Shown: positions 1 to 64,000 of the stretch, one piece after another
Layout of the letters: every line of letters starts with the position of its first letter
How positions within the stretch are numbered: the stretch's first letter is position 1
Assembly (NCBI RefSeq): GCF_001269345.1
Contig: NZ_CXOP01000002.1
Location: 620,853-684,852, forward strand
Source: Limnohabitans sp. 2KL-27
GTDB lineage: Bacteria; Pseudomonadota; Gammaproteobacteria; Burkholderiales; Burkholderiaceae_C
Direction of reading: 5' to 3'
Length of the DNA stretch: 64,000 nt
Program-made: the position numbers and the translations under genes
The notes under the pieces: generated by a model
Database searches by the model: none
Told to the model about the DNA's origin: nothing
The model's input: the letters and a program-made list of their open reading frames with translations, nothing else

Positions 1-27
1 GGTTTCGGATTCGTAGAGCAGGTTCAT
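1..27 (-). CDS. Start of an unidentified leftward gene (partial)
   Basis: Only nine codons (MNLLYESET) lie inside the window, read leftward from an ATG at 27. A GGGAG-like ribosome binding site sits a suitable distance upstream. An ATG nine bases further upstream hits a stop after three codons, so 27 is the likely start. The gene follows the DUF3108 gene in the same direction with a gap of about 50 bases and may be co-transcribed with it. Nine residues are too few to identify a family; similarity to the start of RNB-type exoribonucleases is only a weak impression. Confidence 0.4.
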
Positions 28-80
28 GCGTTCATTCTCCCTCAAGTTCTGCTCCACAAGTGGGGCTTTTCAGAACAACT

Positions 81-1322
81 TCAAGATGGTGTGGTTTTTT
101 CTCCGGCAGGGGCCGAAGCGGGCAGTGGGGGCAAGGCTTCTTGGCCGCGCATCACCAAATCGATGTAGCTGCCGCTGACCTGGGTGATGCGGATGCGAAC
201 AGGCATCCAGGCGTGCTGTGCAGAGACCCAGAACTCGACTGTGGCGTCGAAGCGGTTGCGCGGCTGACACACCCATTTGAGGGTGGAGACGGCTTGTCCG
301 TTCAGTTGCAGGGTTTCAGGCGCCCCCAGAGTCAACAGCCAAGGCAGAGCGTCCCGGATGGTGGCGGTTTGCAGCAGCAAACGCGTGCCGGGTTGGAAGC
401 GCTGGGGCTCACCGGCCATGGCTGCGGCCAGTTGCACATACAGGCTGATCTGGTCTTGTGCACCCGCTTCGAGCACGGCCACCGGGGCGTTGTTGCTGAA
501 GATCACCCGGTTTTGCATGCGGTCAAAGTGGGCGGCCCGCTCGTTGCGCCAGCTGTCCGAGAAACGGTTGGGGGCCAGGCCTGCGCTGGTGATGTCGCCC
601 TGGCTGCGCCAGTGGCGGGTGCCCACCAAAAATGCCTTCACCGACAGGCCCAAGGCATAAGCCGTCTCGTTGTGCTGCCACCTCAATTCACCGCTGGCGT
701 GGTAATTCAAGCCCTTGTCCTGGCCCGTCAGGCGGTAGCTCAACAAAACCGGGGGTGGCAGTGCGCCCAGCGGTATGGGCGGTAAAGCGGTGCTGGCTGT
801 GTCGGCGGGGACTGCTGCAGATGCTGAGGATGCTTCGGGGACCAAAGGGCTGGCTGGCGCAGGACTGGCGCCGATTTCTTGTGCTTTTTCTGAAGCTGAC
901 AACGCGTCAGAGGCTGATGGCGTGGGCTCAGGTGTTGTTTGAGGTGTGGGCGCAGAGGTGGGCTCGGCCATGGCGCTGTCGTTGGCCATGGCCACATCGA
1001 CGGGTGGGGCGGGCGGCGTTGCTGGTGTCGGGTCTGGTGCCGGTGCGGCTTTGGGCTCGGTCGCCACCCGGGTGCGAGCTTGGGGGGCAGCGGCTTGCAC
1101 AGGCGAGAGTGTTGGCGCGGGTGTGGGCGGCACCCACCGGGTTTGCATGGGGGCGACGCGGATCGGTTCTGCCGTTTGCAGCCGCCACTCCAGCGTGCCG
1201 CTCAGGCCCAAGACCAAAGCCATGTGCACGGCCAGCACGGCAGCCACCAGCGACAGCGGTGGACGGCGCGATGGCTGCGCTGTCCCGATTGAGCTGGCTT
1301 TGGCGCTGGAATGTGCAGGCAC
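81..1322 (-). CDS. DUF3108 domain protein with N-terminal membrane anchor
   Basis: A protein of about 413 residues with a short basic N-terminus, one hydrophobic segment (around residues 20-40), a long Pro/Ala-rich linker to about residue 190, and a C-terminal DUF3108-type beta-rich domain starting near LLSYRLTG. The layout suggests an inner-membrane-anchored periplasmic protein; DUF3108 has no firmly established biochemical function. I chose the GTG at 1322 because a perfect AGGAGG lies six bases upstream. The longer ORF from 1415 would overlap the upstream IclR gene by 79 bases and begins with low-complexity shadow-like residues. The gene follows the IclR regulator by 14 bases, so the two probably share a transcript. 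Confidence 0.8.
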   Translation of the reverse strand: MPAHSSAKASSIGTAQPSRRPPLSLVAAVLAVHMALVLGLSGTLEWRLQTAEPIRVAPMQTRWVPPTPAPTLSPVQAAAPQARTRVATEPKAAPAPDPTPATPPAPPVDVAMANDSAMAEPTSAPTPQTTPEPTPSASDALSASEKAQEIGASPAPASPLVPEASSASAAVPADTASTALPPIPLGALPPPVLLSYRLTGQDKGLNYHASGELRWQHNETAYALGLSVKAFLVGTRHWRSQGDITSAGLAPNRFSDSWRNERAAHFDRMQNRVIFSNNAPVAVLEAGAQDQISLYVQLAAAMAGEPQRFQPGTRLLLQTATIRDALPWLLTLGAPETLQLNGQAVSTLKWVCQPRNRFDATVEFWVSAQHAWMPVRIRITQVSGSYIDLVMRGQEALPPLPASAPAGEKTTPS

Positions 1323-1336
1323 CCGAGCCCTCCTGT

Positions 1337-2167
1337 TCAGCGGCTGCGCCAGCCCAGATCGGCCGACAGTTGCTGCGCGAATTGGCGCAAGCTTTGCGCA
1401 ATTGGCCCGTCCCATGCGGTGTCGAGTGTGGCCGACGATCCCAGCGCCACCACGCCCAGCACCAAGTGCCCATCGGCGTCAAAGACCGGTGCACAAAACC
1501 CGGAAATGCCGGGCAGCAGCACGTTGACCACGCGGCCCAAGCCTTGTTGGCGGGTTTCTTTCACCATGGCCTGCAGTTGCGCCGGTGTGCTGGGCAAGTC
1601 ACTGCGACCCAATTTGCGGGCCAATGCCAGCTCTTCTTCGATCATGGGCCCCGCTTTTTCGGCTGCGCCGCCATGGCTGTTGAAGGCGGTAAAGCAACGC
1701 CCCGTGGCCGATGACAGCAGGGGCATCACATCGCCCAAGCGCAAGCTGACCGGCATGGCCAAAGGTGTCTCTTGCCAGTGCACCAGGGTGGGCCCCCGGT
1801 TGCCCCAGACGGCCAGGGCCATGGTGTGGCCGGTGATCTCGATCAATGCGGGCAAGCGTTCGCGCGCCATCTTGACGGCGTCCAGCCGTGACAAGGTGGC
1901 CAGTCCCAAGCGCAAGGTGGCTGGGCCCAGCTCGTAGCGTGTGCTGGTGCTGTCTTGCACCACCAAACCCAGGCGCTGGAAACTGACCAGATATCGGTGG
2001 GCTTTGGCGGCGCTCATGTGGGCCGCAGCCGCCAGGTCACGCAACATCAACGGTCCGGGGGCTTGAGCCAACACATCCAGCAGCGCAAAACCCACCTCCA
2101 CCGATTGGATACCGGCGCGTTCCTTGTCGCTGTCTTTGGATGGGATGGCCGTGCTCTCTGGGTTCAT
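1337..2167 (-). CDS. IclR-family transcriptional regulator
   Basis: A 276-residue protein with the IclR layout: an N-terminal winged helix-turn-helix (about residues 20-85, including the segment LRDLAAAAHMSAAKAHRYL) and a C-terminal effector-binding domain (about 100-270) with the family's GRCFTAF and GISGFCAPVFD regions. It is transcribed divergently from the fumarylacetoacetate-hydrolase-family gene across 103 bases. IclR regulators commonly control the adjacent divergent catabolic gene, which makes that gene the likely target. A perfect inverted repeat in the shared gap (2193-2208) is a candidate operator. The effector is unknown. Confidence 0.88.
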   Translation of the reverse strand: MNPESTAIPSKDSDKERAGIQSVEVGFALLDVLAQAPGPLMLRDLAAAAHMSAAKAHRYLVSFQRLGLVVQDSTSTRYELGPATLRLGLATLSRLDAVKMARERLPALIEITGHTMALAVWGNRGPTLVHWQETPLAMPVSLRLGDVMPLLSSATGRCFTAFNSHGGAAEKAGPMIEEELALARKLGRSDLPSTPAQLQAMVKETRQQGLGRVVNVLLPGISGFCAPVFDADGHLVLGVVALGSSATLDTAWDGPIAQSLRQFAQQLSADLGWRSR

Positions 2168-2192
2168 GTCGCCTAAAATCCGGTTTCGTTTA

Positions 2193-2208
2193 GTTAAATG
2201 GGTTTAAC
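2193..2208. promoter_or_regulatory. Candidate IclR operator: inverted repeat
   Basis: GTTAAA-TGGG-TTTAAC is a perfect inverted repeat with six-base arms, lying 25 bases upstream of the IclR start codon and 62 bases upstream of the divergent hydrolase start. IclR-family proteins bind as dimers to short palindromes in divergent intergenic regions, so position and symmetry fit. No second copy was seen nearby. Confidence 0.5.
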
Positions 2209-2270
2209 AATGCGTAACTTCTCGGTGGTGCACACTGTAGCCCATTGCGAACCGAACGGACTGATTCAAG

Positions 2271-3281
2271 ATGAAACTGGCGACCTACAAAGACGGCTCA
2301 CGCGACGGACAACTGGTGGTGGTCTCGCGCGACCTGAGCACCGCCCATTATGCGACCGGCATCGCCAGCAAAATGCAACAGCTGCTGGACGACTGGAACT
2401 TTCTGTCTCCCCAGTTGGAAGACCTGTACACCACCCTGAACCAGGGCAAAGCCCGCCACGCGTTTCCGTTTGACCCGGCGCAATGCATGGCGCCACTGCC
2501 CCGCGCCTACCAGTGGGCCGATGGTTCGGCCTACCTGAACCACGTGGAGCTCGTGCGTGCGGCGCGCAACTCCGAAGTGCCCAGCAGCTTTTACACCGAC
2601 CCGCTGATGTACCAAGGCGGCAGCGATGATTTTCTGGGCCCCTGTGACCCGGTGGTGTGCGCCAGCGAAGCCTTTGGCATCGACTTCGAGGCTGAAATCG
2701 CCGTCATCACCGGCGACGTGCCCATGCAAACCAGCGCCGAAGATGCCATCGAAGGCGTGCGCCTCATCATGCTCGCCAACGACGTGAGCTTGCGCAACCT
2801 GATCCCGAACGAATTGGCCAAAGGGTTTGGATTCTTCCAGAGCAAACCCGCCACCGCCTTCAGCCCCGTGGCCATCACGCCCGACGAGTTGGGCGACGCC
2901 TGGCATGGCGGCCGCGTGCACCTGACGCTGCAATCCACTTGGAACGGCCGCAAAGTCGGCATGTGCGAAGCGGGGCCCGAAATGACCTTCCACTTTGGTC
3001 AGCTGATCGCCCACATCTGCAAGACGCGCAATGTGCGCGCCGGCTCCATCGTGGGCAGCGGCACCGTGAGCAACAAGAGCGTGGAAGTGAATGGCCAACC
3101 CGCGTGGCCCAAGGGTTACAGCTGCATCGCTGAAAAACGCGCGATTGAAACCATCCTGGATGGCCAACCCAGCACCGAATTCATGAAATACGGCGACACC
3201 ATCCGCATCGAGATGAAGGGCTTGACTGGCGAGAGTGTGTTCGGGGCGATCGAGCAAGAAGTGGTGCCGCTCGAGCGCTGA
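2271..3281 (+). CDS. Fumarylacetoacetate hydrolase (FAH) family protein
   Basis: A 336-residue protein. The N-terminal domain (about 1-75, MKLATYKDGSRDG...) matches the FAA_hydro_N type. The FAH catalytic fold follows, with acidic metal-binding segments such as GIDFEAEIAVITGD near residue 140 and the late GSGTVSN motif near 262. Family members cleave C-C bonds or hydrate 2-oxo acids in aromatic and amino-acid catabolism; the exact substrate cannot be read from sequence. It stands alone, divergent from the IclR regulator and convergent with gatB, so no pathway partner is visible. True fumarylacetoacetase is longer (about 420 residues), so this is better called a family member than FahA. Confidence 0.85.
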   Translation: MKLATYKDGSRDGQLVVVSRDLSTAHYATGIASKMQQLLDDWNFLSPQLEDLYTTLNQGKARHAFPFDPAQCMAPLPRAYQWADGSAYLNHVELVRAARNSEVPSSFYTDPLMYQGGSDDFLGPCDPVVCASEAFGIDFEAEIAVITGDVPMQTSAEDAIEGVRLIMLANDVSLRNLIPNELAKGFGFFQSKPATAFSPVAITPDELGDAWHGGRVHLTLQSTWNGRKVGMCEAGPEMTFHFGQLIAHICKTRNVRAGSIVGSGTVSNKSVEVNGQPAWPKGYSCIAEKRAIETILDGQPSTEFMKYGDTIRIEMKGLTGESVFGAIEQEVVPLER

Positions 3282-3392
3282 AACCAGCACGGCCCGCATC
3301 CTTCGGGATCGGCGCTCACCGACACGCAGCGTGGAGCGACCGATCCGAGATGGGCGGTCCTGGGCCCGCGCCATCGTCCAAAGTGATGTGGC

Positions 3393-4853
3393 TTAGCCGC
3401 CCAGCTTCTTCATCAGCAGTGCGTTCACTTGCCCCGGATTGGCTTTGCCCTTGCTGGCCTTCATGATGGGGCCGACCAAACCGTTCAAGGCTTTGGCGTT
3501 GCCGGCCTTGAACTCTTCCACGTTTTTGGGGTTAGCGGCCAGCACCTCATCGATGATTTTTTCCAACTCGCTGCTGTCGTTCATCTGCTTGAGGCCTTTG
3601 GCTTCGATGAGGGCGTCAACATCGCCTTCTTGATTCCACAGGCCATCAAACACCTGACGCGCCGCGTTGTTGCTGATGGTGTTGTCGCTGATGCGGCCAA
3701 TCAAAGCAGCCAGTTGTGCGGCGCTCACCGGTGCTTGCTCGATGGCCATGTCGCTGGCATTGAGCCGGCGTGAGACCTCGCCCATGATCCAGTTGCTGGC
3801 CAGTTTGGCCTGGCCGCAGGCTTTGGCCACAGCTTCAAAGTAAGCGGCGATCGCCTTGCTTTGCGTCAGTTGCGTGGCGTCGTATTCGGGCAGCGCGTAG
3901 TCACGCACAAAACGCTCGGCCATCACGCGGGGCAGCTCGGCCATCTCGCCTTTCACGCGCGCGACCCAGTCACGGCCGATCACCAGGGGCGGCAGATCCG
4001 GGTCGGGGAAATAGCGGTAGTCGGCGGCGTCTTCCTTGGTGCGCATGGCGCGGGTTTCGCCCGTGTCGGGGTTGAAAAGCACGGTGGCTTGCTGGATGGC
4101 ATGGCCGTCTTCGATCTGGTCGATCTGCCAACGCACTTCGTAGTCGATGGCCTGCTGCATGAACTTGAAGCTGTTCAGGTTCTTGATTTCGCGGCGCGTG
4201 CCCAGGGGGGCCCCAGGTTTGCGCACCGACACGTTGGCGTCGCATCGGAACGAGCCTTCTTGCATGTTGCCGTCGCAAATGCCGATCCAGGTGACGATCT
4301 TGTGCAGCTCCTTGGCGTAGGCCACCGCTTCTTCGCTGCTGCGCATGTCGGGCTGGGTCACGATTTCCAAGAGCGGTGTGCCAGCGCGGTTGAGGTCGAT
4401 GCCACTTTGGCCAATGAAATCCTCGTGCAGCGATTTGCCCGCGTCTTCTTCGAGGTGGGCGCGCTCCAGGCGCACGGTTTTGCGCACCGTCTCTTTGCCT
4501 TCTTCCAGGAAGAACGACACCTCGCCGCCTTGCACCACCGGGATCTCGAACTGGCTGATTTGGTAGCCCTTGGGCAGGTCGGGGTAGAAGTAGTTTTTGC
4601 GCGCAAAGACGCTGCGCTCGGCAATGTGCGCGTTGATGGCCAGGCCAAACTCAATGGCGCGTTCGACCGCGCCGATGTTCATCACCGGCAGTGTGCCGGG
4701 CAGGGCCATGTCCACCGCGCAGGCTTGCGTGTTGGGCTCGGCACCAAAGGCCACCGAGGCGCGGCTGAAAATTTTGCTTTGGGTCGAGAGTTGGGCGTGG
4801 GTTTCGAAGCCGATGACGACTTCGTAGCCTTGGACGAGTTTAGGTGCAGTCAT
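3393..4853 (-). CDS. gatB: Asp-tRNA(Asn)/Glu-tRNA(Gln) amidotransferase subunit B
   Basis: A full-length 486-residue GatB. With GatA and GatC it converts misacylated Glu-tRNA(Gln) or Asp-tRNA(Asn) to the amide using glutamine and ATP. GatB supplies the kinase and tRNA-binding part. The N-terminal cradle domain shows the conserved [13 protein letters not shown] segment (10-22) and [13 protein letters not shown] (90-102). The C-terminal helical and YqeY-like tail (about 360-486) ends in the usual [14 protein letters not shown]. Its ATG directly follows the gatA stop codon, showing tight translational coupling in gatCAB. Confidence 0.97.
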
Positions 4854-6314
4854 TTAAACGCCCTCCGGCTTGCGAAGGTGGAAATCGGTGGCTTGTTGCA
4901 GGCGGTGTGCAGCGTTCAGCAGCTGGGCTTCTTTGAAGTAGTTGCCGATCAGTTGCAGGCCCACGGGCATGCCGCCCGCGCCAAAGCCGGCGGGCACGCT
5001 CATGCCGGGCAGGCCTGCCAGCGAAGCGGGCAGGGTGAAGATGTCGGCCAGGTAGTCGGCCACCGGGTCGTTGGCGTTCTCGCCAAACTTCCAAGCCACC
5101 GATGGGGCCACGGGGCCGGCGATCACATCGCATTCTTTGAACGCGTTTTGGAAGTCGTCGGCGATCATGCGCCGGATTTTTTGCGCCTGCAGGTAGTAGG
5201 CGTCGTAGTACCCGTGCGAGAGCACGTAGGCGCCGGTCATGATGCGGCGTTTGACCTCGTTGCCAAAGCCTTCGGCGCGGGACTTTTTGTACATGTCCAC
5301 CAGGTCCACATAGTCGTTGGCGCGGTGACCGAACTTCACGCCATCGAAGCGGCTGAGGTTGGAGCTGGCCTCGGCGGGGGCAATGATGTAGTACACCGGA
5401 ATCGACAACTCGGTGCGCGGCAGGCTGATGGGCACGAGTTTTGCGCCCAGCTTTTCGTATTCGCGCAAAGCGCCATCCACCGCAGCGCGCACATCGGCGT
5501 GCAGCCCTTCGCCAAAGAATTCTTTCGGAATGCCAATGCGCAGGCCTTCGAGCGAGTTGTTCAAGGAGGCGGTGAAATTTTCGGCAGCCACGTCCAGCGA
5601 GGTGGAATCGCGGTCGAGGTCCGGGCCGCACATGGCGCTGAGCAGCAAGGCGCAGTCTTCGGCGCTGCGGGCCATGGGACCGGCCTGGTCCAAGCTGGAG
5701 GCGTAGGCGATCATGCCGTAGCGAGAGGCGCGGCCATAGGTGGGCTTGATGCCAGTGATGCCGCAAAAGCTGGCAGGCTGGCGGATCGAGCCACCGGTGT
5801 CGGTGCCGGTCGCAGCGGGCGCCAGGCCGGCGGCCACGGCGGCGGCGCTGCCACCCGATGAGCCGCCGGGCACGCGGGCCGTGTCCCAGGGGTTTTGCAC
5901 CGGGCCGAAGGCTGAGTTTTCGTTGGCCGAGCCCATGGCGAACTCGTCGCAGTTGAGCTTGCCCAATGTGACCATGCCTGCGGAGCGAAGGCGCTGTACG
6001 ACGGTGGCGTCAAACGGCGAGCGGTAGCCGCTCAGGATTTTGGAGCCCGCTGTGGTGGCGAAATCCCGCGTCACGAACACGTCTTTGTGCGCCACCGGAA
6101 CGCCTTCTAAGGGGCCTGCCGTGCCGCCAGCAATTTTGGCGTCGGATGCGCGGGCTTGGGCCAGCGTCACTTCGCTGTCGATGTCCAGAAAGGCGTTGTG
6201 CGGGTTGCCGCCCATGCGGGCCAAAAAGCGCGTGGCCACTTCGACGGCGCTGACTTCTTGGGTCTGTAACAGGGATGCCAACGCTTTCACGCTGAGGTTG
6301 TGCAGGTCACTCAT
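4854..6314 (-). CDS. gatA: Asp-tRNA(Asn)/Glu-tRNA(Gln) amidotransferase subunit A
   Basis: A 486-residue amidase-signature enzyme that hydrolyses glutamine and channels ammonia to GatB. The Ser-cisSer-Lys triad is intact: Lys77 in VAHKDVF, Ser152 in the glycine/serine-rich GGSSGGS loop, and nucleophile Ser176 in [10 protein letters not shown]. Length matches the family. It lies three bases downstream of gatC and abuts gatB, giving the common proteobacterial order gatC-gatA-gatB on the minus strand. The operon presumably starts in the 211-base gap shared with divergent mreB. Confidence 0.97.
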
Positions 6315-6317
6315 GGC

Positions 6318-6617
6318 TTACTCGATGACTTTGGGGACCAAGAACAGCCCGCGCTCGACGGCAGGGGCGCTTTGCTGGTTCAGTTCGCGCTGGTTGGGCT
6401 CGCTGGCCACGTCGGGGCGCAGGCGCAGCGTGATGTCCTGGATGGCTGCAACGGGGTGGGCCATGGGGGTGATGCCGGTGGTGTCCACCGCCTGCATTGC
6501 TTTGACCATGCCGAAGAAGCCATTGATCTGTGTGAGCATGCGCTCGCTTTCGTCGGGCTTGAGCTCCAGCCGGGCCAGGTTGGCGATGCGGGCAATATCC
6601 TGCGGGGTCAGGGACAT
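6318..6617 (-). CDS. gatC: Asp-tRNA(Asn)/Glu-tRNA(Gln) amidotransferase subunit C
   Basis: A 99-residue small subunit that wraps around and stabilises GatA. It has the typical start [19 protein letters not shown] and the conserved C-terminal part with LRPDV and the P-K-V-I-E end. I chose the ATG at 6617 because it gives the standard GatC length and N-terminus; the reading frame stays open 19 codons further upstream but with no family resemblance. First gene of the gatCAB operon. Confidence 0.95.
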
Positions 6618-6759
6618 GGTTTGAAAAGAGTTGTAAAGGACGTTTTTTCCGGTCCAAACGGGGTTGCTGCGCACCTGTTTTACCGGGGGATCGGGTATTA
6701 TCCTGCGTTTGGTACCGACCTCTGCGCATCCACTGCGCTCGCCTGGACGGCACCCCTGA

Positions 6760-7872
<1,113 letters not shown>

Positions 7873-7944
7873 GGCTTGTTTCGGGCAGTCAGCCATCGCT
7901 CAACGACCCCGCCTTTTCCCAACTGAATCCGGCGCAACACTTTC

Positions 7945-8886
7945 ATGGCTCTGGATACCTTTGAACGCAGTGCTCCGCCGATCTTTCGGCAGGGCTTGTC
8001 TGCGACTTCCAAACTGGTGCTGCTGTCCTTGCTGTCCATTTTGTTGATGGCCTCGGACCACCGTTTTCAGATCTCGCAACCCCTGCGATCGGGCGTTGCC
8101 GTTCTGCTGGCCCCTTTGCAATGGCTCTCTCTTCAACCCGGGCGTGCACTGAGCGGTTTGGGTCAATACTTTGGCGATTTGGAAGCCGCGCAGGATGCTG
8201 CCCAAACCTTCCAGACCCGCACCATTGCCCAAGCCAAGCGCCTGCAGCAAGTCGAACAGCTGACCCAGGAAAACACCCAGTTGCGTGAGCTGCTGGATTT
8301 GCGCGAGCAAATGGCAGGACCGTCGAAGGCCGTCGAGGTGCTCTACGACTCGGCAGACCCTTACACCGACCGCATCGTGGTGGACCGAGGGCAAGTCGCG
8401 GGCATCGTGCAAGGCTCGGCGGTCATTGATGTGGGTGGCGTGGTGGGGCAAGTCACGCGTGTGTACCCCTTGGTCAGCGAGGTGACACTGCTGACCGACC
8501 GAGGCCAAAGCATTCCGGTCATGAACGCGCGCACCGGCAGTCGCCATGTGGCCGTGGGCAATCCGGCTATACCGGGTGGTGCATTGGAGCTGAAGTTCGT
8601 CCCTTCAGGAACAGATGTCAAGCCCGGTGATTTGCTCACCACCAGTGGCATTGATGGTGTGTACCCCCCGGGTTTGCATGTGGGACAAGTCAGCCAGATT
8701 GACCGCCGTGTGGACTCTTCATTTGCGCGCGTGCATGCCACCCCGTCAGCCCAACCGCGAGGGCGCCATTTGTTGGTGTTGATGCCGGTGAAAGACTGGC
8801 CCACTGTGCCCACGGCAGCGCCAGAGCCCAAGCGCAGCGGCAAAGGCCGACCCGCTGCCGCTGCCCCATCAGGAGGCAAACCATGA
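7945..8886 (+). CDS. mreC: Rod-shape-determining protein MreC
   Basis: A 313-residue bitopic protein. It has a basic cytoplasmic N-terminus, one membrane helix (about 22-40, rich in Leu/Ser), a coiled coil (about 70-115, QLTQENTQLRELLDLREQM), and the periplasmic beta domain ending near residue 280. MreC links MreB to PBP2 and the RodA synthase and activates the elongasome. The tail after about 280 is Lys/Pro/Ala-rich and looks disordered. It lies 72 bases after mreB and overlaps mreD by four bases. Confidence 0.95.
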   Translation: MALDTFERSAPPIFRQGLSATSKLVLLSLLSILLMASDHRFQISQPLRSGVAVLLAPLQWLSLQPGRALSGLGQYFGDLEAAQDAAQTFQTRTIAQAKRLQQVEQLTQENTQLRELLDLREQMAGPSKAVEVLYDSADPYTDRIVVDRGQVAGIVQGSAVIDVGGVVGQVTRVYPLVSEVTLLTDRGQSIPVMNARTGSRHVAVGNPAIPGGALELKFVPSGTDVKPGDLLTTSGIDGVYPPGLHVGQVSQIDRRVDSSFARVHATPSAQPRGRHLLVLMPVKDWPTVPTAAPEPKRSGKGRPAAAAPSGGKP

Positions 8887-9404
8887 TCATGCCCGCAGGG
8901 CGCCCCTTGCTCTTGCCCGCCAACCCCCGTTTCATCGCCTTCACGGTGGTGGTGGGCTTGCTGTTGAACATGCTGTTGGGACTGGTTGGCTGGCGTTGGC
9001 TGCCCGATGTGCTGGCCATTGTGGTGGTGTTTTGGAATGTTTACCAGCCGCGGCGTGTGGGGGTGGTGTTGGCGTTTGTACTGGGTTTGGCCCTCGATGT
9101 GCACGAGTCGGCTTTGCTGGGGCAAAACGCCTTGTCCTATGTCGTGCTCAGCAGTTTGGCGCTGGCGGTTCAGCGTCGGCTGTTGTGGTTTCCATTGCGC
9201 GAACAAACTCTGCAGATCGTGCCCTTGTTTTTGGTGGCGGCCTTGTTCGAGTGGGCCACCCGCCTGATCGTTCACGATGTCTGGCCGCACTGGAGCCAGC
9301 TGCTGGCGCCATTTCTTCAGGCCGCCTTGTGGCCCTTGGTGGGGGCCTTGTTGCTCGCGCCACAGCGGCGTGCGTTTGACCCTGACAACATCCGTCCTCT
9401 TTGA
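8883..9404 (+). CDS. mreD: Rod-shape-determining membrane protein MreD
   Basis: A 173-residue polytopic membrane protein with about five or six hydrophobic segments, fitting MreD. It starts with an ATG overlapping the mreC stop (ATGA), which suggests translational coupling. The segment VFWNVYQPRRVGVVLAFVLG and the following LDVHESALLGQNAL are characteristic of betaproteobacterial MreD. It works with MreC in the elongasome. Confidence 0.93.
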   Translation: MIMPAGRPLLLPANPRFIAFTVVVGLLLNMLLGLVGWRWLPDVLAIVVVFWNVYQPRRVGVVLAFVLGLALDVHESALLGQNALSYVVLSSLALAVQRRLLWFPLREQTLQIVPLFLVAALFEWATRLIVHDVWPHWSQLLAPFLQAALWPLVGALLLAPQRRAFDPDNIRPL

Positions 9405-9406
9405 CC

Positions 9407-11389
9407 ATGTCACTGCGGCTGCCCTCCCTTACCGAGTTGCGCGACAGCCAGGCCGACCTGCAACGGTTTCGCGCTCGGGTGGCGGTGGTGCAGGTGGTGG
9501 TGTTGGTGTGCTTTTTGTTGCTGGTTGCCCGACTGTCTTATTTGCAGATCGTGCGGCACGAGGATTTGCACGAGCAAGCCGAAAGCAACCGCACGGCCGT
9601 CATCCCGACGGTGCCGCCACGCGGCACCATCCTGGACCGCAATGGCGTTGTGCTGGCCAGCAACTACTCGGCCTACACCCTGGAAATCACGCCCTCGCGG
9701 GTGTCCGACTTGGACGCCACGATCGACGCTTTGTCGGAGGTGGTCGAGATTCAGGGCAAGGATCGCCGCAGGTTCAAACGCTTGCGCGAGGACTCGCGCA
9801 GTTTTGACTCTTTGCCCATCCGCACCCGATTGAGTGACGAAGAGGTGGCGCGTTTCAGCGCTCAGAGCTACCGCTTTCCGGGTGTGGACATCAAGGCCCG
9901 CCTTTTTCGACAATACCCTTACGGCGAATTGGCCAGCCACGTGGTGGGCTACATCGGCCGCATCAACGCCAAAGAAAAAGAGCGCATCGAAGAAGACGAC
10001 GATGCGGGCAATTACCGGGGCACCGAGTACATCGGCAAACTGGGTGTGGAGCAGCGCTACGAGCGTGAGTTGCATGGCATCACCGGGGTGAACCGGGTGG
10101 AGACTTCGGCCGGAGGCCGCGCCACCCGCAGCCTGTCCAGCCGCTTGGCCACACCGGGGCAAAACGTGGTGTTGTCGATCGACATTCAGTTGCAAAAAAT
10201 GGTGGAGGACTTGTTCGGTGATCGGCGCGGTGCATTGGTCGCGCTGGATCCCAACTCGGGCGAGGTGCTGGCCTTTGTCAGCAAGCCCACCTTCGACCCC
10301 AATTTATTTGTCGACGGCATTGACGTCGAAAACTGGCAAAAGCTCAACGAGTCGATCGACAAACCCTTGCTCAACCGGGCCTTGCGAGGCACCTACCCGC
10401 CAGGCTCGACCTACAAACCCTTCATGGCCATGGCTGCTTTGTCCACGGGCAAGCGCAGCGCCAACACCATCATCAACGATGCAGGTTCATGGACCTATGG
10501 AGGCCACACCTTCCGCAGCCATGGCGACAGCGGCCTCGGGCCTGTGGACATGGTGCGCTCCATCGTGCTGTCCAGCAATGTGTATTACTACTCGCTGGCC
10601 AACGAAATGGGGGTGGACGCGATCCACGACTTCATGAGGCCGCTGGGCTTTGGCCAACTCACCGGCATTGATTTGCCGGGCGAAGTGCGTGGCATCTTGC
10701 CCAGCACCGAATGGAAGCGCAACTATTACAAAAAGCCCGAGCAAAAGAAATGGTACGGCGGTGAAACCATCTCCTTGGGCATTGGCCAGGGTTACAACAC
10801 CTTCACCATGTTGCAGTTGGCTTCCGCTACGGCCACTCTGGCCAATGGTGGGGTGCAGTTCAAACCCCGAGTGGTCACGGCCACCCAAGATGCATTGACC
10901 CACGCACAATCTCAAGTCAATGCCGCCGAGCCTGTTGACTTGGGTTTCAAGCCCGAGCACATGGAGGTCATTCGCAACGGCTTGGTGGGTGTGGTCACCT
11001 CTGGCACTTCGGCCCGTGTGTTTGCCGGGGTCGGTTACACCAGCGCTGGCAAAACCGGCACAGCCCAGGCCGTGACCATCGGCCAAAAAGAAAAATACAA
11101 CGCTGCCAATTTGTCCGAATACCAGCGCGACCATGCCCTGTACATGGCCTATGCGCCAGCCGAAAAGCCCCAAATTGCGGTCGCTGTGGTGGTCGAAAAT
11201 GCCGGCTTTGGCGCAGCCTCAGCCGCCCCCATTGCCCGACGCGTGTTTGATTACTGGCTGCTCGGGCAATACCCCAGCGAAGACGACATGGCCGCCACCC
11301 AAAAAGGCCAAACTGCGAGCCCGATTGGCAAACCGCGCACCAAGCAAGACGTGCCCTTGGAAGGCCGAAAGCTCAATTCAGTCAACTGA
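9407..11389 (+). CDS. mrdA: Penicillin-binding protein 2 (elongasome transpeptidase)
   Basis: A protein of about 660 residues: cytoplasmic start, one membrane helix (about 25-45), a pedestal domain with the PPRGTILDRNG motif, and a C-terminal transpeptidase domain. The active-site motifs are present: S-x-x-K as GSTYKPF, S-x-N as SSNVYYY, and KTG as AGKTGTAQ. It cross-links peptidoglycan during cell elongation. A TTG two codons earlier is in frame, but the ATG at 9407 gives the family N-terminus. It follows mreD by two bases. The usual partner rodA does not follow. Confidence 0.96.
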   Translation: MSLRLPSLTELRDSQADLQRFRARVAVVQVVVLVCFLLLVARLSYLQIVRHEDLHEQAESNRTAVIPTVPPRGTILDRNGVVLASNYSAYTLEITPSRVSDLDATIDALSEVVEIQGKDRRRFKRLREDSRSFDSLPIRTRLSDEEVARFSAQSYRFPGVDIKARLFRQYPYGELASHVVGYIGRINAKEKERIEEDDDAGNYRGTEYIGKLGVEQRYERELHGITGVNRVETSAGGRATRSLSSRLATPGQNVVLSIDIQLQKMVEDLFGDRRGALVALDPNSGEVLAFVSKPTFDPNLFVDGIDVENWQKLNESIDKPLLNRALRGTYPPGSTYKPFMAMAALSTGKRSANTIINDAGSWTYGGHTFRSHGDSGLGPVDMVRSIVLSSNVYYYSLANEMGVDAIHDFMRPLGFGQLTGIDLPGEVRGILPSTEWKRNYYKKPEQKKWYGGETISLGIGQGYNTFTMLQLASATATLANGGVQFKPRVVTATQDALTHAQSQVNAAEPVDLGFKPEHMEVIRNGLVGVVTSGTSARVFAGVGYTSAGKTGTAQAVTIGQKEKYNAANLSEYQRDHALYMAYAPAEKPQIAVAVVVENAGFGAASAAPIARRVFDYWLLGQYPSEDDMAATQKGQTASPIGKPRTKQDVPLEGRKLNSVN

Positions 11390-11541
11390 GTTCACGCAGC
11401 AGGGTGTCGGTGTGGCCAGCTTTGCGCAAGAGATTGGCCAGGACAAGTCCGACAGGCTCATGGTCTTCAAGAACGACGGGCCCACCAACATGAAAGTCAG
11501 CAGCAAGAGGGTGGCCGAAGCCAAGGTGCGCTCCGTGCCCT
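11390..11541. other. Gap after mrdA with possible coding remnant
   Basis: No complete gene is supported between mrdA and the convergent VOC gene. One plus-strand frame (11391 to about 11560) has almost exclusively G or C at third codon positions, like real genes here, but shows no family I recognise, no clear start and runs into the VOC gene. It could be a decayed gene fragment. Confidence 0.3.
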
Positions 11542-11955
11542 TCAGCTCGCGTACACCGTGCTCAGGTCGGCAAAGCCTTTGACTTCAATCGGATTGCCAA
11601 ACGGGTCCATGAAGAACATGGTCCATTGCTCGCCCGCTTGGCCTGCAAAGCGCAGATGCGGTGCAACCACAAACTGGGTATTGGCCGCTTGCAGTCTGTC
11701 GGCCAGCGCTTGCCAATCGTTTTTTTGCAAAACCAAACCAAAGTGCGGCATGGGTACCAGGTGCTCGCCGACATGGCCCGTCAGGGTGGTTTTGAAGGGT
11801 TCGCCCAGATGCAAAGAAATTTGGTGCGAGAAAAAGTCAAAATCCACCCAAGTGTCGGTGGAGCGGCCCTCTTGGCAGCCGAGAACACCGCCATAAAAGC
11901 GGCGCGCCTCGTCCAAGTCGGTGACATGAAAAGCAAAATGAAAAAGGCTGTGCAT
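11542..11955 (-). CDS. VOC (glyoxalase/dioxygenase superfamily) protein
   Basis: A small protein of about 137 residues with the vicinal-oxygen-chelate fold: HFAFHVTDLDEARRFYGGVLGC at the start (metal-ligand His region and first beta-alpha unit) and the closing motif FMDPFGNPIEVKGF, whose Glu is a usual metal ligand. Members act as glyoxalases, dioxygenases or resistance proteins; the substrate here is unknown. I prefer the ATG at 11955 (MHSLFHFAFHV), which matches the family start; an ATG four codons upstream is possible. It is monocistronic and convergent with mrdA. Confidence 0.82.
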   Translation of the reverse strand: MHSLFHFAFHVTDLDEARRFYGGVLGCQEGRSTDTWVDFDFFSHQISLHLGEPFKTTLTGHVGEHLVPMPHFGLVLQKNDWQALADRLQAANTQFVVAPHLRFAGQAGEQWTMFFMDPFGNPIEVKGFADLSTVYAS

Positions 11956-12043
11956 GCCCGAAAGCATATCAGCCCGTCAGGCGCAGGGACAGCCGGAAGA
12001 ACCCGAATGCATCCACCCGCCTGGACTGAGCGCCAGCAAGCGC

Positions 12044-12418
12044 TCAGGTCTGCGAGGGGTCTGCCGCCATCGCGTCAAATTTTTTGAAGTACTGCTTGGC
12101 CATGGCCACCAGTTGCGCGTCAGAGGGGTGATCGCTGGCGATGCTGTCGACAACAGCCGCTGCAATGCTTTTTTGGTGGCGGGTGCACCAATCTCGGAAT
12201 TCATTGCGCGCCAAGCCTGGTCCCGTCAACAGCACTTCCCGTGCGCCCGCCAGCGCTTTGGCCACCTCGGCATAAAAGGCCGCGGTGTCACCGGCTTTGC
12301 CTTGGTGTTTGTGGTGGCTGCGCGCTGGGATGCGCTGGGCTTCAACGTGCTCACGGTCAAACATGACCACATGGGCTTCTTGGTGGTCCATCCAGACGAC
12401 CGCATGAAAAGTGCTCAT
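12044..12418 (-). CDS. Translational machinery protein (baeRF/host-attachment-like)
   Basis: A 124-residue protein starting MSTFHAVVWMDHQEAHVVMFD. It resembles proteins annotated in Burkholderiales as translational machinery protein, related to bacterial eRF1-like (baeRF) domains. The segment REVLLTGPGLARNEFRDW and the C-terminal HPSDAQLVAMAKQYF are typical. The exact function is not established. The ATG at 12418 gives the standard N-terminus; the frame extends eight codons upstream over the end of the neighbour. It follows the DksA/TraR-like gene by 20 bases, so the two probably form an operon that may respond to stress or oxygen. Confidence 0.75.
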   Translation of the reverse strand: MSTFHAVVWMDHQEAHVVMFDREHVEAQRIPARSHHKHQGKAGDTAAFYAEVAKALAGAREVLLTGPGLARNEFRDWCTRHQKSIAAAVVDSIASDHPSDAQLVAMAKQYFKKFDAMAADPSQT

Positions 12419-12438
12419 CAAAATCCTTGGTGAAAAAA

Positions 12439-12810
12439 TCAACGGCGCTGCTCGGCCTCAGTCTGGCAATCGATGCAACGTTTGGCGGTCGGGTAAGCGT
12501 TCAGGCGTTCAGTCGGGATGGTCACGCCGCAGTCGGTGCAATGGCCATAGGTGCCCACATCCATGCGCTCCAGTGCGGCTGCGATGTCTCCCAACTCTGC
12601 CGTTTCGTGTTCGTTCATGGCGAACTCGTCGTTGCGCTCGGAAATGGCCTGGGCCCGGTCGTCAAAACTGCGCACATCGTGCTCCGCCGCCATGTCTGCG
12701 CGTGAGACCACGCCACCGCGCTCTTGGGCGATGCGCTGCAACAGTTGCGTGCGCTCACGCAAGAGGCGCTCGCGGTGGGCGGAGAGGGAAGGGGTGTGGG
12801 ATGAAGTCAT
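12439..12810 (-). CDS. DksA/TraR-family zinc-finger protein
   Basis: A 123-residue protein with a helical coiled-coil N-terminus (about 10-80) and a C4 zinc finger made by Cys91, Cys94, Cys112 and Cys115 (C-x2-C-x17-C-x2-C). DksA/TraR proteins insert into the RNA polymerase secondary channel and alter promoter-complex stability. This one is shorter than DksA (about 150 residues) and looks like an accessory paralogue. A ribosome binding site AGGA lies seven bases before the ATG. An FNR-like box lies about 40 bases upstream (12844-12857), hinting at anaerobic or redox control. Confidence 0.85.
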   Translation of the reverse strand: MTSSHTPSLSAHRERLLRERTQLLQRIAQERGGVVSRADMAAEHDVRSFDDRAQAISERNDEFAMNEHETAELGDIAAALERMDVGTYGHCTDCGVTIPTERLNAYPTAKRCIDCQTEAEQRR

Positions 12811-12843
12811 GGCTTCATCCTAGGCGCCTGGGTGGACGCGGTA

Positions 12844-12857
12844 TTGATGTGGGTCAA
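12844..12857. promoter_or_regulatory. FNR/ANR-like box upstream of the DksA/TraR-like gene
   Basis: TTGAT-GTGG-GTCAA matches the FNR/ANR consensus TTGAT-N4-ATCAA with a single mismatch. Its centre is about 40 bases upstream of the start codon at 12810 on the minus strand. A TAGGAT sequence that could serve as a -10 element lies about 30 bases downstream of the box, but it also overlaps the ribosome binding site, so the transcription start is unclear. No other gene starts nearby. Confidence 0.4.
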
Positions 12858-12925
12858 CCCCCGCTGCCGCGTGGCGACTGCCACGGGCCGGGGTGGATGC
12901 GCATCAAGTGCTCAAACGAACAGAC

Positions 12926-13576
12926 TCAGCTTTTGGCTTTCATGCGCGCCATCATCAAATCCATATTGGCTTTGCGGTCGGCGTTGACTTTTTGCATGTG
13001 GGGGCGCTCGCCCATCATCTTGAGGTAGTCACGCACCGGCAATTCGGCCAAAAAGTCTTTGCCGTAAATCAGCTTGGTGGCGCCAGACACCAAGGGAAGG
13101 TGCGTCACGGCGGCGCAGTCAGCCAGCGTCAGGCTGTCGCCCGCCACAAAGGGCGAAAACTTGGCCAGCTTGGCAAAGGCGGCGACGTTCTTTTCGAGCT
13201 GCGCGCCCACTTTTTCTTTCACCGAGTCGCTCACCTTGCCGCCAAAAAAGGCTTCGGGGTACAAATTGCGCGCGACCAGCTCCAGGTGCAGGTCCAGAAA
13301 CAGCGCCAACTCACGCACCTTGGCGGCGGCAAATGGATCGGCAGGGATCAAGGGGTTTTGAGGATACTTTTGTTCGATGTATTCGAGCATCACGGCCGAC
13401 TCGCACATCGCGCCATCGGGTGTCTTGAGGTAAGGCACTTTACCCAAGGGGCTGGCGGCAGCGTCGGTGGCACCGACCCAGGCCAGTTCTTCTTCAAATG
13501 GCACGCCCTTTTCGAGCAGGGCGAACTTGACTTTGTTGTGGTAGTTGCTGGCTGCAAAGCCGCAGAGTGTGAGCAT
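12926..13576 (-). CDS. Glutathione S-transferase family protein
   Basis: A 216-residue protein with the two-domain GST layout. A thioredoxin-like N-terminal domain (about 1-78) carries MLTLCGFAASNYHNKVKFALLE and the cis-proline region GKVPYLKT, followed by the glutathione-binding ESAVMLEYIE. An all-helical C-terminal domain with FVAGDSLTLADCAAV follows. GSTs conjugate glutathione to electrophiles or reduce peroxides; substrate unknown. I chose the ATG at 13576, preceded by GGAG; an in-frame TTG four codons upstream overlaps that binding site. It is monocistronic and divergent from the BLUF gene. Confidence 0.88.
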   Translation of the reverse strand: MLTLCGFAASNYHNKVKFALLEKGVPFEEELAWVGATDAAASPLGKVPYLKTPDGAMCESAVMLEYIEQKYPQNPLIPADPFAAAKVRELALFLDLHLELVARNLYPEAFFGGKVSDSVKEKVGAQLEKNVAAFAKLAKFSPFVAGDSLTLADCAAVTHLPLVSGATKLIYGKDFLAELPVRDYLKMMGERPHMQKVNADRKANMDLMMARMKAKS

Positions 13577-13706
13577 GGGGGTCTCCAATTAAGTAGGTAA
13601 AACACAGATTAGCCTATGGCGCTGAACTGACGAGTCACCAATATGCCTGTAAGGTCCGTATCAAGACGCCCCTCCAAAATCTTGCTACTCTTTATTCGGA
13701 GCCCGT

Positions 13707-14129
13707 ATGTTGGAGCGACTTGTATACCGCTCACAAGCCACCCACAAACTTGGTAGCCTGCATTTGTTCAATTTGCTGGTGCAGTGCCGCAAACGAAACC
13801 TGAGCCTGGGCATCACGGGGCATTTGCTCTACACCGAGGAAATCTTTGTTCAGTGCATCGAAGGCCCCTCTGGCTCGATCGATGCTTTGTGGAAAAGCCT
13901 CCAACGCGATGAGCGGCATCACGGTTTAGAACTGTTGGCGCGAGGCCCCATCACCCATCGGCAGTTTGCAGATTGGGCCATGGCCTTTTCGTCCTATGCG
14001 CACTACGATAAATACGACATTCCCGGTTTTTTCCCGGTGGATGCCCAAGGCATGTCCAGTGCGGCTGACCGATGCGGACAGTGGGCAACCGACCAATTTT
14101 CAGATGAAAAAGCCGAAACAACCATCTGA
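13707..14129 (+). CDS. Stand-alone BLUF-domain blue-light sensor
   Basis: A 140-residue protein that is almost entirely one BLUF (FAD-binding blue light) domain. The light-sensing residues are present: Tyr7 in RLVYRSQA, Asn31 in RKRNLSLGITG, Gln49 in FVQCIEG, plus the semi-conserved Trp90 and Met92 in WAMAF. Blue light rearranges hydrogen bonds around the flavin in this family. No output domain is fused, so it must act on a partner protein, and none is evident nearby. GGAG lies five bases before the ATG. The C-terminal 40 residues are unassigned. Confidence 0.9.
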   Translation: MLERLVYRSQATHKLGSLHLFNLLVQCRKRNLSLGITGHLLYTEEIFVQCIEGPSGSIDALWKSLQRDERHHGLELLARGPITHRQFADWAMAFSSYAHYDKYDIPGFFPVDAQGMSSAADRCGQWATDQFSDEKAETTI

Positions 14130-14178
14130 AGAGACGGGTGCATTGACAGTTTGTGTCCATAGGCCTCAACCTTCGATG

Positions 14179-14190
14179 CGATAATTATCG
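14179..14190. promoter_or_regulatory. Palindrome at the start of the copper island
   Basis: CGATAATTATCG is a perfect 12-base palindrome ending two bases before the ATG of the first DUF2946 gene. It contains GATAAT, which could be a -10 element (implying a nearly leaderless transcript), and it resembles the core of Fur/Zur-type metal-regulator sites. No Shine-Dalgarno sequence is visible before the ATG. Which of these roles applies cannot be decided from sequence. Confidence 0.35.
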
Positions 14191-14192
14191 TT

Positions 14193-14558
14193 ATGTTCAA
14201 TCTGCAATCCCTGCGCAACGCCCACCGCCTCACCCGCCTCGTGCTGGTCTGGTTTGCGTTGTTTGTGGGGGTGGCCGTGGCTTCGCCGCTGGTCAACCCA
14301 GAGGGTGTGCAACTGGTGTGCACCACCGCGGGCAGCGTCAAGTTGCTCCAGCTCGATGCCGATGGTGAGGAAGCGCAAGGCAGCCACCACGGCTTGCACT
14401 GCCCCCTGTGTTTGCCGGTGGCCGCACCCCCGGTGGTCTCGGTTTCAGCGCCAGTCTATGTCGGGCTGTCTCATGCGCTGCGTCCTATAGAGCAGGGCCG
14501 GCTGGCTTCGCTCATCGGCCTGCCTTGGCAGGCCCGCGCTCCACCCACTTTTTCTTGA
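14193..14558 (+). CDS. DUF2946 membrane protein, copy 1
   Basis: A 121-residue protein with one hydrophobic segment (about 15-32) followed by a Cys43 motif (QLVCTTAG) and an HCPLC motif (His69, Cys70, Cys73). This Cys/His pattern recurs in the other two DUF2946 proteins of the island (15191-15589 and 18906-19277). DUF2946 genes are repeatedly found beside copper genes; a metal-binding or copper-transfer role is inferred, not demonstrated. It opens the copper island and is followed by a PCu(A)C chaperone gene. The start lacks a clear ribosome binding site, so a GTG at codon 17 or leaderless translation is possible. Confidence 0.75.
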   Translation: MFNLQSLRNAHRLTRLVLVWFALFVGVAVASPLVNPEGVQLVCTTAGSVKLLQLDADGEEAQGSHHGLHCPLCLPVAAPPVVSVSAPVYVGLSHALRPIEQGRLASLIGLPWQARAPPTFS

Positions 14559-14690
14559 TCACGGCAGCTGTTTGACGGCCAAGTGCGGCGTGCCCGCATG
14601 AGCCGCCCGCACTGTCCGCGATCCGATGGGCTGTCGTTCAAGCGGCGCCATACCCTTTCCCCTTGTGTCTTTTTTAAACTGGAGTTCGCC

Positions 14691-15164
14691 ATGAAACGCG
14701 TTGTTGTCTCTTTTGCCGTCCTGATGTCGGCCTTGTTCAGCCAGGCCCAAGCCCAAGTCACTGTCAAAGACGCCTGGGTGCGTGCCACCGTGGCGCAGCA
14801 AAAAGCCACAGGTGCTTTCATGCAACTGCAGTCCAGCCAAGACGCCAAGTTGATCTCGGCCCAGTCGCCGGTGGCGGGTGTGGTGGAGGTGCACGAAATG
14901 GCCATGGATGGCGGCGTCATGAAAATGCGTGCCGTGCCCAGCCTGGCCTTGCCTGCCGGCAAAGCGGTGGACCTCAAGCCTGGCGGTTACCACGTCATGC
15001 TGATGGACCTGAAGGGCCAGGTCAAAGACGGTGACACCGTGCCCGTGACCCTGGTGGTTGAAGGCAAAGACGGCAAGCGCCAGAACATCGAAATCAAGGC
15101 CTCTGCACGCATGGCCGCCGCACCCGCCATGAAGCAGGGCGACGGCCACATGCACAAGCATTGA
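14691..15164 (+). CDS. PCu(A)C periplasmic copper chaperone, copy 1
   Basis: A 157-residue protein with a signal peptide (about 1-21, ending AQA) and a PCu(A)C domain. The canonical Cu(I) motif H-x10-M-x21-H-x-M is exact: His68, Met79, His101, Met103. Such proteins carry copper in the periplasm, for example to the CuA site of cytochrome oxidase. The C-terminal tail is His/Met-rich (GDGHMHKH) and may bind more metal. The ATG at 14691 has GGAG upstream; the longer frame start at 14583 lacks a signal peptide. It is flanked by two DUF2946 genes. Confidence 0.92.
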   Translation: MKRVVVSFAVLMSALFSQAQAQVTVKDAWVRATVAQQKATGAFMQLQSSQDAKLISAQSPVAGVVEVHEMAMDGGVMKMRAVPSLALPAGKAVDLKPGGYHVMLMDLKGQVKDGDTVPVTLVVEGKDGKRQNIEIKASARMAAAPAMKQGDGHMHKH

Positions 15165-15190
15165 TTCCTTGACTTTTTTCTGATCCATCC

Positions 15191-15589
15191 ATGACCTGGA
15201 CTTCAGCCCAACTGCGCAGGCTCAGCCTGTGGCTGCTGTGCGCGATGCTGCTGGCGGCTTTGGCCCCCACGGTCTCGCGTGCGCGGGCCTGGAGCCAGGG
15301 CAGCGCCGTGCCTTGGATGGTGGTGTGCACCAGTGACGGCAGACTACAGACAGTATTCAACCAGCAGGGCAATACACAGAGCGACGAAGGTTCTGTGCCA
15401 GACGCGTCCATGCTCGACCATTGCGCCTTGTGCGTGTTGGCCAGCGACCGCATGGCGCCGCCGCCCAACCCTGTGTCGTGGCAGGCAATGCCACAAGCGC
15501 CGCCCTTGTTGGCGCAATTGGATCCACGCATTCCTCAAGCAGTCCTGCACTGGACGGTCCACTCCCGCGCCCCACCTGTCCACGCCTGA
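15191..15589 (+). CDS. DUF2946 membrane protein, copy 2
   Basis: A 132-residue protein with an N-terminal hydrophobic segment (about 11-27), then VVCTSDG (Cys46) and DHCALC (His77, Cys78, Cys81), the same pattern as copies 1 and 3. It starts 26 bases after the first PCu(A)C gene and is probably co-transcribed. A periplasm-facing, metal-related role is inferred from motif and neighbours. It is the most divergent of the three copies. Confidence 0.75.
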   Translation: MTWTSAQLRRLSLWLLCAMLLAALAPTVSRARAWSQGSAVPWMVVCTSDGRLQTVFNQQGNTQSDEGSVPDASMLDHCALCVLASDRMAPPPNPVSWQAMPQAPPLLAQLDPRIPQAVLHWTVHSRAPPVHA

Positions 15590-15684
15590 TTTCAGCCGTG
15601 GCAGGCCGGGCACATGCCCGACTGCTGTTTGCCAGATGTCCGCTTCTCATCGCGGGCACTGGCCAATTCAGTGCGGAGCATCGT

Positions 15685-16272
15685 GTGAAATTTTTGAATC
15701 CAATCCCAGTGGGTGAGCCCATCGAAGTTAAGCGCGGTCAATGCTTGTTGACCGCAGGTGGCGTAGGCCCAGTATGGCGGGTGACTGAGGGTGTCTTTAA
15801 ATTAGAGCGCCAAGGCCAAGACGGTCCAATTCTGGTGCAGCTGGCCCAAGCCGGTGACCTGATCGGCGTGGAGGCCTTGTGTGCCGAGCCTTATGCCTTC
15901 ACGTCCGTGGCCTTGGTGAATGCCCAAGCGGTACCCCACCCGGTGAGCCAAGATCTGGACCGCTACACCACCATGACGCAGGGCTTCATGCAGCAGCAAC
16001 GCCAAACCTGCGACATGCACCGTTTGCGCACCGGCCCCATCGTGCAGCGCCTGGCCTATTTGTTGACGGTGTTGGGCAAGCAGGCCGATGGCCGTGTGTT
16101 GACCGTGCAGCGCAAAGAACTGCCCACACTCAAGGAAATGGCCCGCGTGGTCGACTCCACCTTCGAGACGGTGTGCCGCGAACTCAACACTTTGCTGCCC
16201 GAACGCAAGCAGCCTCGCCTGCGCGTGCCCAGTGTGTGGGCGGTGGGCCAGCCCTTTGCCATGGTGGCCTGA
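15685..16272 (+). CDS. Crp/Fnr-family transcriptional regulator
   Basis: A protein of about 195 residues with a cyclic-nucleotide-binding-type sensor domain (about 10-110) and a C-terminal helix-turn-helix. The recognition helix ETVCRELNTL keeps the Glu and Arg that FNR-type proteins use to read TTGA half-sites, with Cys in place of the usual Ser. There is no N-terminal Cys cluster, so it is not an oxygen-sensing Fe-S FNR. The GTG at 15685 is chosen because GGAG precedes it by six bases and the domain begins there; the frame is open back to 15421 but overlaps the DUF2946 gene. Its position inside the copper island suggests local control. Confidence 0.72.
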   Translation: MKFLNPIPVGEPIEVKRGQCLLTAGGVGPVWRVTEGVFKLERQGQDGPILVQLAQAGDLIGVEALCAEPYAFTSVALVNAQAVPHPVSQDLDRYTTMTQGFMQQQRQTCDMHRLRTGPIVQRLAYLLTVLGKQADGRVLTVQRKELPTLKEMARVVDSTFETVCRELNTLLPERKQPRLRVPSVWAVGQPFAMVA

Positions 16273-16281
16273 AAGCAAGAC

Positions 16282-16827
16282 ATGCAACAGGTGATTTTTA
16301 AACGCTGGCAAAGCGCCCCAAAAACTGGCTTCGGCTTGAACTTTACGGCAGGCGGTTTGTTCCTGGGGCTGGTCGTCCTGGCGCTGTTGGGTATGGGCTC
16401 TGCGCACGCGCACGACTTTCGCCAAGGCGATGTGGTCATGGACCACCCCTACGCCACGCCCACCTTGGCAGGCACCACCACCGGCGCGGTGTATTTCAAG
16501 TCGATCCGCAACAAAGGCAAAACGCCTGACCGCCTGCTGTCGGCCCGCACCGCTGTGGCTGCGCGGGTCGAAATCCACCACATGCAGATGGACGGCAACG
16601 TCATGCGCATGCGCCAAGTGCCCACTTTGGAGTTGCCCGCGCAAACCGAAGTGTCCTTGCGGCACGGCGGCGCAGGCACGCACCACCTGATGCTGCTGGA
16701 CATGGCCAAACCCCTCAAAGACGGTGACCGCTTCGATCTGGAGCTGGTCTTTGAAAAAGCAGGCACCCGGCGTGTGAACGTCTGGGTGCAAACACCGCGA
16801 GCAGGTGCACCTGCGCACAAGCATTGA
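16282..16827 (+). CDS. PCu(A)C periplasmic copper chaperone, copy 2
   Basis: A 181-residue PCu(A)C protein with a long hydrophobic N-terminus (about 23-44, ending in an Ala-His-rich cleavage region). The copper ligands are His99, Met110, His135 and Met137. The Met-to-His spacing is three residues longer than in copy 1 because of a GGAGTH insert. It ends in HKH, like copy 1. It starts nine bases after the Crp/Fnr gene and 20 bases before MbnP, so it is probably in one operon with them. The ribosome binding site is weak. Confidence 0.88.
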   Translation: MQQVIFKRWQSAPKTGFGLNFTAGGLFLGLVVLALLGMGSAHAHDFRQGDVVMDHPYATPTLAGTTTGAVYFKSIRNKGKTPDRLLSARTAVAARVEIHHMQMDGNVMRMRQVPTLELPAQTEVSLRHGGAGTHHLMLLDMAKPLKDGDRFDLELVFEKAGTRRVNVWVQTPRAGAPAHKH

Positions 16828-16847
16828 TTTTTGAACTGGAGAACACG

Positions 16848-17732
16848 ATGAAAAATCTTTTCACCCTGACGGCATTGGCCTTGACCGTGAGCGCCTGCAG
16901 CACCCTGCCCAGCCCACCCACTTCCCAAGCAGTTGAGCTGAAGTTTGCCGCCCAAATCAACGGCCAGCCCTTTGCCTGCGGCCAGCGCTACGAAGGCGTG
17001 GGCAGCACGCGTTCGACCATCACGCCCAGCGACTTTCGCATGTACGTGAGCGAGGTCAAGCTGGTGCGCCAAGACGGCAGCACCGTACCCGTGCAACTTG
17101 CGCAAGACGGCGTGTGGCAACAGCAATCGGTGGCGCTGCTGGACTTTGAAAACGGCGCAGGCCCTTGCCGCAATGGCACTGAAGCCACCAACACCAGCGT
17201 GCGTGGTCAAGTGCCTGCGGGTGAGTACACCGGGGTGGAACTCACCGTGGGCGTGCCCTTTGCACAAAACCACCAAGACCCCACGGTCGCCCCCGCGCCG
17301 CTCAACTCCACAGCCATGTTCTGGAACTGGCAAGGCGGCTACAAGTTCATCAAGTTCGACACCGCCAGCAGCGGCATCAGCACAGACAAACCCGCAGCAG
17401 CCAACGCCATGGGCCCGGTCACGCGCTACTCGGTGCATCTGGGCAGCACGGCATGCGCGGGCGAGAGCAAAACCCAAGCCCCCAGCGCTTGCCAAAACCC
17501 CAACCGCATGACGGTGCGTTTCGATGGCTTTGACCTTCGCAAAAACACCGTGGTGGCCGACATGGGCGCGGTGCTGGCACAGGCCAATGTGGACGTCAAC
17601 GCCAAAGGCACATCGCCCGGCTGCATGAGCTTCCCCAAAGACGGCGACTGCTCACCTGTGATGCAGGCGCTGGGCCTGGCCTATGACGGCGTGGCCGCTG
17701 CAGGCCCTCAACGACTTTTGTCCAAGCGCTGA
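16848..17732 (+). CDS. mbnP: MbnP-family copper-binding lipoprotein (four-Cys motif protein)
   Basis: A 294-residue protein with a lipoprotein signal (VSAC, Cys17) and the MbnP (metallo-mystery pair) layout, including Cys44, Cys107 and two later Cys pairs, and a Trp-rich segment WNWQGGYKFIKF (Trp159, Trp161). In the characterised pair from a methanotroph, the di-heme partner MbnH oxidises a Trp of MbnP to kynurenine, which then helps bind Cu(I). That chemistry is known for the family and only inferred here. Start at the ATG 16848 with GGAG upstream. The mbnH homologue follows after 21 bases. Confidence 0.87.
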   Translation: MKNLFTLTALALTVSACSTLPSPPTSQAVELKFAAQINGQPFACGQRYEGVGSTRSTITPSDFRMYVSEVKLVRQDGSTVPVQLAQDGVWQQQSVALLDFENGAGPCRNGTEATNTSVRGQVPAGEYTGVELTVGVPFAQNHQDPTVAPAPLNSTAMFWNWQGGYKFIKFDTASSGISTDKPAAANAMGPVTRYSVHLGSTACAGESKTQAPSACQNPNRMTVRFDGFDLRKNTVVADMGAVLAQANVDVNAKGTSPGCMSFPKDGDCSPVMQALGLAYDGVAAAGPQRLLSKR

Positions 17733-17753
17733 TCTGCACCCCAGAGCTCGGCC

Positions 17754-18902
17754 ATGAACCCTTTGCGCAAAACCCTGAGCACCTGCCTGCTGGCCTTGGC
17801 CGGCTGGGCTGTGCTCACGGGCAGCTCCACAGACGTTTTTCATTGGGACTTGCCTGCCTGGGTGCCACGCCCTGTGGTGCCCGCAGACAATCCGATGAGT
17901 GCGGCCAAGGTCGAGCTGGGGCGGCACCTGTTTTACGACCAACGCCTGTCGGCTGACAACAGCATGTCGTGCGCCACCTGCCACCACCAGGACAAAGCCT
18001 TCACCGATGGTCTGGCCGTGGCCAAAGGCGTGACCGGGCAAGCGGGTCAACGCAGTGCCATGGCGCTGGCCAATGTGGCCTATCTGCCTGTGCTGACTTG
18101 GGCCAACCCCAACCTCACGGCTTTGGAGGTGCAGGCGCTCATTCCGCTGTTTGGCGAGCACCCGGTCGAGATGGGCATGGCAGGACGAGAGAAAGAACTG
18201 TTTGAACGCCTGCAAGCCGATGCGCGTTACCGCGACTTGTTTGCCAAAGCCTTTCCGGTCGAAGCCGCAAAAGGCAGCGAAGCTTTGTATTCGCTGGGCA
18301 CACTGACCAAAGCCTTGGCCAGTTTTCAGCGCAGCCTGCTCTCGTTTGACAGCCCGTATGACCGCTACAAATACGGCGGCCAGCCCACGGCCATATCCCC
18401 AGCGGCCAAGCGCGGAGAAAGCCTGTTCTTTGGCGAAAAGATGGAGTGCTACCACTGCCACGGCAGCTTCACCTTCACCGACAACATCCGCCACAGCAAG
18501 CTGCCATTGGCTGAGCGCGGCTTTCACAACACAGGCTTGCACAACCTGGATGGCCGGGGTGCTTACCCCGCAGACAACCCGGGCATCAGCGAGTTCACGG
18601 GCGACGCCGATGACATGGGTAAGTTCCGCACGCCCAGCCTGCGCAACATTGCGCTGACCGCGCCCTACATGCACGACGGCTCCATCGCCACGCTCGACCA
18701 AGTCATCCGTGCCCACTACGCGCAGGCTGGCCGCGCAGGTGGTACGACCAACGGGCCCAGCCCCTTGCGCAGTTCATTGATCGGGGGCTTCGAGGTCAGC
18801 GAGCAAGAAGTCAGCGACCTGGTCGCTTTCTTGAACACCTTGACCGACCACACCTTTGTTCACAACCCTCGCCACGCCAATCCCTGGCCTGCCAGTCGCT
18901 GA
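17754..18902 (+). CDS. mbnH: MbnH-family di-heme c-type enzyme
   Basis: A 382-residue periplasmic di-heme protein of the bacterial cytochrome c peroxidase/MauG superfamily. Heme-binding CxxCH motifs are at Cys73-Cys76-His77 (CATCH) and Cys232-Cys235-His236 (CYHCH). An N-terminal hydrophobic signal (about 7-22) is present. It is paired with MbnP directly upstream, the arrangement of the metallo-mystery pair, in which MbnH modifies a Trp of MbnP. Ordinary peroxidase activity is the alternative, but the MbnP neighbour favours MbnH. The downstream DUF2946 gene starts three bases after the stop. Confidence 0.88.
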   Translation: MNPLRKTLSTCLLALAGWAVLTGSSTDVFHWDLPAWVPRPVVPADNPMSAAKVELGRHLFYDQRLSADNSMSCATCHHQDKAFTDGLAVAKGVTGQAGQRSAMALANVAYLPVLTWANPNLTALEVQALIPLFGEHPVEMGMAGREKELFERLQADARYRDLFAKAFPVEAAKGSEALYSLGTLTKALASFQRSLLSFDSPYDRYKYGGQPTAISPAAKRGESLFFGEKMECYHCHGSFTFTDNIRHSKLPLAERGFHNTGLHNLDGRGAYPADNPGISEFTGDADDMGKFRTPSLRNIALTAPYMHDGSIATLDQVIRAHYAQAGRAGGTTNGPSPLRSSLIGGFEVSEQEVSDLVAFLNTLTDHTFVHNPRHANPWPASR

Positions 18903-18905
18903 GGC

Positions 18906-19277
18906 ATGGACATGCACCGTTCACACCCCTTCTTTCACTCGCTGAGCCGCCTCGTGTTGGTTTGGTATGTGCTGTTTGTGGGTGTGTCGGTTTTGGCCGC
19001 CACGCTGCAGCCAAAGACCATGGAGGTCGTGTGTTCCGCCATGGGCATCATGAAGGTGGTGGTGCAAGGCGAGGGTGAAGCCCCACCGCTGACCAGCAAC
19101 ATGGACTGCCCGCTGTGCGCCCACGCCACCCCCGCATTGCCACCGCCCACGGTGGCGGCTTTGGTCCATGTGCACGATGCACGCGCTTTCATCGTGCAGG
19201 CCTTGCCCGAGGCGCTGCTGTTGGCCCGCACTGCTCCGCCACTGCCTTCTCGCGGACCTCCGAACTCCTCTCTTTGA
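18906..19277 (+). CDS. DUF2946 membrane protein, copy 3
   Basis: A 123-residue protein very like copy 1: a Leu/Val-rich membrane segment (about 13-31) with the same LSRLVLVWYVLFVGV style, then EVVCSAMG (Cys43) and MDCPLC (Cys68, Cys71). It is coupled closely to mbnH. The two Cys motifs suggest metal binding on the periplasmic side. This is the last high-GC gene of the island before the AT-richer receptor module. Confidence 0.77.
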   Translation: MDMHRSHPFFHSLSRLVLVWYVLFVGVSVLAATLQPKTMEVVCSAMGIMKVVVQGEGEAPPLTSNMDCPLCAHATPALPPPTVAALVHVHDARAFIVQALPEALLLARTAPPLPSRGPPNSSL

Positions 19278-19321
19278 TCTCCAAGCGGGCATAGCGCATT
19301 AGCTGCTGCCCCTTTTTGGTT

Positions 19322-19349
19322 GGCGACCTGCTTCTTGCAGGAACTCGCC
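19322..19349 (+). promoter_or_regulatory. Bulged hairpin upstream of the small ORF and TonB receptor
   Basis: GGCGA (19322-19326) and CCTGC (19327-19331) pair with GCAGG (19337-19341) and TCGCC (19345-19349), giving a ten-pair stem with a TTCTT loop and a three-base bulge on one side. It lies 23 bases before the GTG of the 48-residue ORF. There is no U-tract, so a simple terminator is unlikely; a leader RNA structure controlling the downstream genes is possible. Confidence 0.35.
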
Positions 19350-19371
19350 TGCGATCTTTGAAGGAAAAACT

Positions 19372-19518
19372 GTGATTAATTATTTCTCTCCTCGCGGAGC
19401 AAAGCGCGGCATCGTTTTGGCTGGAGCTACGGCTTTGCTATGGGCCTGCTGGGCCATCGGCTACATACAAGGCTTTTCTGGGGGCAGTGCCCCTGAGGTC
19501 ATTTGGATATTGAATTAA
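19372..19518 (+). CDS. Small single-pass membrane protein (48 residues), unknown
   Basis: A GTG-started ORF with a strong ribosome binding site (AAGGA, six bases upstream). It encodes 48 residues: a basic start (MINYFSPRGAKRG), one clear membrane helix (about 14-34, with the Trp-rich LLWACWAIGY), and a short tail. It ends 15 bases before the TonB-receptor ATG, and the two are probably co-translated. I do not recognise the family. Possible roles are a membrane partner of receptor uptake or a leader peptide; both are guesses. The clear binding site and tight spacing make chance less likely. Confidence 0.6.
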   Translation: MINYFSPRGAKRGIVLAGATALLWACWAIGYIQGFSGGSAPEVIWILN

Positions 19519-19533
19519 TTTAGAAAGAATCAA

Positions 19534-21687
19534 ATGAAAAAACTTAACTTAACCCCAATTGCGGCTGTTACCGTAGGATTCTTATCGGTTGGTGCACATG
19601 CGCAGGCAACTAAAACAGATGCAACTTTGCCTGCGATCACGGTCACAGCTGATCGCGTTGATGGATATGTTGTGCCGACCTCGAGCACGGCAACCAAGAC
19701 GGACACCCCCATTGAGAACATCCCCCAGACGGTTGTCGTTGTGCCGAGGCAGGTGATTGAAGATCAGGGTGCAACAAAGCTCTCGGACGTCACCACCAAC
19801 GTCAGCAATGTCCAGCATTTCGACCAGCGGGACTTTTCAACCGTCACAAGTTTCAAGATTCGTGGTTTCAATGCGGCGGTGGTGGTGGACGGCGTGGCAA
19901 GCCCTGGCTACTTCAGCAACCTTGAGCCCGTCTACAACATGGAGCAGGTGGATGTGGTGAAGGGTCCGGGTGGTGCTCTTTATGCCACGTCACAATCCAC
20001 TGGTGCCGATAGTGTTGGCGGGATGATTGGCATCACTACCAAAGCACCTGGTCCAGATGCCATACGTCAAGTGGGTTTCAGGGTGGGGTCATACAACGAC
20101 AGGGCGTACTTCGCTGACCTGAATCAGCCCATCAATGAAACGTTGGGGGTGCGCCTCGTCGTTCAAAAGCAATCGGCAGACAGCGAGACTGATCGTGTCA
20201 GTTCTCAGCAAACCTTCATTGCCCCCAGTTTGGCTCTCAATATTGACCGCGATCGCAAGTTTGTGCTCCGACTCAAGCACGTTGAGAACGATTGGCATGA
20301 CTCGGTTGGTTTACCCACCCAGACTGCAGCCCGCAATGGAAACTTGACTGCAGAGGGCATTCCAAAGAGCACGATGAACGCTGACTCGATCAACGCGCAT
20401 TACACCCAGCGCTTGAATGACACTTGGAAGTTTGACTTTGTGGTTGCAGAAACGCGCGCCAAGTTTGATCAACGGGCGATGTTTTATCTATCACCAAATT
20501 CCGCTGCTCCAAATGCCGCACCGGGAGGCGAGGCCGCGCGGCTTTGGCAGGACATGAAGACAACGGTAATTTCACCAACGTTGACTTCAAAATTTGATAC
20601 GAGCTCGGCGAAACATACTCTGCTACTTGGGGCAGAGGAGGTCAAGACTCGCGATTATGGATTTGTTGCTATTGACCCATTTGGCGCACTCTTCTGCATG
20701 GGTGGCGTTGCGTGCACCTATTCCGTTTACTCTGCGCCGTATGCTGCATGGGTTGAGCCAACATCTCCAACCAACCCGTATAACAAAGTCTCAAGCACGA
20801 CACATGCTCTTTACGTCCAAGATCAAATCGAAATAGGTCGCTGGCATTTTCAAGCGGGGCTCAGGTATGCACGCATGAAGATCAGTGACTACTACGCCGG
20901 TTTTCCTACCGACCCTGCTGGACTCACTGCGGGTCACGACGACAAGGATACGTTCTCAAAATTGTTGCCGCGTGTAGGGGCTGTGTTTGACATCACTGAT
21001 AACGCTTCCATGTTTGCAGGTTACGGTGAGGGAATGAAGGTCCCTTTGGGGGGGCTTTACGACCCCAGTGCGAAGCGAAAACCTGAAGAATCAAACCAAA
21101 CAGAAATCGGTTTTCGGTTAAAAGATTGGTACGGTCTAACTGCAACCTTGGCATGGTTCGATCTTACGAGACGCAACGTCCCGACATCCGGCCCTGCCCC
21201 GAATTACTACATCTACCAAGTAGGCGAACAGAACTCAAAGGGCATTGACCTGAACTTGGCTTGGAAAGCAAGCAAAAGCCTGACGGTCCTTGCTGGCTTG
21301 AGCGACCAGAAAGCCATCACCGTAGAGAACCAATACAGCGCAGCAAGTGTTGGGAAGACTCTACAAAACGTGCCTGCCCAAACCGCCAGATTAGCCATGC
21401 GCTACGACATTCGTGAGGGGGAGCTTGCCGGTTTGGGTTTTGGACTCGGTTTGCGCCATCACTCAAAGTTGGCTGCCGATTCCAGCAACACCAACTTCAC
21501 GCCGGCAGTTACCGTTTATGACTCGCAAGTCTCCTACCGTATGAAGGGTGTGAGTTTGAATTTGGCAATCAATAACTTACTGGATAAAAAGTATGTGGTT
21601 CCAAGCAGTCAATCATCGAGTGCTGGGCCCCTGTACTTTCCAGCACTACGTCGGACAGCAATGCTGACTGCCACAATGGACTTTTAA
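19534..21687 (+). CDS. TonB-dependent outer-membrane receptor, siderophore type
   Basis: A 717-residue receptor with signal peptide (about 1-23, ending AHAQA), a TonB-box-like stretch LPAITVTADR (about 32-41), a plug domain (about 60-170, with VDVVKGPGGALY), and a long beta-barrel ending in the terminal Phe needed for outer-membrane assembly. The architecture matches FhuA/FpvA-type ferric-siderophore receptors, but the ligand cannot be read from sequence. Its base composition is clearly more AT-rich than its neighbours, pointing to horizontal acquisition. Context (copper proteins upstream, isonitrile-hydratase-like enzyme directly downstream) suggests a metal-chelate import module. Confidence 0.9.
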   Translation: MKKLNLTPIAAVTVGFLSVGAHAQATKTDATLPAITVTADRVDGYVVPTSSTATKTDTPIENIPQTVVVVPRQVIEDQGATKLSDVTTNVSNVQHFDQRDFSTVTSFKIRGFNAAVVVDGVASPGYFSNLEPVYNMEQVDVVKGPGGALYATSQSTGADSVGGMIGITTKAPGPDAIRQVGFRVGSYNDRAYFADLNQPINETLGVRLVVQKQSADSETDRVSSQQTFIAPSLALNIDRDRKFVLRLKHVENDWHDSVGLPTQTAARNGNLTAEGIPKSTMNADSINAHYTQRLNDTWKFDFVVAETRAKFDQRAMFYLSPNSAAPNAAPGGEAARLWQDMKTTVISPTLTSKFDTSSAKHTLLLGAEEVKTRDYGFVAIDPFGALFCMGGVACTYSVYSAPYAAWVEPTSPTNPYNKVSSTTHALYVQDQIEIGRWHFQAGLRYARMKISDYYAGFPTDPAGLTAGHDDKDTFSKLLPRVGAVFDITDNASMFAGYGEGMKVPLGGLYDPSAKRKPEESNQTEIGFRLKDWYGLTATLAWFDLTRRNVPTSGPAPNYYIYQVGEQNSKGIDLNLAWKASKSLTVLAGLSDQKAITVENQYSAASVGKTLQNVPAQTARLAMRYDIREGELAGLGFGLGLRHHSKLAADSSNTNFTPAVTVYDSQVSYRMKGVSLNLAINNLLDKKYVVPSSQSSSAGPLYFPALRRTAMLTATMDF

Positions 21688-21695
21688 GGACGACC

Positions 21696-22541
21696 ATGGA
21701 CCGACGAACATTTAATCTTGTAGCGCTGTTGGCTGGCATGTTTCGCGTGACATCAGCAGCAAAGGCAAGCAGTAGCGGCGAACATGATCATGCAACTGGA
21801 TTCTTCATGCAGAAGTATCCCGACCTTGTAGGTGGGGATGAGGTCACCATCGGCATGGTCGTTTATCCGGGCATGTTCTTATTAGATCTCGTCGGTCCAC
21901 TCGCGGTATTTGAGTCTTTGCTGAATCGCAAAATTCACTTGCTTTGGAAGGACACCCAGCCCGTTGGCGGGACATCAGGCGCCAGCACCGTGCTCATACC
22001 TGTTACGCCAACCATGACATTCGCAGACTGCCCTAAGGCTCTGGACCTTTTGTTTGTTCCAGGTGGCGTTAATGGAACCCTCCAAATGATGGAAGACCCG
22101 GTTGTACTGCAGTTCCTGGCAGATCAAGCGCCAAGATCGAAGTACGTAGCGAGTGTGTGCACTGGATCGTTGATTTTGGGAGCTGCCGGGTTATTGAAAG
22201 GCTACCGAGCAACTTCCCATTGGATGACGATCGATGCATTGAGAGAACTGGGGGCAACGCCTGTTAAGAAGCGTGTCGTTGTTGACCGCAATCGGATCAC
22301 GGGTGGTGGCGTCACTGCGGGCATGGATTTTGGTTTGGCGCTGGTTGCACTGCTGCGAAACCGTACCTACGCAGAAGCGGTACAACTCTATCTTGAGTAC
22401 GACCCGAAGCCTCCGTTCAATGCAGGTTCCCCAGATACCGCCCCCAAACGGGTCAAGGAGTTTCTGGATGACATGCTTGGGCAGGTCAGTTCAACTTCAA
22501 TTGATGCAGCAAAACGAGCGAGGGGTAAGTGGAAGGATTAG
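21696..22541 (+). CDS. DJ-1/PfpI-family isonitrile-hydratase-like protein with Tat-like signal
   Basis: A 281-residue DJ-1/PfpI protein. From about residue 50 it follows isocyanide (isonitrile) hydratase closely as I recall that enzyme: catalytic Cys155 in VCTGSLILGAAG, Thr156, Asp64 in LLDLVGP, and the family-typical LEYDPKPPFNAGSPDTAP near the end. The enzyme hydrates isonitriles to N-formamides. Unlike the cytoplasmic enzyme, it has an N-terminal extension beginning MDRRTFNLVALLAG, which resembles a twin-arginine signal, so export to the periplasm is plausible. It is eight bases after the receptor, with AAGGA before its ATG, and shares its AT-richer composition. Other DJ-1 activities cannot be excluded. 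Confidence 0.82.
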   Translation: MDRRTFNLVALLAGMFRVTSAAKASSSGEHDHATGFFMQKYPDLVGGDEVTIGMVVYPGMFLLDLVGPLAVFESLLNRKIHLLWKDTQPVGGTSGASTVLIPVTPTMTFADCPKALDLLFVPGGVNGTLQMMEDPVVLQFLADQAPRSKYVASVCTGSLILGAAGLLKGYRATSHWMTIDALRELGATPVKKRVVVDRNRITGGGVTAGMDFGLALVALLRNRTYAEAVQLYLEYDPKPPFNAGSPDTAPKRVKEFLDDMLGQVSSTSIDAAKRARGKWKD

Positions 22542-22656
22542 TTTGAGCCTTCGATACCGCCAAAAAAGAGGGTAAAGCATCAGGGTGGAAGGCTGGTTAG
22601 CTGGAACTGAAAGCGTCTTCAGGTAAGCTTTGCAGACCACTTTCCAAGGAACTGCC

Positions 22657-23379
22657 ATGAGCGAACCTTCTGCCTTCGGCTTTGGCCAATTCGTGCCAGG
22701 CTTTGACTTTTTGCAAAACCTGTCTAAAACCGCCTCGCCAGCTCAGCCTGCGGCGGCGGCTGGCATGCCCGGTATGGCCAGCTGGGTGGCACCCACGCTC
22801 AGCATCGAAGACATCGACAAACGCATTCAAGAGTTGAAGTCGGTGCTTTTTTGGCTCGAGCAAAACACCACGGCGCTCAAGGCCACCATCCAAGCGATGG
22901 AGGTGCAAAAAATGACCTTGTCCACGCTGCAGAGCATGAATGTCAGCATGACCGATCTGGCCAAGGCCTTCACGGCCAAAGCGCCTGCACCCGTGCCTGA
23001 GCCGCCAGCTGCTGCATCCCAACCTGTGACGCCACCGGCCGCGCCTGAGCCAAAACCCGTTCAACCAGAGGATGCGGCCAATAAAGCGCCTGAAGAACCT
23101 GCGAATGGGCCCGCTTCGGCCAAGCCTGCGGTGGACCCGATGCAGTGGTGGGGGGCCTTGACCCAGCAGTTTCAAAACATTGCCACCGCGGCCGTCAAAG
23201 ACGTGGCCGCCGAAGCCATGAAGACGGGCATGACAGCCAAAGGGGCCAGCACGTCAGCCCCTGGTAAAAAACCAAGCCCTGCCAAAAAGGCCGTGGCCAA
23301 GAAGTCAGCCGCTGCCAAAACCAAACCGCTTGCCAAATCTGCGCCGCGCAAGCCAGCCGCCAAGCGCAAAGCGCCATGA
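22657..23379 (+). CDS. phaM: PhaM-like polyhydroxybutyrate granule protein
   Basis: A 240-residue protein. The N-terminal part (about 1-110) carries the PhaM-type segment SIEDIDKRIQELKSVLFWLE followed by a helical stretch. A Pro/Ala-rich linker and a very basic Lys/Ala/Pro-rich tail (about 205-240, AKK/AAK repeats) follow. In Ralstonia, PhaM activates the polyhydroxybutyrate synthase PhaC and tethers granules to DNA through such a tail. The role here is inferred from this layout. The ATG at 22657 gives the family N-terminus. It overlaps the FIST gene by four bases (ATGA). Confidence 0.8.
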   Translation: MSEPSAFGFGQFVPGFDFLQNLSKTASPAQPAAAAGMPGMASWVAPTLSIEDIDKRIQELKSVLFWLEQNTTALKATIQAMEVQKMTLSTLQSMNVSMTDLAKAFTAKAPAPVPEPPAAASQPVTPPAAPEPKPVQPEDAANKAPEEPANGPASAKPAVDPMQWWGALTQQFQNIATAAVKDVAAEAMKTGMTAKGASTSAPGKKPSPAKKAVAKKSAAAKTKPLAKSAPRKPAAKRKAP

Positions 23380-24623
23380 AGTTGTTTCCGAGTGGGCACG
23401 CCACCCACCCGCAGTGGCGCATGGCCGCTGGCCTGGTGCTGGCGCAGTTGCGTGCCCAGATGGGTTTGCCCGATTACGCCAGCCAACCCCGTTTGGGCTT
23501 GCTCTACATCACCGACCATTACGCGCCCGAGGCGCAAGCGCTGCTCGACCACCTGCGCCAGGCCTTGCCCGAGGTGACTGACTGGGCGGGTACGGTGGGC
23601 ATTGGCGTGGCGGTGAACAACGCCGAGTACTTCGACGAACCCGCCATGGCGCTCATGCTGTGCGACCTCACGCCCGAGCAATACCGCGTGTTTTCGGGGG
23701 TCTCGCCGCTGCCATCGGGCTGGGCCGATGCGGCCTTGGTGCACGCCGACCCCAACACACCCGACCTGGCCGAGCTGATCAAAGAGATGGCCGAGCGCAC
23801 GCAGCAAGGCTATTTGTTTGGCGGTTTGAGCGCCACCCGCACGCGCAGCGTGCAGTTTGCGGTGCGGGCCGAAGATGCGGGTGGCTCAGAGGTGCACGGC
23901 GGTGTCCTCCAAGGTGGCTTGAGTGGCGTGGCCTTTTCACCCGATGTGGCGCTTTTGTCGCGCGTGACGCAAGGCTGCCAGCCTGTGGCCCCCGAACGCG
24001 AGATCACCGAATCCGAGGACCATGTGGTGCTCCAGTTGGCGGGAGAGCCTGCGCTGGACGTCATGTTGGCCGATTTGGACATCAGCCTGAAGGACCCCCA
24101 AAAAGCCATTGCCGTGGTGCGCTCCACGCTGGTCGGCCTGAGTGCGCCCGGGCAATCTGGCGTGGGCCGTGCAGGCAATCTGGGCCACGACGTTCGGGTG
24201 CGCCACATCATCGGCCTGGACCCTGGGCGCCAAGGCGTGGCGATTGCCGAGCACTTGGAGCCGGGCATGCGTTTGACGTTTTGCCGTCGCGATGTGCAAG
24301 CGGCCCGCGCCGACTTGGTGCGCGTGTGCGCTGAAATTCGCGAAGCGCTGGAGCCTGAGATGCTGTCCATCGAGGCCATCAACGCCATGAGCGATGACCC
24401 GGTGCCCACGGTGCCCCAAGCGCGCCAGCGCATGGCGGGCGCTGTGTATGTGAGCTGCACTGGGCGTGGTGGCCCGCACTTTGGCGGCCCCAACGCCGAG
24501 ATGCAGATCATTCGGCATGCTTTGGGCGATGTGCCGCTGGTGGGTTTTTTTGCCGCCGGCGAGATTGCGCGCAAGCAGCTCTATGGTTACACCGGGGTGT
24601 TGACGGTGTTCACCACCGATTGA
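23376..24623 (+). CDS. FIST-domain sensory protein
   Basis: A 415-residue protein with a FIST N-terminal domain (about 30-235) and a FIST_C domain (about 245-395), the latter with the characteristic GRGGPHFGGPNAEMQ and PLVGFFAAGEI segments. FIST domains are thought to bind small ligands such as amino acids in signal transduction. No output domain (kinase, GGDEF or receiver) is fused. Translation is coupled to phaM. Its stop codon abuts the tgt stop codon of the opposite strand. Confidence 0.88.
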   Translation: MKLFPSGHATHPQWRMAAGLVLAQLRAQMGLPDYASQPRLGLLYITDHYAPEAQALLDHLRQALPEVTDWAGTVGIGVAVNNAEYFDEPAMALMLCDLTPEQYRVFSGVSPLPSGWADAALVHADPNTPDLAELIKEMAERTQQGYLFGGLSATRTRSVQFAVRAEDAGGSEVHGGVLQGGLSGVAFSPDVALLSRVTQGCQPVAPEREITESEDHVVLQLAGEPALDVMLADLDISLKDPQKAIAVVRSTLVGLSAPGQSGVGRAGNLGHDVRVRHIIGLDPGRQGVAIAEHLEPGMRLTFCRRDVQAARADLVRVCAEIREALEPEMLSIEAINAMSDDPVPTVPQARQRMAGAVYVSCTGRGGPHFGGPNAEMQIIRHALGDVPLVGFFAAGEIARKQLYGYTGVLTVFTTD

Positions 24624-25817
<1,194 letters not shown>

Positions 25818-26732
25818 TCAGTCGGTGCCATCGCCAAAGCAGTGCGCCACCACGCTGCGCAGCCACTGGTGCCCAGGGTCTTTGTGCAGGCGGGCGTGCC
25901 AGAACTGGTGGATCACGCTGCCGTCTAACGTCAGGGGCAGGACCCGGGTGGTCAGGGCAAACGGGCGGGTCACGCGCTGGGCAAAGCGCTCGGGCACGGT
26001 GGCGATCAGGTCAGAGTGTCCCAGCACATCGCCTAAAGCGACATAGTGCGGCACCGTGAGGCGGATGCGCCGCTGCAGGCCTTGGCGCTCCAGCGCTTCG
26101 TCCACCCGTCCATGTCCTGTCCCCGCCGCGATCACGCGCACATGGTCGGCCCCAGAAAAGTCGGCCAACGTCAATTCAGGTGCACGGGCCAGTGGGTGGC
26201 CTTCGCGCATCAGGCACACATAAGGTTGGCGAAACAGCGCTTGCTGAAAAAAGCCCGCCTGCAACTGCGGCAGCAGGCCCAGCGCCAAGTCGGTGCGACC
26301 CGTGGCCATGTCATCGCCCAAGCTGGCACCGGTCACGGCCACCACGTTCAGCGTGACGCCGGGCGAGGCCTGTGTCAAAGCGTCCATCAGCACCGGCAGA
26401 AAGTACATCTCGCCCACGTCGGTCATGGCCAGGGTGAAGCGGCGTTCGCTGGTGGCGGGGTCGAACGAGGCGCGCACTTGCAGCGCTTGCTGCAGGCCAT
26501 CGAGCGCGGTGGCCACGGGCTCGGCCAGCTGCAAGGCATAGGGCGTGGGCACCATGCCGCCTTGGGTTCGCAAAAACAATTCGTCGTCCAGACTGGCCCG
26601 CAAACGGCCCAGAGCGCTGCTGACGGCGGGCTGGCTCATGCCCAGTACCGTGGCCACAGCCGAGACGCGTTTTTCGCGCAACAGGTGATGAAACACCAGC
26701 AGCAAATTCAAGTCGAGGCGGGCGAGATCCAT
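25818..26732 (-). CDS. LysR-family regulator (NahR/NagR-like)
   Basis: A 304-residue LysR regulator. The N-terminal winged helix (about 5-65) reads LDLNLLLVFHHLLREKRVS..SQPAVSSALGRLR, close to NahR/NagR/LinR-type regulators of aromatic degradation as I recall them. A periplasmic-binding-like effector domain (about 90-300) follows. It is divergent from the Rieske oxygenase operon across 111 bases that contain an inverted repeat, the classical LysR arrangement, so it most likely activates that operon with an aromatic acid as inducer. Confidence 0.88.
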   Translation of the reverse strand: MDLARLDLNLLLVFHHLLREKRVSAVATVLGMSQPAVSSALGRLRASLDDELFLRTQGGMVPTPYALQLAEPVATALDGLQQALQVRASFDPATSERRFTLAMTDVGEMYFLPVLMDALTQASPGVTLNVVAVTGASLGDDMATGRTDLALGLLPQLQAGFFQQALFRQPYVCLMREGHPLARAPELTLADFSGADHVRVIAAGTGHGRVDEALERQGLQRRIRLTVPHYVALGDVLGHSDLIATVPERFAQRVTRPFALTTRVLPLTLDGSVIHQFWHARLHKDPGHQWLRSVVAHCFGDGTD

Positions 26733-26748
26733 GAAGGCAAGGCTATGA

Positions 26749-26767
26749 TTATTTGAAATTTAAATAA
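26749..26767. promoter_or_regulatory. Candidate LysR-type operator
   Basis: TTATTT-GAAATTT-AAATAA is a perfect inverted repeat with six-base arms and a seven-base spacer, 16 bases from the LysR start codon in the divergent gap. This is the usual place for a LysR recognition site that represses its own gene and activates the neighbour. A near direct repeat, AATTTCGAT then AATTCGAT, follows at about 26780-26803. Confidence 0.45.
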
Positions 26768-26843
26768 AGATTATCTTTGAATTTCGATTTACGGAATTCG
26801 ATGCTTTGCGCATGATCCACATCAAGAATTTCGAGGAGACCGC

Positions 26844-28109
26844 ATGCGCGAACACCCCATCCACTGGGAAACGGAAGGCACCAGCCGCGTCCCGTTTTCC
26901 CTGTATACCGACGAGGACCTGCACAAAAAGGAGCTGGCGCGCTTCTTTTACACAAGCCATTGGAGCTATGTCGGCTTGGAAGCCGAAGTGCCCAACGCTG
27001 GCGACTTCAAGCGCACGGTGGTGGGCGAACGCTCGGTCATCATGACCCGCGCCACCGACGGGCAGATCCATGTGGTCGAGAACGTCTGTGCCCACCGGGG
27101 CATGCAGTTTTGCCGCGAGCGCCACGGCAACAAAAAAGAGTTTGTCTGCCCCTACCACCAGTGGAGCTACACCCTCCAAGGCGATTTGCAGGGCGTGCCT
27201 TTTCGGCGCGGGGTGCGCCAAGACGGCAAGGTCAATGGCGGCATGCCCGCCGACTTTGACCCCAAAGACCACGGCCTCACGGCCTTGAAAGTGGCCACGC
27301 GCGGCGGCGTGGTGTTCGCGTCGTTTGATCATGGTGTGGAGTCGCTCGAAGACTTCATGGGCCCGACCATCCTGAAATACTTTGACCGCCTGTTCAATGG
27401 CCGCAAGCTGGTGGTGCTGGGCTACAACCGCCAGCGCATTCCGGGCAACTGGAAGCTGATGCAGGAAAACATCAAAGACCCGTACCACCCCGGCCTCTTG
27501 CACACCTGGTTTGTGACCTTTGGCCTTTGGCGTGCCGACAACAAGAGCGAGCTGCGCATGGACCCGCACCACCGCCACGCCGCCATGATCTCGACCCGGG
27601 GCAGCGCGGGCCAGGCCACCGGTGCGGCGTCGCAGGTCACGCAGGTCAGCAGCTTCAAAGAGAGCATGCAGCTGCATGACGCCAGCTTTCTCGACATCGT
27701 GCCCGAAGGTTGGTGGCAAATGGAAGACCAGATGCCCACGGCGGTGATGATGACGCTGTTCCCCAGCGTGATTTTTCAGCAGCAGGTCAACAGCGTGTCC
27801 ACGCGCCACATTCAGCCCGATGGGCATGGCGCGTTTGACTTTGTCTGGACGCACTTTGGTTTTGAAGACGACACGCCCGAGATGACCGAGCGCCGCCTGC
27901 GTCAGTCCAACCTGTTTGGCCCGGCCGGTTTTGTGAGCGCAGATGACGGCGAGGTGATCGAGTTCTCGCAGCAAGCCTTTGAGACCAAACCCGAGCACCG
28001 CATGTTGGTGGAGTTGGGCGGGCGCGATGTGGGTGAGACCGACCACATGGTGACCGAGACCCTGATCCGGGGCATGTACGAATACTGGCGCAAAGTGATG
28101 GAGGCCTGA
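26844..28109 (+). CDS. Rieske aromatic-ring-hydroxylating oxygenase, alpha subunit
   Basis: A 421-residue alpha subunit. The Rieske 2Fe-2S centre is formed by Cys82, His84, Cys102 and His105 (CAHRG...CPYHQWSY). The mononuclear iron site has Asp212 (electron-bridging) with His215 and His220 (D-x2-H-x4-H). The N-terminal SRVPFSLYT and NAGDFK segments resemble salicylate 5-hydroxylase (NagG) and anthranilate dioxygenase (AndAc) subunits, so the substrate is probably an aromatic acid. The beta subunit follows after two bases and a ferredoxin after that. No reductase gene is in the operon. Confidence 0.92.
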
Positions 28110-28111
28110 TC

Positions 28112-28585
28112 ATGGTGAGCTTTGAAATCCACATGGCCTTGAGCCGCCTGTACGCCGATTACGCCCTGGCCGTGGACAGCGGTCAGTGGGATTTGTGGCC
28201 GGAATTTTTCACCGAGCAATGCGTGTACAAACTCATCCCGCGTGAAAACCATGAGCGCGGCTTTCCGCTGTGCACCCTGTCGTTCACCAGCAAAGGCATG
28301 TTGAAAGACCGGGTGTACGGCATCCAGGAGACGCTGTACCACGACCCCTATTACCAGCGGCATGTGGTGGGCGCGCCCGTGGTGCGCCGCGTGGACGGTG
28401 AGCGCATCCACTCGGAAGCCAATTACGCGGTGTTCCGCACCAAGCTCGACAAGGCCAGCACCGTGTTCAACGTGGGCCGCTACATCGACACCATCGTGCC
28501 CACCCCCGAGGGCCTGAAGTTTGCCGAACGCCTGTGCGTGTACGACAGCGAAATGATCCCCAACGCCATCATTTACCCGATATGA
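28112..28585 (+). CDS. Aromatic-ring-hydroxylating oxygenase, beta subunit
   Basis: A 157-residue small subunit with the NTF2-like fold typical of oxygenase beta subunits (segments [20 protein letters not shown] and IYPI end). It supports the alpha-subunit hexamer and is structural. It lies two bases after the alpha gene, and its stop overlaps the ferredoxin ATG (ATGA), so all three are translationally coupled. Confidence 0.88.
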
Positions 28586-28896
28586 CCATGACAAACTGGA
28601 TGGACGTGGCCGCCGAGGCCGACCTGTTTGAAGGCGCCGGCATCGCCGTGACGCCCGAAGGCCAAGACATTGCCCTGTTCAGCGTTGGGGGTGAAGTCTT
28701 GGCCATCAACAACCTGTGTACCCACGGCAACGCCAAGCTGTGCGATGGCTTTGTGGAAGGCGACCACGTGGAGTGCCCTTTTCACCAGGCGATGTTCAGC
28801 CTGCGTGACGGCTCGGTGAGCTGCGGCCCCGCCACCGAAGCCGCCAAGACCTGGCCGGTCAAGGTGGAGGGTGGGCGGGTGTTTCTTCAGCTTTAA
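28582..28896 (+). CDS. Rieske-type ferredoxin of the oxygenase
   Basis: A 104-residue Rieske ferredoxin. Cluster ligands are Cys46 and His48 (CTHGN) and Cys65 and His68 (CPFHQ). It should shuttle electrons to the oxygenase alpha subunit from a reductase that is not encoded here. The ATG at 28582 overlaps the beta stop codon; a second ATG two codons later is possible. The stop codon overlaps the stop of the convergent toxin gene. Confidence 0.9.
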
Positions 28897-29195
28897 GGTT
28901 TGGATGCCAGCAGCCGGTCCAAGGTGGATTGGTACACCTTGTTGTTTTCGCGGCGGTCAACAGCCATGACCATGACGGTCAGAACATCGTCCTCAACACC
29001 GTAAACCAGTCGGACGCCTTGCTTGAGCAGTTTGATCTTGTAGTAGCCCTGTAAGTCCCCATGCAACGCGCCGCCAGGGACGTGTGGGTTTTCGAGGCGT
29101 TTTTTCAGCAGTTTGCGCAAAGGCTCTTTGACGGAGCCATCCAGTGCCTGCCATTCTGCCAAAGCCTCAGGCAAGAATTTCAAAGCGTAAGTCAC
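28893..29195 (-). CDS. RelE/ParE-family toxin
   Basis: A 100-residue basic protein with the RelE-type layout: MTYALKFLPEALAEWQALDGSVK at the start, central GDLQGYYKIKLLKQGVRLVYGV, and the closing VMAVDRRENNKVYQ. RelE toxins cleave mRNA in the ribosomal A site. It lies three bases after its antitoxin. Arg and Lys residues typical of the active RelE surface are present in GVRLVY and DRRENNKVY, so it looks intact. Confidence 0.9.
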   Translation of the reverse strand: MTYALKFLPEALAEWQALDGSVKEPLRKLLKKRLENPHVPGGALHGDLQGYYKIKLLKQGVRLVYGVEDDVLTVMVMAVDRRENNKVYQSTLDRLLASKP

Positions 29196-29198
29196 CGC

Positions 29199-29450
29199 TT
29201 AAACCGTGTCGATGTCCACCGAAATGGCTTGCGCCTTTTGCTCCAAGCGAGACCTGACCAGATTTTCCAGATCACGGTCTGCCATTTGATCCAGCATGGC
29301 CTCGAACAATGCAGGCTCGACCATGTAGAACGCGGCCTTGTTGTGGCTGAGCACGGCCACGGGGCGTCGGTTGGCAGAACGCAAAACCGAGGCCGGATTG
29401 CGTTTGAATTCAGACATGCTCACCGTCTGCTGGGTCATCAAGGTTTCCAT
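29199..29450 (-). CDS. Phd/YefM-like antitoxin
   Basis: An 83-residue antitoxin with the Phd/YefM-type N-terminal DNA-binding half (SMSEFKRNPASVLRSANRRPVAVLSHNKAAFYMV) and an acidic C-terminal tail that should wrap around the RelE-like toxin encoded next. GGAG lies seven bases upstream of the ATG. A palindrome at 29467-29494 just upstream is a candidate autoregulatory operator. The pair sits between the oxygenase operon and queA. Confidence 0.88.
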   Translation of the reverse strand: METLMTQQTVSMSEFKRNPASVLRSANRRPVAVLSHNKAAFYMVEPALFEAMLDQMADRDLENLVRSRLEQKAQAISVDIDTV

Positions 29451-29466
29451 AGCGAAACTCCAATGC

Positions 29467-29494
29467 GCGCTAAATAAAGAGCTAATTTTAGCGC
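29467..29494. promoter_or_regulatory. Candidate toxin-antitoxin operator overlapping the queA stop
   Basis: GCGCTAAA and TTTAGCGC form a perfect inverted repeat with eight-base arms and a 12-base spacer, 17-44 bases upstream of the antitoxin ATG. It contains the queA stop codon (29488-29490) and a TAAAAT sequence on the minus strand that could be a -10 element. No U-tract follows, so an operator is more likely than a terminator. Confidence 0.5.
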
Positions 29495-30576
29495 CGAATC
29501 AGCAACATCGCATCCCCGTAGCTGAAAAACCGGTACTTCTGCGCCATCGCGTGGCGGTACAAGCCCATGATGTGTTCGTAACCCGCAAAGGCGCTGACCA
29601 GCATCATCAGCGTGCTTTTGGGCAGGTGGAAGTTGGTGATCAGGCGGTCCACCACTTGGAAGTCAAACCCCGGCGTGATGAAAATTTGCGTGTCGCCGCT
29701 GGCCTGGCCGAACTTGGCCCAAGACTCCAGCGTGCGCACCGTGGTCGTGCCCACCGCCACCACTTGGCCGCCGCGTGCCTTGCAGGCCGCAATGGCTTGC
29801 TGCGTGGCTGCGGGCACCTCGTACCACTCGCTGTGCATGGTGTGATCGGCGATGTTCTCGGTTTTGACGGGTTGGAAAGTGCCCGCGCCCACGTGCAAGG
29901 TGACGCTGGCGCGTTGCACGCCTTTGGCCGCCAAAGCGGCCAACAAGGCCTCGTCAAAGTGCAGCGCAGCCGTCGGGGCGGCCACCGCGCCCGGTGCCCG
30001 CGCAAACACGGTCTGGTAACGCCTCGCGTCTTCTTCGGTGTCGGCGTGTTCCGCAGTGCCCGTTGGGCGCTCAATGTAGGGGGGCAGTGGCACCACGCCG
30101 TGCTTTTCCATCAAAGCGTGTGGCTCGTCGCTCAGCTGCAGGTGAAACAGCTGGCCGTTTTCATCGGGCCAGCGGCCGAGCAGCACGGCATCAAAACCAC
30201 CATGGCGTGCACCGCCTGCCAAATGCATCTTGCCGCCCAACAAAGGTTTTTTGCTCACCTTCATGTGGGCCACCACCTGGTGGCCGGGCAGCACGCGCTC
30301 GATCAGCAGCTCCAGCTTGCCGCCTGAGGCCTTCTCGCCAAAGATGCGGGCCTTGACCACCTTGGTGTCGTTGAACACCAGCAGATCACCCGGGTTGAGC
30401 AAGCTGGGCAGGTCGCGAAAAATTCGGTCGGTGACCGCCCCGGGTGCGCCGTCAAGCAAGCGCGAGCCGCTGCGTTCGGCGGCAGGGTGCTGGGCAATCA
30501 GTTCGGGGGGGAGCTCAAAGTCGAAATCGCTGAGCGTGAAGGCGCGGGGGGCGCTGAGGGAGGAAGTGACAGACAT
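29488..30576 (-). CDS. queA: S-adenosylmethionine:tRNA ribosyltransferase-isomerase
   Basis: A 362-residue enzyme that transfers and isomerises the ribosyl moiety of S-adenosylmethionine onto preQ1-tRNA to form epoxyqueuosine, the step after Tgt. Conserved segments are [14 protein letters not shown] near residue 20, [13 protein letters not shown] near 69, the long [11 protein letters not shown] loop, and the closing [12 protein letters not shown]. Start at the ATG 30576; the frame stays open upstream but into the divergent recG region without family similarity. Divergent from recG across 110 bases. Confidence 0.96.
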
Positions 30577-30686
30577 GATGCAGAGCTGGACAGGCCCATA
30601 CCAATAAGACAAGCCCGCGATTGTGCCCGAAGGTTCAACACGCACTTCGGCTGAGGCGCAACCGGGTCTCGCGGCACAATCGCCCC

Positions 30687-32756
30687 ATGCCCTCCACGTC
30701 AGCCGCCCCAACTGCCAAAACGCTCAGCGCCCCCCAAAAGGCCCTGATCAAGCTCGGCCTGAAGCGCGACATTGATCTGGCGCTGCACCTGCCGCTGCGC
30801 TACGAGGACGAGACGCGCATCGTCAAATTGCGCGATGCCCGCGAGGGAGATACCGCGCAGATCGAGGCGACGGTCACGGCTTGCGAGATCACGATGCGGC
30901 CGCGCCGCCAGTTGCTGGTGACTGTGGATGATGGTTCAGACACCTGCGTGATGCGGTTTTTCAGCTTCTACCCCTCGCACCAAAAGGCGCTGGCGGTGGG
31001 CAACCGTATCCGGGCGCGGGGCGAGGTCAAGGGCGGCTTCATGGGGCTGACCATGATGCACCCCAGCTTCAAGGCGGCGGGCGGGCATTTGGCCGAGGCT
31101 TTGACGCCGGTGTATCCCACCGTGGCGGGGTTGGCGCAGGCGTATTTGCGCCGGGCGGTCATCACGGGGCTGAACCATGCCGACCTGAGCGAGACCCTGC
31201 CCCCCGGCATCGCCTGGCCGGACCCGCGTGGTGCTTGGTCGCTGCGCGATGCGCTGCAGTTTTTGCACCACCCCACCCCCGATGTGTCGCTGGCCGCTTT
31301 GGAAGACCGGAGCCACCCGGCCTGGATTCGCCTCAAATGCGAGGAGTTGCTGGCGCAACAGTTGTCGCAGCTGACCGCCAAGCGCGAGCGCGATTTGCTG
31401 CGAGCCCCAGGCCTGAAGTTCAAGACCGACGGTTTGTATGGCCAGTTGCTGGCCGCGTTGCCCTTTGGCCTGACGAATGCCCAACAGCGTGTGGGCCAAG
31501 AAATTGCCCAAGACCTGACGCGCCATGTGCCGATGCACCGCCTGCTGCAAGGCGATGTGGGGGCGGGCAAAACGGTGGTGGCCGCGCTGGCGGCCATGGT
31601 GGCTGTGGATGCCGGCTGGCAATGTGCCCTGATGGCGCCCACCGAAATTTTGGCCACCCAGCACTTTGCCAAACTGGTCGGGTGGCTGGAGCCTTTGGGC
31701 GTGAAAGTGGCCTGGTTGATTGGCAGCCAAAAGAAAAAAGAACGCGCCGCCATGCTGGCGCTGATCGAGTCGGGCGAGGCCGCCTTGGTGGTGGGCACGC
31801 ATGCGGTGATTCAGGAACACGTCAAGTTCAAGAACCTGGGGCTGGCCGTGATCGATGAGCAGCACCGCTTTGGCGTGGCCCAGCGCTTGGCCCTGCGCGG
31901 CAAGATGCAAGCCCCTGGCATGGAGCCGCACATGCTGATGATGACGGCCACGCCCATTCCGCGCACGCTGGCCATGAGCTATTACGCCGATCTGGACGTC
32001 TCCGTTATCGACGAGTTGCCCCCTGGGCGCACCCCCATCGTGACCCGTGTGGTGTCAGACCACCGCCGGGGCGAAGTGGTCTCGCGCATCGGCGCACAGT
32101 TGCAGGAAGGGCGGCAGGTGTACTGGGTCTGCCCGCTGATTGAAGAAAGCGAAGCCCTGGACCTGACCAATGCCACCCAAACCCATGCCGACCTGAGCGA
32201 GGCGCTGCCGGGCGTGATGGTGGGCCTGCTGCATTCGCGCATGCCAGTGGCCGAGAAAAAGGCGGTGATGGAACTCTTCACCGCAGGCGTGATGGGCGTG
32301 CTCGTCAGCACCACGGTGATCGAAGTCGGGGTGGATGTGCCCAACGCGTCGCTGATGGTGATCGAGCATGCCGAGCGCTTTGGTCTGTCTCAGTTGCACC
32401 AACTGCGTGGCCGGGTCGGGCGCGGCGCAGCGGCGTCGGCCTGTGTGCTGCTCTATGGCACACCCGAAGGAGGCCGCCTGAGCGAGACGGCCCGAGAGCG
32501 TTTGCGGGCGATGGTCGAGACCAACGACGGTTTCGAGATCGCCCGGCGCGACCTCGAAATTCGGGGGCCGGGCGAGTTTTTAGGCGCTCGCCAGTCGGGG
32601 GCGCCCTTGCTGCGCTTTGCCGATCTGGCGACCGACACGCCGCTGCTGGAGTGGGCGCGCGCGCTGGCGCCGCAGATGCTGGACCAGCACGCGTCTTTGG
32701 CCGAGCGCCACATTCACCGCTGGCTGGGTGGGAAATCCGAGTACCTCAAGGCTTGA
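30687..32756 (+). CDS. recG: ATP-dependent DNA helicase RecG
   Basis: A 689-residue helicase that remodels stalled replication forks and Holliday junctions. It has an N-terminal wedge/OB domain (to about residue 150), Walker A GDVGAGKT (about 289-296), Walker B as DEQH (about 389-392), and helicase motifs [11 protein letters not shown] and the C-terminal QLRGRVGRG. Length is normal. Start at the ATG 30687; upstream extension lacks similarity. oxyR follows after 16 bases. Confidence 0.96.
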
Positions 32757-32772
32757 TGTTCAAATAACGCCC

Positions 32773-33735
32773 ATGACCCTGACCGAACTCAAATACATCG
32801 TGGCCGTGGCCCGCGAAAAGCATTTTGGCAAAGCCGCCGAAGCCTGCTTTGTGTCGCAACCCACGCTGTCGCTGGCCATCAAGAAGCTCGAGGAAGAGCT
32901 GGAGGTCAAGCTGTTTGAGCGCAGCGCCAGCGAGGTGTCGGTGACGCTTTTGGGCGAAGAGATCGTGCGCCAAGCCCAAAGCGTGCTGGAGCAAGCGGCC
33001 GAGATCAAGGAGATTGCCAAACGCGGCAAAGACCCGTTGTCGGGCACCATGCGCCTGGGCGTGATCTACACCATCGGGCCGTATTTGCTGCCCGATCTGG
33101 TGCGCCAGATCATCACCGACATCCCGCAAATGCCGCTGATGCTGCAAGAAAACTTCACCGTCCGCTTGCTGGAGATGCTGCGCACGGGCGAGATCGACTG
33201 CGCCATACTGGCCGAGCCGTTTCCCGAGTCAGGCTTGGCGGTGGCCCCTTTGTACGACGAGACCTTCATGGCGGCCCTGCCACTGAACCACCCGCTGGCC
33301 AAAGAGGCGTTCATCACCCCCGAGCAGCTGAAAAACGAGACCATGCTGCTGCTGGGCACGGGGCATTGCTTTCGCGACCATGTGCTGGAGGTGTGCCCCG
33401 AATTTGCCCGCTATGCGAGCCAGACCGACGGCATTCGCAAGACTTTTGAGGGCTCGTCGCTGGAGACCATCAAACACATGGTGGCTGCAGGGATGGGCGT
33501 GACTTTGGTGCCGCGCATGTCGGTGCCTGACCTCAAGCCCGTGCACAAGCGCTCGGGCGGGCGGCATGAATCGCCTGTGCGCTACCTGCCCATTGTCGAC
33601 CCAGCAGGCGGCAAGCCGCCCACGCGCCGCGTGGTGCTGGCCTGGCGGCGCAGTTACACCCGCTACGAAGCGATTGCCGCCATGCGCAATGCCATTTATG
33701 CCTGCCCCTTGCCGGGAGTGACGCGCCTGTCCTGA
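32773..33735 (+). CDS. oxyR: Hydrogen-peroxide sensor and regulator OxyR
   Basis: A 320-residue LysR-family protein with the OxyR redox pair exactly at Cys199 (GTGHCFRD) and Cys208 (LEVC). Peroxide forms a disulfide between these, switching the activator on. The N-terminal helix-turn-helix ([21 protein letters not shown]...) is typical. Targets in relatives include catalase and alkyl hydroperoxide reductase genes, none of which are in this window. The recG-oxyR adjacency is common in betaproteobacteria. Start at the ATG 32773. Confidence 0.95.
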
Positions 33736-33853
33736 GGGCGCTCTGAGTGCGTCTTTGGGCGAGAGCCGCAGCCCATTTGCGGTCTGGCTTCACCGATTGC
33801 TTGGGCCGCCGGGGTGGCCTCTCACACACCTGCCGCGCACAGATAATCGCCTT

Positions 33854-34705
33854 ATGACCGACAAACTCAAGCTGTATCTGGATTTGATCCGATGGAATAG
33901 GCCCGCCGGCTGGCTGCTGTTGCTCTGGCCCTCATTGGCGGCCTTATGGGTGGCGGAAGGTGGATTTCCAGGCTGGCATCTGGTGGGGGTGTTCACTCTG
34001 GGCACCATCCTCATGCGCAGCGCCGGGTGTTGCATCAACGACGTGGCCGACCGCGACTTTGACAAACACGTCAAGCGCACGGCCAACCGCCCGGTGACGA
34101 GCGGGCGCATCGGCACCCGAGAGGCTTTGGCGGTGGGGGCCGTGCTGGCGCTGGGGGCGTTTGGCTTGGTGCTGACCACCAACCCGGCCACCATCGCTTG
34201 GTCATTCGCGGCGCTGGCCGTGACCTTGATCTATCCCTATGCCAAGCGGTTTGTCTCCATGCCACAGGCGGTGCTGGGTGTGGCCTTCAGCTTAGGCATC
34301 CCGATGGCGTTTGCGGCGGTGCAGGGACAAGTGCCGCTGTTGGCCTGGGGTTTGCTGTTGGGCAACCTGTTTTGGGTGCTGGCCTACGACACCGAATACG
34401 CCATGGTGGACCGCGATGACGACCTGCGCATTGGCATGAAGACCTCTGCCATCACCCTGGGCCCTTGGGATGTGCCCGCCATCATGGGTTTTTATGCGGC
34501 TTATTTGTGGATCTGGGCGTGGCTGCTGGATGCGGCGCAGCAAGGGCTTTGGTTCTGGCTGGCCTGGCTGGCCTCGGTGGGCCAGGTGGCTTGGCATTTT
34601 TTACTGATCCGCCACCGCACACGCGAAGGCTGCTTCAAAGCCTTCCGGCTGAACCATTGGCTGGGCTTCAGCGTGTTTGTGGGTGTGGTTTTGTCTTACC
34701 AGTGA
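33854..34705 (+). CDS. ubiA: 4-hydroxybenzoate octaprenyltransferase
   Basis: A 283-residue polytopic prenyltransferase that attaches the isoprenoid side chain to 4-hydroxybenzoate in ubiquinone synthesis. Both Asp-rich Mg/pyrophosphate motifs are present: NDVADRDFD (62-70) and [12 protein letters not shown] near residue 180. About eight or nine membrane segments are visible. Start at the ATG 33854. Convergent with proC. Confidence 0.95.
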
Positions 34706-34757
34706 GGCCCAACCACCCGCTTGGACCTGAAGGCGTCCATCCAGCGCTGCGGCCGGT

Positions 34758-35582
34758 TCAGGCCTTGCCGAATTCGTCGCCCAATTCACGCGCCCGCTGC
34801 TCGGCCGCTTGCATGGCTTTGACAAAAGCGGGTTTGATCCCGGCCGCATCCATTGCGGTGAGTGCTGCATAAGTGGTGCCGCCTTTGGAGGTGACGCGCT
34901 GGCGCAGCACTTCGGGCGATTCTGTTGATGCAGCCGCCAAGGAGGATGCGCCTGCAAACGTGGCCACGGCCAGTTGGTAGGCCTGCTCGGGCGACAAGCC
35001 CATGCCGGTGCCGGCCTCGGTCATGGCTTCGAGGAAATAAAAGACATAGGCCGGACCAGAACCCGACAAGGCGGTCACGGCGTCCAGCTGCGACTCTTGC
35101 TGCACCCAAATGAATTGTCCCGTGGTGGCAATGACTTGTTCCACCAGCGCCTGGTCTGCCGCGCTGACCGATGGGCAGGCAAACAAGCCGGTGATGCCCT
35201 GGCCCACCAAGGCGGGGGTGTTGGGCATGCAACGCACCACCCGATCGCTGCCGACCCAGCGGCCAATGCTGTCGGTGCGGATGCCGGCGGCCACAGACAG
35301 GTGCAGCGCGGCGCGGGTGTGCGGCATGACCGGGGCGGCCGCTTCGCTGAAGACTTGCGGCTTGACCGCCCAGACCACCAAATCCGCCTTGGCCAAATCG
35401 GGGCCAGCGGCGGGCAAAGCGCTGATGCCAAAGTCCTTGAGCAGTTTGGCGGCGGTGTCGGCAAAGGGTTCGACCACGGTGAATTGATCGGGCCTCATGC
35501 CCTGGCGGATCAGGCCGCCGATGATGGCGCTGGCCATGTTGCCGCCGCCAATGAAGGCCATGTGTTGCTGTGTTGAGGTCAT
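34758..35582 (-). CDS. proC: Pyrroline-5-carboxylate reductase
   Basis: A 274-residue enzyme that reduces pyrroline-5-carboxylate to proline with NAD(P)H. The N-terminal Rossmann motif FIGGGNMASAIIGGL is at residues 10-24. CMPNTPALVGQGITG and the C-terminal helical dimerisation region with ALSGSGPAYVFYFLEAM and VTSKGGTTYAAL are clear. It stands alone, convergent with ubiA and divergent from glpK. Confidence 0.96.
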   Translation of the reverse strand: MTSTQQHMAFIGGGNMASAIIGGLIRQGMRPDQFTVVEPFADTAAKLLKDFGISALPAAGPDLAKADLVVWAVKPQVFSEAAAPVMPHTRAALHLSVAAGIRTDSIGRWVGSDRVVRCMPNTPALVGQGITGLFACPSVSAADQALVEQVIATTGQFIWVQQESQLDAVTALSGSGPAYVFYFLEAMTEAGTGMGLSPEQAYQLAVATFAGASSLAAASTESPEVLRQRVTSKGGTTYAALTAMDAAGIKPAFVKAMQAAEQRARELGDEFGKA

Positions 35583-35670
35583 GTCGGGTGTCTCAGGGGT
35601 GTCTGCAAGCTAGGGTCTATCGGGGAATTGTCGCTGTTTGTGAACCGCTGTTTGCGTTAGTCTCGGCGGC

Positions 35671-37173
35671 ATGGACTACATCCTATCTTTGGATCAGGGC
35701 ACGACCAGCTCGCGGGCGGTGGTGTTTGACCGCCGCGGGCAAGCCGTGGCCATGGCGCAGCGCGAGTTTGGCCAGTCTTTTCCTCGGCCCGGCTGGGTCG
35801 AGCATGACGCCCGGGAAATTTGGCAAACCCAGTACCGCGTGATGCAGGACGCCATGGCGCAGGCGGGCATAGGGGGCGGCCAGTTGCGTGCGGTGGGCAT
35901 CACCAACCAGCGCGAAACCACGGTGTTGTGGGACCGCCGCACGGGCGAACCCGTGGCGCCCGCCATCGTCTGGCAAGACCGCCGAACTGCGGCCCAGTGC
36001 GATGCCTTGCGAGCAGCTGGGCATGCGGACGCGATTGCACGCAAAACCGGGCTGGTGCTGGATGCTTATTTTTCAGGTACCAAGCTGGCCTGGTTGCTCG
36101 ACCATGTGCCCGGTGCCCGGGCCCGGGCTGAACGGGGTGAGTTGGCCTTCGGCACTGTAGACAGCTGGCTGGTTTGGCAGCTCACGGGAGGCCGTGTGCA
36201 TGCCACCGATGCGAGCAACGCCTCGCGCACCCTGCTTTTGAATCTGAGCACAGGGGCTTGGGACGCGGACTTGCTGGCCTTGTTCAACATCCCCGCTTCT
36301 GTGTTGCCCCAGGTGCTGCCTTCGTGCGGCATCGTGGCCGAAACCGAGCCCCATTGGCTCGGGCGCCCGGTCCCGATTGCCGGCTGGGCCGGTGATCAGC
36401 AAGCCGCTTTGTTCGGGCAGGCCTGCTTTCAACCGGGCATGGCCAAAAACACCTATGGCACAGGCTGCTTCATGCTCATGAACACGGGTGATCGCCCTGT
36501 GGCGAGCCACCACCAGTTGCTCAGCACGGTGGCCTGGCAAGGCCCCGCTGGCGCTGAGCGTTCCTTGGCCTATGCACTGGAGGGCTCTGTTTTCATGGCC
36601 GGCGCGACGGTGCAGTGGTTGAGGGATGGTTTGCAGATCATTCAAAGTGCCCAGGAGGTGGAGGCCTTGGCGGCCAGCGTGTCGGACACAGGTGATGTGT
36701 TTCTGGTGCCGGCTTTTGCGGGGCTGGGCACCCCGGATTGGGACGGTCATGCCCGAGGCACCTTGGTGGGCATGACCCGGGGCACGGGTCGAGCCCACAT
36801 CGCCCGGGCGGCTATAGAAGCCATTGCCTTGCAAACCGCCGATGTGTTTCAGGCCATGGCCAGTGACAGTGGGTTGGCCTTGACCGAGTTGCGCGTGGAT
36901 GGCGGCGCTTGTCAAAACAACTTGCTGATGCAAATCCAGGCCAACGTGCTGGGTGTGCCTGTGGTGCGAAGCCGTGTGACCGAGACCACGGCCTTGGGCG
37001 CCGCCTATTTGGCAGGATTGGCCACGAATTTTTGGTCAGGCGCCGATGAAATATCGGCCCAATGGCAAGAGGCGCGCCGTTTTGAACCCGAATGGGATGC
37101 GGCGCAGCGACAACAGCACCTTGGGCGTTGGCGTGAGGCTGTCGATCGGTCCCGGGCCTGGGCAAGGGCTTGA
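35671..37173 (+). CDS. glpK: Glycerol kinase
   Basis: A 500-residue FGGY-family kinase that phosphorylates glycerol to glycerol 3-phosphate. The N-terminal [13 protein letters not shown] (phosphate-1 loop), [13 protein letters not shown], the phosphate-2 region [15 protein letters not shown] and the adenosine motif [15 protein letters not shown] are present. Length matches the family. The glpD-like gene follows closely. No glpF transporter or glpR repressor is adjacent. Confidence 0.96.
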
Positions 37174-37177
37174 CGAG

Positions 37178-38794
37178 GTGTTGAGCCCCGCATTGGCGGC
37201 ATCTGCCGCGCCTTTGCTGACCCGGCGAGAGGCGCTGCTGGACCGTTTGACCGCGCCCCGGGTTTGGGATTTGGTGGTCGTCGGAGGCGGTGCAACGGGT
37301 TTGGGGGTCGCTTTGCAGGCTGCACGTGAAGGCTTGAAGGTGGCATTGCTGGAAGCCCAAGACTTTGCACAAGGCACATCCTCGAGATCGACCAAGCTGG
37401 TGCATGGTGGCGTGCGCTATTTGGCCCAAGGCCATTGGCCATTGGTGAGGGAGGCGCTGCACGAAAGGCGTGGTTTGCTGGAGCGGGCGCCCCATCTGGC
37501 TCAACCACTGGCCTTTGTCATGCCCACTTACCGCCGCGGTGATCAGGCGTTTTACGGGGTGGGGCTCAAACTGTACGAATGGTTGGCTGCCTCGGCCAGC
37601 TTGGGCAAAACCCGTTTTCTGAATGCGCAGGTGACGCAGGCGTCCATACCGGGTGTTCGCTCTGAAGGTTTGCGTGGGGGGGTGGAGTATTGGGATGGCC
37701 AATTTGACGATGCTCGCCTGGCCTTGGCTTTGGCCCGTTCAGCGGCCCGCGAAGGGGCGTGCGTGGTCAACCATGTTGCTGTCGGCGGACTTCTTTATGA
37801 AAACGGTCGTGTGGCGGGTGTACAGGCGAAAGACGCCGAGCAGGGCTTGGCATTTGATTTGAAGGCGGCCTGTGTGATCAACGCCACGGGTGTCTGGGTG
37901 GATGGGCTGCGGCTGGCCGATGGGCGTCAACGCGATCAGCCAATGACCCGCTTGGTGACGCCCAGCCAAGGTGTTCACTTGGTCGTTGACGCCTCCTTTT
38001 GGCCGGGCGACAAAGCCTTGCTGGTCCCCAAAACGGCGGATGGGCGTGTGCTTTTTGCAGTGCCTTGGCTTGGCAAGGTTTTGCTGGGCACCACGGATAC
38101 CGCCCGACTTGATGCGCCCAGCGAACCCCGTCCAGCCAGCGAAGAGGTCGATTGGATCTTGAAAGAGGCGGGTCGGTACTTGCGAAAGGCGCCCGGTCGA
38201 CAGGATGTTTTGAGCGCGTGGGCAGGTCTTCGCCCCCTGGTGCAGGTGGACTCGCCGTCATCTTCACCGAGTGCGAAGACCCAAAAAATCAGTCGCGAAC
38301 ACCATGTCGAGGTGACCGGTTCCGGTTTGGTGACTGTCACGGGTGGCAAATGGACCACTTACAGCGTCATGGCGCACGACGTGTTGAAGCAGGCCCGGCG
38401 CTTGGTGGGGCTCAAGGCCCCTTTGAAGACCTTGGCAAAAGAGTACCCGTTGATAGGTGCACCAAACCAGGATGCGGGGGCGCACCCACTCACGGGGCCT
38501 GGGGGCGCGCATTTGTACGGCTCAGAGCAATGCTGGCTGGGGTCTTTGCCGGGTGCCCAAGTGGTCCTTGCTCCAGGTCTGACCGAGGCCATGGTGAGGT
38601 TTGCGGCGCGTTTTGAATATGCGCGCAGCGTGGAAGATGTCCTGGCCAGAAGGTCCCGCTGCCTGTTCCTGGATGCGGCATTGGCCAAAGCGGTCGCCCC
38701 CAAAGTGGCGTACATCCTGCGCCAAGAACTGGCCATCGACCCGAACCTGGAGGCATTTCAGGCGCTTGCCGACGCCTATGGCCGTTGCCCATGA
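37178..38794 (+). CDS. glpD: FAD-dependent glycerol-3-phosphate dehydrogenase
   Basis: A protein of about 538 residues that oxidises glycerol 3-phosphate to dihydroxyacetone phosphate and feeds electrons to quinone. The FAD-binding VVVGGGATGLGVALQAA lies near residue 26, TSSRSTKLVHGGVRYL near 70, and the C-terminal DAO_C domain covers about 410-530. Start uncertain: I chose the GTG at 37178, four bases after the glpK stop with AGGG nine bases upstream. The frame stays open to 37046, but that would overlap glpK by 128 bases. Forms a glpKD operon for glycerol use. Confidence 0.9.
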   Translation: MLSPALAASAAPLLTRREALLDRLTAPRVWDLVVVGGGATGLGVALQAAREGLKVALLEAQDFAQGTSSRSTKLVHGGVRYLAQGHWPLVREALHERRGLLERAPHLAQPLAFVMPTYRRGDQAFYGVGLKLYEWLAASASLGKTRFLNAQVTQASIPGVRSEGLRGGVEYWDGQFDDARLALALARSAAREGACVVNHVAVGGLLYENGRVAGVQAKDAEQGLAFDLKAACVINATGVWVDGLRLADGRQRDQPMTRLVTPSQGVHLVVDASFWPGDKALLVPKTADGRVLFAVPWLGKVLLGTTDTARLDAPSEPRPASEEVDWILKEAGRYLRKAPGRQDVLSAWAGLRPLVQVDSPSSSPSAKTQKISREHHVEVTGSGLVTVTGGKWTTYSVMAHDVLKQARRLVGLKAPLKTLAKEYPLIGAPNQDAGAHPLTGPGGAHLYGSEQCWLGSLPGAQVVLAPGLTEAMVRFAARFEYARSVEDVLARRSRCLFLDAALAKAVAPKVAYILRQELAIDPNLEAFQALADAYGRCP

Positions 38795-38895
38795 GCCGGC
38801 CGCATCATCGGCGAGTGGCCAGCCAAGACCCACAGGGCAAAAGCGGAACTTTTGACCATCGATCAGCCGATTGGATGGATTTTTTTCAAAAGGTA

Positions 38896-38924
38896 TTGCG
38901 CAGCCCTGGCAATTCAGGCATAAT
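38896..38924 (+). promoter_or_regulatory. Promoter of the spc-alpha ribosomal operon
   Basis: TTGCGC (38896-38901), a 17-base spacer, then CATAAT (38919-38924) make a good sigma-70-type promoter. Transcription would start near 38931 and give a leader of about 140 bases before rplN. It is the only strong promoter seen between glpD and rplN, and indicates that this ribosomal block is transcribed independently of an S10 operon. Confidence 0.6.
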
Positions 38925-38933
38925 CGTGGGCTT

Positions 38934-38949
38934 CGCCTTGAAAAAGGCG
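38934..38949 (+). promoter_or_regulatory. GNRA-capped hairpin in the rplN leader
   Basis: CGCCTT-GAAA-AAGGCG forms a six-pair stem with a GAAA tetraloop just downstream of the predicted transcription start. It may protect the 5' end of the long mRNA or bind a regulator; no ribosomal-protein target resemblance was established. Confidence 0.4.
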
Positions 38950-39071
38950 TAGGTATCTGCCCAAACTGAAGCACAGCGAGTGGTTTGCTGTGTGAATGAC
39001 GGGTCCAAGACTGATTCCTGCAGGTTGGCTTATCGGCCAATTGGCAAGGAGTACAAGTTGGGAACAAAGAA

Positions 39072-39440
39072 ATGATCCAGACAGAATCTCGGTTGGATGT
39101 GGCCGACAACACCGGCGCCAAGTCCGTGCTGTGCATCAAGGTGCTCGGCGGGTCCAAGCGTCGCTATGCAAGTGTTGGCGACATCATCAAAGTGAGCATC
39201 AAAGAAGCCGCTCCACGTGGTCGCGTCAAAAAAGGCGAGATTTACAGTGCTGTGGTGGTTCGCACTGCCAAGGGCATCCGCCGTGGCGATGGTTCGCTCA
39301 TCAAATTCGATGGCAACGCCGCTGTGTTGCTGAACGCCAAGTTGGAGCCCATCGGCACCCGCATCTTCGGCCCGGTCACGCGTGAACTGCGTACCGAGAA
39401 GTTCATGAAGATCGTGTCCCTGGCTCCTGAAGTACTGTAA
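39072..39440 (+). CDS. rplN: Ribosomal protein uL14
   Basis: A 122-residue L14 of the large subunit, with the typical [18 protein letters not shown] start and the basic [20 protein letters not shown] core. It lies at the subunit interface near helix 95 and the L19 bridge. It is the first gene of this block; glpD, not rpsQ, is upstream. rplX follows after nine bases. Confidence 0.98.
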
Positions 39441-39449
39441 GGACGCGCC

Positions 39450-39770
39450 ATGAACAAGATTCGCACAGGCGACGAAGTCATCGTCATCACAGGTCGTGAC
39501 AAGGGCAAGCGCGGCAAAGTGTCGTCGCGCGCCAGCGACTCTCACCTGCTGATTGATGGTATCAACATCGTCAAAAAACACGCCAAGCCAAACCCTATGA
39601 AGGGCACAACTGGCGGCATCATCGAAAAGGCCATGCCGATTCACCAATCCAATGTGGCGATTTTCAACGCTGCAACAGGCAAGGCTGATCGCGTGGGCAT
39701 CAAGTTGCAGGCTGACGGCAAGCGCGTTCGCGTTTACAAGTCCAGCGGCGAAGAAATCAAGGTGGCATGA
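39450..39770 (+). CDS. rplX: Ribosomal protein uL24
   Basis: A 106-residue L24 with the KOW motif ([19 protein letters not shown]) near the N-terminus. L24 is an assembly initiator that binds 23S domain I. Second gene of the block; its stop codon overlaps an ATG (ATGA) at the beginning of rplE. Confidence 0.98.
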
Positions 39771-39772
39771 GC

Positions 39773-40312
39773 ATGGCACGTTTGCAACAACTCTTCCGCG
39801 AGAAAATCGCTGCTGACCTGACAGCCAAATTTGGCTACACGTCACCCATGCAGGTGCCTCGCATCACCAAGATCACCCTGAACATGGGTGTGTCTGAGGC
39901 GGTGGCTGACAAAAAAGTCATGGACCACGCTGTGAGTGACCTGACCAAGATTGCGGGCCAAAAGCCTGTGGTCACCAAGGCCAAGAAAGCCATTGCCGGT
40001 TTCAAAATCCGTGAACAACAGCCCATCGGCTGCATGGTGACACTGCGTGGCGTTCAGATGTATGAATTCCTGGACCGTTTCGTGACCGTGGCATTGCCCC
40101 GCGTTCGTGACTTCCGTGGAATTTCTGGCCGTGCCTTTGATGGCCGCGGCAACTACAACATCGGCGTGAAAGAGCAGATCATTTTCCCTGAGATTGAGTA
40201 CGACAAGGTGGATGCCTTGCGCGGTCTCAATATCAGCATCACCACAACGGCCAAGTCTGACGAAGAGTGCAAAGCTCTTTTGGCAGCTTTCCGCTTCCCC
40301 TTCAAGAACTGA
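39773..40312 (+). CDS. rplE: Ribosomal protein uL5
   Basis: A 179-residue L5, which binds 5S rRNA in the central protuberance. The motifs [30 protein letters not shown] and [24 protein letters not shown] are classical. The ATG at 39773 gives the standard length and MARLQQ start; an ATG two codons earlier (39767) overlaps the rplX stop and is also well placed behind AAGG. Confidence 0.97.
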
Positions 40313-40320
40313 GGTGTCAC

Positions 40321-40626
40321 GTGGCTAAAGTAGCTTTGATCGAGCGCGAGCTCAAGCGTGAAAAACTGGCGGCCAAGTACGCGAAAAAATACGCGGAATT
40401 GAAAGCCATCGCCAACGATGCCAAGCGCAGCGATGAAGAGCGTGCAGCTGCCCGTCTGGGTCTGCAAAAGCTCCCGCGCAACGCCAACCCGACCCGCCAA
40501 CGCAACCGCTGTGAAATCACCGGTCGCCCACGCGGTACGTTCCGTCAATTTGGTCTGGGTCGCGCCAAGATCCGTGAATTAGCCTTTGCAGGCAACATTC
40601 CGGGCGTGACCAAGGCCAGCTGGTAA
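40321..40626 (+). CDS. rpsN: Ribosomal protein uS14
   Basis: A 101-residue S14 of the long, zinc-free type (no CxxC knuckles; [11 protein letters not shown] keeps a single Cys). It starts with GTG, with GAGGTG just upstream, and the length equals the E. coli protein. It binds the 16S 3' major domain in the head of the small subunit. Confidence 0.97.
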
Positions 40627-40644
40627 TCGGCAGGAGATAACAAC

Positions 40645-41040
40645 ATGAGCATGAGTGATCCTATTGCCGATCTGTTGACCCGCATCCGCAACGCACAAAT
40701 GGTGTCAAAAGCCAATGTGTTGGTTCCATCTTCCAAGGTGAAGGTGGCCATCGCCCAAGTGCTGAAAGATGAAGGCTACATTGACGGCTTCCAAGTCAAA
40801 ACCGAAGATGGCAAGGCCACCCTCGAAATCGCCCTGAAGTATTACGCTGGCCGCCCGGTCATCGAGCGTATCGAGCGCGTGAGCCGCCCTGGCCTGCGCG
40901 TGTACAAAGGCCGTGATGCTATTCCTCAAGTCCAAAACGGCTTGGGCGTGGCCATCGTCACCACACCCCAAGGTGTGATGACCGATCGCAAAGCGCGTGC
41001 AGTCGGTGTCGGCGGCGAAGTGCTGTGCTACGTCGCTTAA
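40645..41040 (+). CDS. rpsH: Ribosomal protein uS8
   Basis: A 131-residue S8 with the [18 protein letters not shown] start and the C-terminal [21 protein letters not shown]. It binds 16S helix 21, and in E. coli also represses translation of the spc operon by binding near rplE. Whether that control site exists here was not verified. Confidence 0.98.
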
Positions 41041-41053
41041 AGGGAGAAAAAGA

Positions 41054-41587
41054 ATGTCCCGCGTAGGAAAAATGCCTGTGACCATCCCCGCTGGTGTGGA
41101 TGTGTCGATCAATGCAACACAAATCAGTGTGAAGGGCGCTGGTGGTCAATTGGCCATCGCTGCCAACACACTGGTGACCGTGAACAACGAAGGAGGCAAA
41201 CTGAGTTTTGCGCCTGCCAATGATTCACGTGAAGCCAACGCCATGAGCGGCACCTTGCGTCAGCTGGTGAGCAACATGGTGACTGGCGTGACCAAAGGTT
41301 TCGAAAAGAAGCTGAACCTGATCGGCGTGGGTTACAAAGCGGCGGCCTCTGGCGCCAAATTGAACCTGGCTGTGGGTTACTCACACCCCGTCAACATCGA
41401 CATGCCAGCTGGCATCACGGTGGCCACTCCCAGCGCGACTGAAATCGTGATCAAGGGTGCTGACCGTCAACGTGTTGGCCAAATTGCTGCTGAGATCCGT
41501 GCTGTTCGTCCACCCGAGCCTTACAAAGGCAAGGGCATCCGTTATTCGGATGAGAAGATCACGATCAAAGAGACCAAGAAGAAATAA
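41054..41587 (+). CDS. rplF: Ribosomal protein uL6
   Basis: A 177-residue L6 with two related domains and the C-terminal motif [14 protein letters not shown]. It is located near the factor-binding site. The ATG at 41054 has a GGGAG-type binding site; the frame is open upstream into rpsH but without similarity. Confidence 0.98.
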
Positions 41588-41598
41588 GGAGCTGCATC

Positions 41599-41964
41599 AT
41601 GTTGACCAAGAAAGAGCAGCGTCTGCGTCGTGCACGCCAAACACGCATCCGCATTGCACAGCAAGGCGTGGCCCGTTTGACTGTGAGCCGCACCAACTTG
41701 CACATCTACGCCAGCGTCATTTCTGGCTGTGGAACCAAAGTGTTGGCCAGTGCCTCCACTGCCGAAGCCGAAGTGCGCACGGCATTGGGTGCAGCGGGCA
41801 AAGGCGGCAATGCCGCAGCAGCCACCGTCATCGGCAAGCGCATCGCTGAAAAAGCAAAAGCTGCTGGTGTTGAGAAGGTCGCCTTCGACCGCGCAGGTTT
41901 CGCTTACCACGGTCGTGTCAAGGCTTTGGCCGAAGCAGCCCGTGAAGCAGGTCTGCAGTTCTAA
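41599..41964 (+). CDS. rplR: Ribosomal protein uL18
   Basis: A 121-residue L18 with a basic N-terminus ([12 protein letters not shown]) and the C-terminal [24 protein letters not shown]. It binds 5S rRNA with L5. It is preceded by AAGGAG. Confidence 0.98.
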
Positions 41965-41981
41965 ACGGATCGGAGTTACAA

Positions 41982-42500
41982 ATGGCTAAATTTACAGCAA
42001 AACCGCAGAGCGACGGTCCTGAAGACGGTCTGCGCGAAAAGATGATCGCGGTCAACCGCGTGACCAAGGTGGTCAAGGGTGGCCGTATCCTGGGTTTCGC
42101 CGCATTGACTGTGGTCGGTGATGGCGATGGCAAAGTGGGCATGGGCAAGGGCAAATCGAAAGAAGTGCCGGCAGCTGTGCAAAAAGCGATGGAAGAAGCC
42201 CGTCGCAACCTGGCCAAAGTTCACCTCAAGAACGGCACCATTCACCACGCGGTGAACGGTCACCACGGCGCTGCACGCGTCATGATGGCGCCTGCACCCA
42301 AGGGTACCGGCATCATCGCGGGTGGTCCTATGCGTGCGGTGTTCGAAGTGGTGGGTATCACCGACATCGTGGCCAAGAGCCATGGCTCGTCCAACCCTTA
42401 CAACATGGTTCGTGCCACTTTGGACGCTTTGTCCAATTGCACAACAGCATCCAACGTGGCTGCCAAGCGTGGCAAGTCGGTTGAAGAGTTGTTTGGCTGA
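41982..42500 (+). CDS. rpsE: Ribosomal protein uS5
   Basis: A 172-residue S5. The N-terminal double-stranded-RNA-binding domain ([20 protein letters not shown]) and the C-terminal [14 protein letters not shown] are typical. It helps set decoding accuracy together with S4 and S12. Confidence 0.98.
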
Positions 42501-42514
42501 ACCGGAGATCGAAC

Positions 42515-42697
42515 ATGACGACACAATCCACCGTGAAAGTCCAACTGGTTCGCAGCCCGATTGGTACCAAAGAGTCTCACCGCGCCACCGTGCGTGGCCT
42601 GGGCTTGCGCAAGCTGAACTCTGTGAGCGAGTTGCAAGACACGCCCGCAGTGCGCGGCATGATCAACAAGATCAGCTACCTGGTCAAAGTTCTCTAA
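42515..42697 (+). CDS. rpmD: Ribosomal protein uL30
   Basis: A 60-residue L30 ([19 protein letters not shown] start, [13 protein letters not shown] end). It binds 23S rRNA domain II. It sits between rpsE and rplO as usual. Confidence 0.97.
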
Positions 42698-42707
42698 GAG
42701 GCGAATG

Positions 42708-43139
42708 ATGGAACTCAATAGCATCAAGCCCGCAGAAGGCTCCAAGCACGCGCCACGTCGCGTGGGCCGTGGTATCGGTTCGGGTCTGGGTAAAACCGCC
42801 GGACGCGGTCACAAAGGTCAAAAATCCCGTTCGGGTGGCTACCACAAGGTGGGCTTTGAAGGCGGTCAAATGCCTTTGCAGCGCCGCTTGCCCAAGCGTG
42901 GTTTCAAATCACATTTGCTGAAGTACAACGCAGAAATCACACTGACCACCTTGTCTCGTTTGGACTTGGCAGAAGTGGACGTCTTGGCATTGAAACAAGC
43001 CGGTCTGGTTTCTCAAATGGCCAAAGTGGTCAAAGTGATCAACACAGGTGAGTTGACCAAAGCCGTCAAGTTGACCGGTATTGGCGCGACTGCTGGTGCC
43101 AAAGTGGCCATTGAGGCTGCTGGCGGCTCTGTTGCCTGA
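42708..43139 (+). CDS. rplO: Ribosomal protein uL15
   Basis: A 143-residue L15. The Gly/Arg/Lys-rich N-terminal extension ([19 protein letters not shown]) penetrates 23S rRNA, followed by the globular [10 protein letters not shown] region. Two ATGs are adjacent; 42708 is better spaced from GAGG than 42705. Confidence 0.97.
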
Positions 43140-43161
43140 ATGTTCATAAGCGAGAAACACT

Positions 43162-44481
43162 GTGGCAACCAGCGCTAATTCAACAGCCAAAACAGACAAG
43201 TTCGGTGACCTGCGTCGCCGGCTGCTGTTCTTGCTGCTCGCGCTGGTGGTTTACCGTGCGGGTGCTCACATTCCGGTCCCTGGCATTGACCCTGATCAGC
43301 TCAAGCAGTTGTTCAATGGCCAGCAAGGCGGCATCCTGAACCTGTTCAACATGTTCTCGGGTGGCGCTTTGTCGCGGTTTACCGTGTTTGCGCTGGGGAT
43401 CATGCCTTACATCTCTGCGTCCATTGTGATGCAGCTGTTGACTTATGTATTGCCTACCTTCGAGCAATTGAAGAAAGAAGGCGAAGCGGGACGTCGAAAA
43501 ATCACCCAATACACCCGTTTTGGTGCCTTGGGTTTGGCGATCTTTCAGTCTTTCGGAATTGCTGTAGCACTTGAGGCTTCTGCCGGTTTGGTGATCAACC
43601 CAGGCATGGGTTTCCGGATGACGGCTGTTGTGAGTTTGACTGCAGGCGCCATGTTCTTGATGTGGTTGGGTGAGCAGATCACCGAACGCGGTTTGGGCAA
43701 CGGTATCTCGATCCTCATCTTTGCTGGCATTGCCGCTGGATTGCCCAGTGCATTGGGTGGCTTGTTTGAATTGGTGCGCACAGGGGCCATGAACCCATTG
43801 GTCTCGATGATGATCATTGTGGTGGTCGCGCTGGTCACTTACTTTGTGGTCTTCGTTGAACGCGGTCAGCGCAAAATTTTGGTCAATTACGCACGCCGTC
43901 AGGTAGGCAACAAAGTGTATGGCGGGCAGTCATCCCACTTGCCACTCAAACTGAACATGGCGGGTGTGATTCCTCCAATTTTTGCTTCGTCGATCATTCT
44001 GCTCCCAGCGACCTTGATGGGCTGGTTCACCTCCGGCTCTTCCGAAAGTGTCGTCGTTCGCTTCTTTAAAGATGTGGCGAGTGCTTTGGCACCAGGACAG
44101 CCCGTGTATGTGATGTTCTACGCCGCTGCGATCATTTTCTTCTGTTTCTTTTACACAGCGTTGGTGTTCAACAGCCGTGAAACAGCTGACAACTTGAAGA
44201 AAAGCGGGGCTTTCATCCCTGGCATTCGCCCTGGTGATCAGACTGCCAAGTACATCGACAAGATTTTGCTGCGTTTGACTGCAGTGGGTGCGGCTTACAT
44301 CACGTTTGTGTGTTTGCTGCCAGAGTTTTTGATTCTGAAATACAATGTTCCGTTTTACTTTGGCGGTACCTCTTTGCTGATCATCGTGGTCGTGACCATG
44401 GATTTCATGGCACAAGTACAAAACTACTTGATGTCTCAACAATACGATTCGCTTTTGAAAAAGGCGAGTTTCAAGTCCTGA
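43162..44481 (+). CDS. secY: Protein translocase channel subunit SecY
   Basis: A 439-residue polytopic protein with ten predicted membrane segments and the SecY signatures [29 protein letters not shown] and the cytoplasmic loop with [15 protein letters not shown]. With SecE and SecG it forms the Sec translocon. It starts with GTG. A stable hairpin separates it from rpmJ; the secE gene lies at 60059. Confidence 0.97.
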
Positions 44482-44508
44482 GTGGCTTGGTTCGGGTTTG
44501 GTAAAGAA

Positions 44509-44527
44509 CCCTGCGTTTTACGCAGGG
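44509..44527 (+). promoter_or_regulatory. Perfect hairpin between secY and rpmJ
   Basis: CCCTGCG-TTTTA-CGCAGGG is a perfect seven-pair stem 28 bases after the secY stop. Only a short TTTT appears 12 bases later, so it is a weak or partial terminator at best, or an mRNA-processing or stability element at the spc/alpha junction. Confidence 0.45.
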
Positions 44528-44584
44528 ACACAATTTTCACCTGGTCTGCGAAGTCTGGGTATCGATGAGTTTTAGGAGAGAACC

Positions 44585-44698
44585 ATGAGAGTTTCGGCTT
44601 CGGTGAAAAAAATTTGCCGCAACTGCAAGATCATTCGCCGTAAAGGCGTTGTTCGTGTGATCTGCACAGATCCACGTCACAAGCAGCGTCAAGGCTGA
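44585..44698 (+). CDS. rpmJ: Ribosomal protein bL36
   Basis: A 37-residue L36 ([15 protein letters not shown] start, HKQRQG end) of the zinc-binding type: Cys11, Cys14, Cys27 and His32 can form the zinc site. AGGAGAG precedes the ATG. infA, which often sits just upstream, is absent here. Confidence 0.95.
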
Positions 44699-44722
44699 TT
44701 GAATTAGTTTTAGAGGACGAAA

Positions 44723-45088
44723 ATGGCACGTATCGCTGGCATCAACATTCCGCCGCACAAACATGCTGAAATTGGCTTGACAGCCATCTTCGGTATTGGT
44801 CGCACCCGCGCTCGACAAATTTGCGAAGCCTCTGGCATCGCTTATTCCAAAAAGATCAAAGATCTGACGGACGCTGATCTCGAAAAAATTCGCGATCAAA
44901 TCGCAGTTTTCACCATCGAAGGTGATCTGCGTCGCGAAACAACCATGAACATCAAGCGTTTGATGGACATCGGTTGCTACCGCGGTTTCCGTCATCGTCG
45001 TGGCTTGCCCATGCGCGGTCAGCGTACACGCACCAATGCACGCACTCGCAAGGGTCCGCGCAAAGGCGCAGCGGCTCTGAAGAAATAA
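44723..45088 (+). CDS. rpsM: Ribosomal protein uS13
   Basis: A 121-residue S13 with [20 protein letters not shown], the helix-two-turn-helix region, and the basic tail [17 protein letters not shown] that contacts P-site tRNA. It is the first protein gene of the alpha operon proper in E. coli terms. Confidence 0.98.
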
Positions 45089-45107
45089 GCAGGACTGAGA
45101 GACCACC

Positions 45108-45512
45108 ATGGCTAAAGCACAATCCAACAGCGCATCGCAACGTGTTCGCAAAAAAGTCCGCAAGAACATTGCGGACGGCATTGCACACGTGCACGCGTCT
45201 TTCAACAACACCATCATCACGATCACCGACCGTCAGGGTAATGCCTTGTCGTGGGCTTCTTCGGGTGGCCAAGGTTTCAAGGGTTCACGCAAGTCGACAC
45301 CTTTTGCAGCCCAAGTCGCTTCTGAGGTCGCAGGTCGTGCTGCGCAAGAACAAGGCATCAAAAACTTGGACGTCGAAATCAAGGGTCCTGGCCCTGGTCG
45401 CGAGTCTTCGGTTCGTGCCCTGGGTGCATTGGGTATCCGCATCACTTCGATCGCCGACGTGACACCGGTGCCGCACAACGGTTGCCGCCCTCAGAAGCGT
45501 CGTCGTATCTAA
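45108..45512 (+). CDS. rpsK: Ribosomal protein uS11
   Basis: A 134-residue S11 with [20 protein letters not shown] near residue 25 and the C-terminal [18 protein letters not shown]. It sits in the platform of the small subunit near the mRNA exit. Confidence 0.98.
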
Positions 45513-45531
45513 TCTCAAACCAAGCCCACCG

Positions 45532-45555
45532 CCAGGCCATGCTTGCATCGCCTGG
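45532..45555 (+). promoter_or_regulatory. Hairpin in the rpsK-rpsD gap
   Basis: CCAGGC (45532-45537) can pair with GCCTGG (45550-45555) across a 12-base loop, 42 bases before the rpsD GTG. S4 autoregulates the alpha operon in E. coli through a leader structure, but that site is before rpsM; equivalence is unproven. Confidence 0.25.
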
Positions 45556-45597
45556 CTCCCGCATTTCTGATGCGGCAGTTGCATAAAGGAAAATCAA

Positions 45598-46221
45598 GTG
45601 GCACGCTACCTCGGCCCCAAGGCCAAACTCTCCCGCCGTGAAGGCACTGACTTGTTCCTCAAGAGCGCCCGTCGCTCGATTGCGGACAAGTCTAAATTTG
45701 ATTCGAAGCCTGGCCAACACGGCCGCACTTCTGGTCAGCGCACATCAGATTACGGTCTGCAATTGCGCGAAAAGCAAAAAGTCAAGCGCATGTACGGTGT
45801 GCTGGAGAAGCAGTTCCGCCGTTATTTCGCAGAAGCCGATCGCCGCAAGGGCAACACAGGTTCCAACTTGTTGGGATTGTTGGAGTGCCGTCTCGACAAC
45901 GTCGTCTACCGCATGGGCTTTGGCTCCACACGTGCTGAAGCACGTCAGATGGTGTCACACAAGGCCATCACGGTGAATGGTCAGTCAGTGAACATCCCTT
46001 CATACTTGGTCAAGGCCGGTGATGTGATCGCTGTTCGCGAAAAATCCAAGAAGCAAAACCGTGTGGTTGAAGCTTTGCAACTGGCTTTGCAAGTGGGCAT
46101 GCCTGCTTGGGTTGAAGTCAATGCCGACAAGGCAGAAGGCACCTTCAAAAAGGTTCCTGATCGTGATGAATTCGCTGCAGACATCAACGAATCGCTGATC
46201 GTCGAACTGTACTCGCGTTAA
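45598..46221 (+). CDS. rpsD: Ribosomal protein uS4
   Basis: A 207-residue S4 starting with GTG. The N-terminal [20 protein letters not shown] and the S4 RNA-binding domain ([29 protein letters not shown], about 98-127) are canonical. It is a primary 16S-binding assembly protein. AAAGGAAAA lies upstream of the start. Confidence 0.98.
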
Positions 46222-46325
46222 TTCTGAGTCGTTTCAATCGTTCCCGGGTGGCCTTGACAGGCTGCACCGGGTGCTTCATCAGCCTTACCGGTGTAACGGA
46301 CCGGGGGTATTGAGAGGAAGTCTGA

Positions 46326-47318
46326 ATGCAAACCAATCTGTTGAAACCCAAAGCCATCCAAGTCGAGCAATTGGCTGCCAACCGTGCAAAAGTCACGCTG
46401 GAGCCTTTCGAGCGCGGCTATGGCCACACGCTTGGCAACGCGCTGCGTCGCGTTTTGTTGTCCTCTATGGTGGGTTACTCCGCCACTGAAGTCACCATCG
46501 CTGGCGTGGTGCACGAATATTCTTCCATTGATGGTGTCCAAGAGGATGTGGTCAACATTTTGTTGAACCTCAAGGGCGTGGTGTTCAAACTCCACAACCG
46601 CGATGAAGTGACGCTGAGCTTGCGCAAGGATGGCGAAGGCGCCGTGACTGCCGCAGATATCCAGACGCCCCATGACGTGGAAATCATCAATCCTGAGCAC
46701 GTGATCGCCAATTTGTCGCACGGCGGCAAACTGGACATGCAGATCAAGGTTGAAAAAGGTCGTGGTTACGTGCCAGGCACCATGCGTCGTTTTGCTGACG
46801 AGCCCACAAAGGCCTTGGGCCGTATTGTTCTGGATGCGTCATTTTCGCCCGTCAAGCGCGTGAGCTACACCGTCGAAAGCGCCCGTGTTGAGCAGCGTAC
46901 CGATCTGGACAAACTGGTCATCGAGATTGAAACCAACGGCGCGATCACGGCAGAAGATGCAGTGCGTTCCTCGGCCAAGATCTTGGTCGAGCAATTGGCT
47001 GTTTTCGCGCAACTTGAAGGCAGCGAATTGTCTGCGTTCAATGAGCCAGCGCAGCGCGGTGGCGCAGGCAGCTTCGATCCGATTTTGTTGCGTCCCGTGG
47101 ACGAGCTCGAACTCACCGTTCGTTCGGCCAACTGCCTCAAAGCAGAAAACATTTACTACATTGGCGATTTGATCCAACGTACCGAGAATGAATTGCTCAA
47201 GACCCCTAACCTGGGTCGCAAGTCACTCAACGAAATCAAAGAAGTCCTGGCTTCCCGCGGTCTGACTTTGGGCATGAAGCTCGAAGCCTGGCCTCCAGCA
47301 GGTCTGGAAAAGCGTTAA
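46326..47318 (+). CDS. rpoA: RNA polymerase subunit alpha
   Basis: A 330-residue alpha subunit. The N-terminal assembly domain ([23 protein letters not shown] near residue 25) and the C-terminal DNA-binding domain (about 250-320, with [35 protein letters not shown]) are complete. GAGAGGAAG precedes the ATG. It sits between rpsD and rplQ as in the standard alpha operon. Confidence 0.98.
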
Positions 47319-47327
47319 TTCAAAGTT

Positions 47328-47342
47328 CCCGGAAATTCCGGG
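47328..47342 (+). promoter_or_regulatory. Hairpin in the rpoA-rplQ gap
   Basis: CCCGG-AAATT-CCGGG forms a five-pair GC stem ten bases after the rpoA stop. No U-tract follows, and rplQ begins 57 bases later, so it may modulate mRNA decay or limit read-through rather than terminate. Confidence 0.3.
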
Positions 47343-47398
47343 GTGTGCACGGGCAGTACCTGATACGGCTGCCTGTTTAATAAAGAAAGGTAAGCACC

Positions 47399-47785
47399 AT
47401 GCGTCACGGACACGGCCTCCGCAAATTGAACCGCACCAGCGAGCACCGCCTCGCCATGCTGCGCAACATGATGAACTCGCTCATCGAGCACGAAGTCATC
47501 AAGACCACACTCCCCAAAGCCAAAGAGCTGCGTCGCGTCATTGAGCCGATGATCACTTTGGCCAAAGAAGACAGCTTGTCCAACAAGCGTTTGGCTTTCA
47601 ACCGTCTGCGCGACCGTGACAGCGTTGTCAAGTTGTTTGCCGATCTGGGCCCACGTTTTGCCAAGCGTCCTGGTGGTTACACACGCATCCTGAAAATGGG
47701 TTTCCGCGTGGGTGACAACGCGCCGATGGCCTTGGTTGAATTGGTCGATCGTGCTGAAACTCCTGCAGCGACAGCAGCAGAGTAA
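47399..47785 (+). CDS. rplQ: Ribosomal protein bL17
   Basis: A 128-residue L17 ([21 protein letters not shown] start, [15 protein letters not shown] near the end). It lines the outer end of the peptide exit tunnel. Last protein gene of the alpha operon; an initiator tRNA with its own -10 element follows. Confidence 0.98.
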
Positions 47786-47787
47786 GG

Positions 47788-47793
47788 TATAAT
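47788..47793 (+). promoter_or_regulatory. -10 element of the initiator tRNA gene
   Basis: A perfect TATAAT overlaps the end of rplQ, 10 bases before the mature tRNA start. No convincing -35 element was found at 16-18 bases upstream. Confidence 0.5.
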
Positions 47794-47803
47794 TCAAGCA
47801 TAC

Positions 47804-47880
<77 letters not shown>

Positions 47881-47907
47881 AGTTTCAACTGAGATTGAAT
47901 ACCCTAA

Positions 47908-47930
47908 AAACCCTCTTCGGAGGGTTTTTT
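47908..47930 (+). terminator. Rho-independent terminator after the tRNA
   Basis: AACCCTC-TTCG-GAGGGTT forms a seven-pair stem with a UUCG loop followed by TTTT. It ends the transcription of the ribosomal block and the initiator tRNA, and separates them from the convergent pncC gene. Confidence 0.9.
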
Positions 47931-47978
47931 CGTTTCTGCTTGGGCAAGCGCCTGTACAACGCTGTGAGACAAAAACAA

Positions 47979-48470
47979 TCAATGCCCTGATGTGGGCAAG
48001 CTGGGCAACCGATTGCTCAATCCCTCAAGCGCGTGCATGCAACTGGCCTGTCGCACCTGGTGTCGATCACCGGTAAACAGTTGGCACTCTGTAAAAACCC
48101 AGCCATCAATACACCAGCCAAACCACACGATGCCCACTGGTTTGGCAGCGCTGCCGCCATCAGGTCCTGCAATGCCCGTGACCGAAACAGACACCCGCGC
48201 GCGTGACCTGTACACCGCACCCAACGCCATGGCGCGAGCCACCGCCTCGCTCACTGCGCCGTGTGTCTCAATCATGGACGCTTCGACGCCCAATAAATCG
48301 GTTTTGGCCGCATTGGAATAGGTCACCAAACCACGATCAAACCAGCGACTAGAGCCGGGAAAATCGGTGCAGTGCGCTGCAATCAAGCCACCGGTACAGC
48401 TTTCTGCAGTCGACATCATCCAGCCCACGGCATTGAGTCTTGCTGCCAAGGTCATTGCAATCTCAGACAT
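47979..48470 (-). CDS. pncC: CinA/PncC-type nicotinamide-nucleotide amidase
   Basis: A 163-residue single-domain CinA C-terminal protein. The active-site region STAESCTGGLIAAHCTDFPGSS (Ser in TAESCTGG) and VSVTGIAGPDGGSAAKPVG are characteristic. It deamidates nicotinamide mononucleotide to nicotinic acid mononucleotide for NAD recycling. The ATG at 48470 overlaps the pgpA stop (ATGA), giving the operon thiL-pgpA-pncC. Confidence 0.9.
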   Translation of the reverse strand: MSEIAMTLAARLNAVGWMMSTAESCTGGLIAAHCTDFPGSSRWFDRGLVTYSNAAKTDLLGVEASMIETHGAVSEAVARAMALGAVYRSRARVSVSVTGIAGPDGGSAAKPVGIVWFGWCIDGWVFTECQLFTGDRHQVRQASCMHALEGLSNRLPSLPTSGH

Positions 48471-49009
48471 CAAAACCACCTCCACAAAGCCAGCACCAGC
48501 AGCGTACAAAAAGCGGCCACCAGATCGTCAAACAAAATGCCCAAGCCGCCCCGCCAGCCAAATCCCTTGAACAAACGATCGGCCCAAGCCACAGGGCCGG
48601 GTTTGACAGCATCAAAAAAACGGAACAACAAAAAAGCCGACAGTTGGCCTGCGAAACCTGCAGGCATGATCAAAAACAAGATCAACCACATGGCCACTAT
48701 TTCATCCCAAACGATGGCGCCGGGATCGCTCACCCCCATGTTGCTGGCCGTCAAGGTGCATGCCCACCAACCCAACAAGAAGGAAGCCGAAATCAAGGCC
48801 GCCTGTGCGGGAAGGGACCAGCTGTTTTGAATCAACAACCAAGATGCCCATCCCCACAGGCTGCCCACCGTACCCGGGGCTTTGGGCGACAAACCAGACC
48901 CAAAGCCCAATGCAATGGCATGGGCGGGATGTTGCAACATGAATGAAGCGGTAGGTCGCACGGGGTGGCGTGGCAGCCCGACAACGGGGAGATTGGAGGG
49001 CGAGGACAT
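48470..49009 (-). CDS. pgpA: Phosphatidylglycerophosphatase A
   Basis: A 179-residue membrane protein of the PgpA family, which dephosphorylates phosphatidylglycerophosphate to phosphatidylglycerol. The N-terminal GFGSGLSPKAPGTVGSLWG and the VWDEIVAMW segment (acidic metal/phosphate site), plus three or four membrane segments, are typical. The ATG at 49009 is chosen; a GTG two codons upstream overlaps the thiL stop. Confidence 0.93.
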   Translation of the reverse strand: MSSPSNLPVVGLPRHPVRPTASFMLQHPAHAIALGFGSGLSPKAPGTVGSLWGWASWLLIQNSWSLPAQAALISASFLLGWWACTLTASNMGVSDPGAIVWDEIVAMWLILFLIMPAGFAGQLSAFLLFRFFDAVKPGPVAWADRLFKGFGWRGGLGILFDDLVAAFCTLLVLALWRWF

Positions 49010-49011
49010 CT

Positions 49012-49971
49012 TCACGCGAAATGATCGAACGAGGCGAAGGTGTTGGGCAAAACACCACCATCTTCGGTCAGTAACTTCAAGCGGGGTTCAGGCGTGATGC
49101 GGCCAATGCGCGTGACAGGGATCCCACAAGCTTGACTCAAGGACAGGACCTGATGGCGTTGCTTCGGCGAGCATGTGAAGACCAGCTCGTAATCATCGCC
49201 ACCCGACAAAACGCAGCGATGCATCAAGTCTTGCGGACAAGACCAAGCTTCGCGGGTGAGCATCAAATTCTGGATCGCCGAGAGGTGAATATCAGCCCCC
49301 ACACGACTGGCTTTGAGGACGTGTCCCAGATCACCCAAGAGGCCATCGCTGATGTCGGCCATGGCATTGGCCACACCACGCAAGGAAACACCCAACGCCG
49401 TGCGTGGCTCAGGCCGCTCCATGCGAGCACGGGCCAAATCAAAGACCGATTGCGGCAGGCTGACCGTGCCACGAAATCCCTCCAGAGCCAAACGGGCATC
49501 ACCCAGGTGGCCACTCACATACAGGTCGTCACCGGCTTGCGCGCCCGAGCGCAAAATGGCCTGATGGGTAGGCACCTCGCCCATCACCGTGATGGACACA
49601 TTCAAGGGGCCTTGGGTGGTGTCGCCACCGATCAATTCACAGCCGTGAGCATCCGCCAATTCGAATAATCCGTCGGAAAAGCCTGACAACCAGCCCTCGT
49701 CCACCCGGGGCAAGGACAAGGACAACAAAAAAGCCCGTGGCGTCGCACCGCAAGCTGCCAGGTCACTCAGGTTGACGGCCAAAGACTTGTGGCCCAAATC
49801 ACGGGGGTTGACCGTCGAGAGGAAGTGTCGTCCTTCGACCAACATGTCGGCGGAAAAAGCCAACTGTTGTCCGGGGGTGGGCGTCCAAATGGCGCAGTCG
49901 TCACCAATGCCCACATCCGCGTGCCGGGCAGTACGCTTGAAAAACCGTTCGATCAGCTCAAATTCACCCAT
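49012..49971 (-). CDS. thiL: Thiamine-monophosphate kinase
   Basis: A 319-residue enzyme that phosphorylates thiamine monophosphate to the active diphosphate. The N-terminal GEFELIERFF, the metal-binding VGIGDDCAIW, SVDMLVEGRHF-like segment (SADMLVEGRHF) and GGDDYELVFT near the end are the ThiL signature. First gene of the leftward thiL-pgpA-pncC operon. Confidence 0.96.
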   Translation of the reverse strand: MGEFELIERFFKRTARHADVGIGDDCAIWTPTPGQQLAFSADMLVEGRHFLSTVNPRDLGHKSLAVNLSDLAACGATPRAFLLSLSLPRVDEGWLSGFSDGLFELADAHGCELIGGDTTQGPLNVSITVMGEVPTHQAILRSGAQAGDDLYVSGHLGDARLALEGFRGTVSLPQSVFDLARARMERPEPRTALGVSLRGVANAMADISDGLLGDLGHVLKASRVGADIHLSAIQNLMLTREAWSCPQDLMHRCVLSGGDDYELVFTCSPKQRHQVLSLSQACGIPVTRIGRITPEPRLKLLTEDGGVLPNTFASFDHFA

Positions 49972-50007
49972 AAACCAGAGCTTAACCGAGACTCAAACCA
50001 TGGGTTC

Positions 50008-50400
50008 TCAATGCAAAGTGCGACCGCCGGGCAGGCTGCTGGAGGCGTCGAGCACGAAAGTGCCAATGGGGGCATCAAATCGGTGGCCATCCTCGGCCAC
50101 GAAAAAGTAGCTGCCGTGCATGGTTCCGCTGGGCGCGCGCAATCGGCAGCCGCTGGTGTATTGAAAGGATTCGCCGGGGCGAAGCAGGGGTTGTTGACCG
50201 ACCACGCCCAGGCCCTTGACTTCCTCGGTGTGACCGCGCTCGTCCTGGATCACCCAATGGCGAGAAATCAACTGCACGGGCACCCGACCTGTGTTCGTGA
50301 CCGTGACGGTGTAGGCGAATGCAAAGACATCCTGCAAGGGATTGCTCTGGTCTGTCACGTAATGGGGCAGCACATCAATTTGAACGGTGTATGCGGACAT
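50008..50400 (-). CDS. apaG: ApaG protein
   Basis: A 130-residue immunoglobulin-like protein with the ApaG motifs [21 protein letters not shown] and [15 protein letters not shown]. It is linked to Co/Mg resistance and diadenosine-polyphosphate phenotypes in enterobacteria; biochemical role unclear. The ATG at 50400 is preferred to a GTG two codons upstream. It is divergent from rpe across only 29 bases. Confidence 0.95.
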
Positions 50401-50429
50401 GGCCACATGTTAACTGCGACAATTCAGGG

Positions 50430-51110
50430 ATGACGACGACCTACCGCATTGCCCCTTCCATCCTCTCGGCTGATTTCGCCCGCTTGGGCGAGGAAGTCAC
50501 AAGCGTCATTGACGCTGGTGCCGACTGGATCCACTTTGACGTGATGGACAACCATTACGTGCCCAACTTGACCTTCGGCCCCATGGTTTGCCAGGCCCTC
50601 AAGCCCCATGCCAAAACGGCATCCGGCGTGGCCGTGCCGATTGATGTGCATTTGATGATCTCACCAGTCGATGCGTTGGCAGCATCTTTTGCCGAGGCGG
50701 GTGCTGATCTCATCAGCTTTCACCCGGACGCCAGCGCCCATGTGCACCGCAGCATTCAGGCCATCAAAAGCAAAGGGGTCAAGGCAGGTCTGGTGTTCAA
50801 TCCGGCAGAACCGCTGGACGTGTTGGAATGGACCATCGACGAGATTGACCTGATCCTCATCATGAGCGTGAACCCGGGTTTTGGGGGCCAAAGCTTCATC
50901 GATTCGGCCTTGCGCAAGGTCGAGTTGGCCCGCCAGTGGATCGAGCGCAGCGGCCGTGACATTCGCTTGGAGGTGGATGGGGGCATCAAGGCCGACAACA
51001 TCCGCCGCGTGGCCGATGCAGGGGCTGACACCTTCGTGGCGGGCAGTGCCATTTTTGGCAAACCCGATTACAAAGCCGTGATCGACCAGATGCGCGTGGC
51101 CTTGTCCTGA
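50430..51110 (+). CDS. rpe: Ribulose-phosphate 3-epimerase
   Basis: A 226-residue TIM-barrel enzyme interconverting ribulose and xylulose 5-phosphates in the pentose phosphate pathway. The motifs [39 protein letters not shown]-like (IDVHLMI) and [13 protein letters not shown] are complete. It heads the rpe-gph-trp gene order. Its promoter must lie within or very near apaG, given the 29-base gap. Confidence 0.97.
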
Positions 51111-51126
51111 AGCGATAAACGGCACC

Positions 51127-51849
51127 ATGCAGGCTATGAAACAGATCGAGGCGGTCATTTTTGACCTGGACGGGACCCTGGTGCACACCTTGGGTGATTT
51201 TCAGGTGGCTTTGCACCGCACCATGGCCGATCTGGACTTGCCAGCAGTGTCCGACGCGCTCATCGAGCAAACCATTGGCAAAGGCTCCGAACATCTGATC
51301 CGCACCTTGCTGGCGCATCAAATCAACCGGCCTGAAGTCAAGGGAGTGGGCCAGGCTTGCCCGGCCCTGTCGGTGGACGCCCTTTTCAGCCGCGCATGGC
51401 AGCGGTACCAGCACCACTATCTGGCGATCAATGGGCAGTTTGCCGATGTCTACCCCGGCGCTCTGGAGGCGCTCGAGAGCTTGGCCGCCCAGGGCATGCC
51501 CATGGCCTGCCTGACCAACAAGCCACTGGCCTTTGCCCAGGCCTTGCTGAAAGAGAAATCACTGGCGCACTTCTTTGGCCCCGTGTTTGGTGGGGACAGT
51601 TTCGAGCGCAAAAAGCCTGACCCCTTGCCTTTGCTGAAAACCTGTGAGGCGCTGGGCACCAACGCCGCACGCACCTTGATGGTGGGCGATTCCAGCAACG
51701 ATGCCCAAGCTGCCCATGCCGCCGGCTGTCCAGTGGTGTTGGTCACGTATGGGTACAACCATGGTCAAAGGGTGCAAGACACGCCTGCCGCCGCTTGGTT
51801 GGACACGCTGGCCGACTTGCCAGAGCGGTTGAACGGCATGCACAAATGA
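51127..51849 (+). CDS. gph: Phosphoglycolate phosphatase
   Basis: A 240-residue HAD-superfamily phosphatase. Motif I is FDLDGTLV (nucleophile Asp), motif II CLTNKP, and motif IV MVGDSSND. The cap domain is between about residues 20 and 95. It removes 2-phosphoglycolate formed by DNA repair or oxygenase side reactions. It follows rpe by 16 bases. Confidence 0.92.
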   Translation: MQAMKQIEAVIFDLDGTLVHTLGDFQVALHRTMADLDLPAVSDALIEQTIGKGSEHLIRTLLAHQINRPEVKGVGQACPALSVDALFSRAWQRYQHHYLAINGQFADVYPGALEALESLAAQGMPMACLTNKPLAFAQALLKEKSLAHFFGPVFGGDSFERKKPDPLPLLKTCEALGTNAARTLMVGDSSNDAQAAHAAGCPVVLVTYGYNHGQRVQDTPAAAWLDTLADLPERLNGMHK

Positions 51850-51914
51850 TGTGCGCAAAGCTGGCTGGCGCGCTGTCCAAACCGGCAGGCCGCCTTTGCT
51901 ACACTTGACTCACC

Positions 51915-52010
51915 ATGTTCACGATCTTCATTCACGCCAGCGCAGCCTGCCTGCCGAGCCATTCCCCTGCGGAAGGCCGGGGAGCCTGGCCCTGGCGTCG
52001 GCCAGCCTGA
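51915..52010 (+). CDS. trpL: trp operon leader peptide
   Basis: A 31-residue ORF (MFTIFIHAS start) in the 283-base gap before trpE, with two Trp codons close together (Trp-Pro-Trp at 51987-51995) near its end, as expected for a trp attenuation peptide. A hairpin (CTGGC-GTCG-GCCAG, 51992-52005) overlaps the second Trp codon. No Shine-Dalgarno is visible. A TACACT -10-like sequence at 51900-51905 would place the transcription start almost at the ATG, so translation may be leaderless. Confidence 0.65.
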   Translation: MFTIFIHASAACLPSHSPAEGRGAWPWRRPA

Positions 52011-52072
52011 CCCCATCGACTGTGCGGTTTGCCCGCCACCCTCGCCCGGCTTCATAGACACCATGACCGGGC
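51976..52072 (+). promoter_or_regulatory. Predicted trp attenuator
   Basis: GCCGGG inside the leader peptide (51976-51981) can pair with CCCGGC (52045-52050). The same CCCGG segment can instead pair, as GCCCGG (52044-52049), with CCGGGC (52067-52072). These stems exclude each other, the logic of attenuation: ribosome position on the Trp codons would decide which forms. No U-tract follows the last stem, so control may act on trpE translation or on Rho rather than intrinsic termination. Confidence 0.5.
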
Positions 52073-52132
52073 ACCTGGATGAATGAAATGCACCTCGACC
52101 GAGGTCGCTGAGCGCTTTGGAGGCTCTAGCCT

Positions 52133-53632
52133 GTGATCACCGAACTTGAATTTAAAAGCCTGGCCAGCCAAGGCTACAACCGCATTCCCCTCATGTTGGA
52201 GGCCTTTGCGGACCTGGAAACCCCCCTCTCGCTTTATCTGAAGCTGGCCCACACCAAGGACAATGGCCAATACAGCTTCTTGCTCGAATCGGTGGTGGGT
52301 GGCGAACGTTTTGGGCGTTACAGCTTCATCGGCCTGCCTGCGCGCACGCTGCTGCGCGCCAGTGGGTTTGGCGCTGAGTCCAAAACCGAAGTGGTGCGCG
52401 ATGGGGTGGTGATCGAAACCGCGACGGGTAACCCACTGGATTTCATCGCGCAATACCAAACGCGTTTCAAGGTGGCTTTGCGCCCGGGCTTGCCGCGTTT
52501 TTGTGGTGGCTTGGCAGGCTATTTTGGTTATGACGCGGTGCGCTACATCGAGAAAAAACTCGAAAAATCCTGCCCCCCCGATACCTTGGGAACGCCCGAT
52601 ATCTTGTTGCTGCAGTGCGAGGAACTGGCTGTGATCGACAACTTGTCCGGCAAGCTCTACCTCATCGTCTATGCCGACCCGGCCACGCCCGAGGCCTATG
52701 TGGGCGCAAAAAAACGCCTGCGCGATCTGAAAGAGCAGCTCAAGTACTCGGTCAGCGCTCCGGTGGTCAAACCCACTCAGTCTTACCCGGCTGAACGTGA
52801 CTTTGCCAAGCCCGATTACATCGCCGCCGTCGAAAAAGCCAAGGAGCTGATCGCTGGAGGTGATTTCATGCAGGTGCAGGTCGGCCAGCGCATCAAAAAG
52901 CGCTTCACCGAAAGTCCGCTGTCCTTGTACCGGGCGTTGCGCTCGCTCAACCCCAGCCCTTACATGTATTTCTACAACTTCGGTGACTTCCATGTGGTCG
53001 GGGCCAGCCCCGAGATTTTGGTGCGCCAAGAGCAGACCACAGAGGGGGCCAAAGTCATCATCCGGCCTTTGGCGGGTACACGGCCCCGTGGCGCGACACC
53101 TGAAAAAGACAAGGCCGCCGAGCTCGAACTGATCAACGACCCCAAGGAGCGTGCCGAGCATGTGATGCTGATCGATCTGGCGCGCAACGACATTGGCCGC
53201 ATTGCCCAGACCGGATCGGTCAAGGTGACCGAGGCCTTTGTGGTCGAACGGTATAGCCACGTCATGCACATCGTGAGCAACGTCGAAGGCATTCTCAACG
53301 AAGGCATGAGCAACATGGACGTGCTCAAAGCCACCTTTCCGGCGGGCACCTTGACGGGTGCTCCCAAGGTCCACGCCATGGAGCTGATTGACCAGTTTGA
53401 ACCAGTCAAGCGCGGCATTTACGGCGGCGCCTGTGGCTATATCAGTTATGCGGGTGACATGGACGTGGCCATCGCGATCCGCACCGCCGTCATCAAGGAC
53501 CAGATGCTGTATGTGCAGGCTGCCGCCGGTGTGGTGGCCGATTCGGTGCCCGAGATGGAATGGCGTGAAACCGAGCACAAGGCACGTGCCTTGTTGCGGG
53601 CCAGCGAATTGGTGGAAGAAGGTTTGGAGTGA
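52133..53632 (+). CDS. trpE: Anthranilate synthase component I
   Basis: A 499-residue enzyme converting chorismate and ammonia to anthranilate. The N-terminal feedback site shows SFLLESV; the C-terminal catalytic part shows [19 protein letters not shown] and [16 protein letters not shown]. It starts with GTG; GGAGG lies about ten bases upstream. It is preceded by the trpL leader and followed by trpG two bases after the stop. Confidence 0.97.
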
Positions 53633-53634
53633 CC

Positions 53635-54216
53635 ATGGCAAAAAAAATAAAACTCCTCATGGTCGACAACTACGATTCCTTCACCTTCAATATCGTTCAG
53701 TACTTCGGCGAACTGGGTGCGGAGGTTGAAGTCTTTCGCAACGATGAAATCACGCTCGAGGGCATTGCAGCCCGCCAGCCTGATCGTCTGGTGATCTCGC
53801 CCGGCCCCTGTTCGCCTGCCGAGGCGGGCATTTCGGTGGCGGCCATCCAGCACTTTGCAGGCCAACTGCCTATATTGGGCGTATGTCTGGGGCACCAAAG
53901 CATTGGTGCTGCTTTTGGCGGCAAGATTGTTCGAGCGCAAGCGTTGATGCATGGCAAGACCAGTGTCATCACCACCACGCAAGAAGGCGTGTTTGCGGGC
54001 TTGCCCCAGCAATTCACCGTCAACCGTTACCACTCATTGGCCATTGAGCGGGCCACTTGCCCGTCCTGCCTCAAAGTCACGGCTTGGACCGATGACGGCG
54101 AAATCATGGGCGTGCGCCACACCGAGCTGGACATCGAAGGTGTTCAGTTCCACCCCGAATCCATCCTGACCGAGCATGGCCACGCCATGCTCAAAAACTT
54201 TTTGGTGCGACCATGA
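53635..54216 (+). CDS. trpG: Anthranilate synthase component II (glutamine amidotransferase)
   Basis: A 193-residue class-I glutamine amidotransferase. The nucleophile is Cys84 in GVCLGHQS, with the His/Glu of FHPES near the C-terminus. It supplies ammonia to TrpE and may also serve aminodeoxychorismate synthase (PabA role). GGAG precedes the ATG. Its end overlaps the threonine aldolase start by four bases. Confidence 0.96.
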
Positions 54217-55280
54217 TCGACCTGCGCAGCGACACCGTGACCCAGCCGACCGCAGCCATGCGCGAGGTCATGCTGGCTGCATCCGTCGGCGACGATGTGT
54301 TTGGCGACGACCCCACGGTCAACGCCTTGCAACAACGCATTGGGCAGATCACCGGCAAAGAAGCTGCGCTGTTCATGCCCTCGGGCACTCAAAGCAACCT
54401 GTGCGCCCTGATGGCGCACTGCGAGCGGGGTGACGAGTACATCGTCGGTCAAAACGCACACACCTACCGGTATGAAGGCGGCGGCGCGGCAGTGCTGGGC
54501 AGCATCCAGCCCCAGCCGCTGGCGCAAAACCCTTTGGGAGAAATGGCGCTGGCCGACATCGCCTCAGCCATCAAGCCCATCGATTGCCACTTTGCCCGGA
54601 CCCGTCTGCTGGCGCTGGAAAACACTTGGAACGGCCACCCCATGTCGCAGGCCTATCTGGCGCAAGCCACGGGCCTGGCCCGCCAGCACGGTTTGGCCGT
54701 GCATCTGGATGGTGCCCGCTTGTTCAATGCGGCCGTGGCGCAAGCCGAGGGCGAGCCGGTCTTGGCCAGCGTGCGGCGCATTGTGGACCACTTTGACAGT
54801 GTGTCTGTGTGCTTCAGCAAGGGCTTGGGTGCGCCCGTGGGCTCGGCCTTGTGCGGCTCGCGTGAACTGATCGACAAGGCGCTGCGTTGGCGCAAGGTGT
54901 TGGGCGGTGGTATGCGCCAGTCCGGTATTTTGGCCGCTGCGGCTTTGCATGCGCTGGAGCACCATGTGGACCGCCTGGCCGATGACCATGCCCTGGCACA
55001 GCGGTTGGCCATGGGCCTGCAAGGTGTACCCGGTCTGAGCGTGCGCTCGGCGCAAACCAACATTGTGTTTGTGGAGGTGGCCGATGGGCGTGGTCCGGCG
55101 CTGCTTGATGATTTGAAGGCCCATGGTGTGTTGGCCACGGGTTTGATCGGCCTGCGCTTTGTGACGCACCTGGGGGTAGATGCTTTAGGCATCGACCACG
55201 CCATCGACTGCATCCGGCGCCTCATGCTGAAGGCCTCTGTTGATGCCAGCTCAGGTTCAGCCCGAACAGGTGTTTACTGA
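54213..55280 (+). CDS. ltaE: Low-specificity L-threonine aldolase
   Basis: A 355-residue PLP enzyme that cleaves L-threonine or allo-threonine to glycine and acetaldehyde. [20 protein letters not shown], the His83 segment [10 protein letters not shown] and the PLP lysine Lys203 ([12 protein letters not shown]) are all present. Its ATG overlaps the trpG stop, so it is translated as part of the trp operon, where it has no obvious biosynthetic role. Confidence 0.93.
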
Positions 55281-55284
55281 CGCC

Positions 55285-55440
55285 ATGCCTGAAACTCAGC
55301 AAGTCCTGATGCTCATGCTGTCCGGTGCGCGGCGCAAACTCACGCCCGGTCCGCAGGTGGCCTACGTCGGCCACCAGTTCTGGCGTGGCGTGGTGCGGCG
55401 GGGTCTGAAGCGCGCCTTGACCGATGTGCCTTTGCACTGA
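55285..55440 (+). CDS. Small hypothetical protein (51 residues) in the trp operon
   Basis: A short ORF four bases after ltaE, ending 39 bases before trpD. It encodes 51 residues (MPETQQVLMLMLSGARRKL start, RRGLKRALTDVPLH end), basic in the second half. Third codon positions are mostly G or C, like real genes here. The binding site is weak (AGGTG about a dozen bases upstream). No family recognised. An ATG in the same frame at 55240 would overlap ltaE. Confidence 0.45.
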   Translation: MPETQQVLMLMLSGARRKLTPGPQVAYVGHQFWRGVVRRGLKRALTDVPLH

Positions 55441-55479
55441 ATTATTCAACGTATCCCTTTATCCGAGAGGAAACTCACC

Positions 55480-56508
55480 ATGCCCATCACCCCTCAGGAA
55501 GCGCTGCAACGCACCATCGAGCACCGCGAGATATTTCATGACGAGATGCTCAAAATCATGCGCATGATCATGAATGGCGAACTCTCGCCTGTCATGACAG
55601 CGGCGCTCATCACAGGTTTGCGCGTGAAAAAGGAAACCATTGGTGAGATCACGGCCGCCGCCCAAGTGATGCGCGAGTTTTCGACCAAAGTGCATGTGGC
55701 CGACCCCACTCATCTGGTGGACATCGTGGGTACGGGGGGCGATGGGGCCCACACTTTCAATATCTCGACTTGCGCCATGTTTGTGGCCGCTGCAGCGGGG
55801 GCGAAAACCGCCAAACATGGCGGGCGCAGCGTCAGCAGCAAATCGGGCAGTGCCGATGTGGTCGAAGCCCTGGGCGGCAACATCCACCTGCCTCCTGAGC
55901 AGATAGCCCGTTCGATCGAAGAAGTGGGTATCGGCTTCATGTTTGCACCCAACCACCACCCGGCCATGAAAAACGTAGCACCGGTGCGCAAGGAGCTGGG
56001 TGTGCGCACGATTTTCAACATCCTCGGGCCCTTGACCAACCCGGCCAGCGCGCCCAACATATTGATGGGTGTGTTCCACTCTGACCTGGTGGGGATTCAG
56101 GTTCGCGCTCTGCAACGCTTGGGTGCCGAGCATGCGGTGGTGGTGTACGGGCGCGATGGCATGGACGAGATCAGCCTGGGCGCGGCCACCTTGGTGGGCG
56201 AGCTGAAAAACGGGCAGATCACAGAATACGAAATCCACCCGGAAGACTTTGGTCTGACCATGGCCAGCAACCGGGCCCTGAAAGTGGACACCCCCGAGCA
56301 GTCCATGGCCATGTTGCGTGGCGTACTGGACAATGAGCCCGGCGCGGCGCGAGACATCGTCATGATCAATGCGGGCGCTGCCTTGTATGCCGCCAACGTG
56401 GCCAGCAGCATCGCCGATGGCCTGGCGCGTGCACGTGTAGCCATTGAGTCTGGTGCGGCCAAAGCCAAGCTGGCCCAGTTTGTGGCCTTTGGTCAGAAGG
56501 CGGCTTGA
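55480..56508 (+). CDS. trpD: Anthranilate phosphoribosyltransferase
   Basis: A 342-residue enzyme that joins anthranilate to phosphoribosyl pyrophosphate. The phosphoribosyl-binding [14 protein letters not shown] near residue 84, [16 protein letters not shown] and [10 protein letters not shown] motifs are intact. GAGAGGAAA precedes the ATG. It is third of the recognised trp enzymes, after the ltaE insertion. Confidence 0.97.
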
Positions 56509-56547
56509 GCCATGTGGTGAGGCGAGGGCGCCTGGATCGCTTTGGGC

Positions 56548-56652
56548 ATGACGTCCTTGTTTCTGGTCGTGGCCGGGGTGATGTACAGCGCCTTTGTTCG
56601 CATTTTGAAAAGCGGTGCCGCCGAGCCCGTACAGAAAGAAAATCATGAGTGA
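56548..56652 (+). CDS. Possible small membrane protein between trpD and trpC, 5' end interrupted
   Basis: A 34-residue ORF ([20 protein letters not shown] start) with one membrane helix, ending eight bases inside trpC. The same frame starts 36 bases earlier with ATG-TGG-TGA-GGC-GAG: a better-placed ATG at 56512, just after trpD, is cut by a TGA at codon 3, as if a second TGG had become TGA. Either translation begins at the internal ATG, or the gene is broken. Confidence 0.35.
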
Positions 56653-57433
56653 CATCTTGGACAAAATCGTTGCGGTCAAACGCGAAGAAGTGGCAGCAGC
56701 CTTGAAGCAAAAATCGCTCGCCGTGGTGCGCGCCGATGCCGAAAGTCGCGTGTTGACCCGTGACTTTGAAGGCGCGATGCGCGCCAAGATGGCTGCAGGC
56801 CAAGCGGCGGTGATCGCCGAAATCAAGAAGGCCAGCCCGTCCAAAGGTGTGTTGCGGGCTGACTTCATCCCTGCCGACATTGCCCAAAGTTACGCCGAGT
56901 ACGGCGCCGCTTGCTTGTCGGTGTTGACGGACAAGCAGTTCTTCCAAGGCAGTGTGGATTACCTCAAACAAGCGCGCGCCAGTTGTGATCTGCCAGTTTT
57001 GCGCAAGGATTTCATGATCGATGTCTACCAGGTGTACGAGGCACGCGCCATGGGGGCTGACGCCATCTTGCTCATCGCGGCCTGCTTGGACGATGCCCAC
57101 ATGGCCGAAATGGAGGCGGTGGCCCGCAGCCTGGACATGGCCGTGCTGGTGGAGGTGCACGACAAAGCCGAACTTGAACGTGCCCTGAAGCTGAAAACCC
57201 GATTGGTGGGCATCAACAACCGCAACTTGAAAACCTTCGAGGTGTCGCTGCAGACCACCTTGGACATGTTGCCGGATGTACCGGCTGACCGCTTGCTGGT
57301 CACCGAAAGCGGCATTCAAACCCCGGAAGATGTTCGCCTCATGCGTGAGGCCCAGGTCAACGCCTTCTTGGTGGGCGAGGCTTTCATGCGCGCCAGCGAG
57401 CCGGGCGAAGCCCTGGCCAAACTCTTTGCCTGA
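56645..57433 (+). CDS. trpC: Indole-3-glycerol phosphate synthase
   Basis: A 262-residue TIM-barrel enzyme. Conserved parts are [41 protein letters not shown] and [12 protein letters not shown]. It closes carboxyphenylaminodeoxyribulose phosphate to indole-glycerol phosphate. It is not fused to trpF. Its stop codon overlaps the ung start (TGATG). Confidence 0.96.
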
Positions 57434-58194
57434 TGTCCCACATGACGGGGCAGCAAAGTCTGGGGTTTGAAGAGGGGTTGGGGTTAGCCCATCAAGGGCT
57501 GAGTTGGCCTTTGCAGCTGGATGGCCTGGACGCCCGGTGGCGCCCCGTGGTGGATGCCTTTGTGCGTTCCGAGGCGGGGCTTGCCTTGACCCGGCGCTTG
57601 AACGATGCGCTCTTGGCGGGGCACATCATGTATCCGCCAGAGCCCTTTCGAGCACTGAGCTTGACCCCTTTGAGTCAGGTGCGCGTGGTGATTTTGGGGC
57701 AAGACCCTTACCACGGACCGGGCCAGGCGGAAGGTCTGGCCTTTTCGGTGGCGCCGGGTGTGCGCTTGCCGCCCAGTTTGCGCAACATCTTCAAGGAGCT
57801 GCAGCAAAGCCTGGGTGTTTCCGTGCCCACTGACGGTTCACTGGTGCGCTGGGCAAAGCAAGGGGTCTTGCTGCTCAACACCTGTTTGACAGTCAAAGCC
57901 GGGCAAGCGGCCAGCCACGCCGGCTGGGGCTGGGAGGTTTTGAGCGATGAGTTGGTCATAACGGTTGCTCAAAGTGTTAAACCTGTGGTGTTCATGCTGT
58001 GGGGTGCGCAAGCTCAGGCCAAAAAAGCCTTGATTGAACAAACCAAGAACTCAAGCCGACATTTGGTGCTGATGGCCAACCACCCCTCACCTTTGTCGGC
58101 CCTGCGCCCCCCCATTCCCTTTGTGGGCTGCGGTCATTTCGTTCAAGCCAATGCCTTTTTGGCGCAATGCGGCGACAAACCCATCGCGTGGTGA
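57433..58194 (+). CDS. ung: Uracil-DNA glycosylase
   Basis: A 253-residue family-1 glycosylase that excises uracil from DNA. The water-activating loop GQDPYHGPGQAEGLAFSV, the uracil-recognition LLLNTCLTV and the minor-groove HPSPLSALR loop are complete. Translationally coupled to trpC. It is the last gene before the tRNA cluster. Confidence 0.96.
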   Translation: MSHMTGQQSLGFEEGLGLAHQGLSWPLQLDGLDARWRPVVDAFVRSEAGLALTRRLNDALLAGHIMYPPEPFRALSLTPLSQVRVVILGQDPYHGPGQAEGLAFSVAPGVRLPPSLRNIFKELQQSLGVSVPTDGSLVRWAKQGVLLLNTCLTVKAGQAASHAGWGWEVLSDELVITVAQSVKPVVFMLWGAQAQAKKALIEQTKNSSRHLVLMANHPSPLSALRPPIPFVGCGHFVQANAFLAQCGDKPIAW

Positions 58195-58211
58195 AAATTT
58201 TGTGAGCCGTC

Positions 58212-58241
58212 TTGCAGGGGTTCACAAAAAGATGGCATAAT
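58212..58241 (+). promoter_or_regulatory. Promoter of the tRNA-Tyr/Gly/Thr-tuf cluster
   Basis: TTGCAG (58212-58217), an 18-base spacer and CATAAT (58236-58241) lie 15 bases before the mature tRNA-Tyr. The same CATAAT -10 form is used before the spc operon. Confidence 0.6.
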
Positions 58242-58256
58242 CTAAGACTCGCTTCT

Positions 58257-58342
58257 GGAGGGGTGCCCGAGTGGCTAAAGGGGGCAGACTGTAAATCTGT
58301 TGGCTTACGCCTACACTGGTTCGAATCCAGTCTCCTCCACCA
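58257..58342 (+). tRNA. tRNA-Tyr (GTA)
   Basis: An 86-base class-II tRNA with a long variable arm, anticodon GTA in ACTGTAAATCTG, T-arm GGTTCGAATCC and encoded CCA. First of three tRNAs upstream of tuf. Confidence 0.97.
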
Positions 58343-58429
58343 GCAAACTGGCTTTGGCCGGTATGAATTGAGCAATTGGAAATGGTTTCCAAGCATTGTC
58401 GTTGCATCCACTCGTGCGGCGCGATCAGT

Positions 58430-58503
58430 GCGGGAGTAGTTTAATGGTAGAACCTTAGCCTTCCAAGCTAATGACACGGGTTCGATTCCCGTTTCCCGCT
58501 CCA
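58430..58503 (+). tRNA. tRNA-Gly (TCC)
   Basis: A 74-base tRNA with acceptor GCGGGAG, anticodon TCC in CCTTCCAAG, T-arm GGTTCGATTCC and encoded CCA. It lies between tRNA-Tyr and tRNA-Thr. Confidence 0.97.
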
Positions 58504-58533
58504 GTCAACCGGTTGAAATTGTCAGAAGTTTTC

Positions 58534-58608
<75 letters not shown>

Positions 58609-58681
58609 GTTTTGGGGCGCGCAATGCGAGTTGTGCGCCCTCTGTCTTGGTTGTTGACCACTGCTTTTCGGAGTCGAAGAT

Positions 58682-59872
58682 ATGGCAAAAGAGAAATTCG
58701 AACGGACCAAACCCCACGTCAACGTGGGCACCATCGGTCACGTTGACCACGGCAAAACCACCCTGACTGCCGCCATCACCACCGTGTTGGCTGCCAAGTT
58801 CGGCGGTGCTGCCAAAGCGTACGACCAGATCGACGCGGCGCCCGAAGAAAAAGCCCGTGGTATCACGATCAACACCGCGCACGTCGAGTACGAGACCGAA
58901 AACCGTCACTACGCGCACGTGGACTGCCCAGGCCACGCTGACTATGTGAAGAACATGATCACTGGTGCGGCCCAGATGGACGGCGCTATTTTGGTTTGCT
59001 CCGCTGCTGACGGCCCTATGCCTCAGACCCGTGAGCACATCTTGTTGGCCCGCCAGGTGGGCGTGCCTTACATCATCGTGTTCTTGAACAAGTGCGACAT
59101 GGTGGACGACGCTGAGTTGTTGGAACTGGTCGAGATGGAAGTGCGCGAGTTGTTGTCCAAGTACGACTTCCCAGGCGACGACACACCGATCGTGCAAGGC
59201 TCTGCCAAGTTGGCGCTGGAAGGCGACAAGGGTCCTTTGGGCGAGCAAGCCATCATGAAGCTGGCCGAAGCGCTGGACACTTACATCCCTACGCCTGACC
59301 GCGCAGTGGACGGCGCATTCCTGATGCCCGTGGAAGACGTGTTCTCCATCTCCGGTCGCGGCACTGTGGTGACTGGCCGTATCGAGCGCGGTATCGTCAA
59401 AGTCGGCGAAGAAATCGAAATCGTGGGCATCAAAGACACGGTCAAGACCACTTGCACAGGCGTTGAGATGTTCCGCAAGCTGCTGGACCAAGGTCAAGCC
59501 GGCGACAACGTTGGTATCTTGTTGCGCGGCACCAAGCGCGAAGACGTCGAGCGCGGCCAAGTGCTGTGCAAGCCCGGCTCGATCAAGCCCCACACCCACT
59601 TCACGGGCGAGATCTATGTCTTGTCCAAAGACGAAGGTGGCCGTCACACGCCTTTCTTCAACAACTACCGTCCTCAGTTCTACTTCCGTACGACGGACGT
59701 GACAGGCGCGATCGAATTGCCAGAAGGCAAAGAGATGGTGATGCCGGGTGACAACGTGTCGATCACTGTGAAGTTGATCAACCCCATTGCGATGGAAGAG
59801 GGCTTGCGCTTCGCCATCCGCGAAGGCGGCCGAACGGTTGGTGCTGGCGTTGTTGCCAAGATCATTGCTTAA
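58682..59872 (+). CDS. tuf: Elongation factor Tu
   Basis: A 396-residue GTPase that delivers aminoacyl-tRNA to the ribosome. The P-loop [11 protein letters not shown], the [12 protein letters not shown] switch [10 protein letters not shown] and SAKLA recognition motifs and the C-terminal beta domains are complete. It lies between tRNA-Thr and tRNA-Trp, the usual bacterial arrangement. A second tuf copy is typical elsewhere in such genomes but is not in this window. Confidence 0.98.
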
Positions 59873-59884
59873 AGAGGTTCAAGT

Positions 59885-59960
59885 AGGGGTATAGCTCAAT
59901 TGGCAGAGCGTCGGTCTCCAAAACCGAAGGTTGTAGGTTCGATTCCTACTGCCCCTGCCA
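59885..59960 (+). tRNA. tRNA-Trp (CCA)
   Basis: A 76-base tRNA with acceptor AGGGGTA, anticodon CCA in GTCTCCAAAAC, T-arm AGGTTCGATTCCT and encoded CCA. It begins 12 bases after the tuf stop codon. Confidence 0.97.
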
Positions 59961-59979
59961 CCTGAAAAGGTGGATTTTC

Positions 59980-60010
59980 AAGCCCACTAGACCCTAGTGG
60001 GCTTCCTTGT
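59980..60010 (+). terminator. Strong hairpin after tRNA-Trp, probable terminator
   Basis: AAGCCCACTAG-ACC-CTAGTGGGCTT is a perfect 11-pair stem with a three-base loop, followed by CCTTGT. The T-tract is poor, so termination may be partial, allowing some read-through into secE-nusG. Confidence 0.6.
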
Positions 60011-60058
60011 CTGATACGAGTCCTCTTGAAAGAGGGCTCAACAAAGGTTTCAAGCCGT

Positions 60059-60442
60059 ATGGCAACGTCCGAAGTTCAAACTGTGAGTGCTGCTGGTGAC
60101 AAGATGCGTCTGGCTTTGGCGGGCGCATTGGTCATTGCTGCGTTGGTCGCCTTCTACATGTTGGCCGGCAAAGGCGGTTTGGCGCAGTGGGCGGGCCTGC
60201 TCGTAGGTTTGGCAGCCAGCATGGTGGTGTTCTTCACTTCCGAGTCGGGGCGTCAATTGGTGGCTTTTGGCCGTGACGCTGTTCGTGAAGTCAAAAAAGT
60301 GGTTTGGCCCGAACGCAAAGAAGCCTTGCAGATCACGGCTTATGTCTTTGCCTTTGTGGTGGTGATGGCCTTGTTCCTGTGGCTCACCGACAAAACTCTG
60401 GAATGGGTTTTTTACGATCTGATTCTTGGGTGGAAAAAGTAA
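60059..60442 (+). CDS. secE: Preprotein translocase subunit SecE
   Basis: A 127-residue SecE with three membrane segments and the conserved amphipathic [18 protein letters not shown] followed by the essential last membrane helix. It clamps SecY in the translocon. The ATG at 60059 begins MATSEVQTV; the frame is open 11 codons upstream. Its stop codon overlaps the nusG start (TAATG). Confidence 0.95.
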
Positions 60443-61023
60443 TGAACGATGCTGTAGTCAACGCGCCGATGGCGGGCTCTTCGACCAACCCAGACCTCAA
60501 GTGGTATGTGGTCCACGCCTATTCCGGCATGGAAAAGGCGGTCGAACGCAACATCATTGAGCGCATTGCGCGCTCAGGCATGGAAACCAAATTTGGCCGC
60601 ATTCTTGTTCCCACCGAAGAGGTTGTGGAAGTCAAAAACGGTCAAAAGCGCACCACCGAACGTAAATTTTTTCCTGGCTATGTGCTGGTGGAAATGGTGA
60701 TGGACGACGAAACTTGGCATTTGGTGAAACACACCAACAAAGTGACCGGTTTCGTGGGCGGCGCCAAAAACCGTCCGGCCCCGATTTCTGAAGCAGATGT
60801 TCAGAAAATCGTGAACCAGATGCAAGAAGGCACAGACAAGCCGCGTCACAAGGTCGAGTTCGAAGTGGGTGAATACATCCGCGTCAAGGAAGGCCCATTC
60901 ACCGATTTCAACGGCACCGTCGAAGAAGTCAATTACGAGCGCAACAAAATGCGTGTTTCCGTCACGATTTTTGGTCGTGCCACACCGGTTGAGCTGGAAT
61001 TCGGTCAAGTCGAAAAAACCTGA
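60442..61023 (+). CDS. nusG: Transcription elongation/antitermination factor NusG
   Basis: A 193-residue protein with an N-terminal NGN domain ([31 protein letters not shown]) and a C-terminal KOW domain ([25 protein letters not shown]). It couples RNA polymerase with Rho or ribosomes. Cotranscribed with secE upstream; the ribosomal rplK follows after a 124-base leader. Confidence 0.97.
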
Positions 61024-61044
61024 ACGGATTGTTCAAATTTCTGT

Positions 61045-61069
61045 CAAGCGCTTCCCGACTCGGCGCTTG
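61045..61069 (+). promoter_or_regulatory. Hairpin in the nusG-rplK leader
   Basis: CAAGCGC (61045-61051) and GCGCTTG (61063-61069) form a perfect seven-pair stem with an 11-base loop. It may be a partial terminator after nusG or part of the L11-L1 leader. A CCCCGGGG palindrome at about 61092-61099 lies further down the same leader. Confidence 0.4.
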
Positions 61070-61147
61070 TCAATATCTCAGAGTCGTTAACCCCGGGGAG
61101 CAGAGGGCCTGAAGGTCCGAAGCGTTACAACCCGCAAGGAGAAAAGC

Positions 61148-61579
61148 ATGGCGAAAAAAATCGTCGGCTTCATCAAGCTGCAAGTGCCAGCTGGTAAAGC
61201 CAATCCATCACCACCCATTGGTCCTGCACTGGGCCAGCGTGGTTTGAACATCATGGAATTCTGCAAGGCGTTCAACGCACAGACCCAAGGCGTCGAGCCG
61301 GGCCTGCCATTGCCTGTGGTCATCACAGCGTTTGCAGACAAATCCTTCACCTTCATCATCAAGACGCCGCCTGCAGCGACCTTGATCAAGAAGTCCATCA
61401 AGATCGACAAGGCTTCAACCAAGCCAGGTCTGGAAAAGGTTGGCAAGATCACCCGCGCTCAGCTGGAAGAAATCGCCAAGACCAAGATGAAAGACCTGAC
61501 TGCTGCCGACCTGGACGCAGCTGTTCGCACCATCGCTGGTACTGCCCGTTCCATGGGCGTGAATGTGGAGGGCGTGTAA
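61148..61579 (+). CDS. rplK: Ribosomal protein uL11
   Basis: A 143-residue L11 with the N-terminal [31 protein letters not shown] and the RNA-binding C-terminal domain. It forms the GTPase-associated centre with the L10-L7/L12 stalk. Its stop directly abuts the rplA start. Confidence 0.98.
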
Positions 61580-62275
61580 ATGTCCAAGCTCACTAAAAAA
61601 CAAAAAGCCTTGGTTGGCAAAGTTGACAGCCTGAAGCTGTACGCGCTGTCTGACGCTTTGACCATGGTCAAAGAGTGCGCGACCGCCAAGTTCGATGAGT
61701 CCATCGACGTGGCCGTTCAACTCGGCATCGATGCCAAGAAGTCGGACCAAGTGGTTCGTGGCGCTGTCGTACTGCCCAACGGCACCGGCAAAACCGCACG
61801 TGTGGCTGTGTTCGCCCAAGGCGCCAAGGCTGATGAAGCCCGCGCAGCTGGCGCAGACGTGGTGGGCATGGACGACCTGGCCGCCCGCGTGAAAGCTGGT
61901 GACATGCCCTTCGACGTGGTGATTGCGGCCCCTGACGCGATGCGCGTGGTCGGTACTTTGGGTCAGATCCTGGGCCCACGTGGCCTGATGCCCAACCCCA
62001 AAGTCGGCACCGTCACCCCTGATGTGGCCACCGCCGTGAAAAACGCCAAGGCCGGTCAGGTCCAGTTCCGTGTGGACAAAGCCGGTATCGTGCATGGCAC
62101 GATCGGTCGCCGTTCATTCGACACCGACAAGTTGCAGGGCAACTTGGCTGCTTTGATCGAAGCTTTGGTGAAAGCCAAGCCCGCTACCAGCAAAGGTGTT
62201 TACCTGCGCAAAGTGGCTGTGTCTTCGACCATGGGTGTGGGCGTTCGCGTCGACACACAATCCATCTCGGCGTGA
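61580..62275 (+). CDS. rplA: Ribosomal protein uL1
   Basis: A 231-residue L1 of the E-site stalk. [38 protein letters not shown] and [15 protein letters not shown] are classical. L1 represses L11-L1 translation in E. coli; a matching site in the leader here was not proven. Confidence 0.98.
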
Positions 62276-62285
62276 TGGCAAAGAT

Positions 62286-62311
62286 TTGAGGCGTTCATTT
62301 GAGCGCCTCAA
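62286..62311 (+). promoter_or_regulatory. Hairpin just after rplA
   Basis: TTGAGGCG (62286-62293) pairs perfectly with CGCCTCAA (62304-62311) over a ten-base loop, starting ten bases after the rplA stop. Without a U-tract it is probably a processing or partial-termination element at the L11/L10 operon boundary. Confidence 0.4.
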
Positions 62312-62325
62312 TGTGGTGGGCCGTT

Positions 62326-62341
62326 GATCTTGCAAAAGATC
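62326..62341 (+). promoter_or_regulatory. GNRA hairpin in the L10 leader
   Basis: GATCTT-GCAA-AAGATC forms a six-pair stem with a GCAA tetraloop, about 190 bases before rplJ in a 255-base leader. L10 leaders autoregulate rplJL by binding the L10-L7/L12 complex; this region is in the right place, but the full L10 fold was not derived. Confidence 0.4.
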
Positions 62342-62530
62342 GGCGGGCCATCCAAGACCGTTGGTGCACACAGGCGTGTGCTTAATCAACAAACCGAAAA
62401 GTTCGCTTGTAGGTTTGGGCCAACGCAGATGGCGATCCCGCTGCAGATGGATGAATATCCACAACAGTTGGTCGCTGCAAATAGGCGTGTTCAAGGGGCA
62501 ACCCAGACAACACATATAAAGGAGTAGACC

Positions 62531-63037
62531 TTGAGTCTGAATCGCAGTGAGAAAGAAGCGGTCATTTCCGAAGTGACCGACCTCGCCGCTAAAGCTCAAA
62601 CGCTGGTGATGGCGGAATACCGTGGCATCACGGTCGCTGACATGACAAACCTGCGCGTCAAAGCTCGCAGCCTGGGCGTTTCGCTGAGCGTGTTGAAAAA
62701 CACCCTGGCCCGCCGTGCTGTGACAGGTACGCAGTTTGAAGTTGTCGCCGACCAGATGACCGGTCCGCTGATCTATGGCTTCTCTGAAGATGCAGTCGCC
62801 GCCGCGAAAGTGGTGGCCGACTTCGCGAAAGCCAACGACAAGTTGGTCATTCGCGCAGGTGCATTTGCAGGCAAGGCCTTGGACGTCAACGGCGTGAAGC
62901 AATTGGCAAGCATCCCTTCGAAAGAAGTTTTGTTGGCTCAGTTGTGTGGCTTGCTGATGTCGCCAATGTCCCGCACCGCTGTGGTGTTGGGCGCTCTGGC
63001 GGCCAAAAAAGGCGAAGGCGAAGCTGTTGCCGCTTAA
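62531..63037 (+). CDS. rplJ: Ribosomal protein uL10
   Basis: A 168-residue L10, base of the L7/L12 stalk ([14 protein letters not shown] start; [20 protein letters not shown] and LKNTLARRA). The family N-terminus falls on a TTG codon with GGAG six bases upstream, and no ATG is nearby, so this is a genuine TTG start, rare for a ribosomal protein. rplL follows after 40 bases. Confidence 0.96.
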
Positions 63038-63077
63038 GGCCAGCATTCGTGTTTTAACCAATTGTTAGGAAATAAAA

Positions 63078-63455
63078 ATGGCATTCGATAAAGACGCATT
63101 TTTGACCGCGCTGGACAGCATGACGGTCATGGAACTCAACGACCTGGTGAAAGCCATCGAAGAGAAGTTTGGTGTGAGCGCTGCCGCCATGGCCGCTCCT
63201 GCTGCTGGTGGTGCTGCTGCTGGTGGTGCTGCCGCTGAAGAGAAGACTGACTTCAACGTCATGCTGCTCGAAGCTGGCGCCAACAAAGTGTCCGTGATCA
63301 AGGCCGTGCGCGAAATCACCGGTCTGGGCTTGAAAGAAGCCAAAGACCTGGTCGACGGCGCACCCAAGGCTGTGAAAGAAGGCCTGCCAAAAGCTGACGC
63401 TGAAGCTGCCAAGAAGAAGCTGGAAGAAGCCGGCGCCAAGGCCGAACTCAAGTAA
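63078..63455 (+). CDS. rplL: Ribosomal protein bL12
   Basis: A 125-residue L7/L12: N-terminal dimerisation domain, an Ala/Gly hinge ([17 protein letters not shown]), and the C-terminal factor-binding domain with [29 protein letters not shown]. Present in several copies per ribosome and recruits translation GTPases. Confidence 0.98.
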
Positions 63456-63467
63456 TTCGGTTTTGTT

Positions 63468-63505
63468 CCAAGGCTGGAGTGCCCGTCAGGGCCTCCAGCC
63501 TTTGG
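63468..63505 (+). terminator. Attenuator hairpin after rplL
   Basis: CCAAGGCTGGAG (63468-63479) pairs with CTCCAGCCTTTGG (63493-63505) with one bulge, giving about 12 pairs. The downstream T-tract is poor (TGCTTG), which fits a partial terminator between rplL and rpoB. Confidence 0.55.
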
Positions 63506-63564
63506 TGCTTGAAGAGCACACCGAAAAGCGGCTCCTGCAGAGCTGTTATTCAGTGTTTTAGCGA

Positions 63565-63606
63565 AACACCGGAAAGTGGATTTGAATAAGTCTACTTTCC
63601 AGTGTT
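63565..63606 (+). terminator. Second long hairpin before rpoB
   Basis: AACAC, GGAAAGT and GA on the 5' side pair with TC, ACTTTCC and GTGTT on the 3' side around a ten-base loop, with two symmetric single mismatches. TTTCT follows. It could be a second partial terminator or an RNase III processing site. Confidence 0.45.
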
Positions 63607-63756
63607 TTCTGACCCGACTGCAGAAGACCCTTGGTTCGGGTTGCGTGCAATGCGCAATCGTCCGCCAACGCTGGTAGAGGCCAGCCGCCAAGACCGTTGA
63701 ACGAGTGCAAAAGCTCGGTCAACACACAGTTCTGAAAGATCAAGCCCGGAGATCTC

Positions 63757-64000
63757 ATGGCCTATTCATACACCGAACGCAAGCGAATTCGCAAAAGTTT
63801 CGGAAGCCGCGAAAGCGTGCTCGAAGTTCCTTACCTGCTGCAAATGCAAAAAGACGCTTACACGTCCTTCTTGCAAGCTGGGGTAGTTTCATCCAAACGA
63901 ACACACGAAGGCTTGCAAGCCGCATTCAAGTCGGCTTTCCCGATCGTGTCCCACAATGGTTTTGTGGAGATGAAATTCGTCGAGTACAACCTGGCCAAAC
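63757..64000 (+). CDS. rpoB: RNA polymerase subunit beta (partial, 5' end)
   Basis: The first 81 codons of rpoB, running off the window end. [16 protein letters not shown] and [20 protein letters not shown] are the typical betaproteobacterial N-terminus. CGGAG lies six bases upstream of the ATG. The order rplK-rplA-rplJ-rplL-rpoB is standard. Confidence 0.97.

Follow-up and report, generated by a model that had tools for sequence, protein, structure and literature searches.

A siderophore-type TonB receptor paired with a predicted exported DJ-1/PfpI protein in a putative CruR-controlled copper operon of Limnohabitans

Why should a DJ-1/PfpI protein with an export-type N-terminus stand directly behind a TonB-dependent receptor (TBDT) in an island of copper genes? 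The question is raised by the window, a stretch of 64,000 nucleotides from Limnohabitans sp. 2KL-27 in which 11 co-directional open reading frames on the + strand span positions 14193-22541. A sequence-only reading had listed eleven same-strand genes at 14193..22541, and all those it named were recovered there with open reading frames, Pfam and NCBIfam:

14193..14558, +, cruR1, putative DUF2946/CruR-type copper attenuator (Pfam E 7.2e-8; CPLC 70-73, RAPP 115-118)
14691..15164, +, pcuC1, exported copper chaperone PCu(A)C (Pfam PCuAC E 4.5e-39)
15191..15589, +, cruR2, putative DUF2946/CruR attenuator (Pfam E 2e-14; CALC 78-81, RAPP 126-129), 26 bp after pcuC1
15685..16272, +, Crp/Fnr-like regulator, weak label, GTG start proposed (sub-threshold NCBIfam/Pfam; congener position)
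16282..16827, +, pcuC2, second PCu(A)C chaperone (Pfam PCuAC E 7.7e-32)
16848..17732, +, mbnP, MbnP family copper-binding protein (NCBIfam 300 bits, cut-off 140)
17754..18902, +, mbnH, MbnH family di-heme enzyme (NCBIfam 464 bits, cut-off 363)
18906..19277, +, cruR3, putative DUF2946/CruR attenuator heading the receptor cassette (Pfam E 1.2e-7; CPLC 68-71, RGPP 116-119), 3 bp after mbnH
19372..19518, +, orf48, small hydrophobic ORF, GTG start, doubtful as a gene (ORF list)
19534..21687, +, TBDT of siderophore subfamily TIGR01783 (281 bits, cut-off 223.5)
21696..22541, +, DJ-1/PfpI protein of the isocyanide-hydratase branch, predicted to be exported (Pfam DJ-1_PfpI E 2.6e-26)
19262..22607, +, exchanged cassette: end of cruR3, orf48, TBDT, DJ-1 (blastn vs 13 loci; GC)

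Most of the labels given in that reading held up by Pfam or NCBIfam. MbnP (Pfam E 4.8e-47; NCBIfam MbnP_like_WxW above cut-off) and MbnH (Pfam CCP_MauG E 1.7e-47; NCBIfam MbnH family above cut-off) form a pair for which TIGR04052 and TIGR04039 both exceed their cut-offs. The Crp/Fnr label fared less well, having below-threshold matches alone (NCBIfam E 3e-4; HTH_Crp_2 E 0.015) and an ortholog at the equivalent place in congeners. It is also doubtful that the 48-codon orf48 is a real gene: among the compared loci it recurs in one other genome alone (L127/L128), where 4/6 nucleotide differences fall at codon positions 1 or 2. Congeners show much the same order of genes, which argues that the arrangement of the island is not due to chance.

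In the literature (PMC9426467), DUF2946 goes by the name CruR and is described as an attenuator that responds to copper and stands first in operons of TBDT, PCu(A)C and MbnPH genes; the copper context, and with it most of the island, is therefore of a known kind. By their sequences, all three DUF2946 proteins resemble CruR attenuators rather than structural parts. Each carries a CXXC motif in its mature part (CPLC, CALC and CPLC) and, 3-4 residues before its end, RAPP, RAPP and RGPP, respectively; RGPP is usual at the third CruR position in congeners. The spacing from the last Cys to the Arg is 42, 45 and 45 positions, next to 46 in Bp2923 as computed from the positions in PMC9426467. Gaps of 132, 95 and 256 bp lie behind cruR1, cruR2 and cruR3. 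Since cruR2 and cruR3 follow other genes by only 26 and 3 bp, they look operon-internal. Their C-rich tails rank in the top 0.5% of the window; that of cruR1 is unremarkable.

The receptor has the Pfam TonB barrel (E 9e-54) and Plug domains and exceeds the curated cut-off of NCBIfam TonB-siderophor (TIGR01783). Its nearest solved chains bear the names FoxA or CntO, and most of the nearest chains are iron-siderophore receptors. TIGR01783 was the best family for all 17 DJ-1-partnered receptors tested (17/17), above cut-off in 13. Since the receptor is of this siderophore type, a chelate is the expected cargo. The partnered receptors are 23-45% identical to the window receptor, as against 44-66% for the enzymes, and are thus the more divergent of the two. 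The receptor tree holds a clade of 18, every member of which is partnered with a DJ-1 protein, and a second one of 5 members, among them a row whose partner is a distant lipoprotein DJ-1. We scanned 16 receptors of the first clade (L110 and L061 left out) for metal-site columns with at least 85% conservation among His, Cys, Met and Trp. One His (361) and one Trp alone were conserved, and the His column was also found in 5/5 of the second clade and 4/7 others. As no Cys or Met column passed 85% in these 16 receptors, there is no sign in them of an OprC-like site.

The DJ-1/PfpI gene follows that of the receptor by 8 bp. The protein matches the solved chains 3ewn (E 6e-73) and isocyanide hydratase ICH (3non, E 1.6e-60), and its N-terminus, MDRRTFNL, is of the Tat type, suggesting export. 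Earlier it had been called isonitrile-hydratase-like, with the active-site residues of that enzyme. The residues are present: Asp64, Cys155 and Thr156 align with Asp17, Cys101 and Thr102 of isocyanide hydratase. These are kept in 31/31, 31/31 and 30/31 exported rows, and in 53/54, 54/54 and 47/54 non-exported rows; they mark the whole isocyanide-hydratase branch, not the exported clade alone. The likeness thus stands for branch and residues, but in the tree the exported clade (core support 99/93) is separate from the clade of the characterised enzyme, 3non. Members were called exported by a rule of our own, an RR motif or, for L161, a lipobox, rather than by a signal-peptide program; a lipobox match in L152 was set aside by eye, and L075, whose RR N-terminus fails the rule on account of an acidic residue, was counted as non-exported. 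The place of the L161 protein in the tree is unsure because of its long branch. Among the non-exported relatives, a second DJ-1-domain gene adjoins in many loci, annotated as a GlxA family regulator in L169.

We asked whether receptor, enzyme and copper genes occur together elsewhere, as the sequence-only reading had proposed. Of 299 genomes in the family, 5, the strain's own among them, encode a close receptor (E<=1e-100), and the enzyme adjoins it in 5/5, which marks the two as a unit. A TBDT lies within 1.5 kb upstream of 20/22 exported DJ-1 genes (the window's included) and of 0/58 non-exported ones, and a copper marker is near 16/22 and 2/58, respectively. These counts cover the family, order, class and GTDB samples, with extra genus genomes left out; the Fisher test on them treats genomes without regard to kinship, and the HMMs for the neighbours derive in part from the very loci that were scored. 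L051 was not counted as a copper neighbour because its MbnH-like gene is on the opposite strand. The pair is not found mostly away from copper genes: in the family scan, 12/12 exported members (the window's included) lie within 6 kb, on the same strand, of CruR, PCuAC, MbnP or MbnH; a copper marker was near 1/4 exported members alone in the order sample and near 3/6 in the GTDB sample. The class scan (369 genomes) gave 2 matches besides the window's own genome, one non-exported and the other with internal stops.

The core exported clade has a TBDT upstream in 31/32 rows, 9 of which are mutually close congeners, and its rows come from Alpha-, Beta- and Gammaproteobacteria and Verrucomicrobiota. 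In L044 a PepSY_TM gene lies between the TBDT and the DJ-1 gene, and L046, a core-clade member, stands beside CruR and PCuAC without a receptor. SCO occurs in L044, L047 and L064, and NF033672, a "copper uptake system-associated protein", in 5 loci. In a comparable Allorhizobium operon, a CruR-like leader, Crp/Fnr, a siderophore-type ABC importer, a PCuAC fusion, SCO and a Tat-type DJ-1 stand one after another. In Caulobacter, the DUF2946 gene CC1775, the TBDT CC1778 and the ThiJ/PfpI gene CC1780 co-vary in arrays, according to parts of PMC4176598. Exported DJ-1 proteins with neither receptor nor copper genes (L142, Thalassospira L166, A. vitis L167) all fall outside the core clade. The methanotroph pairs L163-L165 lie beside a two-component system and have no CruR, PCuAC, MbnP or MbnH match there. 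Separately, a cytosolic DJ-1 is encoded upstream of CruR-TBDT in L055 and L047b; since the genes flanking that side are common to both loci, the association may be one of position.

The flanks of 19262..22607 match congeners, whereas the stretch itself does not (blastn against 13 loci), except for the DJ-1 core, which some loci match at about 67%, and the first 300 bases, which L128 matches. At 0.50-0.53, its GC content is below the 0.60-0.65 of the remaining operon genes and of the three that follow the operon. The TBDT-DJ-1 pair of this strain is thus a low-GC replacement cassette. In the same slot, 8/14 congeners examined carry a TBDT-DJ-1 pair different from that of the window, and 5/14 have other TBDTs without DJ-1 behind mbnH/cruR3. 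Overall, the sequence-only reading was borne out in part, by the co-occurrence; it had overlooked the CruR role of DUF2946 and the exchanged cassette.

Several known systems resemble the island in part. The CruR-CrtA-CrpH operon of Bordetella pertussis (PMC9426467, PMC12914433, PMC13038864) shares with it a CruR leader upstream of a TonB receptor and the logic of copper acquisition, with PCuAC and SCO in some operons. CrtA, however, belongs to another TBDT family: its chain 9rvq matches the window receptor at E 8.9e-20, with the best stretch at residues 466-710 only, as against 3.4e-43 for the best chain. Judged by solved-chain scores, with the chains named FoxA or CntO far above 9rvq, the window receptor would lie outside the CrtA group. 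Behind the receptor the CruR-CrtA operon has PepSY_TM, which is the next gene in over 75% of CrtA loci in the portion of PMC12914433 that treats them, whereas the window has DJ-1 there. Term searching of the main text of PMC9426467, PMC12914433 and PMC13038864 turned up no DJ-1, PfpI or isonitrile. ICH/InhA (3non) shares the DJ-1/PfpI branch and Asp17/Cys101/Thr102 with the window enzyme, but forms a separate clade; the exported members instead have Tat N-termini and mostly stand behind TBDTs. The MbnT-MbnP-MbnH import genes of methanobactin producers likewise set MbnP and MbnH beside a TonB receptor, and sections of PMC3621798 place the MbnP/MbnH pair far beyond those producers. They differ in that the window has a DJ-1 gene after the receptor.

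Actinobacteria offer a further parallel, to which we know of no TonB receptor or CruR belonging. In 2018 Zhu reportedly described a Streptomyces thioluteus isonitrile hydratase that has diisonitriles as substrates. Diisonitrile chalkophores, in which isonitriles serve as copper carriers, are treated in parts of PMC9600254. The likeness lies in isonitriles that carry copper and in a hydratase active on such compounds; the difference is that the producers are actinobacteria.

The earlier suggestion of an undescribed uptake route can be kept for the partnership of receptor and DJ-1, which we did not find described in the literature searched, but not for the CruR copper context, a kind already published (PMC9426467). 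We consider the most likely reading, with slightly more confidence for it than against it, to be CruR-controlled import of a copper chelate with ligand chemistry in the periplasm. The locus would be an operon for copper starvation in which three CruR attenuators follow one another. At low copper, ribosomes would stall at the R[AG]PP leader ends and transcription would continue; copper bound to the CXXC of the nascent leader would relieve the stall, so that Rho ends transcription before the module behind. This mechanism has been published for one CruR and is extended here by analogy. The last module, behind cruR3, would consist of the siderophore-type receptor and the putatively Tat-exported enzyme. 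The receptor would import a copper chelate, not free copper, to the periplasm, the Cys/Asp pair of the enzyme would change the ligand irreversibly and thereby release the copper, which would be picked up by PCu(A)C and MbnP for cuproenzymes such as heme-copper oxidases; the genome has two COX1 genes.

An isonitrile from other microbes is our leading single guess for the ligand, albeit a tentative one, and other ligand groups open to attack by a DJ-1 Cys may share the remaining weight. It is conceivable, if on balance doubtful, that such loci practise piracy on isonitrile chalkophores: CruR-controlled siderophore-type receptors would import copper-isonitrile, the Tat hydratase would turn the isonitriles into formamides in the periplasm, and PCu(A)C and MbnP would receive the copper. 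On this reading the pair has arisen more than once, with receptors of different families and enzymes of more than a single DJ-1 lineage. The isonitrile synthase family PF05141 had no match in the genome of the strain, nor in 14 control genomes, and the same holds for NF033672 in this genome and the controls, so that neither blank amounts to evidence of absence. A TauD-family gene after DJ-1 in congener L042 was considered as an isonitrile synthase, since the isonitrile-forming ScoE is a TauD relative. We rejected it because ScoE (E 2.8e-16) scores far below its best solved match, taurine dioxygenase (E 2.8e-72), and because L111 has a similar gene without DJ-1.

The same enzyme could instead serve protection: in copper-starved cells exposed to competitors' isonitriles, it would destroy these in time to prevent the poisoning of heme-copper oxidases or the loss of copper, with a receptor that admits them or simply shares the regulon. 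ICH is described as likely defensive in passages of PMC10971408 and PMC10792529, the enzyme branch fits, and the operon is of the copper-starvation kind. A detoxifier, however, need not stand close behind a receptor in 20/22 cases, nor keep to receptor clades, and we regard this as unlikely. Chaperone and deglycase roles are known in the DJ-1 family, and with PCuAC and SCO as neighbours the Cys might bind Cu(I) or repair oxidised thiols, with no ligand chemistry. We give rather little credence to such a chaperone, as a metal carrier has no obvious need of the Asp (the general acid, 31/31) and Thr (30/31) kept with the Cys, and the enzyme is linked to the receptor more than to the chaperones.

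That an iron-siderophore receptor and its partner were captured beside copper genes would accord with the receptor subfamily and with most of its nearest solved chains. The best Fur-box-like site, scored against a Fur-box consensus, has 13 of 19 positions at 14180, just before cruR1. This is no better than the best sites in shuffled sequence (11-13 of 19, 20 shuffles). CruR leaders also lie directly upstream in many loci, and the Caulobacter cluster is absent from the authors' Fur-regulon clusters as given in parts of PMC4176598; we hold such a capture to be improbable. Least credible, and in our view hardly to be expected, is that the association is positional only, the pair travelling as one cassette and frequently inserting into copper islands. 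The exchange seen in the window and the 5/14 congeners with other TBDTs in the slot would suit it, but the pairing draws on several TBDT families, and on the DJ-1 side too more than a single lineage is involved.

For CrtA, one of the CruR-controlled receptors whose natural ligands are still sought, no ligand of high affinity was found (PMC12914433). If copper-chelate import with periplasmic ligand chemistry is the correct reading, a receptor with its own ligand-modifying enzyme is of particular use, as the substrate of the enzyme would name the chelator. Should that substrate be an isonitrile, Gram-negative bacteria would be shown to pirate isonitrile chalkophores, freeing copper by destruction of the ligand, a counterpart of the release by esterase or reductase known from iron uptake. 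Part of the isocyanide-hydratase branch would then serve metal nutrition, not defence.

ORF calls together with Pfam and NCBIfam profiles confirmed the genes and the same-strand adjacency that the sequence-only reading had claimed for an eleven-gene copper island. Eleven consecutive ORFs run in the order cruR1, pcuC1, cruR2, a Crp/Fnr-like gene, pcuC2, mbnP, mbnH, cruR3, orf48, a TonB-dependent receptor (TBDT) gene and a DJ-1 gene. The profiles identified three DUF2946 proteins, two PCu(A)C proteins, MbnP, MbnH, a siderophore-subfamily TBDT and a DJ-1/PfpI protein; for the Crp/Fnr-like gene, support from both profile sets was weak. The features are:

13707-14129, BLUF blue-light sensor gene, directly upstream of the copper operon
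14193-22541, + strand, the eleven-gene operon
15191-15589, cruR2, 26 bp behind the preceding gene
18906-19277, cruR3, 3 bp behind the preceding gene
19372-19518, + strand, 48-codon ORF (orf48)

A BLUF-like gene is also found upstream in one compared locus (L111), and a FIST protein gene lies downstream of the window operon. Among the loci compared, orf48 has a counterpart in one other genome, with four of the six nucleotide differences at codon positions 1 or 2. In the whole genome of the strain (2.97 Mb, 2 contigs), the window receptor is the sole receptor above the TIGR01783 cut-off and the window DJ-1 the sole PF01965 match; DUF2946 occurs at four places and COX1 in two genes. The fourth DUF2946 gene is located just upstream of another TonB receptor (C2:2353448-2355946, - strand).

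The DUF2946 protein Bp2923 is encoded by a copper-responsive upstream ORF whose CXXC motif senses copper and whose C-terminal RAPP stalls the ribosome; when stalling is relieved, Rho terminates transcription ahead of the receptor gene (PMC9426467). The motifs of cruR1, cruR2 and cruR3 are CPLC/RAPP, CALC/RAPP and CPLC/RGPP; the spacing between last Cys and Arg is 42, 45 and 45 positions, as compared with 46 in Bp2923. Across the compared loci, CXXC was present in 57/57 CruR profile matches, 3 of which are repeat pieces from the same genomes, and R[AG]PP with a few residues after it formed the C-terminal end in 56/57, the other (L060) having AAPP. Measured over 78 bases, the excess of C over G in the cruR2 tail and in the cruR3 tail ranks within the window's top 0.5%; the cruR1 tail was unremarkable. 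On these sequence features, we identify all three DUF2946 proteins as CruR. The copper island as such is therefore of a known kind, CruR operons being described as including TBDT, PepSY_TM, PCuAC, Sco and MbnPH-like genes (PMC9426467). Published CruR genes are overwhelmingly operon-first (PMC9426467), whereas cruR2 and cruR3 follow other genes closely. Because of this spacing, the window appears to hold one operon with three attenuators in series, and several congeners show the same serial order. Separately, an Allorhizobium 'hypothetical protein' (L162:1069-1464) with CEAC and a near-C-terminal RGPP resembles a CruR leader that both NCBIfam and our own CruR profile miss. Three small verrucomicrobial proteins encoded ahead of a receptor (L064:6242-6529, L064:7180-7587 and L067:5355-5684) carry CPLC or CALC and a proline-rich PPPR near the end; they had no match in Pfam and are possible CruR analogues.

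The solved chains closest to the window DJ-1 are 3ewn (E 6e-73), named only as a ThiJ/PfpI family protein, and then isocyanide hydratase 3non (E 1.6e-60). Many among the best 120 of 8000 scored candidates in a protein search carry the source name cyclohexyl-isocyanide hydratase. The window protein begins MDRRTFNL, a Tat-type start, and relatives were scored as exported by our own rule (an N-terminal RR motif, or a lipobox in L161). We aligned 85 of 90 relatives with the two solved chains, omitting 5 partial or end-of-contig sequences. The suggestion that the protein has the active-site residues of isonitrile hydratase was borne out: Asp17, Cys101 and Thr102 were kept in 31, 31 and 30 of 31 exported rows. 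Isocyanide hydratase uses Cys101 as its nucleophile, and Asp17 is postulated to serve as general acid (PMC10971408). Non-exported rows kept the same residues in 53, 54 and 47 of 54 cases; being common to both groups, these residues are therefore characteristic of the branch as a whole and do not set the exported group apart. In a first tree, export required 4 gains or losses: 29/31 exported rows grouped together, L142 and L161 being the exceptions. A second tree took in six further relatives, all plasmid-borne, and dropped three long branches; there a single clade (99/93) held 32 exported rows and 3ewn. Thus, although the window DJ-1 has the catalytic residues of 3non, the exported clade is separate from that enzyme, which falls outside it.

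Most exported enzymes sit behind receptors. Among 299 family genomes, own included, the window receptor found matches at E<=1e-100 in 5, with DJ-1 directly behind in 5/5. The DJ-1 query (E<=1e-30) found 35 places in 31 of these genomes, 12 exported (11 Tat, 1 lipoprotein) and 23 non-exported by N-terminus. A copper marker (CruR, PCuAC, MbnP or MbnH) on the same strand within 6 kb accompanied 12/12 exported and 2/23 non-exported genes, and a TBDT lay <=1.5 kb upstream of 11/12 and 0/23, respectively, with a PepSY_TM gene between in L044. In an order scan (300 genomes; 18 places besides own), exported genes had a TBDT in 3/4 and a copper marker in 1/4 cases (non-exported, 0/14); at 26 named GTDB loci the figures were 6/6 and 3/6 (non-exported, 0/20). 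A class scan of 369 genomes gave 2 further DJ-1 matches, and the single one inspected was non-exported. The predicted co-occurrence of receptor, DJ-1/PfpI and copper genes thus holds for the exported form: pooled, a TBDT was upstream of 20/22 exported vs 0/58 non-exported genes, and a copper marker was near 16/22 vs 2/58, counts that kinship among the genomes makes non-independent. Outside the marker counts, other signs of copper were the 'copper uptake system-associated protein' NF033672 in L041, L045, L110, L128 and L161, SCO in L044, L047 and L064, PepSY_TM in L044 and DUF1775 in L046.

Matches were also present on 230 plasmids, and we examined 8 from among the 40 matches listed. Allorhizobium ampelinum pAtS4e carries, in order, a CruR-like leader (CEAC, RGPP), Crp/Fnr, a siderophore-type ABC importer, a PCuAC/NF033672 fusion, SCO and a Tat DJ-1. 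Three methanotroph plasmid loci (two from one Methylosinus strain, one from Methylocystis) have a TBDT and a Tat DJ-1 beside a divergent two-component system; CruR, PCuAC, MbnP and MbnH were sought there and gave no match. At one of these loci pqqA and mxa genes are nearby. Thalassospira and A. vitis T60/94 plasmids encode a Tat DJ-1, in both cases outside the core exported clade, with no receptor or copper genes nearby. Pantoea and Acuticoccus plasmids encode short non-exported DJ-1 proteins, likewise lacking such neighbours.

Of 50 TBDTs from the compared loci, 43 went into a tree (7 congeneric rows omitted). One clade comprised 18, all DJ-1-partnered (18/18), drawn from the strain's genus and its family and from Sphingomonadales, Nevskiaceae and Verrucomicrobiota. 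In a clade of 5, an exported DJ-1 stood behind 4, including the distant lipoprotein of L161; L055 had only a cytosolic DJ-1 in front. Three partnered receptors (L044, L060, L128) fell outside both clades, and CruR-led receptors without DJ-1 fell in other clades, L055 excepted. TIGR01783 was the best family for 17/17 partnered receptors tested, 13 exceeding its cut-off. Identity of the Tat members in the family scan to the window proteins was 23-45% for receptors vs 44-66% for enzymes, and the enzyme is therefore the more constant part of the pair, the pattern to be expected were different chelates to have a single reactive group in common. In two family genomes (L047:5750-7456, L055:9507-11228), a cytosolic isocyanide-hydratase-like gene and a longer second DJ-1-domain gene lie directly ahead of CruR-TBDT.

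In the genus, MbnH occurs in 18/90 and DJ-1 in 12/90 genomes. Of the other 17 MbnH-bearing genomes, 14 were inspected at the position following mbnH. Seven carry TBDT and DJ-1 there, DJ-1 having an internal stop in one of them; five have a different TBDT and no DJ-1, and one has neither. In the remaining genome, an eighth with DJ-1, the contig breaks off at this position and DJ-1 is found on a separate contig. At the interrupted DJ-1 gene of one congener (L108:9690-10574), the receptor gene ahead is long and open. The DNA match to congeners (up to 93%) ends at base 19261 or 19266 in 11/13 loci and restarts at 22608-22656 in 10/13; within the exchanged stretch the DJ-1 core matches at 66-68% in 6 of 13 loci. 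GC is 0.50-0.53 in this stretch, whereas the rest of the operon's genes and the three that follow have 0.60-0.65; the BLUF gene ahead is likewise low (0.53). Bases 19229-19571 are 94% identical to the CruR-receptor junction of congener L128. Because the flanks match congeners and the interior does not, and given the lower GC and the L128-like junction, the TBDT-DJ-1 pair looks like a replacement from elsewhere, inserted behind cruR3.

Most likely the operon serves copper import under starvation, to which CruR with PCu(A)C and MbnP point. CrtA, a CruR-controlled receptor, was linked to chelated copper, and no ligand of high affinity was found for it (PMC12914433); with this precedent, a siderophore-type receptor would import a copper chelate, and the exported Cys-Asp enzyme right behind it would act on the ligand in the periplasm. 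Our leading guess for that ligand is an isonitrile, because the enzyme belongs to the isocyanide-hydratase branch and diisonitriles bind copper (PMC9600254). In a Caulobacter zur mutant with zinc, CC1775 (DUF2946), CC1776, CC1777 sodA, CC1778 (TBDT), CC1780 (ThiJ/PfpI) and CC1782 all drop, to 0.23-0.50; the authors assign the other remaining genes to the Fur regulon, this cluster excepted (PMC4176598). CC1775-CC1778 and CC1780 go unmentioned in the main text of a study of the iron response (PMC3751524). The cluster may lend the proposal indirect support, CC1780 being likened by its ThiJ/PfpI annotation and not by clade.

Searches of open-licence papers, without supplements, turned up none among those listed in which DJ-1/PfpI or isonitrile hydratase is treated as forming one system together with a TonB receptor or CruR. 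The Caulobacter study lists DUF2946, TBDT and ThiJ/PfpI in one co-regulated cluster, the available text leaving the pairing uncommented (PMC4176598); the accessible parts of PMC10792529 and PMC12879404 mention both subjects, handled separately; and DJ-1, PfpI and isonitrile, sought in the texts of PMC9426467, PMC12914433 and PMC13038864, were not found. The proposed undescribed receptor-enzyme route for copper uptake is partly supported: the co-occurrence stands and the pairing was not found in the literature searched, but the island itself is of a known, CruR-controlled kind. The pairing of receptor and enzyme is real and widely conserved, and undescribed as far as these searches show; what it adds to the known CruR-controlled receptor operon is a DJ-1 partner for the receptor.
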